Shown here piece by piece: positions 1-64,000 of a stretch of 64,000 bases of DNA (its first letter is position 1; every line of letters starts with the position of its first letter). Source of the DNA: Halobacterium jilantaiense (GTDB lineage: Archaea > Halobacteriota > Halobacteria > Halobacteriales > Halobacteriaceae); NCBI RefSeq assembly GCF_900110535.1, contig NZ_FOJA01000001.1, positions 1,585,393 through 1,649,392 on the forward strand. Reading direction: 5' to 3'. The notes beneath the pieces were generated by a model. That model was given only the letters and a program-made list of their open reading frames with translations, was not told the DNA's origin and made no database searches. Both the position numbers and the translations under genes were made by a program.

Positions 1-416
1 AAAGGTACGAGCTGAGGGGAGTAAGCCCCCTTCTGTTCGGCCCGGCATTCGGCTGAGCGTCCGCGCGGCCCCTCTCGGGTGGTTCGGGCTACCTCGCACG
101 CACGGACTTGCACCGGCGGGGGTTGGCCGTTCCATCGCTCCCCTCCGCTCTGGTGGGAATCCCACACTGGCTCACGGCTGACGCCGTTCGCCTCAACGCG
201 GCAGAGCCGCGCTTCCCTCGGCGGGTTAGCTTCCTCCCCTTCCGGGTCGGGTCGCACGCCTCATCGGTGTCGGAGGGACGTGTCGTCTCTGTTCCAGTGC
301 CGGCGGTCTCCCGCCCCGGACTTGCGTCCGGCCGCGTGCCCGAACGGGTGGGGGGACTTTCCTCATGCCTCGCGGCACGGGAGCCGGGCTCCCTCTGCCC
401 ACTCTCTCTACGCCGG
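1..416 (-). ncRNA. rnpB: RNase P RNA, archaeal type (3' end at or just beyond the window edge)
   Basis: This is the catalytic RNA of RNase P, which matures tRNA 5' ends. On the minus strand, positions about 368-355 read GAGGAAAGUCCCCC, the universal 5' strand of helix P4. The 3' P4 partner, ACAGAAGGGGGCUUACU, lies at about 39-23. Two compact hairpins (GGGAGCC-C-GGCUCCC and GUGCC-GCGA-GGCAU) precede P4 as expected for P3. A weak P1 can be drawn between about 414-400 and about 20-5, so the RNA is nearly complete. Both ends are estimates. There is no coding signal on either strand. Confidence 0.9.
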
Positions 417-661
417 GTGCGTCGTTAAGGAGTTCGGTTCCCGGTGTTCGCCGCGTGTCGAAGACCGGTGCGACGGACCGCGACATATTCCGACTTTTTA
501 GAGTGCGAAACGAAGTCGGGACAGTCGTCGAATCGAACAGTTACCGAAATTACCCTTCGCTGTCTCCGGATTCGGGTGTCAGGCTCGGCCGATAATAATC
601 CTTCACGATTCTCGTCACCAAGGGAAGGCTTGAAGTCTGTCCCCGGCGTAATAGGTTCTGT

Positions 662-1294
662 ATGGGCCAGGGCCAGTCAGTAGACCTTTCCTTCGAGGAC
701 GGCGCTCGAACCGTGGAACTCGCTCGCGAATCGGTCGAGGCGTTCGTCCAGAACGGCCAGCGGGAGCAGCCGGGGAGCATGCGGGACGCGTTCTACAACC
801 GAACCAGTGCGTTCGTGCGTCTGGAGTCCACACGAGGTCGCGGTCGCCTGCGTGGGTGTGCGGGTGCCCATGAGTCGGTCCGAGAGCTCGGCAACGGGAA
901 CCGACAGCTCGGGCACGCCATCGTCGAGGCCGCCATCGAGGCCGCCTCCGAGGCGTCGTGTGGCTCGGAGGTCGAGCCCGCCGAACTGGAGAACATTCAG
1001 GTGTCGGTCTGCACGGTGTCGAACCTCGTGCTCACCGACGACCCCGTCGAGGACATCGAACTCGGCACGCACGGCGTCGCCATCGACGGCGACGGCCAGC
1101 ACGGCTGGATGTACCCGACACTCCCCGTGGAGAACGATTGGAGCGTCTTCGAGTACCTCGACCGGACCTGCCGGAAAGCGGGGCTGCCGGACGGGGCCTG
1201 GGAGGACGACGACGTGATGGTGACCCTGTTCGAGGGGCAGGTGTTCCGGGAGACGGGCGACGAAGACGACCCCGTCGAGGAACTCACGTCCTGA
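662..1294 (+). CDS. AMMECR1-domain protein
   Basis: This 210-residue protein belongs to the AMMECR1 family, which occurs in archaea and eukaryotes and has no settled biochemical role. The family's signature loop is seen as LRGCAG at residues 63-68, followed by the usual alpha/beta core with a WMYPTLPVE stretch near residue 145. The ATG is the first plausible start and has no Shine-Dalgarno site, so a leaderless message is likely. It is divergent from the RNase P RNA gene and convergent with nicotinate phosphoribosyltransferase. Length is normal for the family. Nothing nearby suggests a specific partner. Confidence 0.9.
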   Translation: MGQGQSVDLSFEDGARTVELARESVEAFVQNGQREQPGSMRDAFYNRTSAFVRLESTRGRGRLRGCAGAHESVRELGNGNRQLGHAIVEAAIEAASEASCGSEVEPAELENIQVSVCTVSNLVLTDDPVEDIELGTHGVAIDGDGQHGWMYPTLPVENDWSVFEYLDRTCRKAGLPDGAWEDDDVMVTLFEGQVFRETGDEDDPVEELTS

Positions 1295-1324
1295 GAACCG
1301 AGACCTGATTCTGCGCGAGACCGA

Positions 1325-2470
1325 TTACGCCCTGAACGAGACAGCGTCGGCGTCGTCGCGCGCCCTCGCGGCGGCGTCCTCGACGTCGAACCCGCGCACG
1401 ATGTCGCCGTCCCGGAGGAGCGGCTGCAGCAGCGACGACGACCCCGTGGGGCCGGGCCGCGCGGCGAGGCCGACGTGGTGGCCGCCGTCCCGCGTCCGGT
1501 AGACGTCTTTCTTTCCGGAGAGCTTCCCGCGTTTGGCCGCGGGTTCGCCGTCGACTTCGACGATGTCGAGCGCGAAGTCGATGGGGTCGGCGTTCGAGAC
1601 GTGGCCGCCGACGCCGAAGCCATCCGCGACGTCCCGCAGCTCGCGGAGGTCGCTCGGGCCGAGACCGCCGGAGACGAAGACGTCGACGTCGCCGTGGCCG
1701 CGGGCGGCGAGCTCCCACTGCACCTCGCGGACGATGTGCCGGAAGTCGCCGCGCCGCGAGGACGTGGTGTCGAGGCGGACGCCGTCGAGGTCGTCACCGA
1801 GTTCGGCGACCGCCCGCAGCACCTCGTCTTTCTCGTCGCTGTACGTATCACAGATGGGAACGCGGGGGACGTCCTCGTCGACGCTCTCGTGGAAGGCCCG
1901 CCACGCGGACTCCTGGTCGCCGCGCCCGAAGCAGATGACGAGCGCGTGCGGCATCGTGCCGCTGGCCTCCCGGCCGAGGACGTCCCCGGCGGCGACATGC
2001 GAGAAGCCGTCGAGGCCGCCGACGAGCGCCGAGCGCTCGACCATCGCTGCGATGGCGGGGTGGACGTGGCGCGCGCCGAAGCTCAACACGCGGGCGTCGG
2101 GGGCGGCCGTCCGGGTTTCGAGGGCTGCCGTCGCGACCCCAGAGGCGTGCGAGAGGAAGCCCAGCAGCGAGGTCTCGTAGCGCGCGAACTGGCGATACGT
2201 CCCCTCGATGCGCATCACGGGCCCGCCGTCGAACAGCGTGCCCTCGGGGAGCGCGTCGACATCGACCGGCAGCCCGTCGAGGAGGTGGGCGGCGTCTTTC
2301 ACGCCGGCGAGCACCTCGAACGCGCCGGTGGGGAACTGGTCGGCGGTGACCTCCGCGACCACGTCGGGGTTCCGGCCGGCGTGGTCGAGGGCGGCCTCGG
2401 TGCGCTCGAAGTAGGCGTCGGTCGCGCGCCCGCTCTCGATGGCGTCGGCGTCCACGATGTCGAAGGTCAC
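1325..2470 (-). CDS. pncB: Nicotinate phosphoribosyltransferase
   Basis: This enzyme joins nicotinate to PRPP in the Preiss-Handler NAD salvage route. The 381-residue protein matches the short archaeal-type NAPRTase: an N-terminal TDAYFERTE segment, the GTLFDGGPVMRIEG strand, RQFARYETSLLGFLSHASG, and the phosphate-binding half with VFVSGGLG. A GTG at 2485 would add five residues. I prefer the GTG at 2470 because GGAGG lies 8 nt upstream (2482-2478) and the protein then begins MTFDIVDADAI, as relatives do. An AT-rich box near 2520-2527 fits a short 5' leader. A probable nicotinamidase, the preceding pathway step, lies at 5663. Confidence 0.9.
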   Translation of the reverse strand: MTFDIVDADAIESGRATDAYFERTEAALDHAGRNPDVVAEVTADQFPTGAFEVLAGVKDAAHLLDGLPVDVDALPEGTLFDGGPVMRIEGTYRQFARYETSLLGFLSHASGVATAALETRTAAPDARVLSFGARHVHPAIAAMVERSALVGGLDGFSHVAAGDVLGREASGTMPHALVICFGRGDQESAWRAFHESVDEDVPRVPICDTYSDEKDEVLRAVAELGDDLDGVRLDTTSSRRGDFRHIVREVQWELAARGHGDVDVFVSGGLGPSDLRELRDVADGFGVGGHVSNADPIDFALDIVEVDGEPAAKRGKLSGKKDVYRTRDGGHHVGLAARPGPTGSSSLLQPLLRDGDIVRGFDVEDAAARARDDADAVSFRA

Positions 2471-2554
2471 GCCGCGGCCCTCCACGAATCCTGCATGCCT
2501 CCGGCTACTCCCGCCCCGGCGAAAAACCCTCGGCTCCCGGCCGCAGACGGCGGG

Positions 2555-3982
2555 TCAGTTCCGCGGCTCGTGGACGGCGTCCAGTTCGTCCGTCTCCGGC
2601 GCGTTCACGATGGTGGCGCGGTCGCCGTCCACGGTGAGCCGGAACGCGTCCGCGAACGGGCTCTCGCCCTCGGGGATGCGCCAGACGCCGGGTTCGCCGT
2701 CGACGCGCTCGCCGCCCCAGTACCGGAGCAGGTCGCGGTAGCTGTCGGCGAACTCGGTGGCGTCCCGGGGCGAGTCCCAGGCGATACGCCACGTGTACCC
2801 GAGGTCGCCGTCCTCGTGCTCGTACACCCACATCCGTTCGCCGTCCCAGCCCTCGACTGGCGTGGTCGTGTAGTCGAAGGGGTCCCGGGAGTCCACCGCG
2901 CCGTCCCGGTAGTTCAGGAACGTCTGGGGGGAGAGGACGGCCCCCCGCCGGCTGTCGTCGTAGGCGGGGTAGGCGAGCATCGCCGTGAGGCCGCCGACGC
3001 CGACCTCCGCGTACGGCGCGCGGCCGTCGACGCTGACGCGGCTCCACTCGTTCGCCGACCGGTCACGGAGCGTCGGGTCGGCCGGCTGGTCTTCCCCGTA
3101 CTTCTCGGGCTGAGCGACCTGCTCGCTGGACGCCGGCGGGTCGCCGTAGAGTTCGCCGACGGCCGCCCAGCCACCGTCCTCGTAGACCGCCTCCACGAAC
3201 CCGGGGCCGTCGCTGTACGGGAAGTACGTGAGCAGGTAGACGCCGAGGTGGAGGTCGCCACCGCCACCACCGCCGCCGGCGGTCGCGCAGTCCCAGTCCG
3301 CGCCGCAGCGGTCGCCGTACTGGTGGTCGACGAACCGCGCGTCGCCCTCGACGAGCCCGCTGTTCGCGTTCGCGCGGTCGCGAGTCGGCGAGTCGTAGCC
3401 AGCGCCGAGCTGCCGGAACTGGAGCGCGTGGACGAGCTCGTGACCGAGCGTGGTCTCCCGGACCTGTGGCGTCTCCGTCGGGGAGACGACGACGATGCGG
3501 TCCTCGCTCGGCGAGTAGAACCCGAGCACGTTCGACCCGCGGTTCGACCGCTGGACGTCGATAGCGCCGCGGTCCTCGCCGACGAGGAACAGCGCCTCGA
3601 ACTTCGCGTCGTCGAACGTCCGCAGCGCGTCGCTCGCGTTGCCGTTCCCCGCGTACTCCTCGCGGTACGCGTCCCGGGAGACGACGTCGACGTCGACCGG
3701 CGTCTCGAACTCGATGCCGCGCAGGCGCTCGACGCGCGCCATCGAACGGTTCACGACCATCCGGCGTTCGGTCTCGTTCAGGCCGTCGTCGTCGGTGACG
3801 GGCAGGCCCTCGTTGTACCAGTAGCCGCCCTCCCAGCCGAGCACGTCGCCGTCGGGGTCAACGAAGTCGGCGGGGGCGGTGGCGGGCTCGCCGGGCGTCG
3901 GCCGGCTGTCGGTAGCGGGCAGCGCAGAGCAGCCCGCGAGGACGACGAGCGCAGCGACGGCGACGAGCGTGAGCGCGCGCAT
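2555..3982 (-). CDS. Hvo_1808-type surface lipoprotein with HExxH motif
   Basis: This is a 475-residue exported protein with a hydrophobic leader and lipobox LAGC (cysteine about residue 18), so it is probably anchored outside the membrane. It resembles the Hvo_1808 family of haloarchaeal surface proteins; function unproven. Residues 181-185 are HELVH, followed about 30 residues on by GLVEGDA, an arrangement like a zinc metallopeptidase of the HExxH...E type. WEGGYWYNE and YSPSEDRIVVVS are shared with the next gene. A box near 4006-4012 fits a leaderless start. It is the first of two tandem paralogues; this copy keeps the full motif. Confidence 0.82.
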   Translation of the reverse strand: MRALTLVAVAALVVLAGCSALPATDSRPTPGEPATAPADFVDPDGDVLGWEGGYWYNEGLPVTDDDGLNETERRMVVNRSMARVERLRGIEFETPVDVDVVSRDAYREEYAGNGNASDALRTFDDAKFEALFLVGEDRGAIDVQRSNRGSNVLGFYSPSEDRIVVVSPTETPQVRETTLGHELVHALQFRQLGAGYDSPTRDRANANSGLVEGDARFVDHQYGDRCGADWDCATAGGGGGGGDLHLGVYLLTYFPYSDGPGFVEAVYEDGGWAAVGELYGDPPASSEQVAQPEKYGEDQPADPTLRDRSANEWSRVSVDGRAPYAEVGVGGLTAMLAYPAYDDSRRGAVLSPQTFLNYRDGAVDSRDPFDYTTTPVEGWDGERMWVYEHEDGDLGYTWRIAWDSPRDATEFADSYRDLLRYWGGERVDGEPGVWRIPEGESPFADAFRLTVDGDRATIVNAPETDELDAVHEPRN

Positions 3983-4034
3983 ACGTCGGGTACGGCGGCG
4001 GCGAGGAAAGGGTTTGCTCAGGCGGCGGGCCGCG

Positions 4035-5537
4035 TCAGTTCGCGTCGTGGACGTCGTCGAGGGCGTCGACGGTCGGCGCGTTCACGATGGTGACGCGGTC
4101 GCCGTCCACGGTGACGCGGAACGCGTCCGCGAACCCGTTCGCGCCCTCGGGAATCTGGTAGCGGTCGGTCTGGGAGTCGACGCGCTCGGCGTCGTGGTGT
4201 TCAAGGAGCTTGCGGTAGCCTTCCGCGAACTCCGCGGCTTCGTCGGGCGAGTCCCAGACGGACTTCCAGACGTACGCGGTCTGGTTGTCCTCGCCGGACG
4301 TGTCCGTGGCGTAGGGGACGAGCTTGTCGCCGTCCCAGCCCTCAGTGTAGCGGTAGCTGTAGTTGTAGAGGTCGAGGCTCTCCTGATTCTGTGCGGGTGC
4401 CAGCAGGTGGTTGACGGGGACGATCACGCTCGTGGGCGTGCTAGTCCGCTGCGTCTCGGCGTAGCTCGGGTACCACAGCATCGTGTACATCCCGGCCTCG
4501 CCGAAGGACGCGTAGTCGATGCTGCCGTTGCCCATCTCGGGCACCGACCACTCGTCGGTCGAGGTGTCCCGGACCGTCACGTCGGTCGGCTCGTCCTCGC
4601 CGTACTTCTCCGGGTGGATGGTCTGCTCGGTGCTCGCCGGCGGGTCGTCGTAGGCCGCGTTCACGGCGTCCCACCCGCCCTCCTCGCGGAGCTGCTGGAC
4701 GAACGGCGGACCGTCACTGTACGGCTGGAACTGGACCGCGTAGAGACCGATGTGGAGGTCAGTGCCGCTCTCACCGCCACCCTGTTCCCGGGGCATCAGA
4801 CAGTCCCAGTCAGTGTTGCAGCGCTGCTCGTAGAGGTGGTCGACGTAGTTTCCGTCACCCTCGATGATGCCGTCGCGGGCGTTGTGGAGCTCCTGCGTCG
4901 ACTGGTTCATCTCCGAGATGTTGAACTGGTGTTGTTGAAGCCCGTGGAACAGCTCCTGGGAGAGCGTGACTTCGTCCATCTTCGGGGATTCCGTGTTCTC
5001 GGAGACGATGACGATTCGGTCCTCGCTCGGCGAGTAGTAGCCGCCGACGGACGCGGCGCGGTTCGACTGCAGTCGGTCGGTGGCGCTCTCGTTCTCCGAG
5101 AGCATGAACGCCGCCTCCCACTTCACGTTCTGGTGGAGGCTACCGTTCCGTGAGATGTTCGCGTACGAATCCGCAGTCTCGTTCGAGAACTCCTCCCGGG
5201 AGATGACCTCGACGGGCACCGACTCCTCGAATTCGAGGCTGCGAACGCGTTCGACGCGCGCCATCGAACGGTTCACGACCGCTGCGAGTTCGGTGTCGTT
5301 CAGGCCGTCGGAGCGGTCGACGTCGATTGACTCGTTGTACCAGTAGCCGCCCTCCCAGCCGAGGCGGTCCTCGGCGGGGTCGGCGTAGTCGAAGCTATCC
5401 GTCGATTCGGCAGGGGTCGTCGTGTTCGTCGGCGCCGTCGTCGCGGTCTCGGTCCCGGTGTCGCCGGTCATGCCACCCTGGCAGCCGGCCAACACCACGA
5501 GACACACCACTGCGACAGCGAGCAGTCGCCGTGCCAT
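4035..5537 (-). CDS. Hvo_1808-type surface lipoprotein, paralogue with altered metal motif
   Basis: This 500-residue lipoprotein (leader MARRLLAVAV, lipobox LAGC at about residues 16-19) is a tandem paralogue of the gene at 2555-3982. It shares WEGGYWYNE, MARVER, YSPSEDRIVIVS and the C-terminal DGDRVTIVNAP. The motif that reads HELVH in the neighbour is QELFH here (residues 194-198, codon CAG), so the first zinc-ligand histidine is missing although EGD downstream is kept. The reading frame runs upstream to 5747, but the signal peptide places the start at 5537. A non-catalytic or altered-metal role is an inference. Confidence 0.8.
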   Translation of the reverse strand: MARRLLAVAVVCLVVLAGCQGGMTGDTGTETATTAPTNTTTPAESTDSFDYADPAEDRLGWEGGYWYNESIDVDRSDGLNDTELAAVVNRSMARVERVRSLEFEESVPVEVISREEFSNETADSYANISRNGSLHQNVKWEAAFMLSENESATDRLQSNRAASVGGYYSPSEDRIVIVSENTESPKMDEVTLSQELFHGLQQHQFNISEMNQSTQELHNARDGIIEGDGNYVDHLYEQRCNTDWDCLMPREQGGGESGTDLHIGLYAVQFQPYSDGPPFVQQLREEGGWDAVNAAYDDPPASTEQTIHPEKYGEDEPTDVTVRDTSTDEWSVPEMGNGSIDYASFGEAGMYTMLWYPSYAETQRTSTPTSVIVPVNHLLAPAQNQESLDLYNYSYRYTEGWDGDKLVPYATDTSGEDNQTAYVWKSVWDSPDEAAEFAEGYRKLLEHHDAERVDSQTDRYQIPEGANGFADAFRVTVDGDRVTIVNAPTVDALDDVHDAN

Positions 5538-5662
5538 CGGCACACACTGAGTGCGCCAGTTCATAAAGTCCTGCGCACCCTCGCAGCCGGTGCAACCGCT
5601 AGCCGGCGTCGCCCACCGGCACCCGACCAATCGTTTTTGTTCCGGGGCGCGAACGCTCGCGC

Positions 5663-6235
5663 ATGGAGTTCGACCCAGCCAGCACTGCCGTCGTCGTCGT
5701 GGACGTGCAGAACGGCTTCTGCCACCCCGACGGCAGCCTCTACGCACCGGCCAGCGAGGACGCGCTCGGCCCCGTTACGAGCCTGGTCTCGCGAGCCCGG
5801 GACGCGGGCGCGAGCGTCGTCTACACGCGGGACGTCCACCCGCCCGAGCAGTTCGACGACAACCACTACTACGACGAGTTCGAGCGCTGGGGCGAGCACG
5901 TCGTCGAGGGCTCGTGGGACGCCGAACTGCACGGCGACCTCGACGTCCGCGACGAGGACCACGTCGTCGAGAAACACACCTACGACGCGTTCTACCAGAC
6001 AGACCTCGAAGGGTTCCTCGACAGCCACGGCGTCGACGACCTCCTAGTCTGTGGCACGCTCGCGAACGTCTGCGTACTCCACACCGCCGGCTCGGCCGGG
6101 CTCCGCGACTACCGGCCTGTGCTCGTCGAGGACGCGCTCGGATACATCGAGGAAGAGCACAAGGCGTACACCGTCGACCACGCCGACTGGCTGTTCGGGG
6201 AGGTCGTCGACCGAGCGGGCGTGATGTTCGCGTGA
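5663..6235 (+). CDS. Isochorismatase-family hydrolase, probable nicotinamidase
   Basis: This 190-residue cysteine hydrolase has the family catalytic triad: Asp14 in DVQNGF, Lys104 in EKHTYDAF and Cys137 in NVCVLHTA. RDVHPPEQF (Asp57, His59) and a later His79 could form the metal site found in nicotinamidases. The product would be nicotinate, the substrate of the phosphoribosyltransferase encoded at 1325-2470, so the neighbourhood favours nicotinamidase (PncA) over other family activities. A T-rich element at 5631-5640, about 27 nt before the ATG, supports a leaderless transcript. Family assignment is firm; substrate is inferred. Confidence 0.85.
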   Translation: MEFDPASTAVVVVDVQNGFCHPDGSLYAPASEDALGPVTSLVSRARDAGASVVYTRDVHPPEQFDDNHYYDEFERWGEHVVEGSWDAELHGDLDVRDEDHVVEKHTYDAFYQTDLEGFLDSHGVDDLLVCGTLANVCVLHTAGSAGLRDYRPVLVEDALGYIEEEHKAYTVDHADWLFGEVVDRAGVMFA

Positions 6236-6241
6236 CCGCAG

Positions 6242-6679
6242 TCAGAACAGGTAGCCGTCGTCCTCGGCCGACCGTAGCACGTGCAGCGACCCGACGAGGG
6301 CAGCAATCAGAACCGCGAGCCCGACGGCCGTGAACAGCGTCGCGTCCGGGGAGGCGTAGTCCGTGGGCTTGTAGACGATGATGCGGCGGGCGACGGCGAT
6401 GACCGCCGTGACGATGACGATGCGGAGCACACTCTCCTCGCGGGTGTAGGCGACGACCGTGCGGTAGATTTCGACGACGATGAACAGCAACAGGACGGTG
6501 TCGACGAGCCCCACGACCTCGGCCGTGTCGGTGATAGCGCCGGAGAGAATGAGGTCGCCGATGGTGAGCCCGAGGTCGAAGACGCCGACGGCGAACAGGA
6601 ACACGAGCACGTACGCGGCGACGATTTCGACGGCACCGATGAGCCGTTCCGTGATTTCGACGTGGTCGGCGGCGTCCAT
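6242..6679 (-). CDS. PsiE-like membrane protein
   Basis: This 145-residue integral membrane protein has about four predicted membrane segments and resembles the phosphate-starvation-inducible PsiE family: an N-terminal helix with GAVEIVAAYVLVF, VDTVLLLFIVVEIYRTVVAY in the middle, and the charged loop ARRIIVYKP. Its function is unknown even in bacteria. The frame continues upstream without a stop, but MDAADHVEITERL at 6679 is the natural start before the first membrane segment. It is convergent with the nicotinamidase-like gene, 6 nt away. Confidence 0.75.
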   Translation of the reverse strand: MDAADHVEITERLIGAVEIVAAYVLVFLFAVGVFDLGLTIGDLILSGAITDTAEVVGLVDTVLLLFIVVEIYRTVVAYTREESVLRIVIVTAVIAVARRIIVYKPTDYASPDATLFTAVGLAVLIAALVGSLHVLRSAEDDGYLF

Positions 6680-6726
6680 ACAGGCGTAGCGGACTCCAGG
6701 CCCGAGAAAGTGGGGGCGTCCGACAC

Positions 6727-7581
6727 TCAGTCGGCAGAACGGTCGGCGCTCCGGATGTCGACGGTGACCTCGTCGCCCGTGGTGACGTCGTGGCCGGGAG
6801 CGACGACCTTGCACCCGAGGGCGTCTCGCCCGAGCCACAGTGACAGACCCTTCGCCGGCGCGCCGTCGACGGTCACCGTCACGTCCCGCCAGGTGACGGT
6901 GCGGTCGCCGCTGCGGTCCCCCGCGACCGTTCCGAACAGCGAGACGGTCTCGCCACGCCCGCTCGCGTACCCGGTCTCGTAGTGCGGGAGGCCGCCGTCG
7001 AGGACGGCCCCGTCGTCGCTCGCGAGCGCAGCGTACGCGTCGCCGGGCGCGGGGTGGGTGGGTTCGTCGAGTCGGAGCCACGTCTCCCCGGTCTCGACGA
7101 CGGTCGCTCGGCCGTCCCATGTCGCGGGCTCGACGGCCACGTCGAGGTCGAGCGGGAGCGACCCCGACGCACGCACGGCGTTCTGGCCGTGCTCGCGGAA
7201 GCCGAGGTGGAGGTGGTTGTCGACCCACGGCGCGAAGAAGCCGGACCGGACCATCTCGCCGAGCGAGTCGCCGACTGTGACCCTCTCTCCCGCCTCGACA
7301 CCGGGGTCGACGTGGAGGACGCGGGCGAGGGCGTCGCCGGTGTCGAGGACAATCAGGTGGTCGTGGTCGGCAGCGTACGGGCGGTCCGGGCAGCTGACGG
7401 TTCGGGTCTCGACGACCTCGCCGGCGACGGGGCTCGGCGCGGCGGTGGCGTGGCCGTCCGCGTTCCACCCGTCGTCGGAGTAGAGGTCGACCGCGCAGCC
7501 GGCGTCGTGGGCGGGGTACGGGGAGTTGTACCGGGACACCCGCGGGTACCGGGCGACGACGTCGCCGTCGAGCGTGACCAT
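6727..7581 (-). CDS. M23/LytM-like beta-barrel protein, haloarchaeal
   Basis: This 284-residue soluble protein has no signal peptide. The N-terminal half resembles a LytM (M23) peptidase or lipoyl-like barrel: HDAGCAVDLY near residue 25, a SPVAGEVVETR strand, LIVLDTG, a GERVTVGDSLGEMV turn and DNHLHLGFR, which mimics the zinc-site HLHFE of M23 enzymes. Haloarchaea lack murein, so a cell-wall peptidase role is unlikely. The C-terminal third is beta-rich and unrecognised. It starts 51 nt from the divergent lipoate-ligase-like gene. Confidence 0.65.
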   Translation of the reverse strand: MVTLDGDVVARYPRVSRYNSPYPAHDAGCAVDLYSDDGWNADGHATAAPSPVAGEVVETRTVSCPDRPYAADHDHLIVLDTGDALARVLHVDPGVEAGERVTVGDSLGEMVRSGFFAPWVDNHLHLGFREHGQNAVRASGSLPLDLDVAVEPATWDGRATVVETGETWLRLDEPTHPAPGDAYAALASDDGAVLDGGLPHYETGYASGRGETVSLFGTVAGDRSGDRTVTWRDVTVTVDGAPAKGLSLWLGRDALGCKVVAPGHDVTTGDEVTVDIRSADRSAD

Positions 7582-7632
7582 GTCCGTGTTTCGAACCGGG
7601 AGGAATTACTCGGTTCGGTTCCAAGCGCAAGT

Positions 7633-8379
7633 ATGCGAGTCGTTCGCGGCCGAGCCGACGACCGCGGGGCTGAGCGGAGCGAGTCCTCGGAGCGAGTGAG
7701 CGGGACACCCGCGAACCGGGACGCCGACCACGCAGTCACTAGCGACGTGCTGGACTGGGTCCGGGAGCGCGGCGAGCCGGCGGTCCACGTGTGGTCGCCG
7801 GGTCGCGTCGTCGCGTTCGGCCGCCGTGACGCCAACGAGGACGGCTACGAGGCGGCAGTCGCGGCCGCGAGCGACCACGGCTTCCCGACCGTCGAGCGCC
7901 GCGTCGGCGGCCGCGCGGTGGCGTACACTGATTCGACGCTGGCGTTCGCGCGCGTCACGCCGACCGCGGACATCCGGACGGGGCTGAGCGAGCGCTACGA
8001 CGCGATGGTCGCCGACGTGGTCGACGCGCTCCAGGTCGTCGGCGTCGACGACGCTCGCGGCGGCGAGCCGCCGGACTCGTTCTGTCCCGGCGACCACTCA
8101 GTGCGGGCGGACTGCGGGAAGCTCGCGGGCGTCGCCCAGCGCGTCACGAAGGGCGCGGCGCTCACCTCAGGCGTGCTCGTCGTGGACGACCGGGACGCGA
8201 TTGCCGGCGTACTCGCGGACGTCTACCCCGCGCTCGGCGTGGCCTTCGACCCGGACTCGGTGGGGAGCGTGGCGGCTGCCGGCGGCGACCCGGACCGCGT
8301 GCGCGACGAACTGGAGGACGCGCTCGTGGGGGACGCGGAGACGGAGTTCGTGGCAGCCGCGGACATCCTGGAGGACTGA
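7633..8379 (+). CDS. Lipoate-protein ligase A-like protein
   Basis: This 248-residue protein is of the biotin/lipoate ligase (LplA/LipM) fold. AFGRRDA near residue 60, RRVGGRAVAY near 92 and CGKLAGVAQRV, holding the reactive lysine, are family hallmarks. It would attach lipoate or octanoate to E2 or GcvH proteins. Residues about 12-30 (GAERSESSERVSGTPANR) look foreign. They are encoded by DNA rich in GAGCGGAGCGAGT, a string also common in intergenic DNA here, and removing them gives the compact N-terminus expected for the family. The start at 7633 follows a weak AT box near 7605. Confidence 0.78.
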   Translation: MRVVRGRADDRGAERSESSERVSGTPANRDADHAVTSDVLDWVRERGEPAVHVWSPGRVVAFGRRDANEDGYEAAVAAASDHGFPTVERRVGGRAVAYTDSTLAFARVTPTADIRTGLSERYDAMVADVVDALQVVGVDDARGGEPPDSFCPGDHSVRADCGKLAGVAQRVTKGAALTSGVLVVDDRDAIAGVLADVYPALGVAFDPDSVGSVAAAGGDPDRVRDELEDALVGDAETEFVAAADILED

Positions 8380-8636
8380 TTGCTGCAAGAGGAAGATTCC
8401 ACCTAGCACCGGCCGATGAGCCAGCCGGTCCCTGGTGGACTGAAAGGGCGAGGCGTTCTCGGGGAACCCCGACGAAGCAAGCACCGCAGGCCGGACGCCG
8501 AGGAGCGCAGCGAGTCGCGGGAGCCGAGAACGCCGAGGGCTTTCGAGAGGAGGCTGCTGCGAGGCCGCGGCGAATACACCGAACGCCTGCAGTCCGGTCC
8601 ACAGCACTTACGCGGGTACGCAGCGAGCGACGAGGT
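8380..8636. other. Intergenic region, no gene supported
   Basis: This 257-nt gap lies between the lipoate-ligase-like gene and dihydroorotase. It has an open frame from 8416, but the translation is arginine/serine-rich, lacks acidic haloarchaeal character and matches nothing I know. The stretch contains GAGCGCAGCGAGTC near 8505, a string that recurs in other intergenic regions of this window. Confidence 0.5.
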
Positions 8637-9899
8637 ATGAGAGTCATCCGGGAGGCGATGCTCGCCGACGGGCGAGTCCGCGACGTCCGACTCGACGGGG
8701 AGCGAATCGACGCAGTGGGCGAAGACCTCGACGGGGAGGCGTTCGTCGAGGCGGACGAGAGGCTGCTGTTGCCGGGGATGATAGACGCGCACGTCCACTT
8801 CCGGCAGCCCGGGTTCGGGCACAAAGAGACGTGGGCGAGTGGCTCCCGGAGCGCCGCTGCGGGTGGCGTGACGACCGTGGTCGACCAGCCGAACACGGAC
8901 CCGCCGACGGTGACTGGCGAAGCCTTCGACGAGAAGGCCGAGTTCGCTGCGGGGAGCCTCGTAGACTGGGGCGTCAGCGGCGGGGTGACCGCCGACTGGG
9001 ACCCCGACTCGCTGTTCGAGCGACCGCTGTTCGCGCTCGGTGAGGTGTTCCTCGCGGACTCCACCGGAGACATGGGCATCGACGCCGACCTGTTCCGAGC
9101 GGCGTGCCGGCGGGCCGCGGACGCGGGCGTCGTCGTCACCGTCCACGCGGAGGACGCCGACCTGTTCTCGGAGGACGCGAAGTCCCGCGACGACGCGGAT
9201 GCGTGGAGCGCGTACCGGGCGGCCGACGCCGAGGCGGCCGCCGTCGAGCGCGCGGTCGACGTGGGCAGCGAGGCCGGGGCCACGGTCCACATCGCACACA
9301 CGTCGACGCCGGAGGGCGTGGACGCGGCGCGGGCGGGCGACGCCACCTGCGAGGTGACGCCCCACCACCTCTTCCTCTCGCGCGAGGACCTCGACGACCT
9401 CGGGACGTTCGGCCGGATGAACCCCCCGCTGCGCAGCGAGGCGCGCCGCGAGGCGCTGTTCGAGCGGCTCGCCGACGGCCGCGTCGACGTGATAGCGACT
9501 GACCACGCGCCCCACACCGGCGACGAGAAAGACGCGAGCATCTGGGACGCGCCCTCGGGCGTGCCGGGCGTCGAGACGGCGCTCCCGCTGCTGCTCGACG
9601 CGGCGCGCGAGGGCGACCTCAGCTACGAGCGCGTGCGTGACGTGACGGCAGCGAATCCGGCCGACATCTTCGGCCTGCCCCGGAAGGGCCGCGTCGAGGC
9701 GGGCCGGGACGCCGACCTCGTGCTCGTCGACCCGGAGAACGCGCGTGAGATTCGGGGCGACGACCTGCACTCGAACGTCGAGTGGACGCCGTTCGAGGGG
9801 AAACAGGGGGTGTTCCCCGAGTGGACGATGGTGCGCGGGACCGTCGTCTGGGACGGCGACGAGTTCGCGGCGTTCGACGGCGAGAACGTCCGCCAGTAA
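8637..9899 (+). CDS. pyrC: Dihydroorotase
   Basis: This enzyme cyclises carbamoyl-aspartate to dihydroorotate, step three of UMP synthesis. The 420-residue amidohydrolase has the metal-binding DAHVHFR at residues 50-56, DQPNTDPP near 83-90, a TVHAED strand near 168-173, HIAHTST near 218-224, NPPLR at 262-266 and ATDHAPH at about 287-293. The mature length is typical of the archaeal type. The next enzyme of the path, dihydroorotate dehydrogenase, is encoded far away at 44747. The ATG at 8637 is preceded by a short GAGG. Confidence 0.95.
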   Translation: MRVIREAMLADGRVRDVRLDGERIDAVGEDLDGEAFVEADERLLLPGMIDAHVHFRQPGFGHKETWASGSRSAAAGGVTTVVDQPNTDPPTVTGEAFDEKAEFAAGSLVDWGVSGGVTADWDPDSLFERPLFALGEVFLADSTGDMGIDADLFRAACRRAADAGVVVTVHAEDADLFSEDAKSRDDADAWSAYRAADAEAAAVERAVDVGSEAGATVHIAHTSTPEGVDAARAGDATCEVTPHHLFLSREDLDDLGTFGRMNPPLRSEARREALFERLADGRVDVIATDHAPHTGDEKDASIWDAPSGVPGVETALPLLLDAAREGDLSYERVRDVTAANPADIFGLPRKGRVEAGRDADLVLVDPENAREIRGDDLHSNVEWTPFEGKQGVFPEWTMVRGTVVWDGDEFAAFDGENVRQ

Positions 9900-9902
9900 G
9901 CG

Positions 9903-10262
9903 TTAGACGCCGTACGGCGCGCCGGCGACGGCGGCACCGACCATCCCGCCGAGGCCGAACGCGATCAGGAGCGCCATCGCCTGTCGGCCGCTCTCGGCGG
10001 TCCAGCCCTCCGAGACGCCGAGTTCCGTCGAGAACCCCTCGATAGCGTCCCCGGACATCAGCACGCCCGACCAGCCGACGAGCCCGACGGCGAACGGGAG
10101 CGCGGCCAGCGGGAACGCCACCTCGCTGGCCTGCCGCGGACTGGTGCCGACGCCGAGGTGGAGGACGTAGAACAGGGCGAACGCCGCCGCAGCGCCGTAG
10201 CCGGCGGCGCGCGCGAACAGCCCCCAGTCGCGGCCCGCAACCTCGACGCCTGCCTGAGACAT
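9903..10262 (-). CDS. Small haloarchaeal membrane protein next to the peptide importer
   Basis: This 119-residue protein has three likely membrane segments (residues about 18-35, 47-66 and 93-115) and no recognisable domain. Its start lies 1 nt after the end of the importer permease gene upstream, so it is probably the last gene of that operon. Whether it contributes to peptide uptake or merely shares the transcript cannot be seen. It ends 3 nt from the end of convergent pyrC. Confidence 0.7.
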   Translation of the reverse strand: MSQAGVEVAGRDWGLFARAAGYGAAAAFALFYVLHLGVGTSPRQASEVAFPLAALPFAVGLVGWSGVLMSGDAIEGFSTELGVSEGWTAESGRQAMALLIAFGLGGMVGAAVAGAPYGV

Positions 10263-10263
10263 C

Positions 10264-11205
10264 TCAGTCGACCGTCTCCCGCATCCGCGGGTCGAGGGCG
10301 TCCCGCATGCCGTCCCCGAGGAGGTTGAACCCGAGGACGAGGATGGCGAGGAACAGCCCCGGGAAGACGGACATCCACCACTTCCCGGTGAGCAGGCCGT
10401 TCGAGACGCCGTTGTCGAGCATCAGCCCCCACGACGGCATCCCCGGACCCGCGCCGAACCCGAGGAAAGACAGCGCCGCGAAGTCGATGATGGCGAGCCC
10501 GTAGTTCAGCGTGGACTGGACGGTGACGGGCGCGAGGGTGTTCGGGAAGACGTGTTTCGCGAGCACCCGGAGGTCGTTCGCGCCGAGCGCCTCCGTGGCC
10601 TCGATGTACTCGTCTTCCAGCACTTTCAGCGCGGCTCCCCTGACGACGCGGGCGAACCGCGGCGTGTACACGAGCGTCAGCGCGATGACGACCTTCCAGA
10701 GGCCGGAGCCGAAGATGGCGACGAGCGCGAGCGCCAGCAGCAGCGACGGGAACGACAGCAGCACGTCCATCGTGCGCATGATGACGTTGTCGGTCAGGTC
10801 GCTGTAGTACGCCGCGATGATGCCGAGCGCGACACCGATGAGCGTCGACGCCGCGACCGTCACCGTGCCGTACTTCATCGCGATCCAGGCACCGTACAGC
10901 GTGCGCTTGTAGATGTCGCGGCCCGAGGCGTCCGTGCCGAAGATGTGCTGGTCGACGGGACCAGCGCCCGTCCAGCCCGGCCGCAGCCGGTCGGGGACGG
11001 TGCCGAGCTGCGACTGGGTCAGCGCGTTGAGGTCGTACGCGACCCGGGCGTAGACGGCGACGAGTATCATCCCGACGATGATCGTTAGCCCGATGACCGC
11101 GAGGCGGTTCGACAGCAGGTCCGAGAGGAACTGCGAGGACCGCAGCCGGTCGAGGGCCGTGCGGTCGTCCAGGCTGTTCGCGTCGGTTGCGGTGTCCGTA
11201 CTCAT
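10264..11205 (-). CDS. Oligopeptide/dipeptide ABC importer permease, OppC/DppC type
   Basis: This 313-residue inner permease starts with a soluble tail and about six membrane segments. Hallmarks are HIFGTDASGRDIYKR before the second segment, the EAA loop with EATEALGANDLRVLAKHVFPN, and SFLGFGAGPGMPSWGLML near the end. The ATG overlaps the OppB stop by 4 nt (ATGA), so the two are translationally coupled. An in-frame extension to 11817 overlaps the neighbour and is not coding. Domain and order are clear; substrate is not. Confidence 0.92.
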   Translation of the reverse strand: MSTDTATDANSLDDRTALDRLRSSQFLSDLLSNRLAVIGLTIIVGMILVAVYARVAYDLNALTQSQLGTVPDRLRPGWTGAGPVDQHIFGTDASGRDIYKRTLYGAWIAMKYGTVTVAASTLIGVALGIIAAYYSDLTDNVIMRTMDVLLSFPSLLLALALVAIFGSGLWKVVIALTLVYTPRFARVVRGAALKVLEDEYIEATEALGANDLRVLAKHVFPNTLAPVTVQSTLNYGLAIIDFAALSFLGFGAGPGMPSWGLMLDNGVSNGLLTGKWWMSVFPGLFLAILVLGFNLLGDGMRDALDPRMRETVD

Positions 11206-12359
11206 TGTTGGATGCGTGGGTCGAGGTAGCTGTACGTGATGTCGACGACGAGGTTCACGAGCGTGAACAGCAGGGCGAACGTCAGCACGGTGCCCTGGAC
11301 GAGCGGGTAGTCGTTGGCGTTGATGGCGGAGACCAGCATCGTCCCGATGCCGCCGATGCCGAAGACCGTCTCGGTGAGGACGGCACCGCCGAGCAGGCCG
11401 CCGAACTGGATACCGATGACCGTGACGACGGGGATGAGGGCGTTCCGGAAGCCGTGTTTCATGACGGTGATTTTCGAGCCCTGGCCCTTCGCGCGCGCCG
11501 TCCGCATGTAGTCCTGGCGCACGACTTCGAGCATCGACGACCGCATCATCCGGGAGATGAGCGCCATCGAGTAGACGCCGATGGTCACCGCGGGCAGGAA
11601 CAGGTGCATGACCGCCGACACCCAGGCGTCGAACTGGCCGAGTAGCAGGGTGTCGATGGTGACCATGTTCGTGAGCGGCCACGTCGTCCCGCTTGTGACC
11701 GTGACGATATCGAAGAACGGGACGGGGAGGCTGACGCCCGCCAATCCAACGTCGTACACCGCGAACCAGGGAGCGGGGATTGACATGTCGGCTGGCAGGA
11801 ACGTGAACGGGAGCCAACTGTTGTCGAGGAAGATGGTCGACCCGATGCGGCCGGACGCCGGGAAGATGGAGAGCGTCGTCGAGAACAGGAGAATGAGCAT
11901 CGGGCCCGACCAGTAGATGGGGATGGAGATACCGGAGAGCGCACCGATTCGTCCGACGTGGTCGGTGAGCGTGTCCTGTTTCACCGCCGAGATGACGCCC
12001 AGCGGGATGCCGAGGAGGATGCCGATGACCTGGCCGTACAGCGCCAGTTCGAGCGTGACCGGAATCTTGTCGGCCAGCACGCTGCGGACGCTGTCGCCCT
12101 GCGCAATCTGGTAGGACTGGCCGAAGTCGAACTGCACGGCGTCGACGAGGAACCGACCGTACTGGACGTACACCGGGTCGTTCAAGCCGAGTTCCTGCCG
12201 GAGCTGGACGACCTGCGACTGGGGGGCGCGCTGCCCGAGGATGACCCGTGCCGGGTCACCCGACGCCAGATGGAGGATGACGAACACGAACGTCGCCACT
12301 CCGAACAGGACCGGCACGAGCAACAACAGCCGTTTCAGAATGAACCGCTTGGAAGCCAT
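11202..12359 (-). CDS. Oligopeptide/dipeptide ABC importer permease, OppB/DppB type
   Basis: This 385-residue permease begins RFILKRLLLLVPVLFGVATFVF, the standard OppB first segment, followed by LRQELGLNDPVYVQYGRFL and the EAA loop near MRTARAKGQGSKITVMKHGFRNALIP. It is longer than bacterial OppB because of an extracytoplasmic insertion of about 60 residues around 185-245. It lies 63 nt downstream of the binding-protein gene and overlaps OppC by 4 nt. It is part of the importer encoded across 10264-17162. Confidence 0.93.
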   Translation of the reverse strand: MASKRFILKRLLLLVPVLFGVATFVFVILHLASGDPARVILGQRAPQSQVVQLRQELGLNDPVYVQYGRFLVDAVQFDFGQSYQIAQGDSVRSVLADKIPVTLELALYGQVIGILLGIPLGVISAVKQDTLTDHVGRIGALSGISIPIYWSGPMLILLFSTTLSIFPASGRIGSTIFLDNSWLPFTFLPADMSIPAPWFAVYDVGLAGVSLPVPFFDIVTVTSGTTWPLTNMVTIDTLLLGQFDAWVSAVMHLFLPAVTIGVYSMALISRMMRSSMLEVVRQDYMRTARAKGQGSKITVMKHGFRNALIPVVTVIGIQFGGLLGGAVLTETVFGIGGIGTMLVSAINANDYPLVQGTVLTFALLFTLVNLVVDITYSYLDPRIQQ

Positions 12360-12375
12360 GAATGTAGAGCGTCTG

Positions 12376-12396
12376 CCCGGACCTGTACAGCCCGGG
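12376..12396 (-). other. Stem-loop between binding protein and permease genes
   Basis: CCCGG (12376-12380) pairs with CCGGG (12392-12396) around a loop holding the palindrome CTGTACAG. It lies 27 nt past the binding-protein stop codon in the operon. Such a stem could stabilise the upstream message and raise binding protein over permeases; that role is an inference. No T-run follows, so it is not a terminator. Confidence 0.4.
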
Positions 12397-12422
12397 GGTT
12401 TGTAGTTTTCTCAGTCGCGCTG

Positions 12423-14180
12423 TCAGTTCATCTCGACGAGTTCGAGGTACGGCCCACCGACCGAACTCACCGTGTAGCTGTCGGCGTTGACCGACTGGTG
12501 GACGCCGCGGATGAGCTCCGCGTAGTCGATGAACATCCACGGCGCGTCGTCGTGGGCAATCTGGGACGCTTCGAGGTAGAGGTCGCGGCGCGACCCCTCG
12601 TCGTACGTGGTCTGGCCCTCGTCGACGAGTTCGACGTAGTCCTTGTTCACCCACGCGGCGACGTTCGACGCGTTCGCCTTGTCATCCCACGGGATGTGCT
12701 GCTGGTCGGCGGACAGCTCCGAGGCGTCCACGCCGGGGTGCAGCAGCACGTAGAGGAAGTTGTCCGGGTCGGCGTTGTCGGTGTACCAGCCGAGCAGGCA
12801 GGCGTCGTGGCGGCCGCCGTACGTGTACTCGATGTAGGAACTGAACGTCGAGAACTGGTTGATCTCGACCGAGACGCCGATCTCTTGCAGGTCGGACTTG
12901 ATTTGGTTCGCCGTCTGGAGCGGGCTCGGGTTGTACCCCCGGGGGTTCGAGAACGTCGCCAGCTCGAAGCTGAGGTCGGTCGCACCCGCCTCCTCGAGCA
13001 GGGACTGCGCCTCCTCGGGGTCGTGGGGGTACGGTTCGAGGTCGTCGTTGTGCCCGAGGACGTCCGGCGGGAGCGGCTGGTCGGCTTCCGTGGCGAAGCC
13101 CTGATAGATGTCGTCGACGATGGCCGACCGGTTGACCGCGAGCGTGATGGCGCGCTTCACACGGGGGTCGCGGAACGCCTCCTTCCGGGCGTGGTTGAAC
13201 GCCATGTAGCCGACGTTGATGCCGTTCTTCTGGACGACGGACGCGGAGCCCGAGCCGTCGACCTGCTGGATGGACTGCGCGTCGAGGTTGTCCGTGATGT
13301 GCGTGTCGCCGTTGATGAGGTCCTGCGCACGGGTCTGGTTCGACCCGATGGTCTTGAAGATGACCTGCGCGACGTTCGGGCCCTCACCCCAGAAGTCCTG
13401 GTAGCCGGACAGGAGGATGCGCTGGTTGGAGTTGTCGAGCTCCTCGAACATGAACGGGCCCGTGCCCTTGGGGTCGGTACCGAGTGAAGCCTGATCCTCG
13501 GGCGTCGCGCCGACACCCTCGATCTGTGTCTTCGACATGATGGCGGCGGCGAACATCGCGAGGTTCCGGACGAACGGCGCGTACCGCTGGCTGAGGTTGA
13601 ACTGGACCTCGTACTCCGAGGGAACCTCGATGGATTCGACCCAGTCCCCGAACGTCACCGAGGAGTACCCCGAGCGGTTGTCGGTGCCGAGGAAGTACTC
13701 GTAGTCCTCGTCGATGAACCGCCGGACGGTCGCGCGGACGTCCTCCCCGGTGACCTCTTCGCCGTTGTGGAAGGTGATGCCTTCCTTGAGCGTCACCGTC
13801 GCCGTGGTCTCCTCGAGGTTCCACTCGTTGGCGAGCCCGTCGGTGAGCTGCCCGCCGCTGCCGGGAACGAAGTCGATGAGCGTGTCGAAGACCTGGTTGG
13901 TGACCTTCGCGACTTCGCCGCTGGTGGTCTGCTGGGGGTCGTAGTTCGTCGGGTGGTCCCCGCGGGAGTACACGAGCGTCCCGCTGAGGTCGCTCCCGCC
14001 GTCGTCCTGTTCGGTCGTCTCGTCGGTTTCAGTCCCGTCGCCGGTGTTCTCGCTGGCTTCGGTGGTGTCCTCACCGCTGTCACCGTCGCCGCTGGAACAG
14101 CCGGCGAGTGACGTTGCGACGACTGTCGCAGCGCCGGCCGACTTCAGGAATGTGCGCCGGTCTACCGTATCACGTGGCAT
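12423..14180 (-). CDS. Solute-binding lipoprotein of the peptide ABC importer (family 5)
   Basis: This 585-residue extracellular binding protein starts with a Tat leader (DRRTFLKSAG, lipobox LAGC at about residues 25-28) and an acidic low-complexity linker to about residue 66. The mature part has SBP family 5 features: YDPQQTTSGEVAKVTNQVFDTL, WNLEETTATVTLKEGITFHNGE, a VNYMAFN-like strand (NVGYMAFNHARKEAFRDPRVKRA) and LLEEAG. It probably captures peptides or similar solutes for the permeases downstream. Its own promoter lies at 14204-14211, separate from the ATPase gene. Confidence 0.93.
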   Translation of the reverse strand: MPRDTVDRRTFLKSAGAATVVATSLAGCSSGDGDSGEDTTEASENTGDGTETDETTEQDDGGSDLSGTLVYSRGDHPTNYDPQQTTSGEVAKVTNQVFDTLIDFVPGSGGQLTDGLANEWNLEETTATVTLKEGITFHNGEEVTGEDVRATVRRFIDEDYEYFLGTDNRSGYSSVTFGDWVESIEVPSEYEVQFNLSQRYAPFVRNLAMFAAAIMSKTQIEGVGATPEDQASLGTDPKGTGPFMFEELDNSNQRILLSGYQDFWGEGPNVAQVIFKTIGSNQTRAQDLINGDTHITDNLDAQSIQQVDGSGSASVVQKNGINVGYMAFNHARKEAFRDPRVKRAITLAVNRSAIVDDIYQGFATEADQPLPPDVLGHNDDLEPYPHDPEEAQSLLEEAGATDLSFELATFSNPRGYNPSPLQTANQIKSDLQEIGVSVEINQFSTFSSYIEYTYGGRHDACLLGWYTDNADPDNFLYVLLHPGVDASELSADQQHIPWDDKANASNVAAWVNKDYVELVDEGQTTYDEGSRRDLYLEASQIAHDDAPWMFIDYAELIRGVHQSVNADSYTVSSVGGPYLELVEMN

Positions 14181-14201
14181 ACCCGGTAATAATTGGTCCT
14201 C

Positions 14202-14212
14202 GTGTTAAAAAT
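14202..14212 (-). promoter_or_regulatory. TATA-like element of the binding-protein gene
   Basis: The minus strand reads ATTTTTAACAC across this stretch, centred about 27 nt before the ATG at 14180. The spacing suits an archaeal TATA box for a leaderless transcript of the binding-protein/permease genes. Confidence 0.6.
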
Positions 14213-14303
14213 ACCGGTGGCCGTGAGCATTCCACATACGACGGGGTAGTCGCACCGAGTTCCCGCCTCCCGCTACAAACCCGTATTTGCGTAGTACCCG
14301 GCC

Positions 14304-17162
14304 TCAAGCGGCGTCGTCGTAGAGGTGGCAGGCCGCCGGCTGCTCGCCCCCGCCCAGCAGCGGTTCGGTCGTCTCACAGGGGCTCTCGAAGGCCTCGCGC
14401 AGCGTCTCCTCGGCGTCGGCCCAGTTCTCGGTCGCGAGGGCGTCGAACGCGCGCTCGACGACCGACCGCACCTCGCCGGTCGGCTCGGTGTCGAACTCGC
14501 GGGCCCAGAGCGCATCGACGAACGCCTCGCGGCTGGCGTCGCGGCCGCCGTCCGCGGGCACGTCCGTCGGCGACCCGCCCGCGGCGGTGTCGTCCGCGGC
14601 GTCCTCCCAGACGGTGTCCAGAGGAATCTCGCGGTTCTCCACTGTCTCACGGAGGTCCATCACCTCGCGGAACACGTCCTGCTCGACGTCCAGGTCGGCC
14701 GGCGGGATGACTTTCGGACACCGGGTGCGGAACCGGCAGCCGGACGGCGGGTCGATGGGGCTCGGAACGTCGCCCTCGAGGATGATGCGGTCGGAGGTGT
14801 CGGCCCGCGGGTCGGGCTCGGGGATGGAGGAGAGCAACGCCTCCGTGTAGGGGTGTTTCGGCGAGTCGAACAGCAGCTGGGTGGGCGCTGTCTCCACGAC
14901 TTTCCCGAGGTACATCACGGCGACGCGGTCACAGATGTGCCGGACGACGGAGAGGTCGTGCGCGATGAAGAGGTAGGTGAGGTCGAACTCGTCCTGGAGG
15001 TCCTCCATGAGGTTCAGAATCTGGGCCTGCACGGAGACGTCCAGCGCGCTCACCGGCTCGTCCGCGACGATGAAGTCGGGGTCGACGGCGAGCGCGCGGG
15101 CGATGCCGACGCGCTGACGCTGCCCGCCCGAGAGCTCGTGGGGATAGCGGTCGTACTGGCCGGGTTCGAGGCCGACGGCCTCCATCAGTTCGACGACGCG
15201 GTCGCGGCGCGCCTGCCGCGTGGACTTCTCGCCGGTGTCCTCGGGGAGGCCGTGAATCTGGAGTGGCTCCAGAATCGTCTTCCCGACGCTCTGACGGGGG
15301 TCGAGCGACGACAGCGGGTCCTGGAAAATCATCTGCATGTCCGTGCGCTTCGAGCGCAGCGCGTCGTCGTCGAGCGCCGAGATGTCGTCGCCGGCGAACA
15401 CGACTCTGCCGTCGGTCGGCTCCAGCAGCCTGAGGATGGACCGTCCCGTCGTGGACTTCCCGCAGCCGGACTCCCCGACCAGCCCGAGGGTCTCGCCCTC
15501 GTAGATTTCGAGGTCGACGCCGTCGACGGCCTTCACCGTCTGGGGCTCGCTGGCGAGCCACTTGTCCAGCCAGCCGTCGGCCCGCGAGAAGTACTTCTGG
15601 AGGCCGTCGACCTCCACGATTGGGTCGCCGGTGAACGTCTCCGACTCGGCGGCCACGCCCGTCGCGCCGGCGGCGTACTCCGAGGTGTCGAAGTCCTCCA
15701 TCACGCACTTCGAGCGGTGGTCCACGTCCTCGGGGCCGTGCTGGAGCGAGGGAATCTCGCCCTCGACACACTCGTCGTGTGCCCACGGACAGCGGTCGGC
15801 GAAGTGGCAGCCGTCCGGGAGGTCGATGAGGTCCGGGACGTTGCCCTCGATGGGCTGGAGGCGGTCGGTGTCTTCGCTGGGGATGGACTCCAGGAGCGCG
15901 TACGTGTAGGGGTGGCTCGGATTGTGGAAGATCTCGTCGACCGGTCCCTCCTCGACGATTTCGCCCGCGTACATCACGGCCACGCGGTCGCAGGTCTCGG
16001 CGACGACGCCGAGGTCGTGCGTGATGAACAGCACGGACATCCCGAACTCGTCCTGGAGGTCGTTGACGAGGTCGAGAATCTGGGCCTGGATGGTGACGTC
16101 CAGCGCCGTCGTTGGCTCGTCGGCGACGAGCAGCTGGGGCCGGCACGCGAGCGCGATGGCGATGAGCACGCGCTGTCGCATCCCGCCGGAGAACTCGTGG
16201 GGGTACTCGTCGAGGCGCGTCTCCGGCTCCGGGATGCCGACGGCGTCCAGAATCTCGACGGTGTCCGCGACGACGCGCTCGTCGGTGTCGCCCCTGGAGA
16301 GCGCCTCCCGGATGCCGTTCAGCCAGGAGTCCGAGCGCTTCTTCCCGTAGCGGTGGAGCCGCAGGCTCTCCGCGACCTGCTCCCCGACCGTGAGCGCGGG
16401 GTTCAGCGACGTCATCGGGTCCTGGAAGATCATGCTCATCTCGCCGCCGCGAACGTCCCGCATCGCGTTCTCCGGGGCGGCGGTGAGGTCGACGTGCGCG
16501 TCCGCGAGATGGACGTGTTCGTGGCCGTCCCCGCGGCTCCGCAGCACCGAAATGGGGTCTGCGGACGGGTCGACGTCCGCTCCGGCCGCGGGCTGGAGGG
16601 TGGCCTCGGAGAAGAAGACGAAGCCGTCGAGCGCGTCGAGGACCGCGTCGTCGAGGTCAGCGCCGACGGTCTCCGGGTCGTCGGCGTCCCCGTCGTCGCT
16701 CGCTTCGTCGTCCGTGGTGGCGTCGAGGCGGTCCGCGAACCCGCGGAGGTCGCCCGCGAGGTCGCCGGGGTCCGCCGTGCCGTCGAGGTCGTCGGCGATG
16801 CCGCGGAGTTCGGCCGGCGTCGACCCGACGGCGGCGTCCCCCCGGAGGTCGCCCGCGACCTCACGACAGGCCGCGATGGCGTCGAACGGGTAGGACGCGA
16901 CCGCGCCGTCGTGGTTCGCGACCAGTTTGGCCGCCAGCGTGGGCTCCTGGATGGTGACGCTGCCGCCGACCACGTCGCCCGGGTCGTCGACGAGTTGCAT
17001 CGCGGACAGCGCCGTCACGGACTTCCCGGAGCCGGACTCCCCGACCAGTCCGACGGTCTCGCCCTCCTCGATTTCGAGGTCGACACCGTCGACGGCCTTC
17101 ACGGCCCCCCGGCCGGTGTCGAATTGGGTGCGAAGGTTCGAGACGGAGAGGAGATCGGTCAT
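14304..17162 (-). CDS. Double ATP-binding subunit of the peptide importer (OppD-OppF fusion)
   Basis: This 952-residue protein fuses two ABC ATPases. Domain 1 has Walker A GESGSGKS (41-48), Q-loop [10 protein letters not shown] (246-255), FSGGM (324-328) and LLVADEP (344-350). Domain 2 has GESGCGKS (563-570), [10 protein letters not shown] (613-622), LSGGQ (677-681) and FIVADEP (697-703). Two insertions are unusual. About 160 acidic residues (72-235) sit between Walker A and the Q-loop of domain 1. About 105 residues (820-925) split the C-terminal cysteine motif, whose halves are GCRFRTRCP (808-816) and ACHLYD. An AT box near 17186-17194 fits a leaderless start at 17162. Confidence 0.93.
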
Positions 17163-17251
17163 TGGCCGACAACTGTGAGAAGCGACCACAAATACCTTCC
17201 GCCAGTCCGCGAGAGGGAACGCTTTTGCGTGCGGGTAATCCCCACACACCC

Positions 17252-17785
17252 ATGCCCAACGACCCCGACACTGTCGGTGACCCCGATACGCTCTCCGGTG
17301 ACCGTCTCTCCCACTGGGAGCGAGTGATGGAGGACATGGCCGCGACCGCTGAGGAGTACCGCGAGCGCGGCTGGGACGCCCACGAGGTCCACCCCGGCGA
17401 CATCGGGCTGTTCGCCGACGAGGAGACCGCGGGACGGACCGGCATCGACCTGCTCGCGCCCGACAACGAGTTCGACCCGGTCGCCGAGGCGTTCGACGCC
17501 GCGGGCGGCTTCGAGAACGCGGAAGTGTTCCGCGCTGACACCGGGAGTACCATCTTCTTCGTCGTCGCGCTGGAGTCCCCGGAGACGGAGACCGCCGTCC
17601 TGCTGCCCGCGTACTACAGTCCGCCCGAACACGAGGGGTTCATGGACGAGATATACGAGGCCGGCGAGGTCCGCATCCACGTCCGTCCGCTGAACGAGCG
17701 CCGCGTCCTCACGTTCGTCCACGAGGACCCGTCGCTGTTCCTGCCCGACCACGGCGAGCGAGACGGCGACGGCTCGACCGCCTAG
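17252..17785 (+). CDS. Conserved haloarchaeal protein, function unknown
   Basis: This 177-residue acidic soluble protein has no membrane segment, signal or recognised domain. Its core alternates strands and helices ([29 protein letters not shown]), and ends with [20 protein letters not shown]. The start at 17252 (MPNDPDTVG) is preferred over a longer frame because the element CGCTTTTGCG lies at 17220-17229, about 27 nt upstream, as in other leaderless genes here. It is divergent from the importer ATPase. Its stop overlaps the convergent gene's stop by 4 nt. Confidence 0.72.
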
Positions 17786-18411
17786 TCGTCGCCCTCGATG
17801 GTGTGCCCGCAGTTCGGGCACTCCGTGCCGTCGTGTCGGAGTTCGTCGCTGGCCGCCCGCACGTCGCGCATCACCGACGAGATGCGTTCCTCGGCTTCGA
17901 GTTCGTCCTCGACGGCGAGGTCGACGCCCTCCACTTCCAGCAGGAACTTCGCGACCTCCGTCACCTCGTACATGAGGTCGTCGAGCTCGTCGGCCGTGAA
18001 GAAGTCGCACATCGCGCCGTAGAGGAACGTCGCGCCCGCCGTCCGCACCTTCTGCTCGAAGGACGCCCGCGCCTGATTGACCGCCTGCGGGCTGTACGTG
18101 TCCGTCATGAACGGCACGAGTTCGGGGAGGTTCTCCCCGATTTTCGTCATCTCCACGCCGGTCTCCGTGCGGAAGTCCGCGCAGAGCCGGGCGATGGCCC
18201 ACTCTCGGGCCGTGATGTACGTGCGCTCGCGGAGGAACTCGTTGACGCGCTCGTACTGCGCGCCGTTCATCTTCGAGAAGCGCGCGTACTGCCGGACGTC
18301 CGCGGGCACGTCGTCGGCCCCCGTTTCGGCGCTGGTGTCGTCGCGTTCGGCGACCGGTTCGACGGCGGGTTCGGCGTCCCAGTCGTCGGGGGACGACCGC
18401 TGGTCTGGCAT
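17782..18411 (-). CDS. DUF5806-like haloarchaeal protein
   Basis: This 209-residue protein matches the haloarchaeal family I recall as DUF5806: a variable acidic N-terminus to about residue 40, then a helical core with YARFSKMNG, ERTYITAREWAIARLCADF and TKIGENLPELVPFM. The C-terminus carries CPNCGH, half of a zinc ribbon. Function is unknown. The start is at 18411, where an AT box at 18437-18443 gives the usual 27-nt spacing. The two convergent stop codons overlap. Confidence 0.75.
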   Translation of the reverse strand: MPDQRSSPDDWDAEPAVEPVAERDDTSAETGADDVPADVRQYARFSKMNGAQYERVNEFLRERTYITAREWAIARLCADFRTETGVEMTKIGENLPELVPFMTDTYSPQAVNQARASFEQKVRTAGATFLYGAMCDFFTADELDDLMYEVTEVAKFLLEVEGVDLAVEDELEAEERISSVMRDVRAASDELRHDGTECPNCGHTIEGDD

Positions 18412-18602
18412 GTTGCTCGTCGTTTGCTGGGGTCGGCGCAAAAGGGTGTCGGGCGGGAGACTCCGACCAGCGAGAGGAGTCTCCGATTAAGCGAACGGCG
18501 ACCAGAAGGAGCCGTGAGCCGGGGCTCGAACAGAGTGAGAACGCGCTGCGACTGGCATCGGGCAGCCGAACGCTTTTGCCGGGCGGCGGCGACAGTCCGT
18601 CC

Positions 18603-18983
18603 ATGAAAGTGCTGGTGGGTATCGGCGGAGCGGACGACTCGCTGGACGCGCTCGAGGAGAGCGTGCAGCGGGCCGGCGACACGGGCGACGAGTTGACCGT
18701 AGCGGTGGTGGAGAATCCGGAGAGCGACCGCGAGACGGAGGAGCTCGTCGAGGCGGCGCGGTCGGCGCTCGCGGACGCGGGCCTGCCGGAGAACGTCCGA
18801 CAGCTCTCGGGCGACGCGGGGAGTTCGCTCGTGGAGCTGGCGGAAGCCGGGGACTTCGACCAGATCGTGCTCGGCGGCGGCCACCGCAGCCCGATGGGGA
18901 AAATCAAGCTCGGACACATCGCGGAGTTCGTGCTGTTGAACGCGCGGACGTCGGTGAAGCTGGTGCGTGACGATGGCGGGTGA
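18603..18983 (+). CDS. Universal stress protein-like, UspA fold
   Basis: This 126-residue protein has the UspA fold: MKVLVGIGGADDSLDAL at the N-terminus and FDQIVLGGGHRSPMGKIKLGHIAEFVL at the C-terminus. The ATP-binding pattern G-x2-G-x9-G-S/T is degenerate, so nucleotide binding is uncertain. It overlaps the next gene by 11 nt and the pair is likely an operon. CGCTTTTGC at 18570-18578 gives a leaderless promoter about 27 nt upstream. It is one of three Usp genes within 2.2 kb. Confidence 0.82.
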   Translation: MKVLVGIGGADDSLDALEESVQRAGDTGDELTVAVVENPESDRETEELVEAARSALADAGLPENVRQLSGDAGSSLVELAEAGDFDQIVLGGGHRSPMGKIKLGHIAEFVLLNARTSVKLVRDDGG

Positions 18984-19518
18984 GCGCGTCTACCCCGACG
19001 AGGTCGCTGGAGCGTTCCCCGAGCCGCCGGTGTCGTTCACCGACGGAGAGGGGCGGGACCTCGAAGTGCGAGGGTTCGAGACAGTGGACGAAGAGACGGC
19101 GGCCGTCGACGCGCTAGTGGCGATGTACGACGACTTCGACCCGTCGGACCGCGCGCAGGGCGTGCCGCCGGTCGGCGAGGACCGCGTGCGGGACTGGCTG
19201 GACACGCTGCTGGAGCAGGACGGCTTCGACGTGGTTGCGTGGCACGGCGACGAGGTGGCGGGCCACGCGACACTCGTGCCCGACGACGGCGAGACGTACG
19301 AACTCGCCATCTTCGTCCACCAGACCTACCAGGGAGCGGGCATCGGCACGCGCCTCATCGAGGCGCTGCTGGGCCACGCGCAGGCGAACGGCGCGGAGCT
19401 GGTGTGGTTGAGCGTCGAGCGCTGGAATCGCCCGGCGGTCGCGCTCTACGAGAAGGTGGGGTTCGAGACCGCGTCCGCGGAGAGCTTCGAGATGGAGATG
19501 GCGATTCGGCTGAACTGA
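18973..19518 (+). CDS. GNAT-family N-acetyltransferase
   Basis: This 181-residue acetyl-CoA-dependent acyltransferase has GNAT motif A in QTYQGAGIGTRLIEALL, the beta-bulge strand ELAIFVHQTYQ before it and ALYEKVGFE as motif B. Its substrate is unknown. The ATG at 18973 overlaps the Usp gene by 11 nt; a GTG at 18967 is also possible. The overlap implies coupled translation. Confidence 0.88.
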   Translation: MAGERVYPDEVAGAFPEPPVSFTDGEGRDLEVRGFETVDEETAAVDALVAMYDDFDPSDRAQGVPPVGEDRVRDWLDTLLEQDGFDVVAWHGDEVAGHATLVPDDGETYELAIFVHQTYQGAGIGTRLIEALLGHAQANGAELVWLSVERWNRPAVALYEKVGFETASAESFEMEMAIRLN

Positions 19519-19558
19519 GTGGGCAGCATTCAAGCCCGCGGCGGGCGACCCGCCACCG

Positions 19559-19843
19559 ATGGCCGACTCCGATTGGTCCAACGAACACATCTCGCGCGCG
19601 AACCGATTGGCCCTCCACGTCGTCGTCGCGTGGGTCGTCCTCGTCGTCGTGAGCGCGGCGCTGGCCGGCACCGGTGGCTTCGGGCCGCTGGTCGTCGGCG
19701 TGCTGTCGCTGGCCGCGGTGTGGTTGCTGGTCCACTCGCTGTTCTCGCAGGTCGACGGGCTCGTTCGGACGCGACTCGAAGCGGCCGACAGCCTCGATGC
19801 GCGTCCAGAAGACGGCGGAGCGCGCGACGGGTCAGACGGATAG
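19559..19843 (+). CDS. Small two-helix membrane protein
   Basis: This 94-residue protein has two hydrophobic segments (about residues 17-38 and 42-62) and acidic ends. It has no recognised domain. The 3' end overlaps the convergent Usp gene by 12 nt. The acidic tail and codon use resemble neighbouring genes, supporting it as real. Confidence 0.6.
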   Translation: MADSDWSNEHISRANRLALHVVVAWVVLVVVSAALAGTGGFGPLVVGVLSLAAVWLLVHSLFSQVDGLVRTRLEAADSLDARPEDGGARDGSDG

Positions 19844-20275
19844 CACGGGCTGGCTGGCGTACAGCAGGACGTACTCGGCGGCTTTCTCCAGTACGTCGCC
19901 GGCGTCACCGCGCATTCCCTCACGAGGAACGACGAGGAAGTCGGCGTCGACGTCCTCGGCGGCGTCGAGGATGACGCTGCCGGGGTGCTGGAGCTTGCGG
20001 GACGTGGAGAACCCGTAGGCGATCGAGGAGTCGACGGTGACGCCCTCGGGCGCGAGGTCCTCGACCTCGCCGAGGAAGGTGTTGGTCTCCTCGACGACGT
20101 CGTCCTCGGCGACGTCGCCGGTCTCGATGGCGCGAGTCACCGTCTCGCCGAGCACGTACAGCGCGTGGGCGTTCGCGTCGTAGCGGTCGGCGACCGTGAC
20201 GGCGTACTCGGCGGCTGTGGCCGAGGCGTCCGTGCCGTCCACCGGGACGAGCACGGTGTCGACGGTGAGCGTCAT
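19832..20275 (-). CDS. Universal stress protein, UspA family
   Basis: This 147-residue UspA protein begins TVDTVLVPVDGTDASATAAEYAV, with an ALYVLGET strand and VILDAAEDVDADFLVVPREG. The C-terminal glycine pattern is degenerate (REGMRGDAGDVLEKAAEYVLL), so nucleotide binding is uncertain. It shares a compact divergent promoter region with the Usp gene at 20351. Confidence 0.85.
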   Translation of the reverse strand: MTLTVDTVLVPVDGTDASATAAEYAVTVADRYDANAHALYVLGETVTRAIETGDVAEDDVVEETNTFLGEVEDLAPEGVTVDSSIAYGFSTSRKLQHPGSVILDAAEDVDADFLVVPREGMRGDAGDVLEKAAEYVLLYASQPVLSV

Positions 20276-20296
20276 ACGTGGGGATGCAGCGTCGGG

Positions 20297-20328
20297 CTAC
20301 TAAAACGCTCCGCGTGTGGGTTTAAGGT
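20297..20328. promoter_or_regulatory. Divergent promoter pair between two Usp genes
   Basis: On the minus strand GTTTTAGT (20306-20299) lies about 27 nt before the start at 20275. On the plus strand GTTTAAGG (20320-20327) lies about 27 nt before the ATG at 20351. The two TATA-like boxes are only 13 nt apart, so the two stress genes may compete for or share transcription factors. Confidence 0.6.
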
Positions 20329-20350
20329 TCCCGACCGGGAAGGCCAGCAC

Positions 20351-20782
20351 ATGATAGACACGGTGGTCATCGCGACCGACGGCTCCGAGAGCGTCGGGCG
20401 GGCCGTCGACGTGGCCCTCGACGTGGCGAGGCGCTTCGAGGCCGACGTCCACGCCCTCTACGTCCTCGAGGAGAGCGAGGTAGAGTCCGCGCCGGAGGCG
20501 GTCCGCGACGAGATGCGCGACGCGCTTGAGGACCGCGGCCGAACCGCAGTGAGCGCGGTGGCGGACAGAGCCGACGTGGACGTGACGACGGCCGTCCGCG
20601 AGGGGCGACCGCCCGCCGAAATCAGTCAGTACGCCCGCGACGTGGACGCTGACGCGGTGGCGACGGGGACTCGGGGCCGCCACGGCGAGAATCGGTTCCT
20701 CATCGGGAGCGTCGCGGAGCGCGTCGTCCGGACGTGCCCGGTGCCCGTCTTGACCATCCGCCAGCTTCAGGAGGAACAGTAG
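20351..20782 (+). CDS. Universal stress protein, UspA family
   Basis: This 143-residue UspA protein has IDTVVIATDGSESVGRAVDVAL, VHALYVLEE, and the classic nucleotide-binding pattern near the end, GTRGRHGENRFLIGSVAERVV, followed by CPVPVLTIR. The motif is intact, so an ATP-binding Usp is likely. The upstream frame is open but the ATG at 20351 fits the TATA box at 20320-20327. Confidence 0.9.
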   Translation: MIDTVVIATDGSESVGRAVDVALDVARRFEADVHALYVLEESEVESAPEAVRDEMRDALEDRGRTAVSAVADRADVDVTTAVREGRPPAEISQYARDVDADAVATGTRGRHGENRFLIGSVAERVVRTCPVPVLTIRQLQEEQ

Positions 20783-20865
20783 GCGGCTGCGGGACGGCTG
20801 CCGGGTGGCGGCGGTGAGCGCCGGCTAACCGCGGGGTTCTTCCCCCGGCCGCCCGGACGACGGGT

Positions 20866-21945
20866 ATGGAAGACTGGGTCATCGACGACGAGGACCTCCC
20901 GCTGGAGCGGAAGAGCCTGCTCCCCGGGACGGGCTTCTTCGTCCCCGACGACGTTCACGAAGCGAAGAAAGACCAGGAGGTCCGCGAGCGCGTGGAGGGC
21001 GCGGACGTCATCGTGGTCGCGGACCCCGACGCGGACGGCCTCGCGTGTGCGGCCATCATCCGGGAGGTGTACGGCGAGGCGGCGCTGATTCCCGCCGGCC
21101 CGCACGAGATAGAGGACGGCCTGCGGCGGGCCGTCGAGTTCGGCGAGGAGGACTGCCGGCTGTTCGTCTGCGACGTCTGCCCCGACCAGTTCTCGTACGT
21201 CGAGGACGAACTCGCGGCCGCCGTCGAGTACGCCAGCGAAGTCCGGTGGTTCGACCACCACCAGTGGACCGAGGAGACCGCGGCGGCCGTCCGGGACGCC
21301 GGCGTCGACCTCGTCGTCGGCGACTCCGAGGAGGAATGCACCGCGGACGTGACCGTCCGGAGTCTCGACGAAGCCGTCCCCGAGCGGTTCCGCGAGCTCG
21401 CCGAAGTCACGCGGGACCACGACCTCTGGCTGAAAGAGGACGACCGCAGCGACGACCTCGCGGACTACTCGTACTGGTCGGACGCCGAGGAGTACATGGA
21501 CGTCGTCCAGGAGCACGGTGCAGACCTCCCGGAGGACGTCATGGCGTACGTCGAGGAGCGCCGCGTCGAGAAACACGACCTCATCGACCGCGCGGTCGAC
21601 CGCGCCGCGCTGAAGGAGGTCGGCGAGTGGACGGTCGGCGTCACGTACGGCCGCTGCTCGCAGAACGAGGTCGCCGAAGCGCTCCGCGAACAGGGCGCGG
21701 ACGCCGCCGTCGTCGTGAAGCCCTCGGGGAGCGCGAGCATCCGGGGAACCGAGTCCTTCGACCGCGCCCACGAGGTCGCCCGCCAGGTGAACGGCGGCGG
21801 CCACCCGAAGGCCGCGGGCTGCAAGCCCGACATCTACGAGGACATGCTGGACTACGCGAACCACTGGACGTCCCAGGGCACCACCGCGAAGCAGGTCATC
21901 CTCGACGCGTTCCGGAACCTCCCCGAGGAACCGGCCGACGAGTAG
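20866..21945 (+). CDS. DHH-family phosphoesterase (RecJ-like)
   Basis: This 359-residue protein has the DHH fold. DPDADG (53-58), CDVCPDQ (102-108) and FDHHQ (129-133) supply metal ligands, and the DHHA1 domain ends in VNGGGHPKAAGC (about 304-318). Substrates in the family include single-stranded nucleic acids, oligonucleotides and cyclic dinucleotides; which applies here cannot be told. It is intracellular with no signal. It is followed 40 nt later by the BtpA-like gene. Confidence 0.88.
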   Translation: MEDWVIDDEDLPLERKSLLPGTGFFVPDDVHEAKKDQEVRERVEGADVIVVADPDADGLACAAIIREVYGEAALIPAGPHEIEDGLRRAVEFGEEDCRLFVCDVCPDQFSYVEDELAAAVEYASEVRWFDHHQWTEETAAAVRDAGVDLVVGDSEEECTADVTVRSLDEAVPERFRELAEVTRDHDLWLKEDDRSDDLADYSYWSDAEEYMDVVQEHGADLPEDVMAYVEERRVEKHDLIDRAVDRAALKEVGEWTVGVTYGRCSQNEVAEALREQGADAAVVVKPSGSASIRGTESFDRAHEVARQVNGGGHPKAAGCKPDIYEDMLDYANHWTSQGTTAKQVILDAFRNLPEEPADE

Positions 21946-21985
21946 CGGTCGCGTCGCTTTTCACGGCCGCCGACCTCCCCCCGGT

Positions 21986-22783
21986 ATGAGTCTCGACTTC
22001 GACGCCGACCGCGCGGTCGTGGGGATGGTCCACCTCGCCGCGCTCCCGGGTGCGCCGAGCTTCGACGGCGACCGGGCCGCCATCCGGGACGCGGCGCTCC
22101 GGGACGCCCGCCGCCTCGAAGCCGGCGGCGCGGACGCGCTGATAGTGGAGAATTTCGGCGACGCCCCGTTCTACGCGGACGACGTTCCGAAACATGTCGT
22201 CGCGTCGATGACGGCGCTCGTCCGTGACCTCCGCCGGGAAACTGACCTGCCGCTGGGCGTGAACGTCCTCCGGAACGACGCCGAGGCCGCCGTCTCCGTC
22301 GCGGCCGCTGCTGACGCCGACTTCGTGCGGGTGAACGTCCACGCTGGCGCTCGCCTCACCGATCAGGGCGTCGTCGAGGGGCAGGCAGCCGAAACCGTTC
22401 GGCTTCGGGACCGCCTCGACGCCGACGTCTCGATGCTCGCGGACGTCGACGTGAAACACTCCGCCGCGCTCGCCGAGCGACCGCTGACCGAGGAGGTCGC
22501 GGAGCTACTTGAGCGCGGGCACGCCGACGGCGTGGTGGCGAGCGGGGCCGGCACCGGTCACGAGACCGACCGCGACCACCTCCGGGCTGTCGTCGACGCC
22601 CGCGACAGCCTCGGCGTCGACGCGCCGGTGTTCGTCGGAAGCGGCGTGACTCGGGAAACAGTCGAGGAGACGCTCGACCTCGCGGACGGTGCCATCGTCG
22701 GCACCGCACTGAAGGAGGGCGGAGAGACGACGGCACCCGTCGACGAAGCTCGCGTCCGGGAACTGGTCGACGCGGCGCGCTAG
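21986..22783 (+). CDS. BtpA/SgcQ-family TIM-barrel protein
   Basis: This 265-residue protein matches the BtpA/SgcQ family: VVGMVHLAALPGAPSF, GGADALIVENFGDAPF, PLGVNVLRNDAEAAVSVA, FVRVNVHAGARLTDQG and GSGVTRETVEETL on a TIM barrel. BtpA was linked to photosystem I stability in cyanobacteria; the archaeal role is unknown. It overlaps the convergent PfkB kinase gene by 4 nt. CGCTTTTCAC at 21955-21964 is the promoter-like element. Confidence 0.88.
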   Translation: MSLDFDADRAVVGMVHLAALPGAPSFDGDRAAIRDAALRDARRLEAGGADALIVENFGDAPFYADDVPKHVVASMTALVRDLRRETDLPLGVNVLRNDAEAAVSVAAAADADFVRVNVHAGARLTDQGVVEGQAAETVRLRDRLDADVSMLADVDVKHSAALAERPLTEEVAELLERGHADGVVASGAGTGHETDRDHLRAVVDARDSLGVDAPVFVGSGVTRETVEETLDLADGAIVGTALKEGGETTAPVDEARVRELVDAAR

Positions 22784-23691
22784 TCCTGAAGGTCCGCTCG
22801 GGTGGGGAGCGCGCCGCGAGCCCCGCCTGCGGTGCAGTTTCGAGCAGCGGCGGCCGTCGCGGTTCGGCCGGCCGCCTCCGGGGTCTCGTCCCCGACGACC
22901 CAGGCGTGGATGAGTGCGGCGGTGAACGCGTCGCCAGCGCCTGTCGCGTCGACCGTCTCGACATCGCGCGCGGGGACGTGGACCGTCTCCGCGTCGGTCA
23001 CGAGGTACGCGCCGTCTGCGCCGACGGTGACGGCGACCCGGTCAGCGCCACGGGTGGCGAGTTCGCGGACCGCTGTCTCGGGGTCGGTGTCGAGGTAGGA
23101 GCGTGCCGCGACCTCGTTGGCGACGAAGAGGTCCGCATTCGCGGCGGCCGCGTCGATGGTCGCCCGGGTCGCGCCGCGCCCCTCGAGTTCCGGAAGCGGG
23201 CCCGCGAGGTCGAACGCCAGTGCGGCGATGTCGCCGTCCTCGCGCATGTCGACGAGTTCCCGAACGACGCCGTCGGGCGCGTAGGCGCTCGTGAACACGC
23301 AGTCGGCGTCACGGAGCGCGTCGCGGTCGGCGTCGGTCAGTTCGAGGCCGGGGACGCTGTCGCCGCCGGCGACAATCATGCGGTCGCCGTCCGGTCCTCG
23401 GAGCACGAGCGTGTAGGACGTGGCGTCCTCGCCGCGCCGGACGCCCGAGGCGTCGACGCCCCAGTCAGCCAGCGAGTCGAGAACGGTGTCGCCGGCGTCG
23501 TCGTCCCCGATTCGGGAGACGACGCTCGCGTCGTGGTCGAGCGCGGCCAGCGCGCACGCGACGTTCGCCGCGACGCCGCCGGCGCGCTCGGTCGACTCGC
23601 GGGCGAACGCGCCGCCGTCGGGCTCCGGGAGGTTCGATAGCGCGTACACGCGGTCGAGGACCGCACTCCCGACGGCAACAATATCGCCCAT
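22780..23691 (-). CDS. PfkB-family sugar or nucleoside kinase
   Basis: This 303-residue kinase has the PfkB N-terminal GGVAANVACALAAL and the C-terminal DATGAGDAFTAALI holding the catalytic Asp and anion hole. It phosphorylates a sugar or nucleoside, but no substrate-specific motif is obvious. The BtpA-like gene is convergent with it. The DUF5807-like gene lies 9 nt upstream on the same strand, so the two may be cotranscribed. Confidence 0.9.
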   Translation of the reverse strand: MGDIVAVGSAVLDRVYALSNLPEPDGGAFARESTERAGGVAANVACALAALDHDASVVSRIGDDDAGDTVLDSLADWGVDASGVRRGEDATSYTLVLRGPDGDRMIVAGGDSVPGLELTDADRDALRDADCVFTSAYAPDGVVRELVDMREDGDIAALAFDLAGPLPELEGRGATRATIDAAAANADLFVANEVAARSYLDTDPETAVRELATRGADRVAVTVGADGAYLVTDAETVHVPARDVETVDATGAGDAFTAALIHAWVVGDETPEAAGRTATAAAARNCTAGGARGALPTRADLQD

Positions 23692-23700
23692 CAGTTCCGC

Positions 23701-24144
23701 CTACTCGCGCTCCCCGGCGAGCCACTTGTCCGAGTACGCGGTGCCACACGAACAGTAGGCGTAGGCGTGGACGACGTCACCCTCCTCGTAGAGCCCGCCG
23801 ACCTCCTCGTTCTGCTCCTCGGCGAACGAGAACACGAACTCGACGTCGTGGTCCTCGCCGGGGCCGTCGGCGGCGTTCGGGCACTCTCCAGTGACGAGGT
23901 CGCCGTCGACGTGCCCGGGCGTCTGCATCGCGGTGGAGCCGAACTCCATCGCCTCCATGCCCGTCAGTTTCTGGAAGACGCTGCGGCCGGCGTCGCCGTC
24001 CACGACGAGCACGACGCCGTCGCTCGTCTGTTCGGCGTCCGCGCGGTCCGCGAGCTGGTCGACGTCGGAGACGAACGAGTCGGAGAGGTAGAGTGCGACG
24101 TGGTCGGTGCGGTCGCCCGCGAGGTAGGCGTCGTAGTCGCTCAC
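23701..24144 (-). CDS. DUF5807-like haloarchaeal protein
   Basis: This 147-residue acidic protein resembles the haloarchaeal family I recall as DUF5807. It starts with GTG (SDYDAYLAG follows). It has ALYLSDSFVSDV, VVLVVDGDAGRSVFQ and a cysteine-bearing C-terminus (YAYCSCGTAYSDKW) that may bind metal. Function is unknown. CTTTTTCG on the minus strand at about 24167-24174 gives a promoter box 27 nt upstream. Confidence 0.75.
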   Translation of the reverse strand: MSDYDAYLAGDRTDHVALYLSDSFVSDVDQLADRADAEQTSDGVVLVVDGDAGRSVFQKLTGMEAMEFGSTAMQTPGHVDGDLVTGECPNAADGPGEDHDVEFVFSFAEEQNEEVGGLYEEGDVVHAYAYCSCGTAYSDKWLAGERE

Positions 24145-24181
24145 GAACCGAGATAGGCAGTGACCGCGAAAAAGCGTGGCG

Positions 24182-24586
24182 TTACTCGTCGTCGCCGTCT
24201 TCGTCGCCTTCGCCGAGGAGGGTCTCGACGGACTCGTCGCCGCGCTCGGCGACGGAGACGTTGAGCTGTGCGGTGGCCTCCGAGACTTCCTTGCCGCGGA
24301 CGGTGACGCGCTTGCGCTCGCCGTCGCGCTCGGGGTTGAAGCCAGCGCCGCCCTCGAGGAGGAGTTCCTTGAGGTCGCTCCCGTTCACGTCGCCGCGCAT
24401 CGGTCGGCCGGCGTCGTCGCTGCCGCCCGTGATTTCGACGGTGTAGCCGTCGAGACCGACGGCGTCCGCGTCGACCTCGTCGCCGATTTCGCGGCCGATG
24501 AATCGGTTCGCGTCCTGTCCGTCGACCTCGAACTGGTAGGTGCGTCCCGACTCGGGGTCGGCGACGGCGACCTGAAACGTAGCCAT
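24182..24586 (-). CDS. rps6e: Small ribosomal subunit protein S6e
   Basis: This 134-residue ribosomal protein of the small subunit shows [58 protein letters not shown] and the [20 protein letters not shown] ending typical of archaeal S6e, with an acidic haloarchaeal tail. It lacks the phosphorylated C-terminal tail of eukaryotic S6. The minus strand reads GGGTTTTTGAATC at about 24607-24619, a leaderless promoter box. A 567-nt region without genes precedes it. Confidence 0.95.
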
Positions 24587-24934
24587 GCCTGCAACGAGTC
24601 CGGCGTGATTCAAAAACCCGTCGAAGCCACGCAGAAGCGACGCTGAGTAGGCTACCGGCCGGGCGCGGGGGTGTGGCGAGCAGGCGGCGGTCGCGGACTG
24701 CGCCGGCAGGGTGGTCGCCGCACAACCGTCGAGGCGACCCCGCGGCTGAACTCAGGTCACAGCCGGGGCTGGTCCCGCTATCACATTTGAAGCTACGCAC
24801 CCACCGAGTTCGAGGGCCGGTGAAACAGCCGGTAGCCGCTAGCGTCCGCGAGCCGAGCGCCTCGATAGAGGCCGAAGTGAGCGGTTCACGCTGCGAGCGG
24901 CGGAGCCGCGAGCAGCGGCCGACGAGCGACCACC
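24587..24934. other. Intergenic region upstream of S6e, no gene seen
   Basis: Apart from the S6e promoter box this stretch shows no convincing coding frame. The long plus-strand frame across it reads as arginine-rich low complexity. The last 60 nt already carry short inverted repeats (GCGGC-GGA-GCCGC near 24900) that grade into the hairpin cluster to the right. Confidence 0.5.
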
Positions 24935-25133
24935 GCGCCCGAAGGGCGCGACGGGAGTGGTTCGAAAGGCGCTTCGCGCCTTTTGTCATCACGAAAGACG
25001 GCTCCGCCGTCTTTCGAACGACGAGGAGTGCTTTTGGCCGAGCTTTTGCCGAGGGCCGGCTTCGCCGGCCCGTGGTCCGAGAGACGCCAGAGGCGTCTCT
25101 CGTCATCTCGAAAGAGCGCTTCGCGCTCTTTCG
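24935..25133. repeat. Cluster of six perfect short hairpins
   Basis: Six perfect inverted repeats lie within 199 nt: 24935-24949 (GCGCCC-GAA-GGGCGC), 24965-24983 (AAAGGCGC-TTC-GCGCCTTT), 24992-25016 (arms of 11 around TCC), 25053-25071 (GGGCCGGC-TTC-GCCGGCCC), 25081-25099 (GAGACGCC-AGA-GGCGTCTC) and 25109-25133 (arms of 11 around TTC). All have 3-nt centres. Arms differ in sequence. The connector GTCATCNCGAAAGA occurs before two of them (24985 and 25102). The cluster ends 20 nt from the aldehyde dehydrogenase stop codon. No coding sense is seen. Confidence 0.8.
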
Positions 25134-25153
25134 GCGACAGTGCAAAAGGTCGC

Positions 25154-26623
25154 TTAGAACGGGTAGTCTCGCGCCTCGCGCTGGATGCTAATCCACTTCT
25201 CCTGCGTGAGTTCGTCCATGATGGCTTCGCCGTTGTAGCGGCCGATGCCGGAGTCCTTGTAGCCGCCGAAGGGGAGGTGGGGTTCGTCGTTGATTGGCTG
25301 GTCGTTGATGTGAATCATGCCGGTGTCGATGCGGTCGGCGATGTCGCGGGCGCGGCCGAGGTCGCTGGCGTGGACGCTGCCGGAGAGCCCGTACTCGGTG
25401 TCGTTCGCGAGTGCGACCGCTTCGTCGTCGTCCGAGAACGGGATGACGGGCGCGACCGGGCCGAAGTGTTCGTTGCAGGCTGCGGCCATGTCGTTGGTGG
25501 CGTCCGAGAGGACGGTGGGTTCGACGACGAGGCCGTCGTGGCCGCCGCCGGTTTCGAGGGTCGCACCGGCGTCGACGGTCTCTTCGACGTAGTCGAGTAT
25601 CGTGTCGCGCTGGGACTCGTCGATGATGGGGCCGACGACGGTGTCGCCTTCGTGGGCGCTGCCCGCGGGGAGGGCTTCGGCGCGCTCGGTGAGCTTCCGG
25701 ACGTACTCGTCGTAGACGTCCTCGTGGACGAGGTGTCGGTTGATGGAGATGCAGACCTGCCCGGAGTGGAGGAACGAACCGAAGACGCCCGAGTCGACGG
25801 CCTGGTCGATGTCGGCGTCGTCGGTGACGACGTGGACGTTGTTCCCACCGAGCTCCATCGCCGGGAGCGCGAGGTTCTGGCCGGCGGTGGCGGCGACCTG
25901 ACGGCCGACGGGCGTCGACCCGGTGAAGGAGACGACGTCCGCGTGGGGGTTGCCGGCGACCGCGTCGCCGATGTCCGACCCGTGGCCGGTGACGACGTTC
26001 AGGACACCGTCCGGGAGGCCGGCGGCCTCGAACAGTTTCGCGAGCAGGAGGCCGCCCGTCACCGGGGTCGAGGACGCGGGCTTGAGGACGACGCTGTTCC
26101 CGAGCGCAATGGCGGGCGCGACCGCCCGGATGGAGAGGTTCAGCGGGAAGTTCCACGGCGAGATGACACCGACGACGCCCTGCGGCTCGCGGACGACGAG
26201 GTTCTCCTTGCCCTCGACGGTCGACTGGCGGTGATCACCGCTCGTCCGCGTGGGGAACGACGCCGCCTCCCCAGTGATACCGACGGACGTGTGGAACTCG
26301 GCGAACCCCTTGGTCTGCGTGCTGCCGGACTCCGTCGCGAGCAACTCGAGGATGTCGTCGCGGTGTTCCTTGAGGAGGTCTCGTACCGAGCGGACGACGC
26401 TGGCTCGCTGCTGGGGGCTAGTCGCCGCCCAGTCGGCCTGTGCGTCGGCCGCCGCCTCGTAGGCGTCTTCGACATCGCGTTCGGTGCCGGCGGGGACGCT
26501 GATGAAGTGGTCCCGCGTGGACGGGTCTTCGACGTCGATGGTGTCTCGGTCGCCCGGCGAGCGGTACTCGCCGTTCACGTAGTCGACGTTCCAGTCGGCG
26601 TCTGTGAGGTCGAGGTCTGACAT
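25154..26623 (-). CDS. NAD(P)-dependent aldehyde dehydrogenase
   Basis: This 489-residue aldehyde dehydrogenase oxidises an aldehyde to the acid. It has the cofactor and oxyanion stretch VISPWNFPLNL, the FTGSTPVGRQVA strand, MELGGNN with the general-base Glu, and SGQVCISINR with the catalytic Cys. The C-terminal FGGYKDSGIGRYNGEAIMDE is family-typical. GTG at 26626 precedes the ATG at 26623; the ATG (MSDLDLTDADW) is chosen. Substrate is unknown; benzaldehyde/succinate-semialdehyde type enzymes are similar. It ends 20 nt from the hairpin cluster. Confidence 0.93.
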   Translation of the reverse strand: MSDLDLTDADWNVDYVNGEYRSPGDRDTIDVEDPSTRDHFISVPAGTERDVEDAYEAAADAQADWAATSPQQRASVVRSVRDLLKEHRDDILELLATESGSTQTKGFAEFHTSVGITGEAASFPTRTSGDHRQSTVEGKENLVVREPQGVVGVISPWNFPLNLSIRAVAPAIALGNSVVLKPASSTPVTGGLLLAKLFEAAGLPDGVLNVVTGHGSDIGDAVAGNPHADVVSFTGSTPVGRQVAATAGQNLALPAMELGGNNVHVVTDDADIDQAVDSGVFGSFLHSGQVCISINRHLVHEDVYDEYVRKLTERAEALPAGSAHEGDTVVGPIIDESQRDTILDYVEETVDAGATLETGGGHDGLVVEPTVLSDATNDMAAACNEHFGPVAPVIPFSDDDEAVALANDTEYGLSGSVHASDLGRARDIADRIDTGMIHINDQPINDEPHLPFGGYKDSGIGRYNGEAIMDELTQEKWISIQREARDYPF

Positions 26624-26703
26624 CACGTCGTAGTTGAGCGTCCACCGTGGTAACGTTATCCACCCGAGTGTTGAAGCCGGCGGGCGGCATACGCGCTGTC
26701 AGT

Positions 26704-26979
26704 GTGGACCGAGAGCTCCTGATGCTGTCGCTCCGGCAGGCGTTCGGCGGTACCGTCGCGGAGCGGCGCGCTGTCGCCCGGTCAGCCGGCGACCTCGTCG
26801 ACGACGGCCGGCTGTCCGAGGACCTGGGCGTCGACGTGACGCCGACCGTCCTCGTGGAGAATCTCGGGGACGCGCCGGATGGGACGCCGGCGGAGCGCTG
26901 GAACTGGTGGATGGGCGCGCTGGAGGCGGCGTACGGTGGCTACTACGAGTTCCGCGTGACGGCGTGGACGCGGGACTAG
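26704..26979 (+). CDS. Conserved haloarchaeal small protein
   Basis: This 91-residue protein has no known domain; it reads DRELLMLSLRQAFGGTVAERRAVARSAGDL and ends WNWWMGALEAAYGGYYEFRV. I choose the GTG at 26704 because the peptide is acidic and helical from there, while the extension to an ATG at 26647 overlaps the divergent promoter region and reads basic. The choice is uncertain. It is divergent from aldehyde dehydrogenase. Confidence 0.55.
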   Translation: MDRELLMLSLRQAFGGTVAERRAVARSAGDLVDDGRLSEDLGVDVTPTVLVENLGDAPDGTPAERWNWWMGALEAAYGGYYEFRVTAWTRD

Positions 26980-27090
26980 ACGGCCAGCCTCCGGACCGCG
27001 AGGACGGGCCCCGCGGCCGGGAGAACGACCCGGACGGCGGCCGGGCTGGCACCGACGGACCCAAACAGCCACCGGCGCTACCCCGAGTCG

Positions 27091-28323
27091 ATGGACCTGC
27101 GGTTCCTCGGCGGCGCGCGAGAAGTCGGCCGGAGCGCCGTGCTGGTCGACGACTCGCTGCTGCTGGACTACGGCACGAAGGCCGACCGGCTGCCCCAGTT
27201 TCCCCTCGGGGACGTCGACCCGGACGCCGTCGTCGCGAGCCACGGCCACCTCGACCACGTCGGCACGCTCCCGGCGCTGCTGTCGGGGCGCGACCGCCCG
27301 CCGATTCACTGGACGCCACCGACGCGCGAGCTCGCGCTTACGCTCGCCCGGGACACACTGAAACTCCGGGGCGGCACACTCCAGTGTCCGTTCACGGAGA
27401 CCGACGTGAAACGCGTCACCGAGGTCTCGGAGACACACGGCTACCGGGAGTCCTTCGAGGCCGCCGGCTACGAGGTCACGTTCTTCGACGCCGGCCACAT
27501 TCCCGGGAGCGCACACGTCCTCGTTGAGGATGGCGACACTCGACTGCTCTACACGGGGGACTTCCACACCGACGACCAGCGACTGGTCGCCGGAACGACT
27601 GCCCGTCCGGACGCCGACGTGGTCGTCTGCGAGAGCACGTACAGCGACGTGGACCACGAGGACCGACGGACGGTCGAACAGCGGTTCGTCGAGAGCGTCC
27701 GGACGACGCTCTGGGAGGGTGGTACCGTCGTCGTCCCGGCGTTCGCCATCGGCCGCACGCAGGAACTGCTGCGGATTTGCGAGGCGTACGACATCCCCTG
27801 TTACGTCGACGGGATGGGCAAGCGAGTCACCGAGATGCTGCAGCGGTACCCCGCGTTCGTGCGGGACGCCGACGCGCTCCGGCGAGCGAAGTCCCACGCG
27901 AGATTCGTCACCGGCCGCGACGGCCAGCGGAAGCGCATCGCCGACCAGCAGGCCGCAGTCGTCACTACCAGCGGGATGCTCTCGGGCGGCCCCGCGATGA
28001 CCTACGTTCCCGAAGTCCGCTCGAACCCCACGAACAAGGTCGCGATGACGGGCTATCAGGTCGAAGGCACGCCGGGGAGAGACCTCCTGGAGACCGGGAG
28101 CGCCGAAATCGACGGCCGGATGCTGCCGGTCGCCGCGCAGGTCGAGCAGTACGACTTCTCCGCGCACGCCGACCGGGACGGCATCCTCGACTTCCTCGAC
28201 GACTACCGGGAGCGCCGAGTGCTCGTGAACCACGGCGACCGGTGTCCGGCGTTCGCGGCCGAACTCCGCGCCGACGGCTACGACGCGCGGGCACCCGACC
28301 TCGGGGAGACGGTCACCGTCTGA
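27091..28323 (+). CDS. Beta-CASP metallo-beta-lactamase-fold nuclease
   Basis: This 410-residue protein is of the beta-CASP RNA-processing family (archaeal CPSF-like without KH domains). Motif 2 is SHGHLDHVG (50-58); DAGHIPGSAHVLVED, LLYTGDFHTDD and the later VQQYDFSAHADRDG-like stretch (VEQYDFSAHADR) complete the metal site. GGTVVVPAFAIGRTQELL, the beta-CASP entry, and LVNHGD near the end are family hallmarks. It probably cuts or trims RNA. It is cytoplasmic. The ATG begins MDLRFLGGAREVG, a standard start. Confidence 0.9.
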   Translation: MDLRFLGGAREVGRSAVLVDDSLLLDYGTKADRLPQFPLGDVDPDAVVASHGHLDHVGTLPALLSGRDRPPIHWTPPTRELALTLARDTLKLRGGTLQCPFTETDVKRVTEVSETHGYRESFEAAGYEVTFFDAGHIPGSAHVLVEDGDTRLLYTGDFHTDDQRLVAGTTARPDADVVVCESTYSDVDHEDRRTVEQRFVESVRTTLWEGGTVVVPAFAIGRTQELLRICEAYDIPCYVDGMGKRVTEMLQRYPAFVRDADALRRAKSHARFVTGRDGQRKRIADQQAAVVTTSGMLSGGPAMTYVPEVRSNPTNKVAMTGYQVEGTPGRDLLETGSAEIDGRMLPVAAQVEQYDFSAHADRDGILDFLDDYRERRVLVNHGDRCPAFAAELRADGYDARAPDLGETVTV

Positions 28324-28366
28324 CCGCCGACACCCACAGCCCCGAGCGGACCACAGGACCAGGCCA

Positions 28367-28699
28367 ATGGGCACGCTGAACAGTCAGGGAAGCGTACGCT
28401 CACCCCTGATGCACCGACGCCGAGCCGACGCCGCCGTCGCGGTGCTCGTCGAAACCGTGGTGCTCGCCGGGGCCGTGCTGACCTGGCGGGCCTACCAGCA
28501 GCGCCGGGTCGTCGCCGACCCGACGATGGGTGGCTCGATGATGGACGGCCCGATGGTCGCGGTACACGGCCCGAGCCCGCTGTACCCGGCGGTCGGCACC
28601 CTGTTCGTCGTCGCCGTCCTCGGCGGCGCGTACCTGTTCGTTCGTCGCAGAATGAGCGCGCTCGGCGAGGAGGGCGACGCTGGCGGCGCGTCCCCGTAA
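28367..28699 (+). CDS. Small two-helix membrane protein
   Basis: This 110-residue protein has two hydrophobic segments (about residues 22-41 and 72-92) separated by a Met-rich loop (PTMGGSMMDGPMVAVHG). It has no recognised domain. ATG at 28409 (MHRRRADA) is an alternative start and would be more compact. It is convergent with the multi-span membrane protein gene, 28 nt away. The Met/His loop could bind metal, which is speculation. Confidence 0.5.
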   Translation: MGTLNSQGSVRSPLMHRRRADAAVAVLVETVVLAGAVLTWRAYQQRRVVADPTMGGSMMDGPMVAVHGPSPLYPAVGTLFVVAVLGGAYLFVRRRMSALGEEGDAGGASP

Positions 28700-28727
28700 C
28701 GGGAGGAGTGACGCCGTCGCCGCTGGG

Positions 28728-29906
28728 TCACGTCCGCGAGAGGAAGGCTGCACCGACGAGGTACGCGACAGCGAGCGCGCCGGCGACACCGAGAGCAGCG
28801 CCACCGGTCGCGACGAGCGCGCTGCCCGCGAGCCGGCCGGCGGCCTCGACCCAGACGCCGACCGCGAGTGCGGTGACGGACGCGAGCGCGAGCCGGTCGT
28901 CACAGCCCGGGAGCCGGCCGACAGAGGGCGGATAGAACTGGTAGAGCGCGCCGACGACGGCGAGCCCGAGCAGCCCCAGCACGTTCAGCCGGAGGTGCGC
29001 GAGGACGCGGCCGGCCGTCGGTGCGAGCGCCCCGGTCGCGAACGCGACGCCGAGGCCGACACCGACGACACCGCTCGCGACGGCCGCGAGCACGGCCCGC
29101 AAGCCGACCCGGGAGCGGTCGCTGCGCGCGTGGAGGACGGCGTACGCGACCGCGAACCCGACGACCGCGACGGCTTCGAGCGCCGCGCCGGCGCGGAAGA
29201 GCGCGCCGCCGTAGAAGTCCGCGGCGAGCAGTGCGGGAGCGAGCGCGCCCGCCAGCAGCACGACCGCTACGAGCGGCCGCGGCGGCGTGGCGACGAGGAA
29301 CCGCGGGAAGAGCCTGAACCCCACGGCGAACAGCGCGAGGAGCGCGCCGCCCGCGGCGACGAGGTGGACACCGACCGGGAGCCCGCCGGCGAGCGCGGGC
29401 AGCGGGACGAGGGTGCCGGCCGCGGCGGCGGTCTGGTACGCACCCGCAGCGAGGTAGGCGAGCGCGACCGGGACGGCGGCGTTCGCCGCGCGGTCGACTC
29501 GACGCCGGTGGGCGTTGTGGTCACCCGTCCCCGTCTCCCGGCCGGTGAGATTCCCCCGGAGCGAGGCCAAGAGGAGGCCGACGACGACGGCGACGCCGAG
29601 CGCCCAGACGGACGCACCGTGGGCGAGGACGGACGAGCCGGTCGCGAGCCACCCGGCAGTGACCGCGCCGCCGACCGCCGTGAGCGGGAGCGCAGCGCGT
29701 GCAATCCAGGGCGCGGCGAGGTTGCGGTCGAAGTACGTCGGGACGAGCGCCTGCGCCTTCCCGAGGAGCACGTGGACGACGAAGCCGTGGACGCCCAGTA
29801 CCGCGAGCGTGGTCCGGCCGGCACCGGCGGCAGTGGCGACCTGGAACGCGACCAGGTACGCGACGCCGACGGAGACGAACCACCGGGAGCCACGGGACGC
29901 CGACAT
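28728..29906 (-). CDS. Polytopic membrane protein with heme-copper-like histidine motifs
   Basis: This 392-residue protein has about eleven to twelve membrane segments. Two helices resemble heme-copper oxidase or NnrS-type helices: VHGFVVHVLLGKAQALVPTYFDR near residues 40-62 and AHLRLNVLGLLGLAVVGALYQFYPPSVGR near 300-328, each with His then Gly and a Tyr/Pro exit. No oxidase CuB or quinol site is complete, so a catalytic oxidase is unlikely. A redox or heme-linked role is a guess. MSASRG at 29906 is chosen as start; CTTTTTTCG on the minus strand near 29928-29936 supports it. Confidence 0.65.
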   Translation of the reverse strand: MSASRGSRWFVSVGVAYLVAFQVATAAGAGRTTLAVLGVHGFVVHVLLGKAQALVPTYFDRNLAAPWIARAALPLTAVGGAVTAGWLATGSSVLAHGASVWALGVAVVVGLLLASLRGNLTGRETGTGDHNAHRRRVDRAANAAVPVALAYLAAGAYQTAAAAGTLVPLPALAGGLPVGVHLVAAGGALLALFAVGFRLFPRFLVATPPRPLVAVVLLAGALAPALLAADFYGGALFRAGAALEAVAVVGFAVAYAVLHARSDRSRVGLRAVLAAVASGVVGVGLGVAFATGALAPTAGRVLAHLRLNVLGLLGLAVVGALYQFYPPSVGRLPGCDDRLALASVTALAVGVWVEAAGRLAGSALVATGGAALGVAGALAVAYLVGAAFLSRT

Positions 29907-30009
29907 GGTCGCTCGGAGTGCCGAGAGCGCGAAAAAAGCCGCCCCGGACGCGTTCGGTTGCGTGGTACCATCCCGCACGGATAACCGCGTGGACAGCGTA
30001 CGTCAGAAC

Positions 30010-30423
30010 ATGGACGAACTGACTTCCCGCGAACGAGACGCGCTCCACGAACTCCAGCTCGGCGTCGAGCAGGTCTACCGGGCGTACGGCCAACTGCTCG
30101 GCTTCCACCACAGTCTCGGTCGCGGCATGGACCACCTCGACGAGGCCGAGCGACTGCTGCGGGCGTGCGGCCACGACCAGCACGCCGACGCGCTCCGCGA
30201 CACGCACCTGCCGGCCGGCGCGGTCGGCGACCGGTGGAGCTACGAGCTCGTCGAAGACGTCCGGCACGGCCTGCTGGACGACATCACCGGCTTCGAGGAC
30301 CGCGTCCGGACGGACCTCGCCGGCGGCACCGAACACGTCACCGAACGACGCCAGCAACGCGAGTGGCGGAACCGCGCGAACACGACCGAGGCCGACGGAC
30401 GCGGCGACGACCTCGAACAGTAG
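30010..30423 (+). CDS. Conserved haloarchaeal helical protein
   Basis: This 137-residue protein is acidic and mostly helical, with no recognised domain. Its core reads ALHELQLGVEQVYRAYGQLLGFHHSLGRGMDHLDEAERLLRACGHDQHADALRDTHLP. The His-rich first helix pair could be a metal- or haem-contacting bundle, but this is not established. The ATG is at 30010, 103 nt from the divergent membrane-protein gene. Confidence 0.65.
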   Translation: MDELTSRERDALHELQLGVEQVYRAYGQLLGFHHSLGRGMDHLDEAERLLRACGHDQHADALRDTHLPAGAVGDRWSYELVEDVRHGLLDDITGFEDRVRTDLAGGTEHVTERRQQREWRNRANTTEADGRGDDLEQ

Positions 30424-30434
30424 CGCTGCCGGCC

Positions 30435-30701
30435 TCAGTCCTCGACGCGACCGGCGTACGACTCCAGTTCCGCGGCGAGTTCGCGGGCCTCGCCCGGCGA
30501 GAGCGCGAGGCGGTCGGCGTGCGGTGACACGTCGTCGGTCGCCGTGTTGTCCAGTTCGAGTTCGAGAACGACCTCGTCGTCCCCGCCCGTCGCCACGTTC
30601 AGCACCGCCGGCGCGTCCGTCCGCCAGCCGTGCCCCTCCAGTTCACCGTCGAGGAGCGTGAACGTCGTGTACGCGTTCACGCCGAGGACGCGGTCGACCA
30701 T
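30435..30701 (-). CDS. DUF6360-like haloarchaeal protein
   Basis: This 88-residue protein matches the haloarchaeal family I recall as DUF6360: RVLGVNAYTTFTLLDGELEGHGW, then VLELELDNT and ADRLALSPGEARELAAELESYA. Function is unknown. Its ATG lies 1 nt after the nitrite/sulfite reductase stop, so the two are almost certainly cotranscribed, hinting at a link with sulfite or nitrite reduction. Confidence 0.75.
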   Translation of the reverse strand: MVDRVLGVNAYTTFTLLDGELEGHGWRTDAPAVLNVATGGDDEVVLELELDNTATDDVSPHADRLALSPGEARELAAELESYAGRVED

Positions 30702-30702
30702 C

Positions 30703-32511
30703 TCAGTCGTCCACCGACAGCGGTTCGCCGCTGCCGTCGGTCGGCGCTGGGCTCGCGTCCAGGTCGTCCTCGTCGGCGTACGGGTACCACGTCGTCTTCG
30801 TGTTGTGCATGTACGGGTCCTCGTAGCTGGTCTCCTCGGGGTCGGCGAGGCCCTGGAGGGCGTCCTCGTCGTGGCGCGCGACGAACTCCCGGAACGTCTC
30901 GTACTCGACGGCGTCGCCGTCTCGTTTCTGTCGGCCCTCCGGAGCGGCGCGTTCCTCGCGTTCGGCCACGTACGCGTCGAGGAGGTTCCGGATGTAGCCC
31001 GGCACCTCGTCGGCCGGGACGCGCATCTCCACCCAGTCCGCGAACCGGGGGTGTTCGCCGAGCCCGCCACCGAGGCCGACGTCGAGCGCTTCCACGGGCT
31101 CGCCGTCCTTCCGAGTCTTCATGCCGCGCAGGCTGACGTCCGCGATCTGGGGTTGCGCGCAGGACGCCGTGCAGCCCGAGAGGTGGACGTGGAAGTCAGT
31201 CACGCCCTCGGGAACGTCGACGTTGTCCTTCAGCCAGCGCGCGTACCGCACCTGACGGTTCTTCGTCTCCACGATGGACAGCGAGCAGTACTCGGTCCCC
31301 GTGCACGCAATCGAACCCCGCATGAACGGGTGGGGGTCCGGTGAGTAGTTTTCCAAGAGGTCCTCGGCGAGGAAGTCGTCCAGCGTCGCCTCGGGAACGT
31401 CGGTCACGACGACGTTCTGTCGCTGGGTGAGTCGCACCTCGCCGCTACCGTACTCGTCTGCGAGCGCGGCGAGTTCGGCCACGTCGTCGACCCCCATCCG
31501 TCCCACGAGGACGTTCAGACCCACGTAGTAGTTGCCGTCGGGCTGCTCGTGGACGCCGACGTGGTCGCCGTGTTCGTTGCCGCCCGCGTTGTACGTGTAC
31601 TGCTCGCGCAGGTCGTCGCCCGCGGATTCGAGGTCCCAGTCGACGTACTCTTTCTGGAGGACCGACCGGACCTTCTCCGCGCCCCACTCGTCGACGAGGA
31701 ACTTCATGCGAGCGTTGTAGCGGTTCTCGCGGTCGCCGTGGTCGTCGAACAGTTCGGTCGCGGCGGCGGCGACGTCCGTGACCTTCTCCTCGGGCACCCA
31801 GACGTCCACGTCGCGGGCGAACCGCGGCTCCTTGCGCGCGAGCCCGCCCCCGAGACGGACGTTGAACCCGAGTTCGCCGTTCTTCTCCGCGGGCTCGAAC
31901 GCGAGGTCGTTGATGTCGCCCTGCCCGCAGCCCTGGTCGCAGCCCGTCACGGAGACCTTCCACTTCCGCGGGAGGTTCGCGTACTCGTCGTCGCCCTTGA
32001 ACGTCTCGTGGAGGTCCTCGGCGACCGGCCACGCGTCCACGTGCTCGTGGGTGTCCTTCCCCGCGACCGGACACCCCACGACGTTCCGCCACGAGTCCCC
32101 GCAGGCCTGCTTGGTGGAGAGGCCGTTCGCCTCCAGCGTCTCGAAGATGTCCGGCACGTCCTCGAGTTTGATCCAGTGCAACTGGATGGACTGCCGGGTC
32201 GTCCAGTCGCAGTACGCCGCGCCGAACTCCGGGTTGTCGACGGGGCCGCGGGCGTACTCGTCGGCGACCTCGGCGACCGTCTCCAACTGGCCGGGCTCCA
32301 GGACGCCGTTCGGCGTCCCGATGCGCAGCATGAAGTAGCTCTCCTGGCCCTTCCGCTGGTGGTACAATCCCCACCACTTGAAGCGCTCGAACCAGGCGTC
32401 TCGCTCCTCGTCGGGGATGGCGTCCCAGCCCGCCGCCGCGAACTCGAAGAGGTGCTCGCGTATCTCCTCGCCGTAGACTTCGTCCTTCCAGCGCTCGACG
32501 TCCGTCGGCAT
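30703..32511 (-). CDS. Ferredoxin-dependent siroheme nitrite/sulfite reductase
   Basis: This 602-residue enzyme performs six-electron reduction of nitrite to ammonia or sulfite to sulfide. It has two ferredoxin-like halves (WTTRQSIQLHWI and LTQRQNVVVTDV) and the siroheme/4Fe-4S cysteines C403, C409 (CTGTEYC) and C447, C451 (CTASC). A C-terminal extension of about 60 residues is acidic and unrecognised. No nitrate reductase or transporter is nearby, so nitrite versus sulfite cannot be decided. It starts at 32511 (MPTDVERW); the AT box near 32534-32541 fits. A DUF6360 gene follows 1 nt later. Confidence 0.9.
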   Translation of the reverse strand: MPTDVERWKDEVYGEEIREHLFEFAAAGWDAIPDEERDAWFERFKWWGLYHQRKGQESYFMLRIGTPNGVLEPGQLETVAEVADEYARGPVDNPEFGAAYCDWTTRQSIQLHWIKLEDVPDIFETLEANGLSTKQACGDSWRNVVGCPVAGKDTHEHVDAWPVAEDLHETFKGDDEYANLPRKWKVSVTGCDQGCGQGDINDLAFEPAEKNGELGFNVRLGGGLARKEPRFARDVDVWVPEEKVTDVAAAATELFDDHGDRENRYNARMKFLVDEWGAEKVRSVLQKEYVDWDLESAGDDLREQYTYNAGGNEHGDHVGVHEQPDGNYYVGLNVLVGRMGVDDVAELAALADEYGSGEVRLTQRQNVVVTDVPEATLDDFLAEDLLENYSPDPHPFMRGSIACTGTEYCSLSIVETKNRQVRYARWLKDNVDVPEGVTDFHVHLSGCTASCAQPQIADVSLRGMKTRKDGEPVEALDVGLGGGLGEHPRFADWVEMRVPADEVPGYIRNLLDAYVAEREERAAPEGRQKRDGDAVEYETFREFVARHDEDALQGLADPEETSYEDPYMHNTKTTWYPYADEDDLDASPAPTDGSGEPLSVDD

Positions 32512-32554
32512 ACACACCACCTCGACCGTCTGCCTTACCAAGCCGCGCTTGGCG

Positions 32555-32884
32555 TCAACACTCCCCTCGGCAGCCCGACGCCGGCGAACCTCGCCGCGAC
32601 CCACGAGTCCCGCCCACGGGCTCGAACCCCGCATCGGTCACGCGACCCACGGCCAGCCAGTCCGTCGTCCCGGACTCCCCGCAGGTCACGCAGTGACCGT
32701 GGGCTCGCGCCTCCACGCGCCGCCCGTCGACGCCGACCTCGACGTACGCCTCCACTACGAGCCACGCCAGGTCGCACGAACAGAACGGCTCCGCGACCGG
32801 CCACACCGACCCCGTCCCGACCTCGCGGGTGTCGTCGACGCTCACCCACGCCGCGTCGTCGAGCAGTCGCAGTCGCGTCACCAT
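32555..32884 (-). CDS. Small cysteine-rich protein, possible zinc binder
   Basis: This 109-residue protein has CSCD near residue 40 and HGHCVTCGESG near residue 67, a plausible zinc-binding set. It reads otherwise as beta strands (VTRLRLLDDAAWVSVDDT, LAWLVVEAYVEVGVDG). No family is recognised. ATG at 32884 is chosen; the frame continues upstream as basic, less plausible sequence. The GC-rich codon pattern supports coding, though opposite-strand frames are also open. Confidence 0.5.
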   Translation of the reverse strand: MVTRLRLLDDAAWVSVDDTREVGTGSVWPVAEPFCSCDLAWLVVEAYVEVGVDGRRVEARAHGHCVTCGESGTTDWLAVGRVTDAGFEPVGGTRGSRRGSPASGCRGEC

Positions 32885-33038
32885 ACACCCGCTCGGCACC
32901 ACGGTCACGTCCGCCCGTCGACGCTGGCAACGCCCGACACCACACCGCGACCGCGTCAAACCTCGCCCCTACCCGGCAGCGCTGGCGGACGTTGCGCGCG
33001 AACAGAGAGTTATGGCGGTCGCACCGCTACCGACGAAC

Positions 33039-33131
33039 ATGCCCGAGGCACAGGACGGCCGCCGCCAGCACGCGTCCGCGGACGCCGCCCCAGAGCTGTT
33101 CGACACCGACGAGACGGAGGGCGACGAGTGA
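33039..33131 (+). CDS. Very small acidic protein
   Basis: This 30-residue reading frame (begins MPEAQDGRRQH, ends DTDETEGDE) overlaps the next small gene by 4 nt (GTGA), an arrangement typical of coupled genes. ATG at 33012 would add nine residues. Its acidic tail fits a halophile, but at this length coding is not certain. Confidence 0.4.
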   Translation: MPEAQDGRRQHASADAAPELFDTDETEGDE

Positions 33132-33262
33132 CCGACGAACCAGACGACGAAGACGAACCGAACCGGGACGACGACCACCTCGCGACCGTCGACCCCGGGG
33201 CCGGCTGCACGGAAATCTGGGAACACCTCTCCGAGTACCGGACCGAAACGGACGAGGAGTAG
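33128..33262 (+). CDS. Small acidic haloarchaeal protein
   Basis: This 44-residue protein starts with GTG inside the preceding stop codon. It ends in VDPGAGCTEIWEHLSEYR, a string I recall from many short haloarchaeal proteins, so it is likely real. The single Cys and Trp/His could contact a partner or metal. Function is unknown. Confidence 0.6.
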   Translation: MTDEPDDEDEPNRDDDHLATVDPGAGCTEIWEHLSEYRTETDEE

Positions 33263-33294
33263 GTGTTTTACACTGCACAACGTTACTCTGGACC

Positions 33295-33945
33295 ATGACT
33301 GACGACGCCGACCGGGTGCCGACCGACCGCGAATCACCGGTCGGCGAGCCGGTCGTCCGCGGCGACGACGCCGTCGCCGACGACGACCAGCCGGCGGTCG
33401 CGTTCGACCCCGACGACCCCGAGAGCGTCGCGACCGCAGTCGAGACGGTGGCCGCGTTCGCAGCCGGCGACCTCCCCGACACCCCCCGGTACGTCCTGCG
33501 GGCGGCCGCGGCCTGCGCGGCGCTCGTGCGCGCAGAAGACGGCTACACCGCGGCCGCCGACCGCGCCGACTGCTCGGTCGCACTCGTCCGGAAGTGGGCG
33601 CGCGTCCACGACCTCCCCCGGCCCATCCGCGAACGCGTCGCACACGGCGACATCCCGCCATCGGCGGCGAAACACGTGGCGCGCGTTCAGGGCGACGCCC
33701 GCTACCTGCTCGCGTGGGCAGTCGTCGACGACGACCTCACCGTCCGCGAAATCCGCGCGGCCGCCAGCGCGGTCGCCGACGGCACCAGCCCCGCCGACGC
33801 GCTCCGCAACCAGGGTGCCGACCCCGGCCGACTCGCCGTCTCGCTGCCCCTCGACGTCTACCGCCGGCTGCGCGCGCACGCCACCGCGACCGACAGCGAC
33901 CCGAGTGACGTCGTCGAGAACGCGCTCCAGAACTACCTCGACTGA
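33295..33945 (+). CDS. Two-domain DNA-binding protein (helix-turn-helix plus ribbon-helix-helix), DUF7119-like
   Basis: This 216-residue protein has an acidic disordered N-terminus to about residue 55, then a helical region: YTAAADRADCSVALVRKWARVHDLPRP looks like a helix-turn-helix, and IPPSAAKHVARVQG resembles the ParB-type helix that follows one. It ends in LAVSLPLDVYRRLRAHATATDSDPSDVVENALQNYL, a ribbon-helix-helix. It probably binds DNA; targets are unknown. I recall the family as DUF7119. TGTTTTAC at 33264-33271 is a leaderless promoter box. It overlaps the convergent M20 gene by 13 nt. Confidence 0.72.
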   Translation: MTDDADRVPTDRESPVGEPVVRGDDAVADDDQPAVAFDPDDPESVATAVETVAAFAAGDLPDTPRYVLRAAAACAALVRAEDGYTAAADRADCSVALVRKWARVHDLPRPIRERVAHGDIPPSAAKHVARVQGDARYLLAWAVVDDDLTVREIRAAASAVADGTSPADALRNQGADPGRLAVSLPLDVYRRLRAHATATDSDPSDVVENALQNYLD

Positions 33946-35192
33946 CGCAGGAACGACGCGACGGCGTCGGCAGCCACGTCCACGAACGTCTCCACCTCGG
34001 TGGCGTCGATGGTCTCGTCCGGGAAGTGCGCCTGCTCGATGCTCCCCGGACCGAACAGCACGGTGGGAATCCCCGCGTCGACGTAGTGGCGCGCGTCCGT
34101 GCCGTACGTCACGCCACGGGGCTCCGGGTCGCCGACGCCGTGCTCGCGGAGCGCGTCGACGACCGACCTGACGACGGGCTCGTCGGGGTCGACCTCGGAG
34201 GGCTCGAACTGCACGGAGAACCGCTCGAACGTCGGCGCGTGCTCGCGGAGCCACTCGCTGTCGGCGACTACGTCCGCGAGCGCGGCGTCGAACGCCCGCT
34301 CGACCTCGGCGACGGTCTCTCCGGGCGCGACACCGATGCGCCACTCCGCCGTCAGCGACGCCGGCACCGTCGACGCCCACTCGCCGGCCTCGACCGTGCC
34401 ACAGACCACGGGCCACTTGGTCGGGAACTCCTCGTACAGTGGATGCGTCACGCGCGACTCGCGCTCGGCAGCGAGGTCCTCGAACGCCGACCGGACCTCG
34501 TCGAACTGGTCGAGGACGTTCTCTCCTCGCCACGGCGTCGCCGCGTGCGCGCCCCGACCAGTGAGTTCCAGCCGCTTCATCAGGCTCCCCTCACAGGCGA
34601 CCACCGGTGCGAGTTCAGTCGGCTCGGCGACGATGGCCGCGTCCCGGTCGAACGGATACGGATTGTCAAGTGCGGCCGCCGCCGCACCCACCCCACCGGC
34701 CTCCTCGCCGACGACGCCCTCGACCACCACACGCCCATCGAGGTCGAAGTCCGAGTCGGCCAGCCGGCGCGCCGCGAACACGCAGCCAGCCAGCCCGGAC
34801 TTCATGTCGGCAGCGCCCCGCCCTGTCAGTTCGTCGCCGTCCCACCGAGCCGCGAACGGCGGGGACGACCACTGGCCCTCGTCCGCCGGCACCACGTCCA
34901 AGTGACCGTTGAGGACGATATTCGTCCCGGCCTCCGGGTCGCCGAACTCCAGGACACCGCCGACGCTCGGCCGGTCGGCCACCCGGATGTCTGCCGGGTC
35001 GTCCGGGAACGACGGCTGGTCAGCGAGCCGGTCGGCGTCCACCGTCCACTCGTAGACCTCGAACCCGAACTCGTCGAGGCGATCGGACAGCCACGCCGAC
35101 ACCGCCGCCTCCTCCCCATTGGTCGACTCGAACTCTACCAGCGCCGCGGCGAACTCCCGGACGTCGTCCATGCCGGAGTCCAGCGACGACAT
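33933..35192 (-). CDS. M20-family metallopeptidase / deacylase (ArgE/DapE-like)
   Basis: This 419-residue zinc hydrolase has the M20 metal site: GHLDVVPA (first His and Asp), GAADMKSG (bridging Asp), VGEEAGG (catalytic Glu pair), VAEPTEL and a C-terminal AHFPDE with the last His. ArgE, DapE and LysK deacylases share the plan, so the substrate is unclear. It overlaps the DNA-binding gene by 13 nt, convergently. Its promoter shares a palindromic box with tRNA-Lys. Confidence 0.9.
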   Translation of the reverse strand: MSSLDSGMDDVREFAAALVEFESTNGEEAAVSAWLSDRLDEFGFEVYEWTVDADRLADQPSFPDDPADIRVADRPSVGGVLEFGDPEAGTNIVLNGHLDVVPADEGQWSSPPFAARWDGDELTGRGAADMKSGLAGCVFAARRLADSDFDLDGRVVVEGVVGEEAGGVGAAAAALDNPYPFDRDAAIVAEPTELAPVVACEGSLMKRLELTGRGAHAATPWRGENVLDQFDEVRSAFEDLAAERESRVTHPLYEEFPTKWPVVCGTVEAGEWASTVPASLTAEWRIGVAPGETVAEVERAFDAALADVVADSEWLREHAPTFERFSVQFEPSEVDPDEPVVRSVVDALREHGVGDPEPRGVTYGTDARHYVDAGIPTVLFGPGSIEQAHFPDETIDATEVETFVDVAADAVASFLRQSR

Positions 35193-35223
35193 CAGGGTAA
35201 GCGTTCCGGGCGGCTCCGCGGAT

Positions 35224-35238
35224 GGTAAACGTTTAACC
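35224..35238. promoter_or_regulatory. Palindromic TATA element shared by tRNA-Lys and the M20 gene
   Basis: GGTAAACGTTTAACC contains the perfect palindrome TAAACGTTTA (35226-35235). GTTTAACC on the plus strand is about 27 nt before tRNA-Lys at 35264. The minus-strand reading GTTTACC lies about 35 nt before the M20 start. One palindrome may thus serve both directions. Confidence 0.55.
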
Positions 35239-35263
35239 GCGGGACGCCCCCAGTCTCACCTGA

Positions 35264-35337
<74 letters not shown>

Positions 35338-35394
35338 CTTCTGCGACGAGCCACGTAGTGACGAGTGAACCGGCCGGAGAGATTTGACACCCTG

Positions 35395-35417
35395 TGAGAC
35401 GAGCGCAGCGAGTCTCA
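35395..35417. repeat. Inverted repeat around GAGCGCAGCGA core
   Basis: Arms TGAGAC and GTCTCA (6 bp) flank the core GAGCGCAGCGA. Related hairpins with different arms lie at 56111-56135 and 56139-56163. This one sits between the two copies of the tRNA-Lys 3' end. Confidence 0.6.
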
Positions 35418-35419
35418 GA

Positions 35420-35457
35420 AGGGTTCAAATTCCCCTCGGCCCGCTTCTGCGACGAGC
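35420..35457. repeat. Attachment-site-like repeat, copy 2
   Basis: This is the partner of 35314-35351, offset 106 bp, with two mismatches, both in the T-arm. It keeps the T-arm loop, acceptor strand and GCTTCTGCGACGAGC flank but lacks the 5' half of a tRNA. It could be a scar of a lost integrative element or of a local duplication. Confidence 0.75.
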
Positions 35458-35621
35458 AGACGTGAGGAGCGAAGTGTAGGTTCAAGCCATACGGACGCAG
35501 CGTGAACGAAGTGAGCGACGAAACGAGTGCGGTTGTATGCTCCGCGAAGCGAACGCAGCGGGCGCTGTCGTTCGAATCAGTTCGTCGTCCCTCGCGGCTG
35601 AATCGAGGAGCAGCACGACAG
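35458..35621. other. Intergenic region after the tRNA-Lys repeat, no gene seen
   Basis: This stretch contains strings such as GTGAACGAAGTGAGCGACG and GCGAAGCGAACGCAGCG, akin to the GAGCGNAGCGA elements. Frames across it read as low complexity. The T-arm-like GGTTCAAGCC at 35480 is too degenerate to call another tRNA remnant. Confidence 0.4.
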
Positions 35622-35819
35622 CTACTGCGAGTGGACGAGCCACGCCAGACCGACGCCGAGTGCGACGGCCGACACCGCACCGAGAATCTGGAAGACAGTC
35701 AGGAGCATCCCGCCGCTGTACTGCCAGGGCATCCCAACGAGCGTTCCGACTCCCACCAGCGCGACGAACGCGCCGACGAGCACCCCGAACGCGTCTAGGT
35801 CGTCCTCGAAGACGTTCAT
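35622..35819 (-). CDS. Small two-helix membrane protein, haloarchaeal
   Basis: This 65-residue protein begins MNVFEDDLDAFGVLVGAF and has two membrane segments (about 11-29 and 38-61). Its acidic cap and conserved feel suggest a real haloarchaeal family, though I cannot name it. An AT box near 35842-35849 gives the usual 27-nt spacing. Confidence 0.6.
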   Translation of the reverse strand: MNVFEDDLDAFGVLVGAFVALVGVGTLVGMPWQYSGGMLLTVFQILGAVSAVALGVGLAWLVHSQ

Positions 35820-35867
35820 ACCAAACTGGTCACCGCCGACCACGGTAAGCCTGACGGAAACCCCGGG

Positions 35868-36665
35868 TCAGTACCGGGACGGCAGGAACGCCAGCATCAC
35901 GACGAGCGACGCGGCCAGCAACGCCATGATGACGACGCCCCAGAGCCCGTTCGTGCGCTCGTGGAAGTGCTCCTGGGCGTCCACGTCACTGTGGTAATCC
36001 TCGTAATCCGTGGTCAGCTGGAGGGCGGTCTGGCCATCGGCCGTATCGAAGTGCGCGAGGTACGGCGTATCGGCGATACTCGTGTTCTCACCCTCGGCGA
36101 ACTCGACTTCGATGGTGTCGGGCGCGAACCACTCCACAGTCACCTCCTCCTCGGAGACGGACGCCACTGCCGTCTCGTTCTCGTTGCCGTCGTAGACGAC
36201 GGTGTCACCGACCTGGTACTCGTAGACCGTCTGCTCGGGGAGATAGCTCTCCCGAGGCACCAGGGTCCGGTTCTCACCATCCTCGATCACGACGTACGTC
36301 GTCCCGTTCTGCTCGACGGTCGGCCGGTCGACCTCCTGAACTTCGCGGAGCTCGAAGACACCCTGGGACTCGTTCAAGCCCGCCACGGTGAAGTTCTGTC
36401 CGTCCACTGTCACAGTGTCGTTCACTGCCCACGTCCCGGTGTACCGCGCGGACTCGTTCAACCACGTCGCCGTCGCCGACCCGTCGGAGACCGACGAGAA
36501 GGTGTACGACGTCCCGGCAATCGTCCGCTCCTCGTTCTCAGAGACGACGTAATCCGGGTCCTCGAGCGACACGGCCGGCTGCTGTGCCGCTCCGATCAAC
36601 GTGTACGAGCCCGCCGCGAGCAGGAGGAAGAGCGCGACGGATACCGCCGCAGCACGTCGTTGCAT
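35868..36665 (-). CDS. Membrane-anchored surface protein, haloarchaeal
   Basis: This 265-residue protein has an N-terminal hydrophobic segment (about 6-27) and a C-terminal one (about 241-261) followed by PSRY. The stretch between is acidic, beta-rich and carries several NxS/T sites (NES, NGT, NRT, NET, NTS), so it probably faces outside. No domain is recognised. GATTATAC on the minus strand near 36688-36695 is a good TATA box. Confidence 0.68.
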   Translation of the reverse strand: MQRRAAAVSVALFLLLAAGSYTLIGAAQQPAVSLEDPDYVVSENEERTIAGTSYTFSSVSDGSATATWLNESARYTGTWAVNDTVTVDGQNFTVAGLNESQGVFELREVQEVDRPTVEQNGTTYVVIEDGENRTLVPRESYLPEQTVYEYQVGDTVVYDGNENETAVASVSEEEVTVEWFAPDTIEVEFAEGENTSIADTPYLAHFDTADGQTALQLTTDYEDYHSDVDAQEHFHERTNGLWGVVIMALLAASLVVMLAFLPSRY

Positions 36666-36752
36666 ACCAGATGCGTGTAGTGGACGGCGTATAATCGTTA
36701 CTTTCCGCGTCCGAACCAGCCGACAACAGCTGAGTCACTGCGCCCGACGACC

Positions 36753-37559
36753 TCAAACCTCGTAAGAGACCTCCAAGACGGCCTCCCCAGCGGCCGTCTC
36801 AACAGTGACTGTATCTCTCCGGTCGCTCCACACCGGTGTCTCAGCGCCCCAGTACCGATGACCCTCCTCGTCGCTGCCGGAATCGCTGTGCAGCGTCACC
36901 TGCCCACCGGGCGCGAGTGTCGTCCCCTCCGGGAACGTGTAGGACTGACCCGCCTCGTTGTACACAACCCACCCCCCGAGATCGACTCGCTGCTCACCGT
37001 CGTTCTCGAACAGCAAGTACTCGTCGTCCAAACTGCGGCCAGTCCCCGTCTGCGCCCCGTGGAGTTCGTCGAGCACCAGCCCCTCCGCAGCCGCCGTCGG
37101 CGCGTGCTCGTCGTCGCGTGCCGGCGCGACAGCTGCCGCGCCCGAATCACGGCTGTCCGCCTCCCCGTCGGAATCCGCACCGGTCTCTCCATCGGACGCC
37201 ACCGGTTCTGCATCACCGGTATCACTCGTCGCCAGTACTTCGGCATCACTGTTGGGTGCCTCCCGAGTGCCATCACTAGCGCCCACCGCATCCCGGCTAA
37301 CCACGTCGAAAACAGGTCGATCACCCGACTCCGGCAGAGGCGGCCGATACACGACCACCTGGCCGGCCTCGTCGAGTCGCTCGAAGAACCGATCCCAGGA
37401 AACTACGCTATCACCACGAACCTCTGACTCCACGCGGACGACCTCGCTATCGTCGACACGGTCGACAACCGGACTGACATCGTGACGATCGACCAACGGC
37501 CGCAACTGCTCAGCGGACGATACCACGCGCACTGCTTCGAGGTTCGGTTCGTCTGTCAT
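36753..37559 (-). CDS. Lamin-tail-domain protein
   Basis: This 268-residue protein has an N-terminal alpha/beta region (to about 90), an acidic Ser/Ala/Asp linker (about 90-160) and a C-terminal lamin-tail (LTD) beta-sandwich: GLVLDELHGAQ, DEYLLFENDGEQRVDLGGWVVYNEAGQSYTFPEGTTLAPGG, VTVETAAGEAVLEVSYE. LTDs occur in haloarchaeal nucleases and surface proteins as binding modules. No nuclease motif or signal peptide is seen. The start MTDEPNLEAV at 37559 is chosen; a longer version begins MFVVLGCGP. Confidence 0.75.
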   Translation of the reverse strand: MTDEPNLEAVRVVSSAEQLRPLVDRHDVSPVVDRVDDSEVVRVESEVRGDSVVSWDRFFERLDEAGQVVVYRPPLPESGDRPVFDVVSRDAVGASDGTREAPNSDAEVLATSDTGDAEPVASDGETGADSDGEADSRDSGAAAVAPARDDEHAPTAAAEGLVLDELHGAQTGTGRSLDDEYLLFENDGEQRVDLGGWVVYNEAGQSYTFPEGTTLAPGGQVTLHSDSGSDEEGHRYWGAETPVWSDRRDTVTVETAAGEAVLEVSYEV

Positions 37560-37658
37560 CGGCCCACAGCCTAGTACGACGAACACCGACTTAGCCTATG
37601 GTCACCCAACTACATTCCACGTAGTGACACCGCTCGACATCTACGACCGCTCGCAAAA

Positions 37659-37734
37659 AGCCAAGGGCCGGATTTGAACCGGCGATGAGCGGCTCTGCAG
37701 GCCGCCGCGTTAGGCCGGACTCTGCCACCTTGGC
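37659..37734 (-). tRNA. tRNA-Cys, anticodon GCA
   Basis: The minus strand folds with acceptor GCCAAGG/CCTTGGC, anticodon arm GCGGC-CTGCAGA-GCCGC and T-arm GCCGG-TTCAAAT-CCGGC; discriminator U. No CCA is encoded. It lies 75 nt downstream of the rRNA terminator hairpin, so it may be a separate unit or a read-through tail of the rRNA operon. Confidence 0.96.
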
Positions 37735-37805
37735 GCTACTCCGTCGTACTTCGCTCTCGCGCATAAACCCAGCGGTCTCCGGCGTTGTCACTCCGCGAAA
37801 CAAAT

Positions 37806-37843
37806 ACAAAAAGCCCCGAACAGCGCTGGCGCTGTTCGAGGCT
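37806..37843 (-). terminator. Hairpin plus T-run after 5S rRNA
   Basis: The inverted repeat CGAACAGCGC-TG-GCGCTGTTCG (37817-37838), extended by GCC/GGC, is followed in the transcript by TTTTT (37812-37808). It lies 15 nt beyond the 5S 3' end and looks like the end of the rRNA operon. Confidence 0.65.
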
Positions 37844-37856
37844 TCGAGATTATGAA

Positions 37857-37980
37857 TGGCAGGCGGCGAACCGAATTTCCCAGAGGCTCGCGCACTCCAG
37901 TACTGACCGGAACGCAGGCGGGCTTATCTTCCGTGTTCGGGATGGGTACGGGAGTTGCCCCGCCGCTATGGCCGCCTTAA
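37857..37980 (-). rRNA. rrf: 5S ribosomal RNA
   Basis: The minus strand begins TTAAGGCGGCCATAGCGG and has GGGCAACTCCCGTACCCATCC and CCCGAACACGGAAGATAAGCCCGCC, matching halobacterial 5S rRNA. Ends are accurate to a few nt. It lies about 110 nt after 23S. Confidence 0.95.
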
Positions 37981-38051
37981 TACCGACCAACGGAATCGAA
38001 CCGTTGCTCCCGGGGAACCGGGACACCAGTATCGGCGGACGACATCCGTAT

Positions 38052-38087
38052 GTAAGTGCAATCCAGTTAACGCCTGGACTCGACCAC
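38052..38087 (-). other. 23S pre-rRNA processing stem, 3' arm
   Basis: GTAAGTGCAATCCAG (38052-38066) and CTGGACTCGACCAC (38074-38087) are exactly complementary to 41222-41236 and 41201-41214 across the 23S gene. The unpaired nucleotides between the two helices are the place expected for the bulge-helix-bulge cut by the archaeal splicing endonuclease. Confidence 0.8.
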
Positions 38088-38092
38088 GTATG

Positions 38093-41017
<2,925 letters not shown>

Positions 41018-41023
41018 TTGGTT

Positions 41024-41209
41024 GCCGACTGCAAAGCAGTCGGCGAATATGGTACTCAACCACACGAAGTGGTCGAGATGTTGGCTGCGATGCAGCCAAC
41101 GACGATGAATGTCGACTGTAGAACAGTCGACGATGCTCACCACGCAATGGGTGAGCGCTGTTGAGTCACGGATGTGACCAACAGTCGGTACTCGACCACG
41201 GTGGTCGAG
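41024..41209. repeat. Row of hairpins in the 23S leader
   Basis: Seven inverted repeats lie in a row between tRNA-Ala and 23S: 41024-41044 (GCCGACTG...CAGTCGGC), 41055-41077 (one mismatch), 41080-41100 (GTTGGCTGC...GCAGCCAAC), 41111-41131 (GTCGACTGT-AGA-ACAGTCGAC), 41135-41156, 41165-41178 and 41191-41209 (CTCGACCAC-G-GTGGTCGAG). The last uses the same bases as the 23S processing stem arm 41201-41214. Confidence 0.75.
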
Positions 41210-41236
41210 TCCAGTGAGCGCCTGGATTGCACTTAC
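41201..41236 (-). other. 23S pre-rRNA processing stem, 5' arm
   Basis: GTGGTCGAGTCCAG (41201-41214) and CTGGATTGCACTTAC (41222-41236) pair with 38074-38087 and 38052-38066. The helix brings both 23S ends together for excision from the primary transcript. Confidence 0.8.
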
Positions 41237-41317
41237 ACACGGTTGTCATCGCACGTCCCTTGGTGACAGGGAGCGTACATCGACCCTTCCCACCCGTGCT
41301 CTCGCAGGGCGGTGCAT

Positions 41318-41387
41318 CAGTCGTGTTCGGGAATCACCGTAACTTCGTCTCCCACTTAAGGGACACGGTTTGCGGTGACTCCCGAAC
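41318..41387 (-). promoter_or_regulatory. Spacer promoter-like element within a long hairpin
   Basis: The minus strand reads CCCTTAAGTGGGAG at about 41362-41349, like the boxes CCCTTAAGTAAT in the main rRNA promoters. It is framed by GTTCGGGAATCACCG (41318-41332) and CGGTGACTCCCGAAC (41373-41387), which can pair. Halobacterium rRNA operons are known to have an internal spacer promoter; this is the candidate. It would drive 23S and 5S only. Confidence 0.6.
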
Positions 41388-41391
41388 GGGA

Positions 41392-41463
41392 TGGACCCAC
41401 TGGGATTCGAACCCAGGGCATCCTCCTTGCAAAGGAGGCACTCTACCGCTGAGCTATGGGCCC
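41392..41463 (-). tRNA. tRNA-Ala, anticodon TGC (UGC)
   Basis: This 72-nt tRNA in the 16S-23S spacer has acceptor GGGCCCA/TGGGTCC, anticodon arm CCTCC-TTTGCAA-GGAGG and T-arm CTGGG-TTCGAAT-CCCAG; discriminator A. A tRNA-Ala in this place is standard for halobacterial rRNA operons. Confidence 0.98.
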
Positions 41464-41484
41464 ACCTCCCGATTGGGAGGAAGT

Positions 41485-41517
41485 GTTAGCCTTGATGGTT
41501 TGTAGGTGCCCAACTGG
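41485..41517 (-). other. 16S pre-rRNA processing stem, 3' arm
   Basis: GTTAGCCTTGATGGTTTG (41485-41502) and CCAACTGG (41510-41517) pair exactly with 43148-43165 and 43133-43140 across the 16S gene. The unpaired bases between the two helices mark the expected bulge-helix-bulge cut site. Confidence 0.8.
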
Positions 41518-41540
41518 GCACGACGGCGTCGTTCGGTGAG

Positions 41541-41557
41541 CTGAGGCGTCGCCTCAG
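41541..41557 (-). other. Short hairpin just after 16S
   Basis: CTGAGGC-GTC-GCCTCAG lies 12 nt beyond the 16S 3' end, inside the loop closed by the processing stem. It may help expose the 3' end for trimming. Confidence 0.4.
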
Positions 41558-41568
41558 TCTCGGACGTT

Positions 41569-43041
<1,473 letters not shown>

Positions 43042-43300
43042 TTGCTGGGATGGTACCCAGCGACCAAGACTATCAAGTCTTGGTTTGGCGGGGACACGTA
43101 ATGTGTCCCTTGGCACACGACGGTCGTCGCGGCCAGTTGGATGTCACCAAACCATCAAGGCTAACATCAGATTCCATCTGTACGGCGGACCGCAGGGGTG
43201 GAATCCTCATTCCTTCGGACCTGAACGTAGCTCCCGGTGGGCTATAAACCCATCGGAACCAGTCCGGCCCGAGACGACGTTCGCATTTCCCCGGACGCCC
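43042..43300 (-). other. 16S leader with processing stem
   Basis: The external transcribed leader lies between the last promoter and 16S. It holds the 5' arm of the 16S processing helix (43133-43140 and 43148-43165) and local hairpins such as GGGACAC-GTAAT-GTGTCCC (43091-43109) and CAAGACT-ATC-AAGTCTTG (43063-43081). No gene is present. Confidence 0.75.
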
Positions 43301-43304
43301 CGTT

Positions 43305-43313
43305 ATTACTTAA
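43305..43313 (-). promoter_or_regulatory. rRNA promoter box, most downstream (fifth)
   Basis: The minus strand reads TTAAGTAAT in the context CGGTTCGATGCCCTTAAGTAATAACGGGGCG. It is the copy nearest 16S. The 108 nt that follow it (43310-43417 on the plus strand) are duplicated at 43561-43668. Confidence 0.8.
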
Positions 43314-43436
43314 GGGCATCGAACCGCGCTCGAAGCGAGCGAGGCAGACACCAACGAAGGCGTCGAGGACACGCGTTAGCCACCTGGAGAACCCAGGCAG
43401 CCTCATTGTCGTTCGCGTATCATCGAACGCCCCGTT

Positions 43437-43445
43437 ATTACTTAA
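43437..43445 (-). promoter_or_regulatory. rRNA promoter box, fourth
   Basis: TTAAGTAAT on the minus strand with the same flanks (GGTTCGATGCCC upstream, AACGGGGCGTTCGATGA downstream). It lies 132 nt upstream of the fifth box. Confidence 0.8.
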
Positions 43446-43554
43446 GGGCATCGAACCGAGCCCAGAGCGAATCTGGACCGGCCGTCGGAGGCATGCGTCG
43501 GCTGCCCGAAACCGGACAACCCCATTGTCGTTCGCATCCCACCGAAGTGCCCTG

Positions 43555-43564
43555 TTACACTTAA
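43555..43564 (-). promoter_or_regulatory. rRNA promoter box, third (variant)
   Basis: The box reads TTAAGTGTAA, a variant of TTAAGTAAT, with the upstream GGTTCGATGCCC conserved and AGGGCACTTCGG downstream. It starts a near-exact copy of the fifth promoter's upstream block, so the array grew by duplication. Confidence 0.75.
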
Positions 43565-43687
43565 GGGCATCGAACCGCGCTCGAAGCGAGCGAGGCAGAC
43601 ACCAACGAAGGCGTCGAGGACATGCATTAGCCACCTGGAGAACCCAGGCAGCCTCATTGTCGTTCGCATCTCATCGAACGCCCCGTT

Positions 43688-43696
43688 ATTACTTAA
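43688..43696 (-). promoter_or_regulatory. rRNA promoter box, second
   Basis: TTAAGTAAT on the minus strand, flanked by GGTTCGATGCCC and AACGGGGCGTTCGATGAGATGCGAACG. Downstream start-region sequence TTCGATGAGATGCGAACG is shared by most copies. Confidence 0.8.
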
Positions 43697-43811
43697 GGGC
43701 ATCGAACCGAGCCCGTGAAGGCCCGGGTCGAACGGGACGAGGGGAGCGTCAATCAGTGGCGTCGGGTACACCGAGCCACCTCACGTCGTTCGCATCTCAT
43801 CCGAGTGCCGG

Positions 43812-43823
43812 GTTACGTAAAAC
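43812..43823 (-). promoter_or_regulatory. rRNA promoter box, first (most divergent)
   Basis: The box reads GTTTTACGTAAC with GGTTCGACGGG upstream and CCGGCACTCGGATGAGATGCGAACG downstream. It is the farthest from 16S and the least like the rest, but keeps the start-region sequence. Confidence 0.65.
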
Positions 43824-43841
43824 CCCGTCGAACCAGAGGCG

Positions 43842-44022
43842 CTTCGACACGCGACCGCATACCAGAAATCCGCAGCCGGCGCTACCGTGGTAGTGTCGCG
43901 TGGGCGGAGGTCGGCCGGTCGTCCCGCGCGTGTGCGTCCGGTCGGGCCGAGTGGTACCCACGCGAGCGGCAGTAGCCGGGCGACGGCCTAAGCAGTTGCG
44001 GGCGCGAAGAAAGCGAGGGTGG
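43842..44022. other. Intergenic region upstream of the rRNA promoters
   Basis: This 181-nt region lies between the first rRNA promoter and the end of the MC1 gene. No further promoter copy, RNA or frame is convincing. Confidence 0.4.
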
Positions 44023-44334
44023 TCAGTCTTCCAGGTGGTCGATGCCCTGCTTGGAGACGTTGGCCTTCGTGATGTCTCCGGGCATCCAGTCGGGCTTGTC
44101 GCTGGGGGCGTCTTCCTCCCAGGCCCAGGCTTCGTAGATGTGTACTTTGTCGGTCCCTTTCTCCCGGAGTTCGATGTCGTGGCGATCGGCATCGTCCTCG
44201 GAGTTCCCGACTTCGTCCAGCCGGCGGGCTGCCTTGAGTGCTGCCTGTCGGGGGGTGTTACCGCTGAAGACACTAGACTCGTCGCCGTCGTCAGTGCGGA
44301 GTGCGAAGTTCCGCTTACCGTCCTCACGTACCAT
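44023..44334 (-). CDS. Chromosomal protein MC1
   Basis: This 103-residue DNA-bending chromatin protein matches archaeal MC1: RNFALRTDDGDESSVFSGNTPRQAALKAARRL, then ELREKGTDKVHIYEAWAWEEDAPSDKPDWMPGDITKANVSKQGI. The basic residues of methanogen MC1 are partly replaced by acidic ones, as usual in halophiles. GGAGG lies 6 nt before the ATG, rare in this window. ATATATTTATC near 44371-44381 is a strong TATA box, giving a leader of about 15-20 nt. A high expression level is likely. Confidence 0.92.
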   Translation of the reverse strand: MVREDGKRNFALRTDDGDESSVFSGNTPRQAALKAARRLDEVGNSEDDADRHDIELREKGTDKVHIYEAWAWEEDAPSDKPDWMPGDITKANVSKQGIDHLED

Positions 44335-44339
44335 GGTTT

Positions 44340-44383
44340 TCCTCCATGTCAGGCCAACACAAGGCCCTGTGATAAATATATCG
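44340..44383 (-). promoter_or_regulatory. MC1 promoter and ribosome-binding site
   Basis: On the minus strand TATATTTATC (44380-44371) is the TATA element and ATGGAGGAAAACC runs up to the ATG, with GGAGG at 44345-44341. It is one of few genes here with a true Shine-Dalgarno and a short leader. Confidence 0.65.
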
Positions 44384-44548
44384 GCGAATTAGCTCGTTTG
44401 TTTATAAAGAGCGCGACCGATTTGGCCGAGAGCGCCCGGATTGCGTCGAGTGAGGACGGCAACAGTACTCGCGGGAGGGCAGTGTGTCCAGTGTCACGTC
44501 GGAAGCGCTTAAGTAGCGGCTGTGGCGAACGTCACCTAGACATCCGCG

Positions 44549-44746
44549 ATGGTTCGCAAGAAGAAACTGAGTCCGAGCGGCGCGAAGGGGGAGGACGGCG
44601 AGTACCACAACGCCCACGTGAATCTCCACGAGGACGAGCTGTCCGTCGCCGGCCTAGAGATCGGCGACGACGTGTTCGTGCGCGTACGGGAGGACAAGAT
44701 AATCATCCAACGGGCCGACACGGAGAACGTGGAGCACGACTTCTAG
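44549..44746 (+). CDS. AbrB/SpoVT-like small protein upstream of pyrD
   Basis: This 65-residue protein starts MVRKKKLSPSG and ends LSVAGLEIGDDVFVRVREDKIIIQRAD, a swapped-hairpin AbrB-like half (LGIxxGDxVxVxxxxxxIII). It could be a DNA-binding regulator. Its stop codon abuts the pyrD ATG with no gap, so translation is coupled and control of pyrD is a reasonable guess. CGCTTAAGTAG at 44507-44517 is a promoter-like box. Confidence 0.75.
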   Translation: MVRKKKLSPSGAKGEDGEYHNAHVNLHEDELSVAGLEIGDDVFVRVREDKIIIQRADTENVEHDF

Positions 44747-45796
44747 ATGTACGAACTCCTGAAACCCGCGCTGTTCCGGCTGCCGCCGGAGACGGCCCAC
44801 GAGTTGACAACCGGAGCGCTCCGGGTAGCCCAGCGCGCTGGCGCGCACCGCGCGTACGCGGACCACTTCACCGTCCGCGACGACCGGCTGGCCGTCGAGT
44901 CGTTCGGTCAGTCGTTCCCGAACCCGGTGGGTGTGGCGGCAGGCTTCGACAAGAACGCCGAGGTGCCGCGCGCGCTCGCTGGCCTCGGGTTCGGGCACGT
45001 GGAACTCGGTGCAGTGACCGCGGAGCGCCAGCCGGGCAACGACCGCCCGCGGCTGTTTCGGCTTCCGGACGACGAGGCGCTCGTGAATCGGATGGGCTTC
45101 AACAACGAGGGTGCCGACGCCGTGGGGGAGCGTCTGGACGAGGAGCCGCTGCCGGACGTGCCCGTGGGCGTGAACATCGGGAAGTCGAAGGTCACGCCCC
45201 TCGAAGAAGCGCCCGACGACTACCGGTACACGTTCGAGCGCGTCGGTGCAGCCGCCGACTACGTCGTCGTGAACGTCTCCAGCCCGAACACGCCCGGGCT
45301 CCGGGAGCTCCAGGGCCGCGAGTCGCTGGCGGCAATCCTGGGGATGCTCCAGGACGCGGGCGCGGACCGGCTGCTCGTGAAGCTCTCCCCGGACCTCCAC
45401 CGGGAAGCAGTCACCGACGCCGTCGAGCTGGCGACCGATCTGGGGCTGGACGGCATCGTGGCGACGAACACGACGACCGACCGGCCCGACAGCCTCCAGC
45501 ACCCGAACGCCGCCGAGACCGGTGGGCTCTCCGGAGCGCCGATCAGGGACCGCGCGACCGAGCAGGTGCGGTTCGTCGCCGAGCGAACCGACCTCCCCGT
45601 GGTCGGCGTGGGGGGCGTCGCGACGGCCGAGGACGCCTACGAGAAGATTCGCGCGGGCGCGAGCGTGGTTCAGCTGTACACCGCACTCGTCTACCGGGGG
45701 CCGTCGATCGCGAAGCGCATCAACGAAGGGCTGCTGGACTTGCTGGAGCGCGACGGCTTCGACAGCGTCGAGGACGCGGTCGGCGCAGACCTGTAG
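44747..45796 (+). CDS. pyrD: Dihydroorotate dehydrogenase (quinone), class 2
   Basis: This enzyme oxidises dihydroorotate to orotate at the membrane with quinone as acceptor. The 349-residue protein has the class 2 N-terminal helical segment (MYELLKPALFRLPPETAHELT), the FMN-barrel motifs NPVGVAAGFDKNAE, ELGAVTAERQPGNDRPRLFRLP, NRMGFNN, GVNIGKSK and the catalytic Ser in NVSSPNTPGLRELQ. GVGGVATAEDAYEKIRAGASVVQLYT closes the phosphate site. It follows the AbrB-like gene directly. The dihydroorotase gene is at 8637. Confidence 0.95.
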   Translation: MYELLKPALFRLPPETAHELTTGALRVAQRAGAHRAYADHFTVRDDRLAVESFGQSFPNPVGVAAGFDKNAEVPRALAGLGFGHVELGAVTAERQPGNDRPRLFRLPDDEALVNRMGFNNEGADAVGERLDEEPLPDVPVGVNIGKSKVTPLEEAPDDYRYTFERVGAAADYVVVNVSSPNTPGLRELQGRESLAAILGMLQDAGADRLLVKLSPDLHREAVTDAVELATDLGLDGIVATNTTTDRPDSLQHPNAAETGGLSGAPIRDRATEQVRFVAERTDLPVVGVGGVATAEDAYEKIRAGASVVQLYTALVYRGPSIAKRINEGLLDLLERDGFDSVEDAVGADL

Positions 45797-45867
45797 CGCT
45801 CCGGGGCTACGCGGCAGCAGACCGGAGCGGGCGTGAAGCGGGAGGCGAAAACGAGAGGGGGGCTGTG

Positions 45868-47592
45868 TTACCGGAGCGCGTCGAGTTCGAACTCGAAGCC
45901 GGCGACCGGCACTTCGACGTCGTGGTCGACGATGACCGCGGGGTGGAGTTCGCCGACGACGCCCACTGGCTCGCCGTCGATTTCGACGGTGGCTGCGCGG
46001 CCGTCGATGAACGACGGGTGGTCCGTCGGCGGGGTCGAGAGGTCGACGTGGAACTCGTCGCAGAGCGCCTGCAGGCGCGCTTTGGCGTCCTCGTAGGAAG
46101 CGTCGTGGCGCGCGAGTACCGCGGCGACGGTGCGGCGTTCGGCGACGCCGGTGTCGGTGTCCCCGTCGGCGTGGGCCGCGAACCCGACTTCGGCGAGGTC
46201 CTGCGGGTAGCTGTGGTGGGTGTTGTTCTCCAAGACCGTCACGAGCGAGGGCAGCGCCCACGTGCGGAGGATGGTGAAGTCCTCGCTGTAGGGTTCGGAG
46301 ATGGTCGCTGGCTCCGCGGCTCCGACAGCGGTGTCGCCGGACGACTCGGGCGAGAGCCGCATGCGGTCGAAGTTCTCCGCCTCGCTGGTCATGTTGAAGT
46401 TCAAGAGGTCCTCGAAGCCGAGGCCGACGAGCGTCTGGCGGGCAGCGCGTTCGAGCCGCGAGGATTCGGTGCGGCCGCCGATGGTGTTGACCTCGGGGTA
46501 GCGCGGTTCGAGGTCGTTGAAGCCGTACGCGCGCCCGAGGTCGTCGACGATGTCTACGGGGTGTAGCACGTCGACGCGGTACGGGGGAATCTCGACGTCG
46601 TAGCCGTCGTCGACCGGCGTGGCGTCGAGGCCCGAGCGTTCGGCGAGGTCGACGACGTCGTCGGTGGTGAAGTCGACGCCGAGCAGCGTCTCGATGCGGT
46701 CGTGGGTGACGTGCTTGGTGCGGACCGCGAAGTCGGGACGGTGGAGTTCACGGCCCTCGTCGGCGTACTCGACGGTGACGTCCTCGATGGTGGCACCGCG
46801 GGCGTCCAGCGCGTAGCAGATGATGGCGCACATGCGGTCGAGGGTCCACTGGTCGGTGCCCGTGAGTTCGACGAACAGCTCCCGCGAGTCGGTCGTGACC
46901 TCGGTGCGGCGGCCGTTGATGACCGGCGGGAAGCTGAACAGCCCGATGTCGTCGTAGATAGCGGGGTAGGTCTCGTAGTCGTCGAGCAGGTCGGCGTACG
47001 TCTCCCCGGTCGGGTGTTCAGTGAGCACGTCGGCGGGCGTGCGTTCGGCGTCGTCGTCCAGTGGGACGAACGTGTCGCCGTCGGGTTCGATGCCCGTGTA
47101 CGTGATGGCGCGGGCGGTGGTGCCGTCGCTGTCGGGGTCGACGGCTTCGCCTTTGAGCATCGCGAGGTCGTGGATGCCGATAGCGCCTTTCGCTCGCTTG
47201 CGCCCCATCGTGGCGTGGAGTTTCTCCTGGAGCTGGATGAGCGAGTCCAGCGCGTCCTCGTCGAGGTCGACGCCCCGAATCACGGCACCGGTGACGTAGG
47301 GGCGGTCCTCGGGCACGTCTTCGACGGTGATGGTCCACTCGGGGCGGTTCGTGTCGGGGACGTGGACGCCGCGGTCGTCGCCGTAGTGGTAGCGCAGGCT
47401 GCGCGCGATGCCCTCGACGGAGAGGCGGTCGAGGCGGTCGGCCTCGAACTCGAGTTTGAAGTCGCCGTCCTCGGTCTCGCCCTCGTACTCGATGCCGAGG
47501 CCGAAGAGGTCCTGGCGGAGTTCGTCGTCGTCCTTGTTCCGGTGGCCGGTGAGCCGGCGGAGTTCGTCGGGGTCGACGTCGACGACGGGCAT
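45868..47592 (-). CDS. pheT: Phenylalanine-tRNA ligase beta subunit
   Basis: This 574-residue beta subunit of tetrameric PheRS shows the archaeal/eukaryotic short form: B3/B4 with WTLDRMCAIICYALDARG, B5 domain with VDFTTDDVVDLAERSGLDATPVDDGYDVEIPPYRVDVLHPVDIVDD, and a catalytic-like core with FEDLLNFNMTS. It overlaps pheS by one base (TGATG), so the subunits are translated together. The tRNA-binding and editing regions look complete. Confidence 0.96.
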   Translation of the reverse strand: MPVVDVDPDELRRLTGHRNKDDDELRQDLFGLGIEYEGETEDGDFKLEFEADRLDRLSVEGIARSLRYHYGDDRGVHVPDTNRPEWTITVEDVPEDRPYVTGAVIRGVDLDEDALDSLIQLQEKLHATMGRKRAKGAIGIHDLAMLKGEAVDPDSDGTTARAITYTGIEPDGDTFVPLDDDAERTPADVLTEHPTGETYADLLDDYETYPAIYDDIGLFSFPPVINGRRTEVTTDSRELFVELTGTDQWTLDRMCAIICYALDARGATIEDVTVEYADEGRELHRPDFAVRTKHVTHDRIETLLGVDFTTDDVVDLAERSGLDATPVDDGYDVEIPPYRVDVLHPVDIVDDLGRAYGFNDLEPRYPEVNTIGGRTESSRLERAARQTLVGLGFEDLLNFNMTSEAENFDRMRLSPESSGDTAVGAAEPATISEPYSEDFTILRTWALPSLVTVLENNTHHSYPQDLAEVGFAAHADGDTDTGVAERRTVAAVLARHDASYEDAKARLQALCDEFHVDLSTPPTDHPSFIDGRAATVEIDGEPVGVVGELHPAVIVDHDVEVPVAGFEFELDALR

Positions 47593-49100
47593 CAGTACAC
47601 CACCTCCGCGTCCCGCAGGAACGCCACGTCACACAGCGTCCCGTGGACGTCCCGGATGTCCTCGAAGCCGGTCATCAGCATCAACAGTCGTTCGAGGGCG
47701 AGCCCCCACGCCATCACGTCGGCGTCGACGTCGAGGGGTTCGAGCATCTCGGGTCGGAAGATGCCGGAGTTACCGATTTCGATGAGTTCGTCCGTCTCGG
47801 GGTGGCGGCCGAACAGCTCGAAGCTCGGCTCCGTGTAGGGGTTGTACGTGGGCTTGAACTGGAGGTCGTGGATGCCGAACTGGCTGTAGAACTCCCGGAA
47901 GGTCCCCATGAGGTCCCGGACCGAGAGGTCGTCGGCCACCACCAGACCCTCGATCTGGAAGAACTCCAGAAGGTGGGTAGAGTCGAGGGTGTCGTTCCGG
48001 TAAGCCTTCTCGACGCTGAAGTACCGGGCGGGCGGCTCCACGTCTTCGTCGGCGACGCCGGCGAGGTAGCGGGCGCTGAGGCTCGTCGTGTGCCCGCGGA
48101 GCGCGAGCGCCCGCGCGAAGTCCTCGTCCCACGGCGAGTGGTAGCCGTCGCCGTCGTCACCGACACCCTCGCGGTGCGCGCGCTCGACGCGCTCCACGAG
48201 GTCGGCGGGCAGCGAGTCGATTCGCTCGGGGTTGGAGAGCGCGAACCGGTCCCAGTGGTTCCGGGCCGGGTGGTCCTGTGGCATGAACAGGCAGTCGTTG
48301 ATGTAGAAGTCGGCGTCGACGTGGGGGCCGTCCATCTCCTGGAAGCCCATCCCGACGAGGACGTCTTTCACGCGTTCGGCCGCCTGTCGGAGGACGTGGG
48401 TCTTCCCGGGCGTGTAGTCGGCGGCGTCGGCTTCGACGTTGTAGTCCGCGAACTCGACGTCTTCCCACTCGCCGGAGGCGAGCAGCTCGGGCGTGAGTTC
48501 GCCGACCTCCTCGGCGGCCTCGACGCCGGCCATGAGCTCCGTGACGCCGGCTTCGGTGAGCGTCACCGACCGGACTGTCCGCTCGCGAACATCCACGAGG
48601 TCGCGGCTCGCAAGCTGGTCGACGACGGCGGCGTCGTCGACGCTGCCGCCGTCGGCGAGCGTTGCGAGCGCGTCGGCCTCGGGGTCGGTGTCGGGGTCGG
48701 CGTCGGGGTCGGCGGAGAGTTCGCCCGAGTCGATGCTGCCGTAGCCCTTCCGGGCGTAGTTCGACAGCGCGATGTCCACCTGCGGCCCCTCCAGACCGGA
48801 GGCACCGATGGCTCGCCCCATCTGGACCGGGGACTCGTCGGCACCCGCCTCCAGAGCGGCCCGGTAGAGCCGGACCTCGGGGAGGGCGGCGTCGGCGTAC
48901 TCGCGGCCTTCGTCGGTGAGCGATACGTCTGTGGTGCTGGCCTCGCTGACGGCGACCAGGCCGGCGTCCTCGAGTTCGAACGCGGCTCCGGCGACCGTCT
49001 CCGGCGGGTAGTCGGTCTCCGCCGCGAGGGCCTCGATTCGTCGTGGGTCGTCGGCGCTCGCCGCTTCGAGCACCGCGACCTGCTGTGCTGGCAGTTTCAT
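47592..49100 (-). CDS. pheS: Phenylalanine-tRNA ligase alpha subunit
   Basis: This 502-residue catalytic subunit has N-terminal winged-helix DNA/tRNA-binding repeats (to about 200), an acidic insert near 128-142 (ADPDADPDTDPEAD) and class II motifs: MDGPHVDADFYINDCLFMPQDHPARN (motif 1), RYFSVEKAYRNDTLDSTHLLEFFQIEG (motif 2) and GWGLALERLLML-like VMAWGLALERLLML (motif 3). The start at 49100 (MKLPAQQ) has an AT box near 49120-49128. The insert is a typical haloarchaeal acidic expansion. Confidence 0.96.
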   Translation of the reverse strand: MKLPAQQVAVLEAASADDPRRIEALAAETDYPPETVAGAAFELEDAGLVAVSEASTTDVSLTDEGREYADAALPEVRLYRAALEAGADESPVQMGRAIGASGLEGPQVDIALSNYARKGYGSIDSGELSADPDADPDTDPEADALATLADGGSVDDAAVVDQLASRDLVDVRERTVRSVTLTEAGVTELMAGVEAAEEVGELTPELLASGEWEDVEFADYNVEADAADYTPGKTHVLRQAAERVKDVLVGMGFQEMDGPHVDADFYINDCLFMPQDHPARNHWDRFALSNPERIDSLPADLVERVERAHREGVGDDGDGYHSPWDEDFARALALRGHTTSLSARYLAGVADEDVEPPARYFSVEKAYRNDTLDSTHLLEFFQIEGLVVADDLSVRDLMGTFREFYSQFGIHDLQFKPTYNPYTEPSFELFGRHPETDELIEIGNSGIFRPEMLEPLDVDADVMAWGLALERLLMLMTGFEDIRDVHGTLCDVAFLRDAEVVY

Positions 49101-49333
49101 TGTGCGTAGGCGCGTGTGGCAGTCAGTTATCGGTTCCGAACCGCAGCCCGACCGCGTGGTTTCGGCCGCCCCGGCGCGCCAGCGCCAGGGCGGCGTCCGC
49201 CACGCGTCAGGCGAAGAAGAATCCGAACCCGAGACGCGCGGCTGGCTCGCGCCTCGTACGTCCGGCACTGGGTTCGGACGCCATGTGCGAAGCGTGGACG
49301 CGTCCCGGCAAAAACGTTCCGTCGGTGCCGGGG

Positions 49334-50515
49334 TTACTCCGCGGGGTCGCCGACGTCAGCGAGGCCGAGTTCGCGTTCGGCCGCGGCCGCGACCTCCGGG
49401 ACGTGTTCCTCGGGGGCGTAGACGCCGAAGCGCCACTGAACGCGCTGGGAGGCGAGCATGCCCTCGACGAGCGGGCTCTGTTCGTCCAGCCGCCGGGTGT
49501 CGCCGTTGACCGCGACGCGCACCGAGGACTCGGGCATCGAGGGTTCGCCGGGCGTGTCGACGACGACGGCGTGCTCGGGGACGCCGGCGGTGTCGGCGAT
49601 GTCGGCCTCGAAGTCGCGGGCTGCCTCGTAGTCCGCGGTCGCGACGTCGTCTGGGACGGCGTCGCGTTCGGTCCAGACGGCGCGCTTGTAGAGGTCACGG
49701 TCGCGGACGCGCCGGGCGGCGTCCCGGGTCGCCTCGCAGTCCCGGAGCGCAGCGAGCAGTTCGGCGTCGGTCATGCGGGCGAACGTCTCGATGTCGAGGT
49801 CGGTGGCGTCGAGCAGGCGAGCGCCCGCACGGTCGAGCATCGCGCCCGCGATGCGGGAGACGTGGTGGCGGTAGACGGCCGAGTTCATGAGCGCCCGGCC
49901 GACGAGCACGCTCTCGGCGGTTGCGACGTTGCCTTCGGCGAGCACGAGGTCGTCGTCCCGGAAGGTGAGCGCGCGCAGCAGGCGGCCGTGGTCGATGGTG
50001 CCGTAGGGGACGCCGGTGTGGTGGGCGTCCCGCACGAGGTAGTCCATCCGGTCGACGTCCAGTTCTCCTGCGACGAGCTGGCCGAGTCTGCCCTCGCCGG
50101 CGACCAGGTCGGCGACCCGTTCGGGGTCGAGGCCGTGGTCGCTGAGGACGTCGCCGACCACGCCGTTCGAGAGGAGGCGGTCGACGTCGTCGTGGTGGCG
50201 GCCGAGGCGGCGCTGGATGATGCCCTCGGTCTGGTGGCCGTATGGGCCGTGGCCGATGTCGTGGAGGAGCGCCGCGGCGCGGACGGTGTCGGCGCGCGCA
50301 CCGGTGACGTCGAGGTGGTCGAGCGCGCGGTCGGCGAGGTGGTAGACGCCTAGCGAATGCTCGAATCGCGTGTGGTTCGCCGACGGGTAGACGAGCCGGA
50401 CGGTGGAGAGCTGCTTGATGTGGCGGAGCCGCTGGACGGGACGGGTGTCGAGCAGCGCCTCCGCGACGCCGTCGACCTCGATGTAGTCGTGGACGCTGTC
50501 CTTGATTGCGCGCAT
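49334..50515 (-). CDS. HD-domain phosphohydrolase (dNTPase/SAMHD1-like)
   Basis: This 393-residue HD protein begins with the typical IKDSVHDYIEV...VQRLRHIKQL of the SAMHD1-like group. Metal ligands are His53 (TRFEHSLGV), His85-Asp86 (LLHDIGHGPYGH) and the Asp in ELDVDRMDYLVRD near residue 155. The likely substrate is a dNTP or related nucleotide. The C-terminal 120 residues are beta-rich and acidic with no known domain. The start is at 50515, with an AT box near 50539-50545. Confidence 0.88.
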   Translation of the reverse strand: MRAIKDSVHDYIEVDGVAEALLDTRPVQRLRHIKQLSTVRLVYPSANHTRFEHSLGVYHLADRALDHLDVTGARADTVRAAALLHDIGHGPYGHQTEGIIQRRLGRHHDDVDRLLSNGVVGDVLSDHGLDPERVADLVAGEGRLGQLVAGELDVDRMDYLVRDAHHTGVPYGTIDHGRLLRALTFRDDDLVLAEGNVATAESVLVGRALMNSAVYRHHVSRIAGAMLDRAGARLLDATDLDIETFARMTDAELLAALRDCEATRDAARRVRDRDLYKRAVWTERDAVPDDVATADYEAARDFEADIADTAGVPEHAVVVDTPGEPSMPESSVRVAVNGDTRRLDEQSPLVEGMLASQRVQWRFGVYAPEEHVPEVAAAAERELGLADVGDPAE

Positions 50516-50802
50516 TCGTCCGACCTCTGGGCGGGCGCAGACAAAGGTGGTTCGACACCACCGCGCGAGCCTCGGTAGGCCCGTCTTACCGTGAAGTTCG
50601 AGCGATAGAGAATCACCATCTCTGACGTTCTTCGACCCGTTGAACCGATCTACGCTGCGCACTGGACTCGTCGCCGAACCGTGTAGCGAACTCCCACGCT
50701 AACTCGGAGCCTGTCGGCGTCACGAAACTTTCTTCGTGGGGTGTGCGCAAGACGTACGCACGACGACGAGACGGCCTGCGACGACCTAGTCACTGACCCA
50801 CC
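50516..50802. other. Intergenic region, no gene seen
   Basis: This 287-nt gap separates two divergent genes. It contains two small hairpins, CACGAA-ACTTTC-TTCGTG (50722-50739) and GTGCG-CAAGACGTA-CGCAC (50744-50762), upstream of the HalOD1 gene. They may belong to its 5' leader. Confidence 0.4.
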
Positions 50803-51087
50803 ATGACCGACGACAACCACCGTAGCCACAGTTGCAGTGGCCGAGATGGAACTCGCTGCCGGTTCACAATCTCGGAGTACGACCGCGCGAGCATCGGCGT
50901 CGTCGAGGCGGTGGCGACTGCCACGGACCGGGACGCCGGTTCGCTCCCCCCGCTCGGCCGAGTCATCGACCCGGACGCGCTCGACGACCTCCTGGGCCGC
51001 GGCGGAGACGTCGAAATCACCTTCGAGTACGCCGACGCCGAGGTGACTGTCCAGGGCGACGGCACCGTCTTCGTCACCGGCGATTGA
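50803..51087 (+). CDS. HalOD1 output-domain protein
   Basis: This 94-residue protein consists of one HalOD1 domain (IGVVEAVATATDRDAGSLPPLGRVIDPDALDDLL, ITFEYADAEVTVQGDGTVFV). The domain is a halophile-specific output module of signalling proteins; here it stands alone. No sensor or receiver lies next to it. A leader of unknown length is likely because no AT box sits at the usual distance. Confidence 0.82.
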   Translation: MTDDNHRSHSCSGRDGTRCRFTISEYDRASIGVVEAVATATDRDAGSLPPLGRVIDPDALDDLLGRGGDVEITFEYADAEVTVQGDGTVFVTGD

Positions 51088-51134
51088 GCGGGCGGCCGAA
51101 ACCCGCTTGACTGTCCAGTAACTACGGCCTACCG

Positions 51135-51827
51135 ATGAGTCGCCCGCGTATCGCGCTGCTTACCGCCGCACACGAGCCCGAGGAGACCACGCGGAACTTC
51201 CGCCGCGAACTCGACGCTGACCTCGCCGAGTTCCACGCGAAAGCGGGGGAGCTCCCGAACCGGCACCCCGACGCGTTCGACGGGGTGGTCGTCACCGGGT
51301 CGAAGTCGTCGGTGTACTGGGACGACGACTGGATTCCCGCCCTCGTCGACTACGTCGCAGCAGCTCACGAGGCGGACGTCCCGATTCTCGGCGTCTGTTT
51401 CGGCCATCAGGTGCTCGCGGAGGCCCTCGGCGGCACTGTCGAGGACATGGGCGCGTTCGAGCTCGGCTACCGCGAGGTCGACCGCACCACCGACGACCCC
51501 GTCTTCGAGGGCGTTCCGGAGACGTTCACGACGTTCACGACCCACGGCGACACCGTCACCGACCTGCCGCCGGGGGCGACGCTGCTCGCCGAGAACGACT
51601 ACGGCGTCCACGCGTTCCGGGCGGGAGACAGCGTCGGCGTCCAGTTCCACCCCGAGTACGACAACGAGACCGCCGAGCGCATCGCCCGCGAGAAGGACGT
51701 CGACGAGGACCGCCGCGAGGCAGTGCTGGCCGGCATCACGCCCGAGGCCTACGACGCCGCCTGCGAGGCCAAACGGCTCTTCGAGAACTTCACGAGCCGC
51801 CTCGCGTCGCCGGCAGCCGGCGACTGA
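51135..51827 (+). CDS. Class I glutamine amidotransferase-like protein
   Basis: This 230-residue protein has the GATase1 fold: VVTGSKSSVYWDDDWI (oxyanion strand), nucleophile Cys88 in GVCFGHQ and the His-Glu pair in QFHPEYD near residue 177. It resembles stand-alone GMP synthase-like amidotransferases whose ammonia acceptor or peptidase role is unknown. It is cytoplasmic. No synthase partner is adjacent. Confidence 0.9.
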   Translation: MSRPRIALLTAAHEPEETTRNFRRELDADLAEFHAKAGELPNRHPDAFDGVVVTGSKSSVYWDDDWIPALVDYVAAAHEADVPILGVCFGHQVLAEALGGTVEDMGAFELGYREVDRTTDDPVFEGVPETFTTFTTHGDTVTDLPPGATLLAENDYGVHAFRAGDSVGVQFHPEYDNETAERIAREKDVDEDRREAVLAGITPEAYDAACEAKRLFENFTSRLASPAAGD

Positions 51828-51895
51828 CCGCGTTCCGGGCCGAGAACTGCTAGTGGACCAGTAGGCTTTTTCACTGTTTGCGCCCGAGTACCAGT

Positions 51896-53059
51896 ATGCT
51901 CGATTACGTGGGCCTGGAGGCCGACCTCGACAGCGAGGAGCGACTCATCCGGGACACCGCTCGGGAGTTCGTCGACGAACACGTCCGCGACGACATCGGC
52001 GACCACTACCTCGAGGGGACGTTCCCGACGGAACTCATCCCCGAGATGGGCGAACTCGGATTCTACGCGCCGAACCTCGAAGGGTACGGGCTGCCGAACG
52101 TCTCGGAGACGGCCTACGGGCTCCTGATGCAGGAACTGGAGGCCTGCGACTCGGGGCTGCGCTCGATGGCGAGCGTGCAGGGCGCGCTCGTCATGTACCC
52201 AATCCACGCGTACGGCAGCGAGGAGCAGAAAGAGGAGTGGCTGCCCGCCCTCGGCCGCGGCGAGGCCGTCGGCTGCTTCGGACTGACCGAGCCGGAGCAC
52301 GGCTCGAACCCCTCCGCGATGGAGACGACAGCCGAGCCGGACGGCGACGAGTACGTCCTGAACGGCTCGAAGACGTGGATCACGAACTCGCCCATCGCGG
52401 ACGTCGCGGTGGTCTGGGCGAGAGACAAGAGCGAGGACGGCGACCCCGTCCGGGGCTTCCTCGTGGAGACCGACCGTGACGGCGTCACCACGAACGAGAT
52501 TCACGAGAAGCTCTCGCTGCGCGCCTCGATTACGGGCGAAATCAGCCTCCAGAACGTCCGCGTCCCGAAGGAGAACCGCCTCCCGGGCGTCGAGGGCATG
52601 AAGGGGCCGCTGTCCTGTCTCACGCAGGCCCGCTACGGTATCGCGTGGGGCGCGGTCGGCGCGGCCCGCGACTGCTTCGAGACGGCTCGCGCGTACGCGA
52701 CGGACCGCGAGCAGTTCGGGAAGCCCATCGGCGGCTTCCAGATGCAACAGGAGAAACTCGCCGAGATGGCGACCCAGATTACGACGAGCCAGCTGCTCGC
52801 CCACCGGCTCGCCGAGCTCAAGGAGCGCGGCGACCTCCGGCCGCAGCACGTCTCGATGGCCAAGCGCAACAACGTCCGAATGGCCCGCGACCAGTCCCGC
52901 ATCGCCCGCGAGATGCTCGGCGGGAACGGCATCACCGCGGACTACTCGCCGATGCGCCACATGACGAACATGGAGACGGTCTACACGTACGAGGGCACCC
53001 ACGACATCCACACGCTGATTCTCGGCGAGGACCTCACCGGCATGCAGGCCTACCAGTAG
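51896..53059 (+). CDS. Acyl-CoA dehydrogenase (glutaryl-CoA dehydrogenase-like)
   Basis: This 387-residue flavoenzyme oxidises an acyl-CoA to the enoyl form. CFGLTEPEHGSNPSAM and WITNSPIADVAVVWA contact FAD; the catalytic Glu is in TYEGTHDIHTLILG, the position used by glutaryl-CoA dehydrogenase and relatives. The Arg in LTQARYGIAWG also fits that subgroup, whose reaction includes decarboxylation. GGCTTTTTCAC at 51863-51873 gives a leaderless promoter. No electron-transfer flavoprotein gene is nearby. Confidence 0.9.
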   Translation: MLDYVGLEADLDSEERLIRDTAREFVDEHVRDDIGDHYLEGTFPTELIPEMGELGFYAPNLEGYGLPNVSETAYGLLMQELEACDSGLRSMASVQGALVMYPIHAYGSEEQKEEWLPALGRGEAVGCFGLTEPEHGSNPSAMETTAEPDGDEYVLNGSKTWITNSPIADVAVVWARDKSEDGDPVRGFLVETDRDGVTTNEIHEKLSLRASITGEISLQNVRVPKENRLPGVEGMKGPLSCLTQARYGIAWGAVGAARDCFETARAYATDREQFGKPIGGFQMQQEKLAEMATQITTSQLLAHRLAELKERGDLRPQHVSMAKRNNVRMARDQSRIAREMLGGNGITADYSPMRHMTNMETVYTYEGTHDIHTLILGEDLTGMQAYQ

Positions 53060-53118
53060 GCCGAATCTTCGCTTCCGTCCCGACAAGACACTTATCGGGG
53101 CCGCCGGAACTCCCGGAT

Positions 53119-53976
53119 ATGCCCTCTCGCAGAGCCCTCCTCCGGACCGGCGGTGCCGCCGCGCTCGCTGCGCTTGCCGGCTGCCAGTCGGTGTCCGCGC
53201 CGCGCCGCGACGCTACACAGCCCGAGTCGTCGGGTGCGGGCGAGTATCGGCTGGACGCCGACGCGATTGCGCCCGCCAGGGTCGCCGACAGCGCGACTGT
53301 CGGTGTCGCCAGCCCCGACCTCCACGAACTCGTCGCGGACGCCGCCGAACGGGACGGCCGCGTCGACCTGCGGAGCGACGGGAGCGCCGACCGGGACGAG
53401 ACGCTCGCGCTCGGAGCGTTCGAGTACCTGCGGTTCGACGGCAGTACGTACGAACCGACGGCGTCGTTCGCGGGGTTCGCCGAGGAAGCGAGTTACCGGT
53501 ACGAGGCTGTCGCCGTCAACGACAGCGAGGTCGACGACGGCGGCGACGTGGCAGCGTACGGCGACCTGACTGCTGCGCAGCAAAGGGTCGCGGACGAGCT
53601 GCTCGGCACCGGATCGTACACCGTTGGACACCACGAAGAGAAGCCGGAGGCGGTCAGAGTGTTCGACCGCACGGCGTTCCTGCGAGCCGACGGCGAGACG
53701 TACCGCGTTCAGGCTGCCATCGGCGACCACGGCCCGCACTACATGCTCACGCTGGACCCAGCCGACCCCAGCGAGGGCGACCAGGTCGTGACGGTGCCCG
53801 GCGACCCGCCGGAGGCCGACTGGACCGACGTACTCGTGGCGGGCCTCGATACCGGGGGTGGCGGCGTCGAGAAAAGCTCCAACGACGAGGCGTTCGGCGA
53901 GTACCTCGGCCGCGTCGACTACGTCGCCACCGCGACGCGCGTCCTCGACGTCTCGGTCACCGAGACCGTCCAGTAG
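53119..53976 (+). CDS. Tat lipoprotein, paralogue 1
   Basis: This 285-residue lipoprotein has the leader SRRALLRTGG and lipobox LAGC (cysteine at residue 22). The mature part is acidic and beta-rich with no known domain. It aligns along its whole length with the next gene: LVADAA-RDGRVDL, TYEPTASF, ADELL...GSYTVG/HTVGRHE, LTLDPADP and VDYVATA. It lies 59 nt after the acyl-CoA dehydrogenase gene and could share its transcript. Confidence 0.75.
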   Translation: MPSRRALLRTGGAAALAALAGCQSVSAPRRDATQPESSGAGEYRLDADAIAPARVADSATVGVASPDLHELVADAAERDGRVDLRSDGSADRDETLALGAFEYLRFDGSTYEPTASFAGFAEEASYRYEAVAVNDSEVDDGGDVAAYGDLTAAQQRVADELLGTGSYTVGHHEEKPEAVRVFDRTAFLRADGETYRVQAAIGDHGPHYMLTLDPADPSEGDQVVTVPGDPPEADWTDVLVAGLDTGGGGVEKSSNDEAFGEYLGRVDYVATATRVLDVSVTETVQ

Positions 53977-54050
53977 CGCGCGACGGCGGCCGTTACGAGA
54001 ATCTGGGACCGCAGCGAAGACACTTACAGCGGCGACTGGAACGCCCCGGC

Positions 54051-54917
54051 ATGGTCTCTCGCAGGAGGTGTCTCCGAGCGGGCGGGGCCGCCGCGCTCGC
54101 CGCACTCGCCGGCTGCGCGGGCGGCAACGGCGGCGACGGCGAGCGCGATGCGACCGACAACGCTAGCAGCGGCGACGGGCTTCGGCTCACCGGAGAAGCG
54201 GTCGCGCCGGCGGACGTGCCGGACGGCGCGACGGTGGCGGTGTCGGAGCGCGACCTCCACGGGCTCGTCGCTGACGCGGCGACCGCCGACGGCCGCGTGG
54301 ACCTCGACCGCGGCGGGAGCGGCCCGGGGCAGGACGCGACGCTGACGCTCGGCGCGTTCCCGTACGTCGAGTTCGCCGGTGACACCTACGAGCCGACGGC
54401 GTCGTTCGCGCCGGCCGGCACGGAGACGGTCTACCAGTACGAACTCGCGGCCGTCGACGACGCTGACGCGCCCGAGCGGGGAAACGACGTGCTGCGGTAC
54501 GGCGACCTCGCCGACGGCGAGCGGGCGTTCGCCGACCGGCTGCTGGACGACGGGACGCACACGGTCGGCCGCCACGAGCAGCGGCCGCCGGGCGCGGAGC
54601 CGTTCCGGCCCGGACGGTACCTCCGGACCGGGGACGCCGCGTACCGGGTTCGGGTGTCGGTCGGCGACGTGCCCGCCCACCACATGCTCGCGCTGGACCC
54701 GGCCGACCCCGGGTCGGACGCACGGGTCGTGACGGTCGCCGACCGCGCCCCCGACCCCGAGTGGGCGGGCGTGTTCGCCGCAGTCCTCGGTGCCGGCACA
54801 GTGAGCATCGAGGGCGTTGCCGACGCCGAGGGCCTCGTCGACTACCTCGACGGCGTCGGGTACGTCGCGACGGCTGCAGACGTGCTCTCCGTCGAAGTGG
54901 CGGGAGCCGGTGACTAG
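54051..54917 (+). CDS. Tat lipoprotein, paralogue 2
   Basis: This 288-residue lipoprotein has leader SRRRCLRAGG and lipobox LAGC (cysteine about residue 22). It is the tandem paralogue of 53119-53976 (shared LHGLVADAATADGRVDL, TYEPTASFAPAG, DDGTHTVGRHEQRP, HMLALDPADP, YVATAADVLSVEV). Function is unknown. Its anchoring outside the membrane is inferred from the leader. Confidence 0.75.
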   Translation: MVSRRRCLRAGGAAALAALAGCAGGNGGDGERDATDNASSGDGLRLTGEAVAPADVPDGATVAVSERDLHGLVADAATADGRVDLDRGGSGPGQDATLTLGAFPYVEFAGDTYEPTASFAPAGTETVYQYELAAVDDADAPERGNDVLRYGDLADGERAFADRLLDDGTHTVGRHEQRPPGAEPFRPGRYLRTGDAAYRVRVSVGDVPAHHMLALDPADPGSDARVVTVADRAPDPEWAGVFAAVLGAGTVSIEGVADAEGLVDYLDGVGYVATAADVLSVEVAGAGD

Positions 54918-54975
54918 AAGACGTGTGTGACCGCCGCGGCACCGGCTTGGACGCCCGGCACCTGACGGTTGCCGA

Positions 54976-55350
54976 CTACTCGCGAGCCGGCGGGTCGTCG
55001 CGCACGACGTTGCCGAGCATCGCCCGGCGGTCCGCGCCCGCCCGGTAGAGGCGCTCGCGGAGCGTGCCGTAGCCGGGGACCGTCCGGAGCGCGGCGAACA
55101 CCGGCCGGAGTTCCGGGAAGTCCCGTTCGAGCGTGCGCTCGATGGCCTCGCCACACGAGTAGACGGCGTCGTCGGTGAGGAGGTGCGCGCAGTCCTCGTA
55201 GTCGTCGGGCAGCCGCGCGAGCTGGTCGGGGGACAGCTCCGTGAATCCGACGAGGTCCACGTCGCCGTGGCGCGCGGCGAAGTTCGCACACCACGTGCAG
55301 AAGCCGCAGTCGTCGTCGAACACCAGCCGCGGTGGGTACGCCTCGGACAT
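54976..55350 (-). CDS. DCC-family thiol-disulfide oxidoreductase-like protein (DUF393)
   Basis: This 124-residue protein has the family signature LVFDDDCGFCTWCANF, with the DxDCxxC-type motif, and ends with PVFAALRTVPGYGTLRERLYR. The fold resembles thioredoxin-like enzymes; substrates are unknown. It starts 2 nt after the cupin gene stop on the same strand, so both are an operon. Confidence 0.85.
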   Translation of the reverse strand: MSEAYPPRLVFDDDCGFCTWCANFAARHGDVDLVGFTELSPDQLARLPDDYEDCAHLLTDDAVYSCGEAIERTLERDFPELRPVFAALRTVPGYGTLRERLYRAGADRRAMLGNVVRDDPPARE

Positions 55351-55352
55351 GG

Positions 55353-55826
55353 TCAGTCGAAGTGCCCCGTGACGGTCCCGCAGGCCTCGCAGACGGTCCG
55401 AATCTCCGAGCGGTCGTCGGCCAGTTCGAGGTCCTGCGTGGTCTCGTCGCCGCAGTCCGGGCACGCCCGGAGTACCTCGGTGTCGCCGGGGTCCTGTGGC
55501 GCGCCGACGGCGAGCGCGCGCACGGGCTCGTCGCCCTCGTTGACGCCCTGCTGGAACTCCCCGGGACCGAACCGCACGAGCTCTCCCGCCTCGACGGTGA
55601 CGTCGTCCTGGTCTTCGAGGGTCCGGAACGTCACCGCGCCGTCGAGGACGTAGAACACCTCCTCCTGTTCGGCGTGGGCGTGGAACCCGTACGCGAAGCT
55701 GTCCCCGGGTTCGAGTTCGTAGAAGTTCATCGCGGCGTCGGCCAGCCCGAGCGCGTCGGTCAGCGGGAGGCTGCGGGCCGCCGGCCCCATCCGGGAGTCG
55801 AGGTCGTCCAGGCGCACTTTCCGCAT
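55353..55826 (-). CDS. Cupin protein with C-terminal zinc ribbon
   Basis: This 157-residue protein has a cupin barrel (residues about 35-100) with metal ligands in HAHAEQEEVFYVLDG and FGPGEFQQGVNEGDEPV, fused to a zinc ribbon with CPDCGDE and CEACGTV. The fusion is distinctive. Function is unknown; redox or metal sensing is a guess given the DCC oxidoreductase gene 2 nt downstream. An AT box near 55849-55857 fits a leaderless start. Confidence 0.85.
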   Translation of the reverse strand: MRKVRLDDLDSRMGPAARSLPLTDALGLADAAMNFYELEPGDSFAYGFHAHAEQEEVFYVLDGAVTFRTLEDQDDVTVEAGELVRFGPGEFQQGVNEGDEPVRALAVGAPQDPGDTEVLRACPDCGDETTQDLELADDRSEIRTVCEACGTVTGHFD

Positions 55827-56110
55827 ACGTCCGGATTCCGGTCGGCGCGCGCATAAGCCCTCGGGAGTCATTGGCTGGGAGGTCGCCGCCGGGGATGGAG
55901 CCAGTCACTTCGAGGCTCGGAAAGCCCCGAGCCTGTGGACTCGGGAGGCTCGCCCCGTTCAGTCCGCCCGTCACCGGCTGGCCAGCCGGCAGAAACGACG
56001 CTGCTTCCGCAGCCGGTAGCGGGGTGGGAAATCGAGAGGGGCGGCTGGCTGAGCGAAGGCGGCCGACGCAAGGACCGAAGCGACCAGCGGGAGCGAGGCG
56101 CGCAGAGAGG

Positions 56111-56135
56111 GTCACGTGAGCGCCGCGAACGTGAC
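56111..56135. repeat. Inverted repeat around GAGCGCCGCGA core
   Basis: GTCACGT (56111-56117) and ACGTGAC (56129-56135) enclose the 11-nt core GAGCGCCGCGA. The arms form a perfect 7-bp stem unrelated in sequence to the neighbouring element. Confidence 0.65.
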
Positions 56136-56138
56136 TTG

Positions 56139-56633
<495 letters not shown>

Positions 56634-56728
56634 CCGTCGCTGTCGCGGTTGTTCGCCGAAGAAAGTGGTCTCGGGCTGTGCGTCGCGCGTTCGTGACGAA
56701 TCGGCGTCGGATGAGCGGGCGGAGGGGG

Positions 56729-56890
56729 TTACGACCGGTCGATTTCGAGCTGGTCTCGGAGCTGCTGGAGGGTCTCGCTGTCGGAGATGTCGTCGAGCCG
56801 CTCCTGGAAGTGCTCCTCGCAGACGGCGACCTTCAGGCCGTCTTTCTCGACGGTGAGGTCGGCGTCCCGGTCGCAGTAGTGACACTGCAT
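56729..56890 (-). CDS. DUF6757-like small zinc-binding protein
   Basis: This 53-residue protein begins MQCHYCDRDADLTVEKDG and has VCEEHFQERL. C3, C6, C24 and H27 form a likely treble-clef-like zinc site. I recall this as the haloarchaeal DUF6757 family. It is convergent with the ferredoxin gene. Confidence 0.75.
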   Translation of the reverse strand: MQCHYCDRDADLTVEKDGLKVAVCEEHFQERLDDISDSETLQQLRDQLEIDRS

Positions 56891-56966
56891 ACGCGATGAT
56901 TGGGGCCGGAGCCTCGTGAACCTCACGGCAGGGGCACGACTGGGGGACGGAAGAGGTATGCTAGCG

Positions 56967-57770
56967 TCAGTCGAGGCGCTGGCGGACGGCGTCGTAGGCG
57001 TCGCGGTCGAGGCCGGCCCTCCCGAGCGTGCGCTCGTGGGCGTCGGTGCCGCCGGTCGGGAGGAGGTCGTGAGTCTCGACGGCGTCGGCGACAAGCGCGT
57101 GACCGCCGTCGCCCGGGGTCTGACCGACGGGTCGGTCGTAGGGGTAGGAGACTTCGACTGCGTCGAGGTCGGCACAGAGCGCGAGCGCCGCTTCGGGGTC
57201 GTCGTAGCGCAGCGGGTGGGCGAGGCCGACGAGCCCGCAGGCCTCGGTGAGCAGGTCGATGCCGGCCTCGATGTCGGGGACGTCGCGGGCGACGAAACAC
57301 GGGCCGTCGTTGCCGATGAGGTCGGCGAAGACGGCGTTCAGCTCGTCGTAGTCGGTGTCGGGGTGGTCGACGGTCGCGCGTGCGATGTGCGGCCGTCCGA
57401 GCCCTTCCCGGGGTTCGAGGTCGAGGTCGACGCCGAGTTCGGCTTCGACGTGCTCGATGATGCGGCGGCCGCGCTCCACGCGGTCGCGCTGGATGCGTTC
57501 GCACTCGGCGACGAGCGCGTCGGTGCGGCGGACGCCGTAGCCCAGTAAGTCGACGCGCTGGTCGCCGGCGTCGACGCGGAGTTCGATACCGTGGACGACG
57601 GTGACGCCGTCGCGTTCGCTGACCGGCCGGTCGAGCCCCGGGTGGAGGCGGTCGTGGTCGGTGACGGCGACCGCGGAGACGCCGGCGTCTCGGGCCGCGG
57701 CGGGCACCTCGTCGAGTTCGAGAGTGCCGTCTGAGTTGGTGGTGTGGACGTGGAGGTCCGCGTAGGCCAT
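56967..57770 (-). CDS. PHP-domain metal-dependent phosphoesterase
   Basis: This 267-residue protein has the PHP-domain metal motifs: ADLHVHTTNSDGT (residues 4-16), AVTDHDRLHPG, VVHGIELRVD, GLVGLAHPLRYDD and GGTDAHERT near the end. Such enzymes hydrolyse phosphate esters, for example 3',5'-nucleotides. The start is at 57770 (MAYADLHVHT) with an AT box near 57795-57800. It is cytoplasmic. Confidence 0.9.
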   Translation of the reverse strand: MAYADLHVHTTNSDGTLELDEVPAAARDAGVSAVAVTDHDRLHPGLDRPVSERDGVTVVHGIELRVDAGDQRVDLLGYGVRRTDALVAECERIQRDRVERGRRIIEHVEAELGVDLDLEPREGLGRPHIARATVDHPDTDYDELNAVFADLIGNDGPCFVARDVPDIEAGIDLLTEACGLVGLAHPLRYDDPEAALALCADLDAVEVSYPYDRPVGQTPGDGGHALVADAVETHDLLPTGGTDAHERTLGRAGLDRDAYDAVRQRLD

Positions 57771-57900
57771 ACGGGGACGGGGTCGCGCCGCCACCTAAGC
57801 GCCGCGGTCGGGCTCGCGTATAGACGTGACTAAGGTGCCTTTAACCATCATAATTGTTGATGGGGAATGCTCTTGTGTGGCGGCGACGACTCCCGAATCG

Positions 57901-58182
57901 ATGACGCTCAAAGAGACCGCCGACCTGCTGCGCGATCAGGAGTACCCGACCAGCGCGTCCGCGCTCGCCGCTGCCTGCGGAGACGTGGAACTCGAGGAGG
58001 CCGGCGGCGAGGACCTGCGGACGGTCATCGCCCGCACCGGCGACGACCAGTTCTCGTCCGCGACCGAGGCGACGTTCGCGGTGTACGGCGCGCTGCCCGC
58101 CGACGCGGTCGGTCGCGTCGGGTACAGCGACCGCGACCCAGACCCGATGGGCACGGGCGGCGCGGAGCCTGTCTCGTTCTGA
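57901..58182 (+). CDS. DUF5789-like haloarchaeal protein
   Basis: This 93-residue protein has LLRDQEYPTSASALAAACGDVEL and AVYGALPADAVGRVGYSDRDPDPMG, hallmarks I recall for the haloarchaeal DUF5789 family. Function is unknown. ATG at 57901 is chosen; a GTG at 57877 would fit the AT box CATAATTGTT at 57848-57857 better for a leaderless start. Confidence 0.75.
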   Translation: MTLKETADLLRDQEYPTSASALAAACGDVELEEAGGEDLRTVIARTGDDQFSSATEATFAVYGALPADAVGRVGYSDRDPDPMGTGGAEPVSF

Positions 58183-58261
58183 CCGCACGGGCGTGTGACT
58201 CGTTGGCACCTCCGACAGTTTGATATTGGATAGTTGACTACAGTGTATGTGTGTAGTTACC

Positions 58262-58429
58262 ATGTCTATGGGTGCCTACGACGAAGACGAACATGAACGC
58301 CGTGAGGCAAAGCACAGCGTCGAAGTCTCGGACGACGACACGCGGTCCACGTACGAGGGCTCCGTCGAGTTCGACTCCGGCGACTCCACCGAGGAGTTGC
58401 TCGACCAGTTCGAGCAGATGAAGAGCTAG
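58262..58429 (+). CDS. DUF5786-like small acidic protein
   Basis: This 55-residue protein (MSMGAYDEDEHERRE..., ending GDSTEELLDQFEQMKS) matches the haloarchaeal family I recall as DUF5786. It is very acidic and probably cytoplasmic. Function is unknown. Its stop overlaps the convergent membrane-protein gene by 4 nt. Confidence 0.8.
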   Translation: MSMGAYDEDEHERREAKHSVEVSDDDTRSTYEGSVEFDSGDSTEELLDQFEQMKS

Positions 58430-59169
58430 TTCCTGAGGACGTACAGCGACACGGTCGTCACGACGACCACGGCGACCACGTGGCCCGCCACCGCCGCCAC
58501 CAGCACGGGATGCCCCCAGAGGAACGGCAGTAACACGGCCTGGAGGACCCCGAACCCGAGCGTTCGGACGTCGACGCCCGCCAGCCGGTCGGCCGCCTCC
58601 GGCGAGAGGTCTCGGGTGAGCGACCGCCACAGCCCCACGACCGCCGCCCACCAGCCCGTGCCGATGCGGTAGCAGACGTCCCAGAGCACGAGCAGCGCGA
58701 GCGCCGACGGCACCACGGGCGGCTGCTCCCCGAGCAGGCTCGCGAACAGGGTCGCGCCGTCCCGCGGGTCCCAGACGAACAGGTACGTCATCAGGAGGAC
58801 GAACGAGAGCACGCCCAGCACCACCTCGATGCTGGACGCGAACAGGAGCCGGCGGTACGTCGGCGGGACGCCCGGGCCGCGCGCTCGCTTCCCGATGTCG
58901 AGCATGAACGCGCTGCCGGCGGCCGCCACCAGCACCGCCAGCGTCCCGGGCAGTATCGCGCCGGGGAGGTCGTAGACGGCGGCCAGCACGAGCACGCCCG
59001 CCTCGAACAGCAGGAACTGCACGACCACCGCCAACCGGTCGGAGATGTCGATACCGGGAATCGCGCCGACGATGCTCTCGTACACCCACGTCTCGCCGTA
59101 GACGCCGCCAGCGGTCGCCGGCTCGGGGGGCGCGGACGCCGGTGTGTCGTCGCCGCGCCCGTCAGTCAT
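58426..59169 (-). CDS. Six-span haloarchaeal membrane protein
   Basis: This 247-residue protein has an acidic N-terminus, then GVYGETWVYESIVGAIPGIDIS and about six membrane segments. The motif YGETWVYESIVGA is striking and seems conserved in haloarchaea, but I know no function. Its first 8 nt overlap the upstream dehydrogenase-like gene, so both share an operon. Confidence 0.72.
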   Translation of the reverse strand: MTDGRGDDTPASAPPEPATAGGVYGETWVYESIVGAIPGIDISDRLAVVVQFLLFEAGVLVLAAVYDLPGAILPGTLAVLVAAAGSAFMLDIGKRARGPGVPPTYRRLLFASSIEVVLGVLSFVLLMTYLFVWDPRDGATLFASLLGEQPPVVPSALALLVLWDVCYRIGTGWWAAVVGLWRSLTRDLSPEAADRLAGVDVRTLGFGVLQAVLLPFLWGHPVLVAAVAGHVVAVVVVTTVSLYVLRN

Positions 59170-60064
59170 CGACGGCCACCCCGCGCTCGCGGAGCGCGCG
59201 CTCGGCGGCCACGTCGAACGGCGTCAGGTCCACGTCGACGAGGTCCCGGATGCGGTCGTCGGTGACGACGACGGGGTTCTTCAGCCCGTGGATGAGGGGG
59301 TGGGCGACGCTCCGCGGCACGTCGGTCACGAGGTCCACCCAGTACGTCGACAGCGACGGGGACAGCACCGGAATCGGGAGAATGTACAGCCGGCGGCCCG
59401 CCAGCCGGGCGGTGCGTTCGAGCATCGCCTGATAGGAGAGCACGTCCGGCCCGCCGACCTCGTACGTGTCGCCGGCGGTCTCCGGGGCGTCGAGGACGCC
59501 GACGAGGTACGCGACGACGTCCGCGACGGCGATCGGCTGGCAGGGCGTCCGCACCCACTGCGGCGTCACCATCAGCGGCAGCCGGTCGACCAGCTGGAAG
59601 ACTAGCTCGAAGCTCGCGCTCCCGGCCCCGACGACGACCGCGGCCCGCAGCGTCGTCAGGTCGAACGCGGCGTTCGCGAGCACGGCCTCGACCTCCCGCC
59701 GGGATTCGAGGTGTTCGGAGAGGTCGCTGCCCTCCTCGCCGAGCCCGCCGAGATAGACCACGCGGTCGACGCCCGCGGCGTCCGCGGCCGCGGCGAAGTT
59801 CCGGGCGGCCCGGCGGTCGCGCTCGGCAAACCCCTCGCCGGCCCGCATCGAGTGGACGAGGTAGTAGGCGGCGTCGACGCCGTCGAAGACGCCGGTCAGC
59901 GACTCGGCGTCGAGCAGGTCGCCCTCCGCGACCTCGACGCCTTCGGGCGGGTCGTAGCCGGAGGCGTCGCGGACGAGCGCTCTGACGTCGTGGCCGGCAG
60001 CGACGAGTTCGGGAGCGAGCCGGCCGCCGACGAAGCCGGTCGCGCCAGTGACGAGTACGCGCAC
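59162..60064 (-). CDS. NAD(P)-binding NmrA/complex I 39-kDa-like protein
   Basis: This 300-residue atypical short-chain dehydrogenase has the Rossmann motif VLVTGATGFVGGRL, DLLDAESLTGVFDGVDAAYYLVHSM, VDRVVYLGGLGEEG and TPCQPIAVADVVAYLVG. The catalytic Tyr-Lys pair is absent, as in NmrA-like regulators and the complex I 39-kDa subunit group. I choose the GTG at 60064 (RVLVTGATG next) because ACTTAACC near 60084-60091 lies 27 nt upstream. A membrane protein gene overlaps its end by 8 nt. Confidence 0.85.
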   Translation of the reverse strand: MRVLVTGATGFVGGRLAPELVAAGHDVRALVRDASGYDPPEGVEVAEGDLLDAESLTGVFDGVDAAYYLVHSMRAGEGFAERDRRAARNFAAAADAAGVDRVVYLGGLGEEGSDLSEHLESRREVEAVLANAAFDLTTLRAAVVVGAGSASFELVFQLVDRLPLMVTPQWVRTPCQPIAVADVVAYLVGVLDAPETAGDTYEVGGPDVLSYQAMLERTARLAGRRLYILPIPVLSPSLSTYWVDLVTDVPRSVAHPLIHGLKNPVVVTDDRIRDLVDVDLTPFDVAAERALRERGVAVDD

Positions 60065-60197
60065 GACCACGCCAACGCACGGCGAGGGGTTAAGTGTCGG
60101 CCACGCTGGCACCCGCCCGCGTGTAACTATCGTGAGACATCCCGAGAGCTATGTAGCACACATTCCCGTACACACGCCTCAGACCCCCCTGTACCCC

Positions 60198-60207
60198 TAT
60201 TATAAAC
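60198..60207 (+). promoter_or_regulatory. TATA box of the pst operon
   Basis: TATTATAAAC is the most AT-rich box near here and lies about 33-42 nt before the pstS ATG. Upstream, GTGAGACATCCCGAGAGCTATGTAGCACACATTC could hold a phosphate-response site; Halobacterium pst promoters are known to be phosphate-regulated, but the exact element cannot be assigned by eye. Confidence 0.6.
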
Positions 60208-60239
60208 GGGTTTAGTACCGCACCGCCGGCATTCAGGTG

Positions 60240-61391
60240 ATGGCACCCGACCCAGACCGGCTGTCCGACGCGGTATCACGGCGGAAGTTCGTCGCGGCGA
60301 CCAGCGCCGCCGGCATTGCAGCAGTCGCCGGCTGCTCCAGTAACTCGGGCGACGGTGACAGCAGCGGTGACGCGGCCCAGACGGAGAACACTGCCCAGGA
60401 GAGCACCGCTGGCGACAGCCAGTCCCAGCAGCTCGCGACCGACACCCTGACCGGCGACGGCTCCTCGACCGTGTTCCCCATCGCGAACACGGGTGCCTCC
60501 TACTGGAACTCCAACCCGGAGCCCGGCGACGGGGACTACTTCCCCCAGGAGTGGGCCGACGAACTCGGCACCGACATGCGGCTCGCCGACTACTTCGCCA
60601 CCCAGTACGGCTGGGCGGAGAGCGGCGAGCGTTCGGTGCCGCCGTTCCGCGTCAGCATCGCGCTCTCGCACTCCGGCACCGGCATCGAGGGCGTCATGGA
60701 GGAGCGCATCGACATCGGTGACGCGAGCTCCACGGCGGAGGCGGAGCTCGCAGGCAGTGACGTCACCGACGAGGAGATGGACAAGTTCGTCGACCACGTG
60801 GTCGGCGTCGACGGGCAGCCCATCGTCGTCTCGAAGGAGATCAAGGACGCGGGCGTCGACCAGATCACCATCGAGGAGCTGCGAAAGATCTACCGGCAGG
60901 AAATCACGAACTGGAGCGAGCTCGGCGGCCCGGACAAGGAGATTCTCGCGCTCGGTCGCGCTCGCGGCTCCGGGACGAACACGGCGTTCCTCGTGAACGT
61001 CATGGGCGACGCGGAGGCGAGCATCTCGCCGGACCAGCGTTACGCGAAGAACCAGCAGCTCAAGCAGGCCGTCTCGCAGGCCGACAACGCCATCGCGTAC
61101 ATCGCGCTGGCGTTCGTCGAGCCGGACGGCCAGGTGCCGCCCATCGGCCTCGAAATCGACGGCACACTCTACGAGTACGGGGAGAACCTCGGCTCGAAGG
61201 AGTACCCGCTGGCGCGCGACCTCCACTGCTACACGTGGGAGGACACGAGTCGTCAGGAGGCCGCCTTCATCAACTTCCTGCTGTCCGACTTCGGTCAGAA
61301 GCACTTCGTCGAGTCGAAGGACTACTTCGCGCTGCCCGACGAGCGGCTCGAAACCCAGCGCGAGATGGTCGCGGCGAGCAACTACGAGTAA
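60240..61391 (+). CDS. pstS: Phosphate ABC transporter substrate-binding lipoprotein
   Basis: This 383-residue binding protein has a Tat leader (SRRKFVAATSAAG) and lipobox VAGC, then an acidic linker. The mature part has GDGSSTVFPIAN for the N-lobe phosphate loop, IDIGDASSTAEAEL, LRKIYRQEITNWSELGG and GRARGSGTNTAFL, as in PstS. It sits outside the membrane and hands phosphate to PstC/PstA. ATG at 60240 is preferred over GTG 60237. A hairpin at 61394-61412 follows its stop. Confidence 0.95.
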   Translation: MAPDPDRLSDAVSRRKFVAATSAAGIAAVAGCSSNSGDGDSSGDAAQTENTAQESTAGDSQSQQLATDTLTGDGSSTVFPIANTGASYWNSNPEPGDGDYFPQEWADELGTDMRLADYFATQYGWAESGERSVPPFRVSIALSHSGTGIEGVMEERIDIGDASSTAEAELAGSDVTDEEMDKFVDHVVGVDGQPIVVSKEIKDAGVDQITIEELRKIYRQEITNWSELGGPDKEILALGRARGSGTNTAFLVNVMGDAEASISPDQRYAKNQQLKQAVSQADNAIAYIALAFVEPDGQVPPIGLEIDGTLYEYGENLGSKEYPLARDLHCYTWEDTSRQEAAFINFLLSDFGQKHFVESKDYFALPDERLETQREMVAASNYE

Positions 61392-61393
61392 CG

Positions 61394-61412
61394 GACAGTC
61401 CCGCGGACTGTC
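61394..61412 (+). other. Stem-loop between pstS and pstC
   Basis: GACAGTCC-CGC-GGACTGTC forms a perfect 8-bp stem starting 3 nt after the pstS stop. No T-run follows. It may protect the pstS message and give more binding protein than permease; the effect is an inference. A similar stem follows the peptide-binding protein gene at 12376-12396. Confidence 0.5.
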
Positions 61413-61475
61413 AGCCTGTCATCCCCCTGCCGTCCGCTTTCGAGTACACCGAACACCCACACAGTTATCGCACAC

Positions 61476-62546
61476 ATGGCATCCAGAATCGTCGAGCGCT
61501 TCGAACACGTCCGGTCCCGGAACGAGGACGCCGCGCTGGTCTTGCTGGCGGTGACCGCGCTGTCGCTGGTGGCGGCGTTCGTCCTGTTCTACCTGCAGTC
61601 CCGGTGGACCGTCGTCCCGGTGGCGTCGTTTCTCCTGTTGACCGTGGTCGGCTGGGTGAAGTATCAGGCGACAATCGCCCGCGGCCTGACGTTCGTCATG
61701 ACCGTCGCGACGGTCGGCGTCCTCGGACTCATCGTCGTGTTCCTCGTCGTTCGCGCGTGGCCGGCGTTCGACCAGATGGGACTGGCGGCGCTGTACCGGG
61801 TCGAGGAGCCGCTCTGGCCGCCCCGACCGGACTCGTCGTGGTCGCTCGCGCCGATGATTGTCGGCACGCTGATGACGACGGTAATCGCGACGGTGGTCGC
61901 CGCACCCCTCGGCGTCGCTGGCGCACTCTACATCAGCGAAATCGCGTCCGACACCACTCGCGAGGTCGTGAAACCCGGCATCGAGCTGATGGCGGGAATC
62001 CCCTCCATCACGTACGGCTTCATCGGGTTCGTCGTCGTGAACCAATTCTTCTACGAGGAGTTCCAGACGTCGACGATTGGGAACTACTTCACCGTCGGGA
62101 CGATGGTGGGCATCATGGCGCTGCCGACCATCGTGTCGGTCGCCGAGGACGCCATTTCGACGGTGCCCGAGGCGATGAAGAGCGGGGCGCTGGCCGTCGG
62201 GACGACGAACTGGCAGACGATGAAGAGCGTCACCCTGCCGTCGGCGTTCTCCGGCGTCTCCGCCGCGGTCCTACTCGGTGTCGGGCGCGCGATGGGGGAG
62301 ACGATGGCGGCGACGGTGATGATTCCGCACACGAAGGGGTTCGCGGACCCCGTCTACGACGTGTTCGGCGGCGTCGGGGAGACGCTAACGACCGTCATCG
62401 CCTTCGAGGGCGGGAACGCCGGGGGCCGCCACATCGAGGGGCTGTTCGCGGCCGGCGTCGTCCTGTTCGTGATGGTGCTCGTTCTGAGCGTCAGCGCGCA
62501 GGTGATTCAGGCCCGCATGCGGAACAAGTACGGTGGTGACCGATGA
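61476..62546 (+). CDS. pstC: Phosphate ABC transporter permease
   Basis: This 356-residue permease has about eight membrane segments. The EAA-like loop reads VPEAMKSGALAVGTTNWQTMKSVTLPSAFSGVSAAVLLGVGRAMGETMA, as in PstC. Extra N-terminal segments before the core are usual in haloarchaea. Its stop overlaps the pstA ATG (ATGA). Confidence 0.95.
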   Translation: MASRIVERFEHVRSRNEDAALVLLAVTALSLVAAFVLFYLQSRWTVVPVASFLLLTVVGWVKYQATIARGLTFVMTVATVGVLGLIVVFLVVRAWPAFDQMGLAALYRVEEPLWPPRPDSSWSLAPMIVGTLMTTVIATVVAAPLGVAGALYISEIASDTTREVVKPGIELMAGIPSITYGFIGFVVVNQFFYEEFQTSTIGNYFTVGTMVGIMALPTIVSVAEDAISTVPEAMKSGALAVGTTNWQTMKSVTLPSAFSGVSAAVLLGVGRAMGETMAATVMIPHTKGFADPVYDVFGGVGETLTTVIAFEGGNAGGRHIEGLFAAGVVLFVMVLVLSVSAQVIQARMRNKYGGDR

Positions 62547-64000
62547 GCACGGTTGCCCGGAGCGAACTCGTCGCCACTGAGACGACGCTCCGCGAATACG
62601 TGTCGACGGGCGTGATGGCGGTCGGCGTGGTGCTGTTCCTCGCCAGTTGGGCCGTCCTGTTCCAGTGGGTCGGCGACAGCACGCCCGTCCTCGGCGTGGA
62701 CGTGTTCACGCTGTTCGGCGTGCTGCTGCTCGCGATGGCCGCCGGTATCGCCGGGGTCGGTGTCGCCGCCCGGCTCGGCTACGTGTCCGCGTCGCCGTCG
62801 TCGTCCGCCGGCCTCGTCGTCGGCGGGCTGTTCGGCGGCGCTGGGTTCGCGACCGGCGGACTAGTGGCGTCCCAGACGCTCGGGATGGGGGCCGTCGGCT
62901 GGCTGGCGACCGCGCTCGCCGCCGGCGTCGCCGTCGCCGCGCTCGCCGTCGTCCCGCGCGAGGACATCGGGTCGACGTTCCCGCCGGCGCTGTACCTCGC
63001 GTTCGTCGGCGCGCTGCTCGTCACGGGCGTCCTCGATGTCGGATGGTCGTGGTCGCCGGACACCATCTCCGCGACGTTCTCCGGGCCCGTGATGGTGCCC
63101 GTGCTGACCATCACGGGGTCGCTGATCGGCTCCTGGAGCGCCGCGAAGGCGCGCGCCGGCTTCGGAACGCAGGGCCGCGAGGGCGGCGCGTTCTACCTGA
63201 TTCGGCTGAGCGTCTTCGGGATGCTCGGTGTCCTCGCGTTGCTCGTCGGCTTCATCGTGAAGAACGGGCTGGAGACGGCGCTGACGCGGGCGCGGGTCGG
63301 GCTCGGCGGCCACCTCGACCTGCCCGGGGCGCTGTTCGGCGTGCAGTTGCCGGACTGGACGGTGCCGTTCGTCGACCTCAAACTGCCGTTCGTGACAAAC
63401 GTCACCCAGAACCTCTACATCGAGGTCCCGGGGCTCGCGCCCGCCATTCTCGGGACGCTCTGGCTGGTCGCCGGCGCGATGCTGTTCGCCATCCCGCTCG
63501 GACTCGCGGCGGCCATCTACCTCGCCGAGTACACCGAGAGCCGGCGGTTCCGGCAGGTCGTGGAGGTCGCGACCAACGGCCTCTGGAGCACACCGAGCAT
63601 CGTGTTCGGGCTGTTCGGTCTGGCGTTCCTCGTTCCCCGGTTCAGCGGCGGGAAGTCGCTGCTGTCGGGCCAGCTCGTCCTCGGCTTCATGCTCCTGCCG
63701 CTGGTCGTCATCACGAGCTACGAGTCCATCGTCGCCGTCCCGGACGAGTACCGGGACGCGAGCGCAGCGCTCGGCGTGACCCAGTGGCAGACGATCAAGA
63801 GCGCCGTGCTGCCGGCGGCGATGCCGGGTGTCATCACCGGTGTCATCCTCGGCGTCGGCCGCATCGCCGGCGAGACCGCGCCGCTCCTGCTCGTGTACGG
63901 CGGACAACCGTTCTCCGACAAGAACCCGAGCGTGCTGTCGTCGTTCGAGTTCACGAGTTCGCCGCCGTTCGTCTCCAACTCGGCGCTGATGGAGCGCGGC
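62543..64000 (+). CDS. pstA: Phosphate ABC transporter permease (3' end outside window)
   Basis: The 486 visible residues begin MSTVARSELVATETTLREY and include a long N-terminal region with six or so extra membrane segments (to about 290), much longer than bacterial PstA. The core has SIVFGLFGLAFLVPRFSGG and VPDEYRDASAALGVTQWQTIKSAVLPAAMPGVITGVILGVGRIAGETAPLLL. The frame has no stop before the window end, so the gene is cut. ATGA overlap with pstC shows coupling. The ATPase gene pstB is expected beyond the edge. Confidence 0.94.
   Translation, partial: MSTVARSELVATETTLREYVSTGVMAVGVVLFLASWAVLFQWVGDSTPVLGVDVFTLFGVLLLAMAAGIAGVGVAARLGYVSASPSSSAGLVVGGLFGGAGFATGGLVASQTLGMGAVGWLATALAAGVAVAALAVVPREDIGSTFPPALYLAFVGALLVTGVLDVGWSWSPDTISATFSGPVMVPVLTITGSLIGSWSAAKARAGFGTQGREGGAFYLIRLSVFGMLGVLALLVGFIVKNGLETALTRARVGLGGHLDLPGALFGVQLPDWTVPFVDLKLPFVTNVTQNLYIEVPGLAPAILGTLWLVAGAMLFAIPLGLAAAIYLAEYTESRRFRQVVEVATNGLWSTPSIVFGLFGLAFLVPRFSGGKSLLSGQLVLGFMLLPLVVITSYESIVAVPDEYRDASAALGVTQWQTIKSAVLPAAMPGVITGVILGVGRIAGETAPLLLVYGGQPFSDKNPSVLSSFEFTSSPPFVSNSALMERG

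Follow-up and report, generated by a model that had tools for sequence, protein, structure and literature searches.

Matched palindromes in the inner arms of the haloarchaeal 23S rRNA processing stem and a possible hold-and-zip order of folding

Archaeal ribosome biogenesis poses the question of how the two arms of the 23S rRNA processing stem, which lie nearly 3 kb apart, come to meet and make the cut site without mispairing of the first arm in the meantime. In the rRNA operon of Halobacterium jilantaiense, a hairpin in the 23S leader draws on bases that are also part of the long-range stem. A search of the 2.95-Mb genome found one rRNA operon, located on the minus strand of the window (the whole stretch of 64,000 nucleotides analyzed here); all RNA sequences and pairings are given for the minus strand. 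The genes are arranged as follows.

43041-41569, minus strand: 16S rRNA gene
41389-41464, minus strand: tRNA-Ala(UGC) gene, the upstream boundary of the spacer (ARAGORN and Rfam)
38106-41021, minus strand: 23S rRNA gene (Rfam RF02540, 2878.7 bits)
37979-37858, minus strand: 5S rRNA gene, after which the operon has a tRNA-Cys gene

Compared with Rfam at the gathering threshold, the leader between tRNA-Ala and 23S matched no leader RNA family, and only rRNA and tRNA families were found. Upstream of the 16S gene, positions 43290-43760 of the minus strand carry at least four near-repeats (GGUUCGAUGCCCUUAAGU..GGGGCGUUCGAUGA) that resemble tandem rRNA promoters. The part of the spacer between tRNA-Ala and the bulge-helix-bulge (BHB), positions 41236-41380, contains a CCUUAAGUGGGAGACG stretch that recurs in other haloarchaeal spacers, together with a UGCACC...GGGAAGGG element that is present in spacers of other archaea too.

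The 23S processing stem

The leader and trailer strands flanking the 23S gene form an outer helix, a BHB and an inner helix that begins with a short clamp.

41222-41235, minus strand: leader strand of the outer processing helix (UAAGUGCAAUCCAG), 14 bp, read from the sequence
38053-38066, minus strand: trailer strand of the outer processing helix (CUGGAUUGCACUUA), paired with 41222-41235
41215-41221, minus strand: leader half of the BHB, core GCGC (41221-41218, 4 bp) and bulge UCA (41217-41215), from sequence and conservation
38067-38073, minus strand: trailer half of the BHB, core GCGU (38073-38070) and bulge UAA (38069-38067), from sequence and conservation
41210-41214, minus strand: inner clamp CUGGA, 5 bp with UCCAG at 38074-38078
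38074-38078, minus strand: inner clamp partner UCCAG, paired with CUGGA at 41210-41214

With a 4-bp core (41218-41221/38070-38073), 3-nt bulges on opposite strands and helices on both sides, this structure agrees with the definition of the archaeal 23S BHB, and judged by its sequence the stem is a textbook example. It resembles the EndA-cut stem of Haloferax volcanii in place, in the 4-bp core and the two opposite 3-nt bulges, in its flanking helices, and in being the one such stem around 23S. The inner helix runs for 14 bp from 41214/38074, CUGGA/UCCAG being followed by ACUCGACCAC/GUGGUCGAGU. The long-range pairing of 41201-41209 with 38079-38087 that the initial annotation had described can form, and the helix is longer than it had supposed (outer 14 bp, 4-bp core, inner 14 bp). 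A BHB was present at 23S in every haloarchaeal locus in which both flanks were located; in some loci the trailer was not located.

Cutting by EndA, ligation and a circular pre-23S are established in H. volcanii, and reports of them exist for H. salinarum (PMC7038931, PMC7714728). EndA cleavage and a circular pre-23S are likewise predicted for the window from its BHB. The factor that opens the circle is called uncharacterized in a 2021 review (PMC8339473). In bacterial rRNA operons, too, leader and trailer pair around the rRNA and make a cut site, according to PMC7038931, but RNase III cuts a plain double helix there, unlike the archaeal BHB.

Hairpins of the Halobacterium leader

Between tRNA-Ala and 23S, seven local hairpins (H1 to H7) follow the clamp, and an eighth lies in the trailer.

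41190-41210, minus strand: H1, leader palindrome ACUCGACCA-CCG-UGGUCGAGU, from sequence and energies, with a counterpart in most haloarchaeal genera
41158-41184, minus strand: H2, 11 bp, two compensated pairs, mean pair probability 0.99
41135-41156, minus strand: H3, 7 bp, one compensated pair, mean pair probability 0.98
41111-41131, minus strand: H4, 9 bp, five compensated pairs, mean pair probability 0.98, missing in H. salinarum
41080-41100, minus strand: H5, 9 bp, mean pair probability 1.00, reshaped to GUUGGC..GCCAAC in some species
41055-41077, minus strand: H6, CUCGACCAC-UUCGU-GUGGUUGAG, almost a copy of H1, both arms unchanged across 12 Halobacterium leaders
41024-41044, minus strand: H7, 9 bp, adjoining the 23S 5' end, three compensated pairs, mean pair probability 1.00
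38078-38100, minus strand: trailer palindrome ACUCACCAC-AUAC-GUGGUCGAGU, twin of H1, from sequence, energies and conservation

All seven leader hairpins proposed from the initial inspection were confirmed. The tRNA-Ala-23S spacer folds with a z-score of -10.4 relative to dinucleotide shuffles, none of 100 of which equals it, and the leader contains four hairpins of at least seven uninterrupted pairs, where shuffles average 0.29 such hairpins and never have more than 2. Among 12 distinct Halobacterium leaders, two-sided changes were found in H2, H3, H4 and H7 (2, 1, 5 and 3 pairs, respectively) with no broken pairs, so these are real RNA structures.

Leaders longer than 80 nt account for eight state changes on the 23S tree, and the inserts of long leaders fold beyond their shuffles in nearly all cases (z of -3.7 to -12.7; one weak, -1.6). 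We read H2 to H7 as a covarying, genus-specific array, a self-contained expansion of the leader tolerated because it is self-folding. The view of the seven-hairpin array as a conserved device was discarded on account of the short leader of most genera, the eight state changes and the absence of H4 from H. salinarum. Being lineage specific, H2 to H7 have no part in any general switch. In other genera (L064, L077, L081, L094, L116, L130 and L214) this site of the 23S leader is taken up by unrelated tandem hairpin arrays, apparently independent expansions. One Halobacterium genome contains a second, divergent 23S copy on a short contig (L055, G005:C7; 87% identity at the 5' end), with an unrelated leader and no trailer recognizable up to the contig end.

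H1, the hairpin nearest tRNA-Ala, stands apart from this array. As had been noticed, it shares bases with the processing helix, and the overlap is exact: 41201-41209 either pairs with trailer 38079-38087 or supplies both the 5' arm and the loop of H1, whose bounds are 41190-41210. The twin of H1 in the trailer, which lies no more than about 6 nt from the Rfam 23S 3' end, had been missed. The 5' arm of the leader palindrome can take as partner its own 3' arm or the 3' arm of the trailer palindrome, and the trailer arms behave likewise, so that the RNA forms two hairpins or else a single long helix. A kissing-loop start followed by an extended duplex, of the ColE1 or retroviral type, would call for complementary loops: UUC in the leader stands opposite GAA in the trailer in many genera, but not in Halobacterium, where the loops are CCG and AUAC. 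H6 can pair with H1 or with the trailer, its 5' arm being fully complementary to the trailer arm, and is a possible decoy partner for that arm. H1 is identical in H. bonnevillei, H. salinarum DSM 3754, CBA1126 and KA-4; since both H1 and H6 are invariant within Halobacterium, covariation within the genus is uninformative on either.

Matched palindromes across the haloarchaea

Most haloarchaea have a short leader between BHB and 23S, often of 30 to 60 nt, which retains one hairpin, the equivalent of H1, directly after the clamp. Typical leader hairpins are ACCCG-UUCC-CGGGU and ACUCG-UUCAU-CGAGU; a typical trailer twin, just before the clamp strand, is GACCCG-GAAA-CGGGUC. MAFFT alignments of these short arms gave no consensus in RNAalifold because loop lengths vary; instead, each sequence was tested on its own, with permutation of the helix columns. 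The pairing test covered 86 distinct haloarchaeal arm pairs from 57 genera at five inner-helix positions, or 430 cells. The long-range inner helix is paired in all 430, with two-sided changes at each of the five positions; slid registers gave 22 to 36%.

The same arms are also self-complementary far more often than permutation gives, under a scheme that preserves the pairing of leader with trailer. A local hairpin of at least 5 bp that uses the inner arm was found in the leader of 86% of the arm pairs, in the trailer of 79% and in both arms of 69%, versus 23%, 26% and 6% with permuted columns. If each arm is required to form a hairpin of 6 bp or more, the share is 49% observed versus 1% (maximum 2%) with permuted columns. 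Fold z-scores averaged by genus are -2.53 for the leader and -2.32 for the trailer in 41 genera. A prediction was set beforehand, namely z below -1.5 in each arm for the majority of unseen genera, and 25 loci were then fetched, of which two remained unscored as the BHB pattern missed their trailers; 16 genera were scorable. Their means are -1.63 (leader) and -1.91 (trailer), with values below -1.5 in 9 of 16 and 10 of 16 genera, respectively (7 in both arms, 4 in neither). The prediction held, with a thinner margin than in the first 41 genera.

According to the initial annotation, no switch would be needed if relatives kept the long-range helix but not the local hairpin. A minority of genera are of this kind: with the 5-bp threshold, 3 of the 57 (g22, g63 and g65) have the long helix and neither local hairpin. 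The hairpins are kept in most. By z-score, neither arm stands out in 2 of the first 41 genera and in 4 of the 16 held-out ones. As hairpins are missing in some genera while the long helix stays, a switch would be common and not indispensable, the long helix sufficing there.

Concerted substitution connects the two pairings. At position 6, the third arm base, 39 sequences have the quartet C/G/C/G over the four arms and 11 have U/A/U/A; mixed quartets are few. This base changed about five times on the 23S tree. In independent contrasts, the partner follows in about 5 of 5 cases for the long-range pair, in 4 of 4 for the trailer 5' arm and in 3 of 4 for the leader 3' arm, although local partner bases were taken from predicted folds, so that any partner present is complementary by construction; the test with permuted columns is free of this bias. 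In one lineage in the U state (L074), the leader 3' arm base is G, which leaves a G-U pair. A sign test on four to five contrasts gives p of 0.06 to 0.25, too few contrasts for significance. As far as comparison of sequences can tell, the same bases are maintained in evolution in two mutually exclusive pairings, with few independent changes.

Controls place this property at one stem in one clade. At 16 non-haloarchaeal 23S loci of the same phylum the z-scores are -0.10 (leader) and +0.22 (trailer), and the haloarchaeal 16S stem, subjected to the same test, gives -1.18 and -0.84, weaker than the 23S stem. Matched palindromes are thus a feature of haloarchaeal 23S and no general property of processing stems, and the idea that any processing stem would have palindromic arms was dismissed. 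The running text consulted on archaeal 23S processing contained no mention of palindromic inner arms or of a leader hairpin array; an earlier description in figures, in the older papers on Halobacterium rRNA operons or in the spacer study of Kjems and Garrett is possible.

Energetics and a possible order of folding

In calculations that apply to standard salt conditions, as against molar KCl, the long helix is favored over a four-way junction whose two hairpins stay closed in 65 of 65 cases, by 5 to 34 kcal/mol (median about 20) in a simple sum. A fuller model, computed for five Halobacterium species with the BHB, the whole leader and the trailer, puts the long helix ahead by 6 to 8 kcal/mol. 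Two-state energies as sole proof were set aside because of salt and protein effects. Since the long helix has the greater stability as soon as both arms are present, the hairpins are consistent with co-transcriptional holding structures that are later zipped.

In the fuller model, the BHB, the outer helix and the 5-bp clamp form while H1 and the trailer hairpin stay closed, so that H1 competes with the inner stem only and leaves the EndA site free. A role of H1 as a block to EndA cutting was rejected on these grounds. EndA can probably act on the stem with its hairpins closed, in which case zipping need not control the cut. Before the trailer is made, pairing of H1 with H6 may be slightly better than separate folding, by about 3 to 4 kcal/mol in the fuller model, and the full Halobacterium leader would accordingly have several nearly equal forms. 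The initial annotation had proposed that the leader folds locally first and switches after 23S is made, ordering rRNA maturation. That interpretation is partly supported: both of the exclusive pairings persist in most haloarchaeal genera while the sequence changes, and the long form is the stabler one when the trailer is there, but the processing site is not blocked by H1. A proposal close to it appears in PMC7038931, namely that upstream elements might keep the 23S stem from folding until they are removed, and work on H. volcanii described there hints at ordered processing of 16S and 23S.

The reading that we favor, at somewhat short of even odds, is that the inner 23S stem consists of two matched imperfect palindromes, the leader hairpin being held and later zipped into the long helix. 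The leader palindrome would fold into H1 at once on leaving RNA polymerase, and H1 would keep the leader arm folded during synthesis of about 2.9 kb of 23S. The trailer, once made, would likewise fold on itself into a matching hairpin. The outer helix, BHB core and 5-bp clamp would pair first and set the two hairpins side by side in a four-way junction, from which branch migration could zip both into one continuous helix below the EndA-cut BHB, with a possible benefit to 23S excision; H2 to H7 would not be required. With rather more reserve, it is tempting to assume that haloarchaea evolved this two-palindrome "hold and zip" device, which would encode in RNA the order of the first maturation step of large-subunit rRNA, and that H6 adds a competing partner in Halobacterium.

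Selection may instead have acted on the long helix alone, the palindromes being a by-product of inverted duplication or template switching kept by common descent. A single event of template switching copies an arm onto its complement. The universal long helix (100% of cells) and the loss of hairpins in some genera suit this explanation, as do the duplicated look of H1 and H6 and the repeated origin of tandem arrays at the same site, which would mean that hairpin-making mutation is active there. The enrichment, however, persists in most of 57 genera and through concerted substitutions, and with no bias in methanogens and other relatives and less in the 16S stem, mutation alone would need to be specific to locus and clade. 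We regard this origin as rather unlikely.

Two further explanations keep the hairpins functional at other stages. They might act after the cut, the extended helix forming first and the arms of the trimmed precursor 23S then refolding, separating and staying un-annealed. Each arm does fold alone, and the remnants adjoin the mature 23S ends, but the long helix is the stabler form while the arms are joined, and they would have to be cut and held apart, which makes a post-cut role improbable. Very unlikely, in our estimate, is that the four-way junction is what functions, cut at BHB and clamp with the hairpins closed and offering a ribosome assembly factor a binding platform. In Halobacterium, a fold only 6 to 8 kcal/mol above the best does accommodate the BHB, the clamp and the two hairpins together; the extended helix is nevertheless predicted to win in all of the cases computed, and the pairing beyond the clamp, needless for a junction alone, is the most conserved part.

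For the favored succession of held hairpins and zipped helix, the nearest known mechanism is the "ring to hairpin" zipping of yeast ITS2 during pre-60S assembly, in which, as PMC7504139 describes, early local pairing gives way to late long-range pairing. ITS2 is an internal spacer, is driven by proteins, works without BHB or splicing endonuclease and is unrelated by descent to the haloarchaeal flanking arms. By analogy, an ITS2-like switch in which both forms are used in sequence in vivo is a candidate in haloarchaea, where its presence stops short of all clade members, given the three genera named above and the exceptions by z-score. The conserved self-folding design of both arms provides a concrete cis-acting element that can be tested in an existing plasmid reporter.

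A self-complementary inner segment is likewise seen in the 16S processing stem of the window (41484-41532 and 43060-43180), where the trailer hairpin GUGCCCAGUUGGGCAC overlaps the BHB strand. A perfect palindrome, CCGAUCGG, makes up the inner 16S helix of many other haloarchaea.
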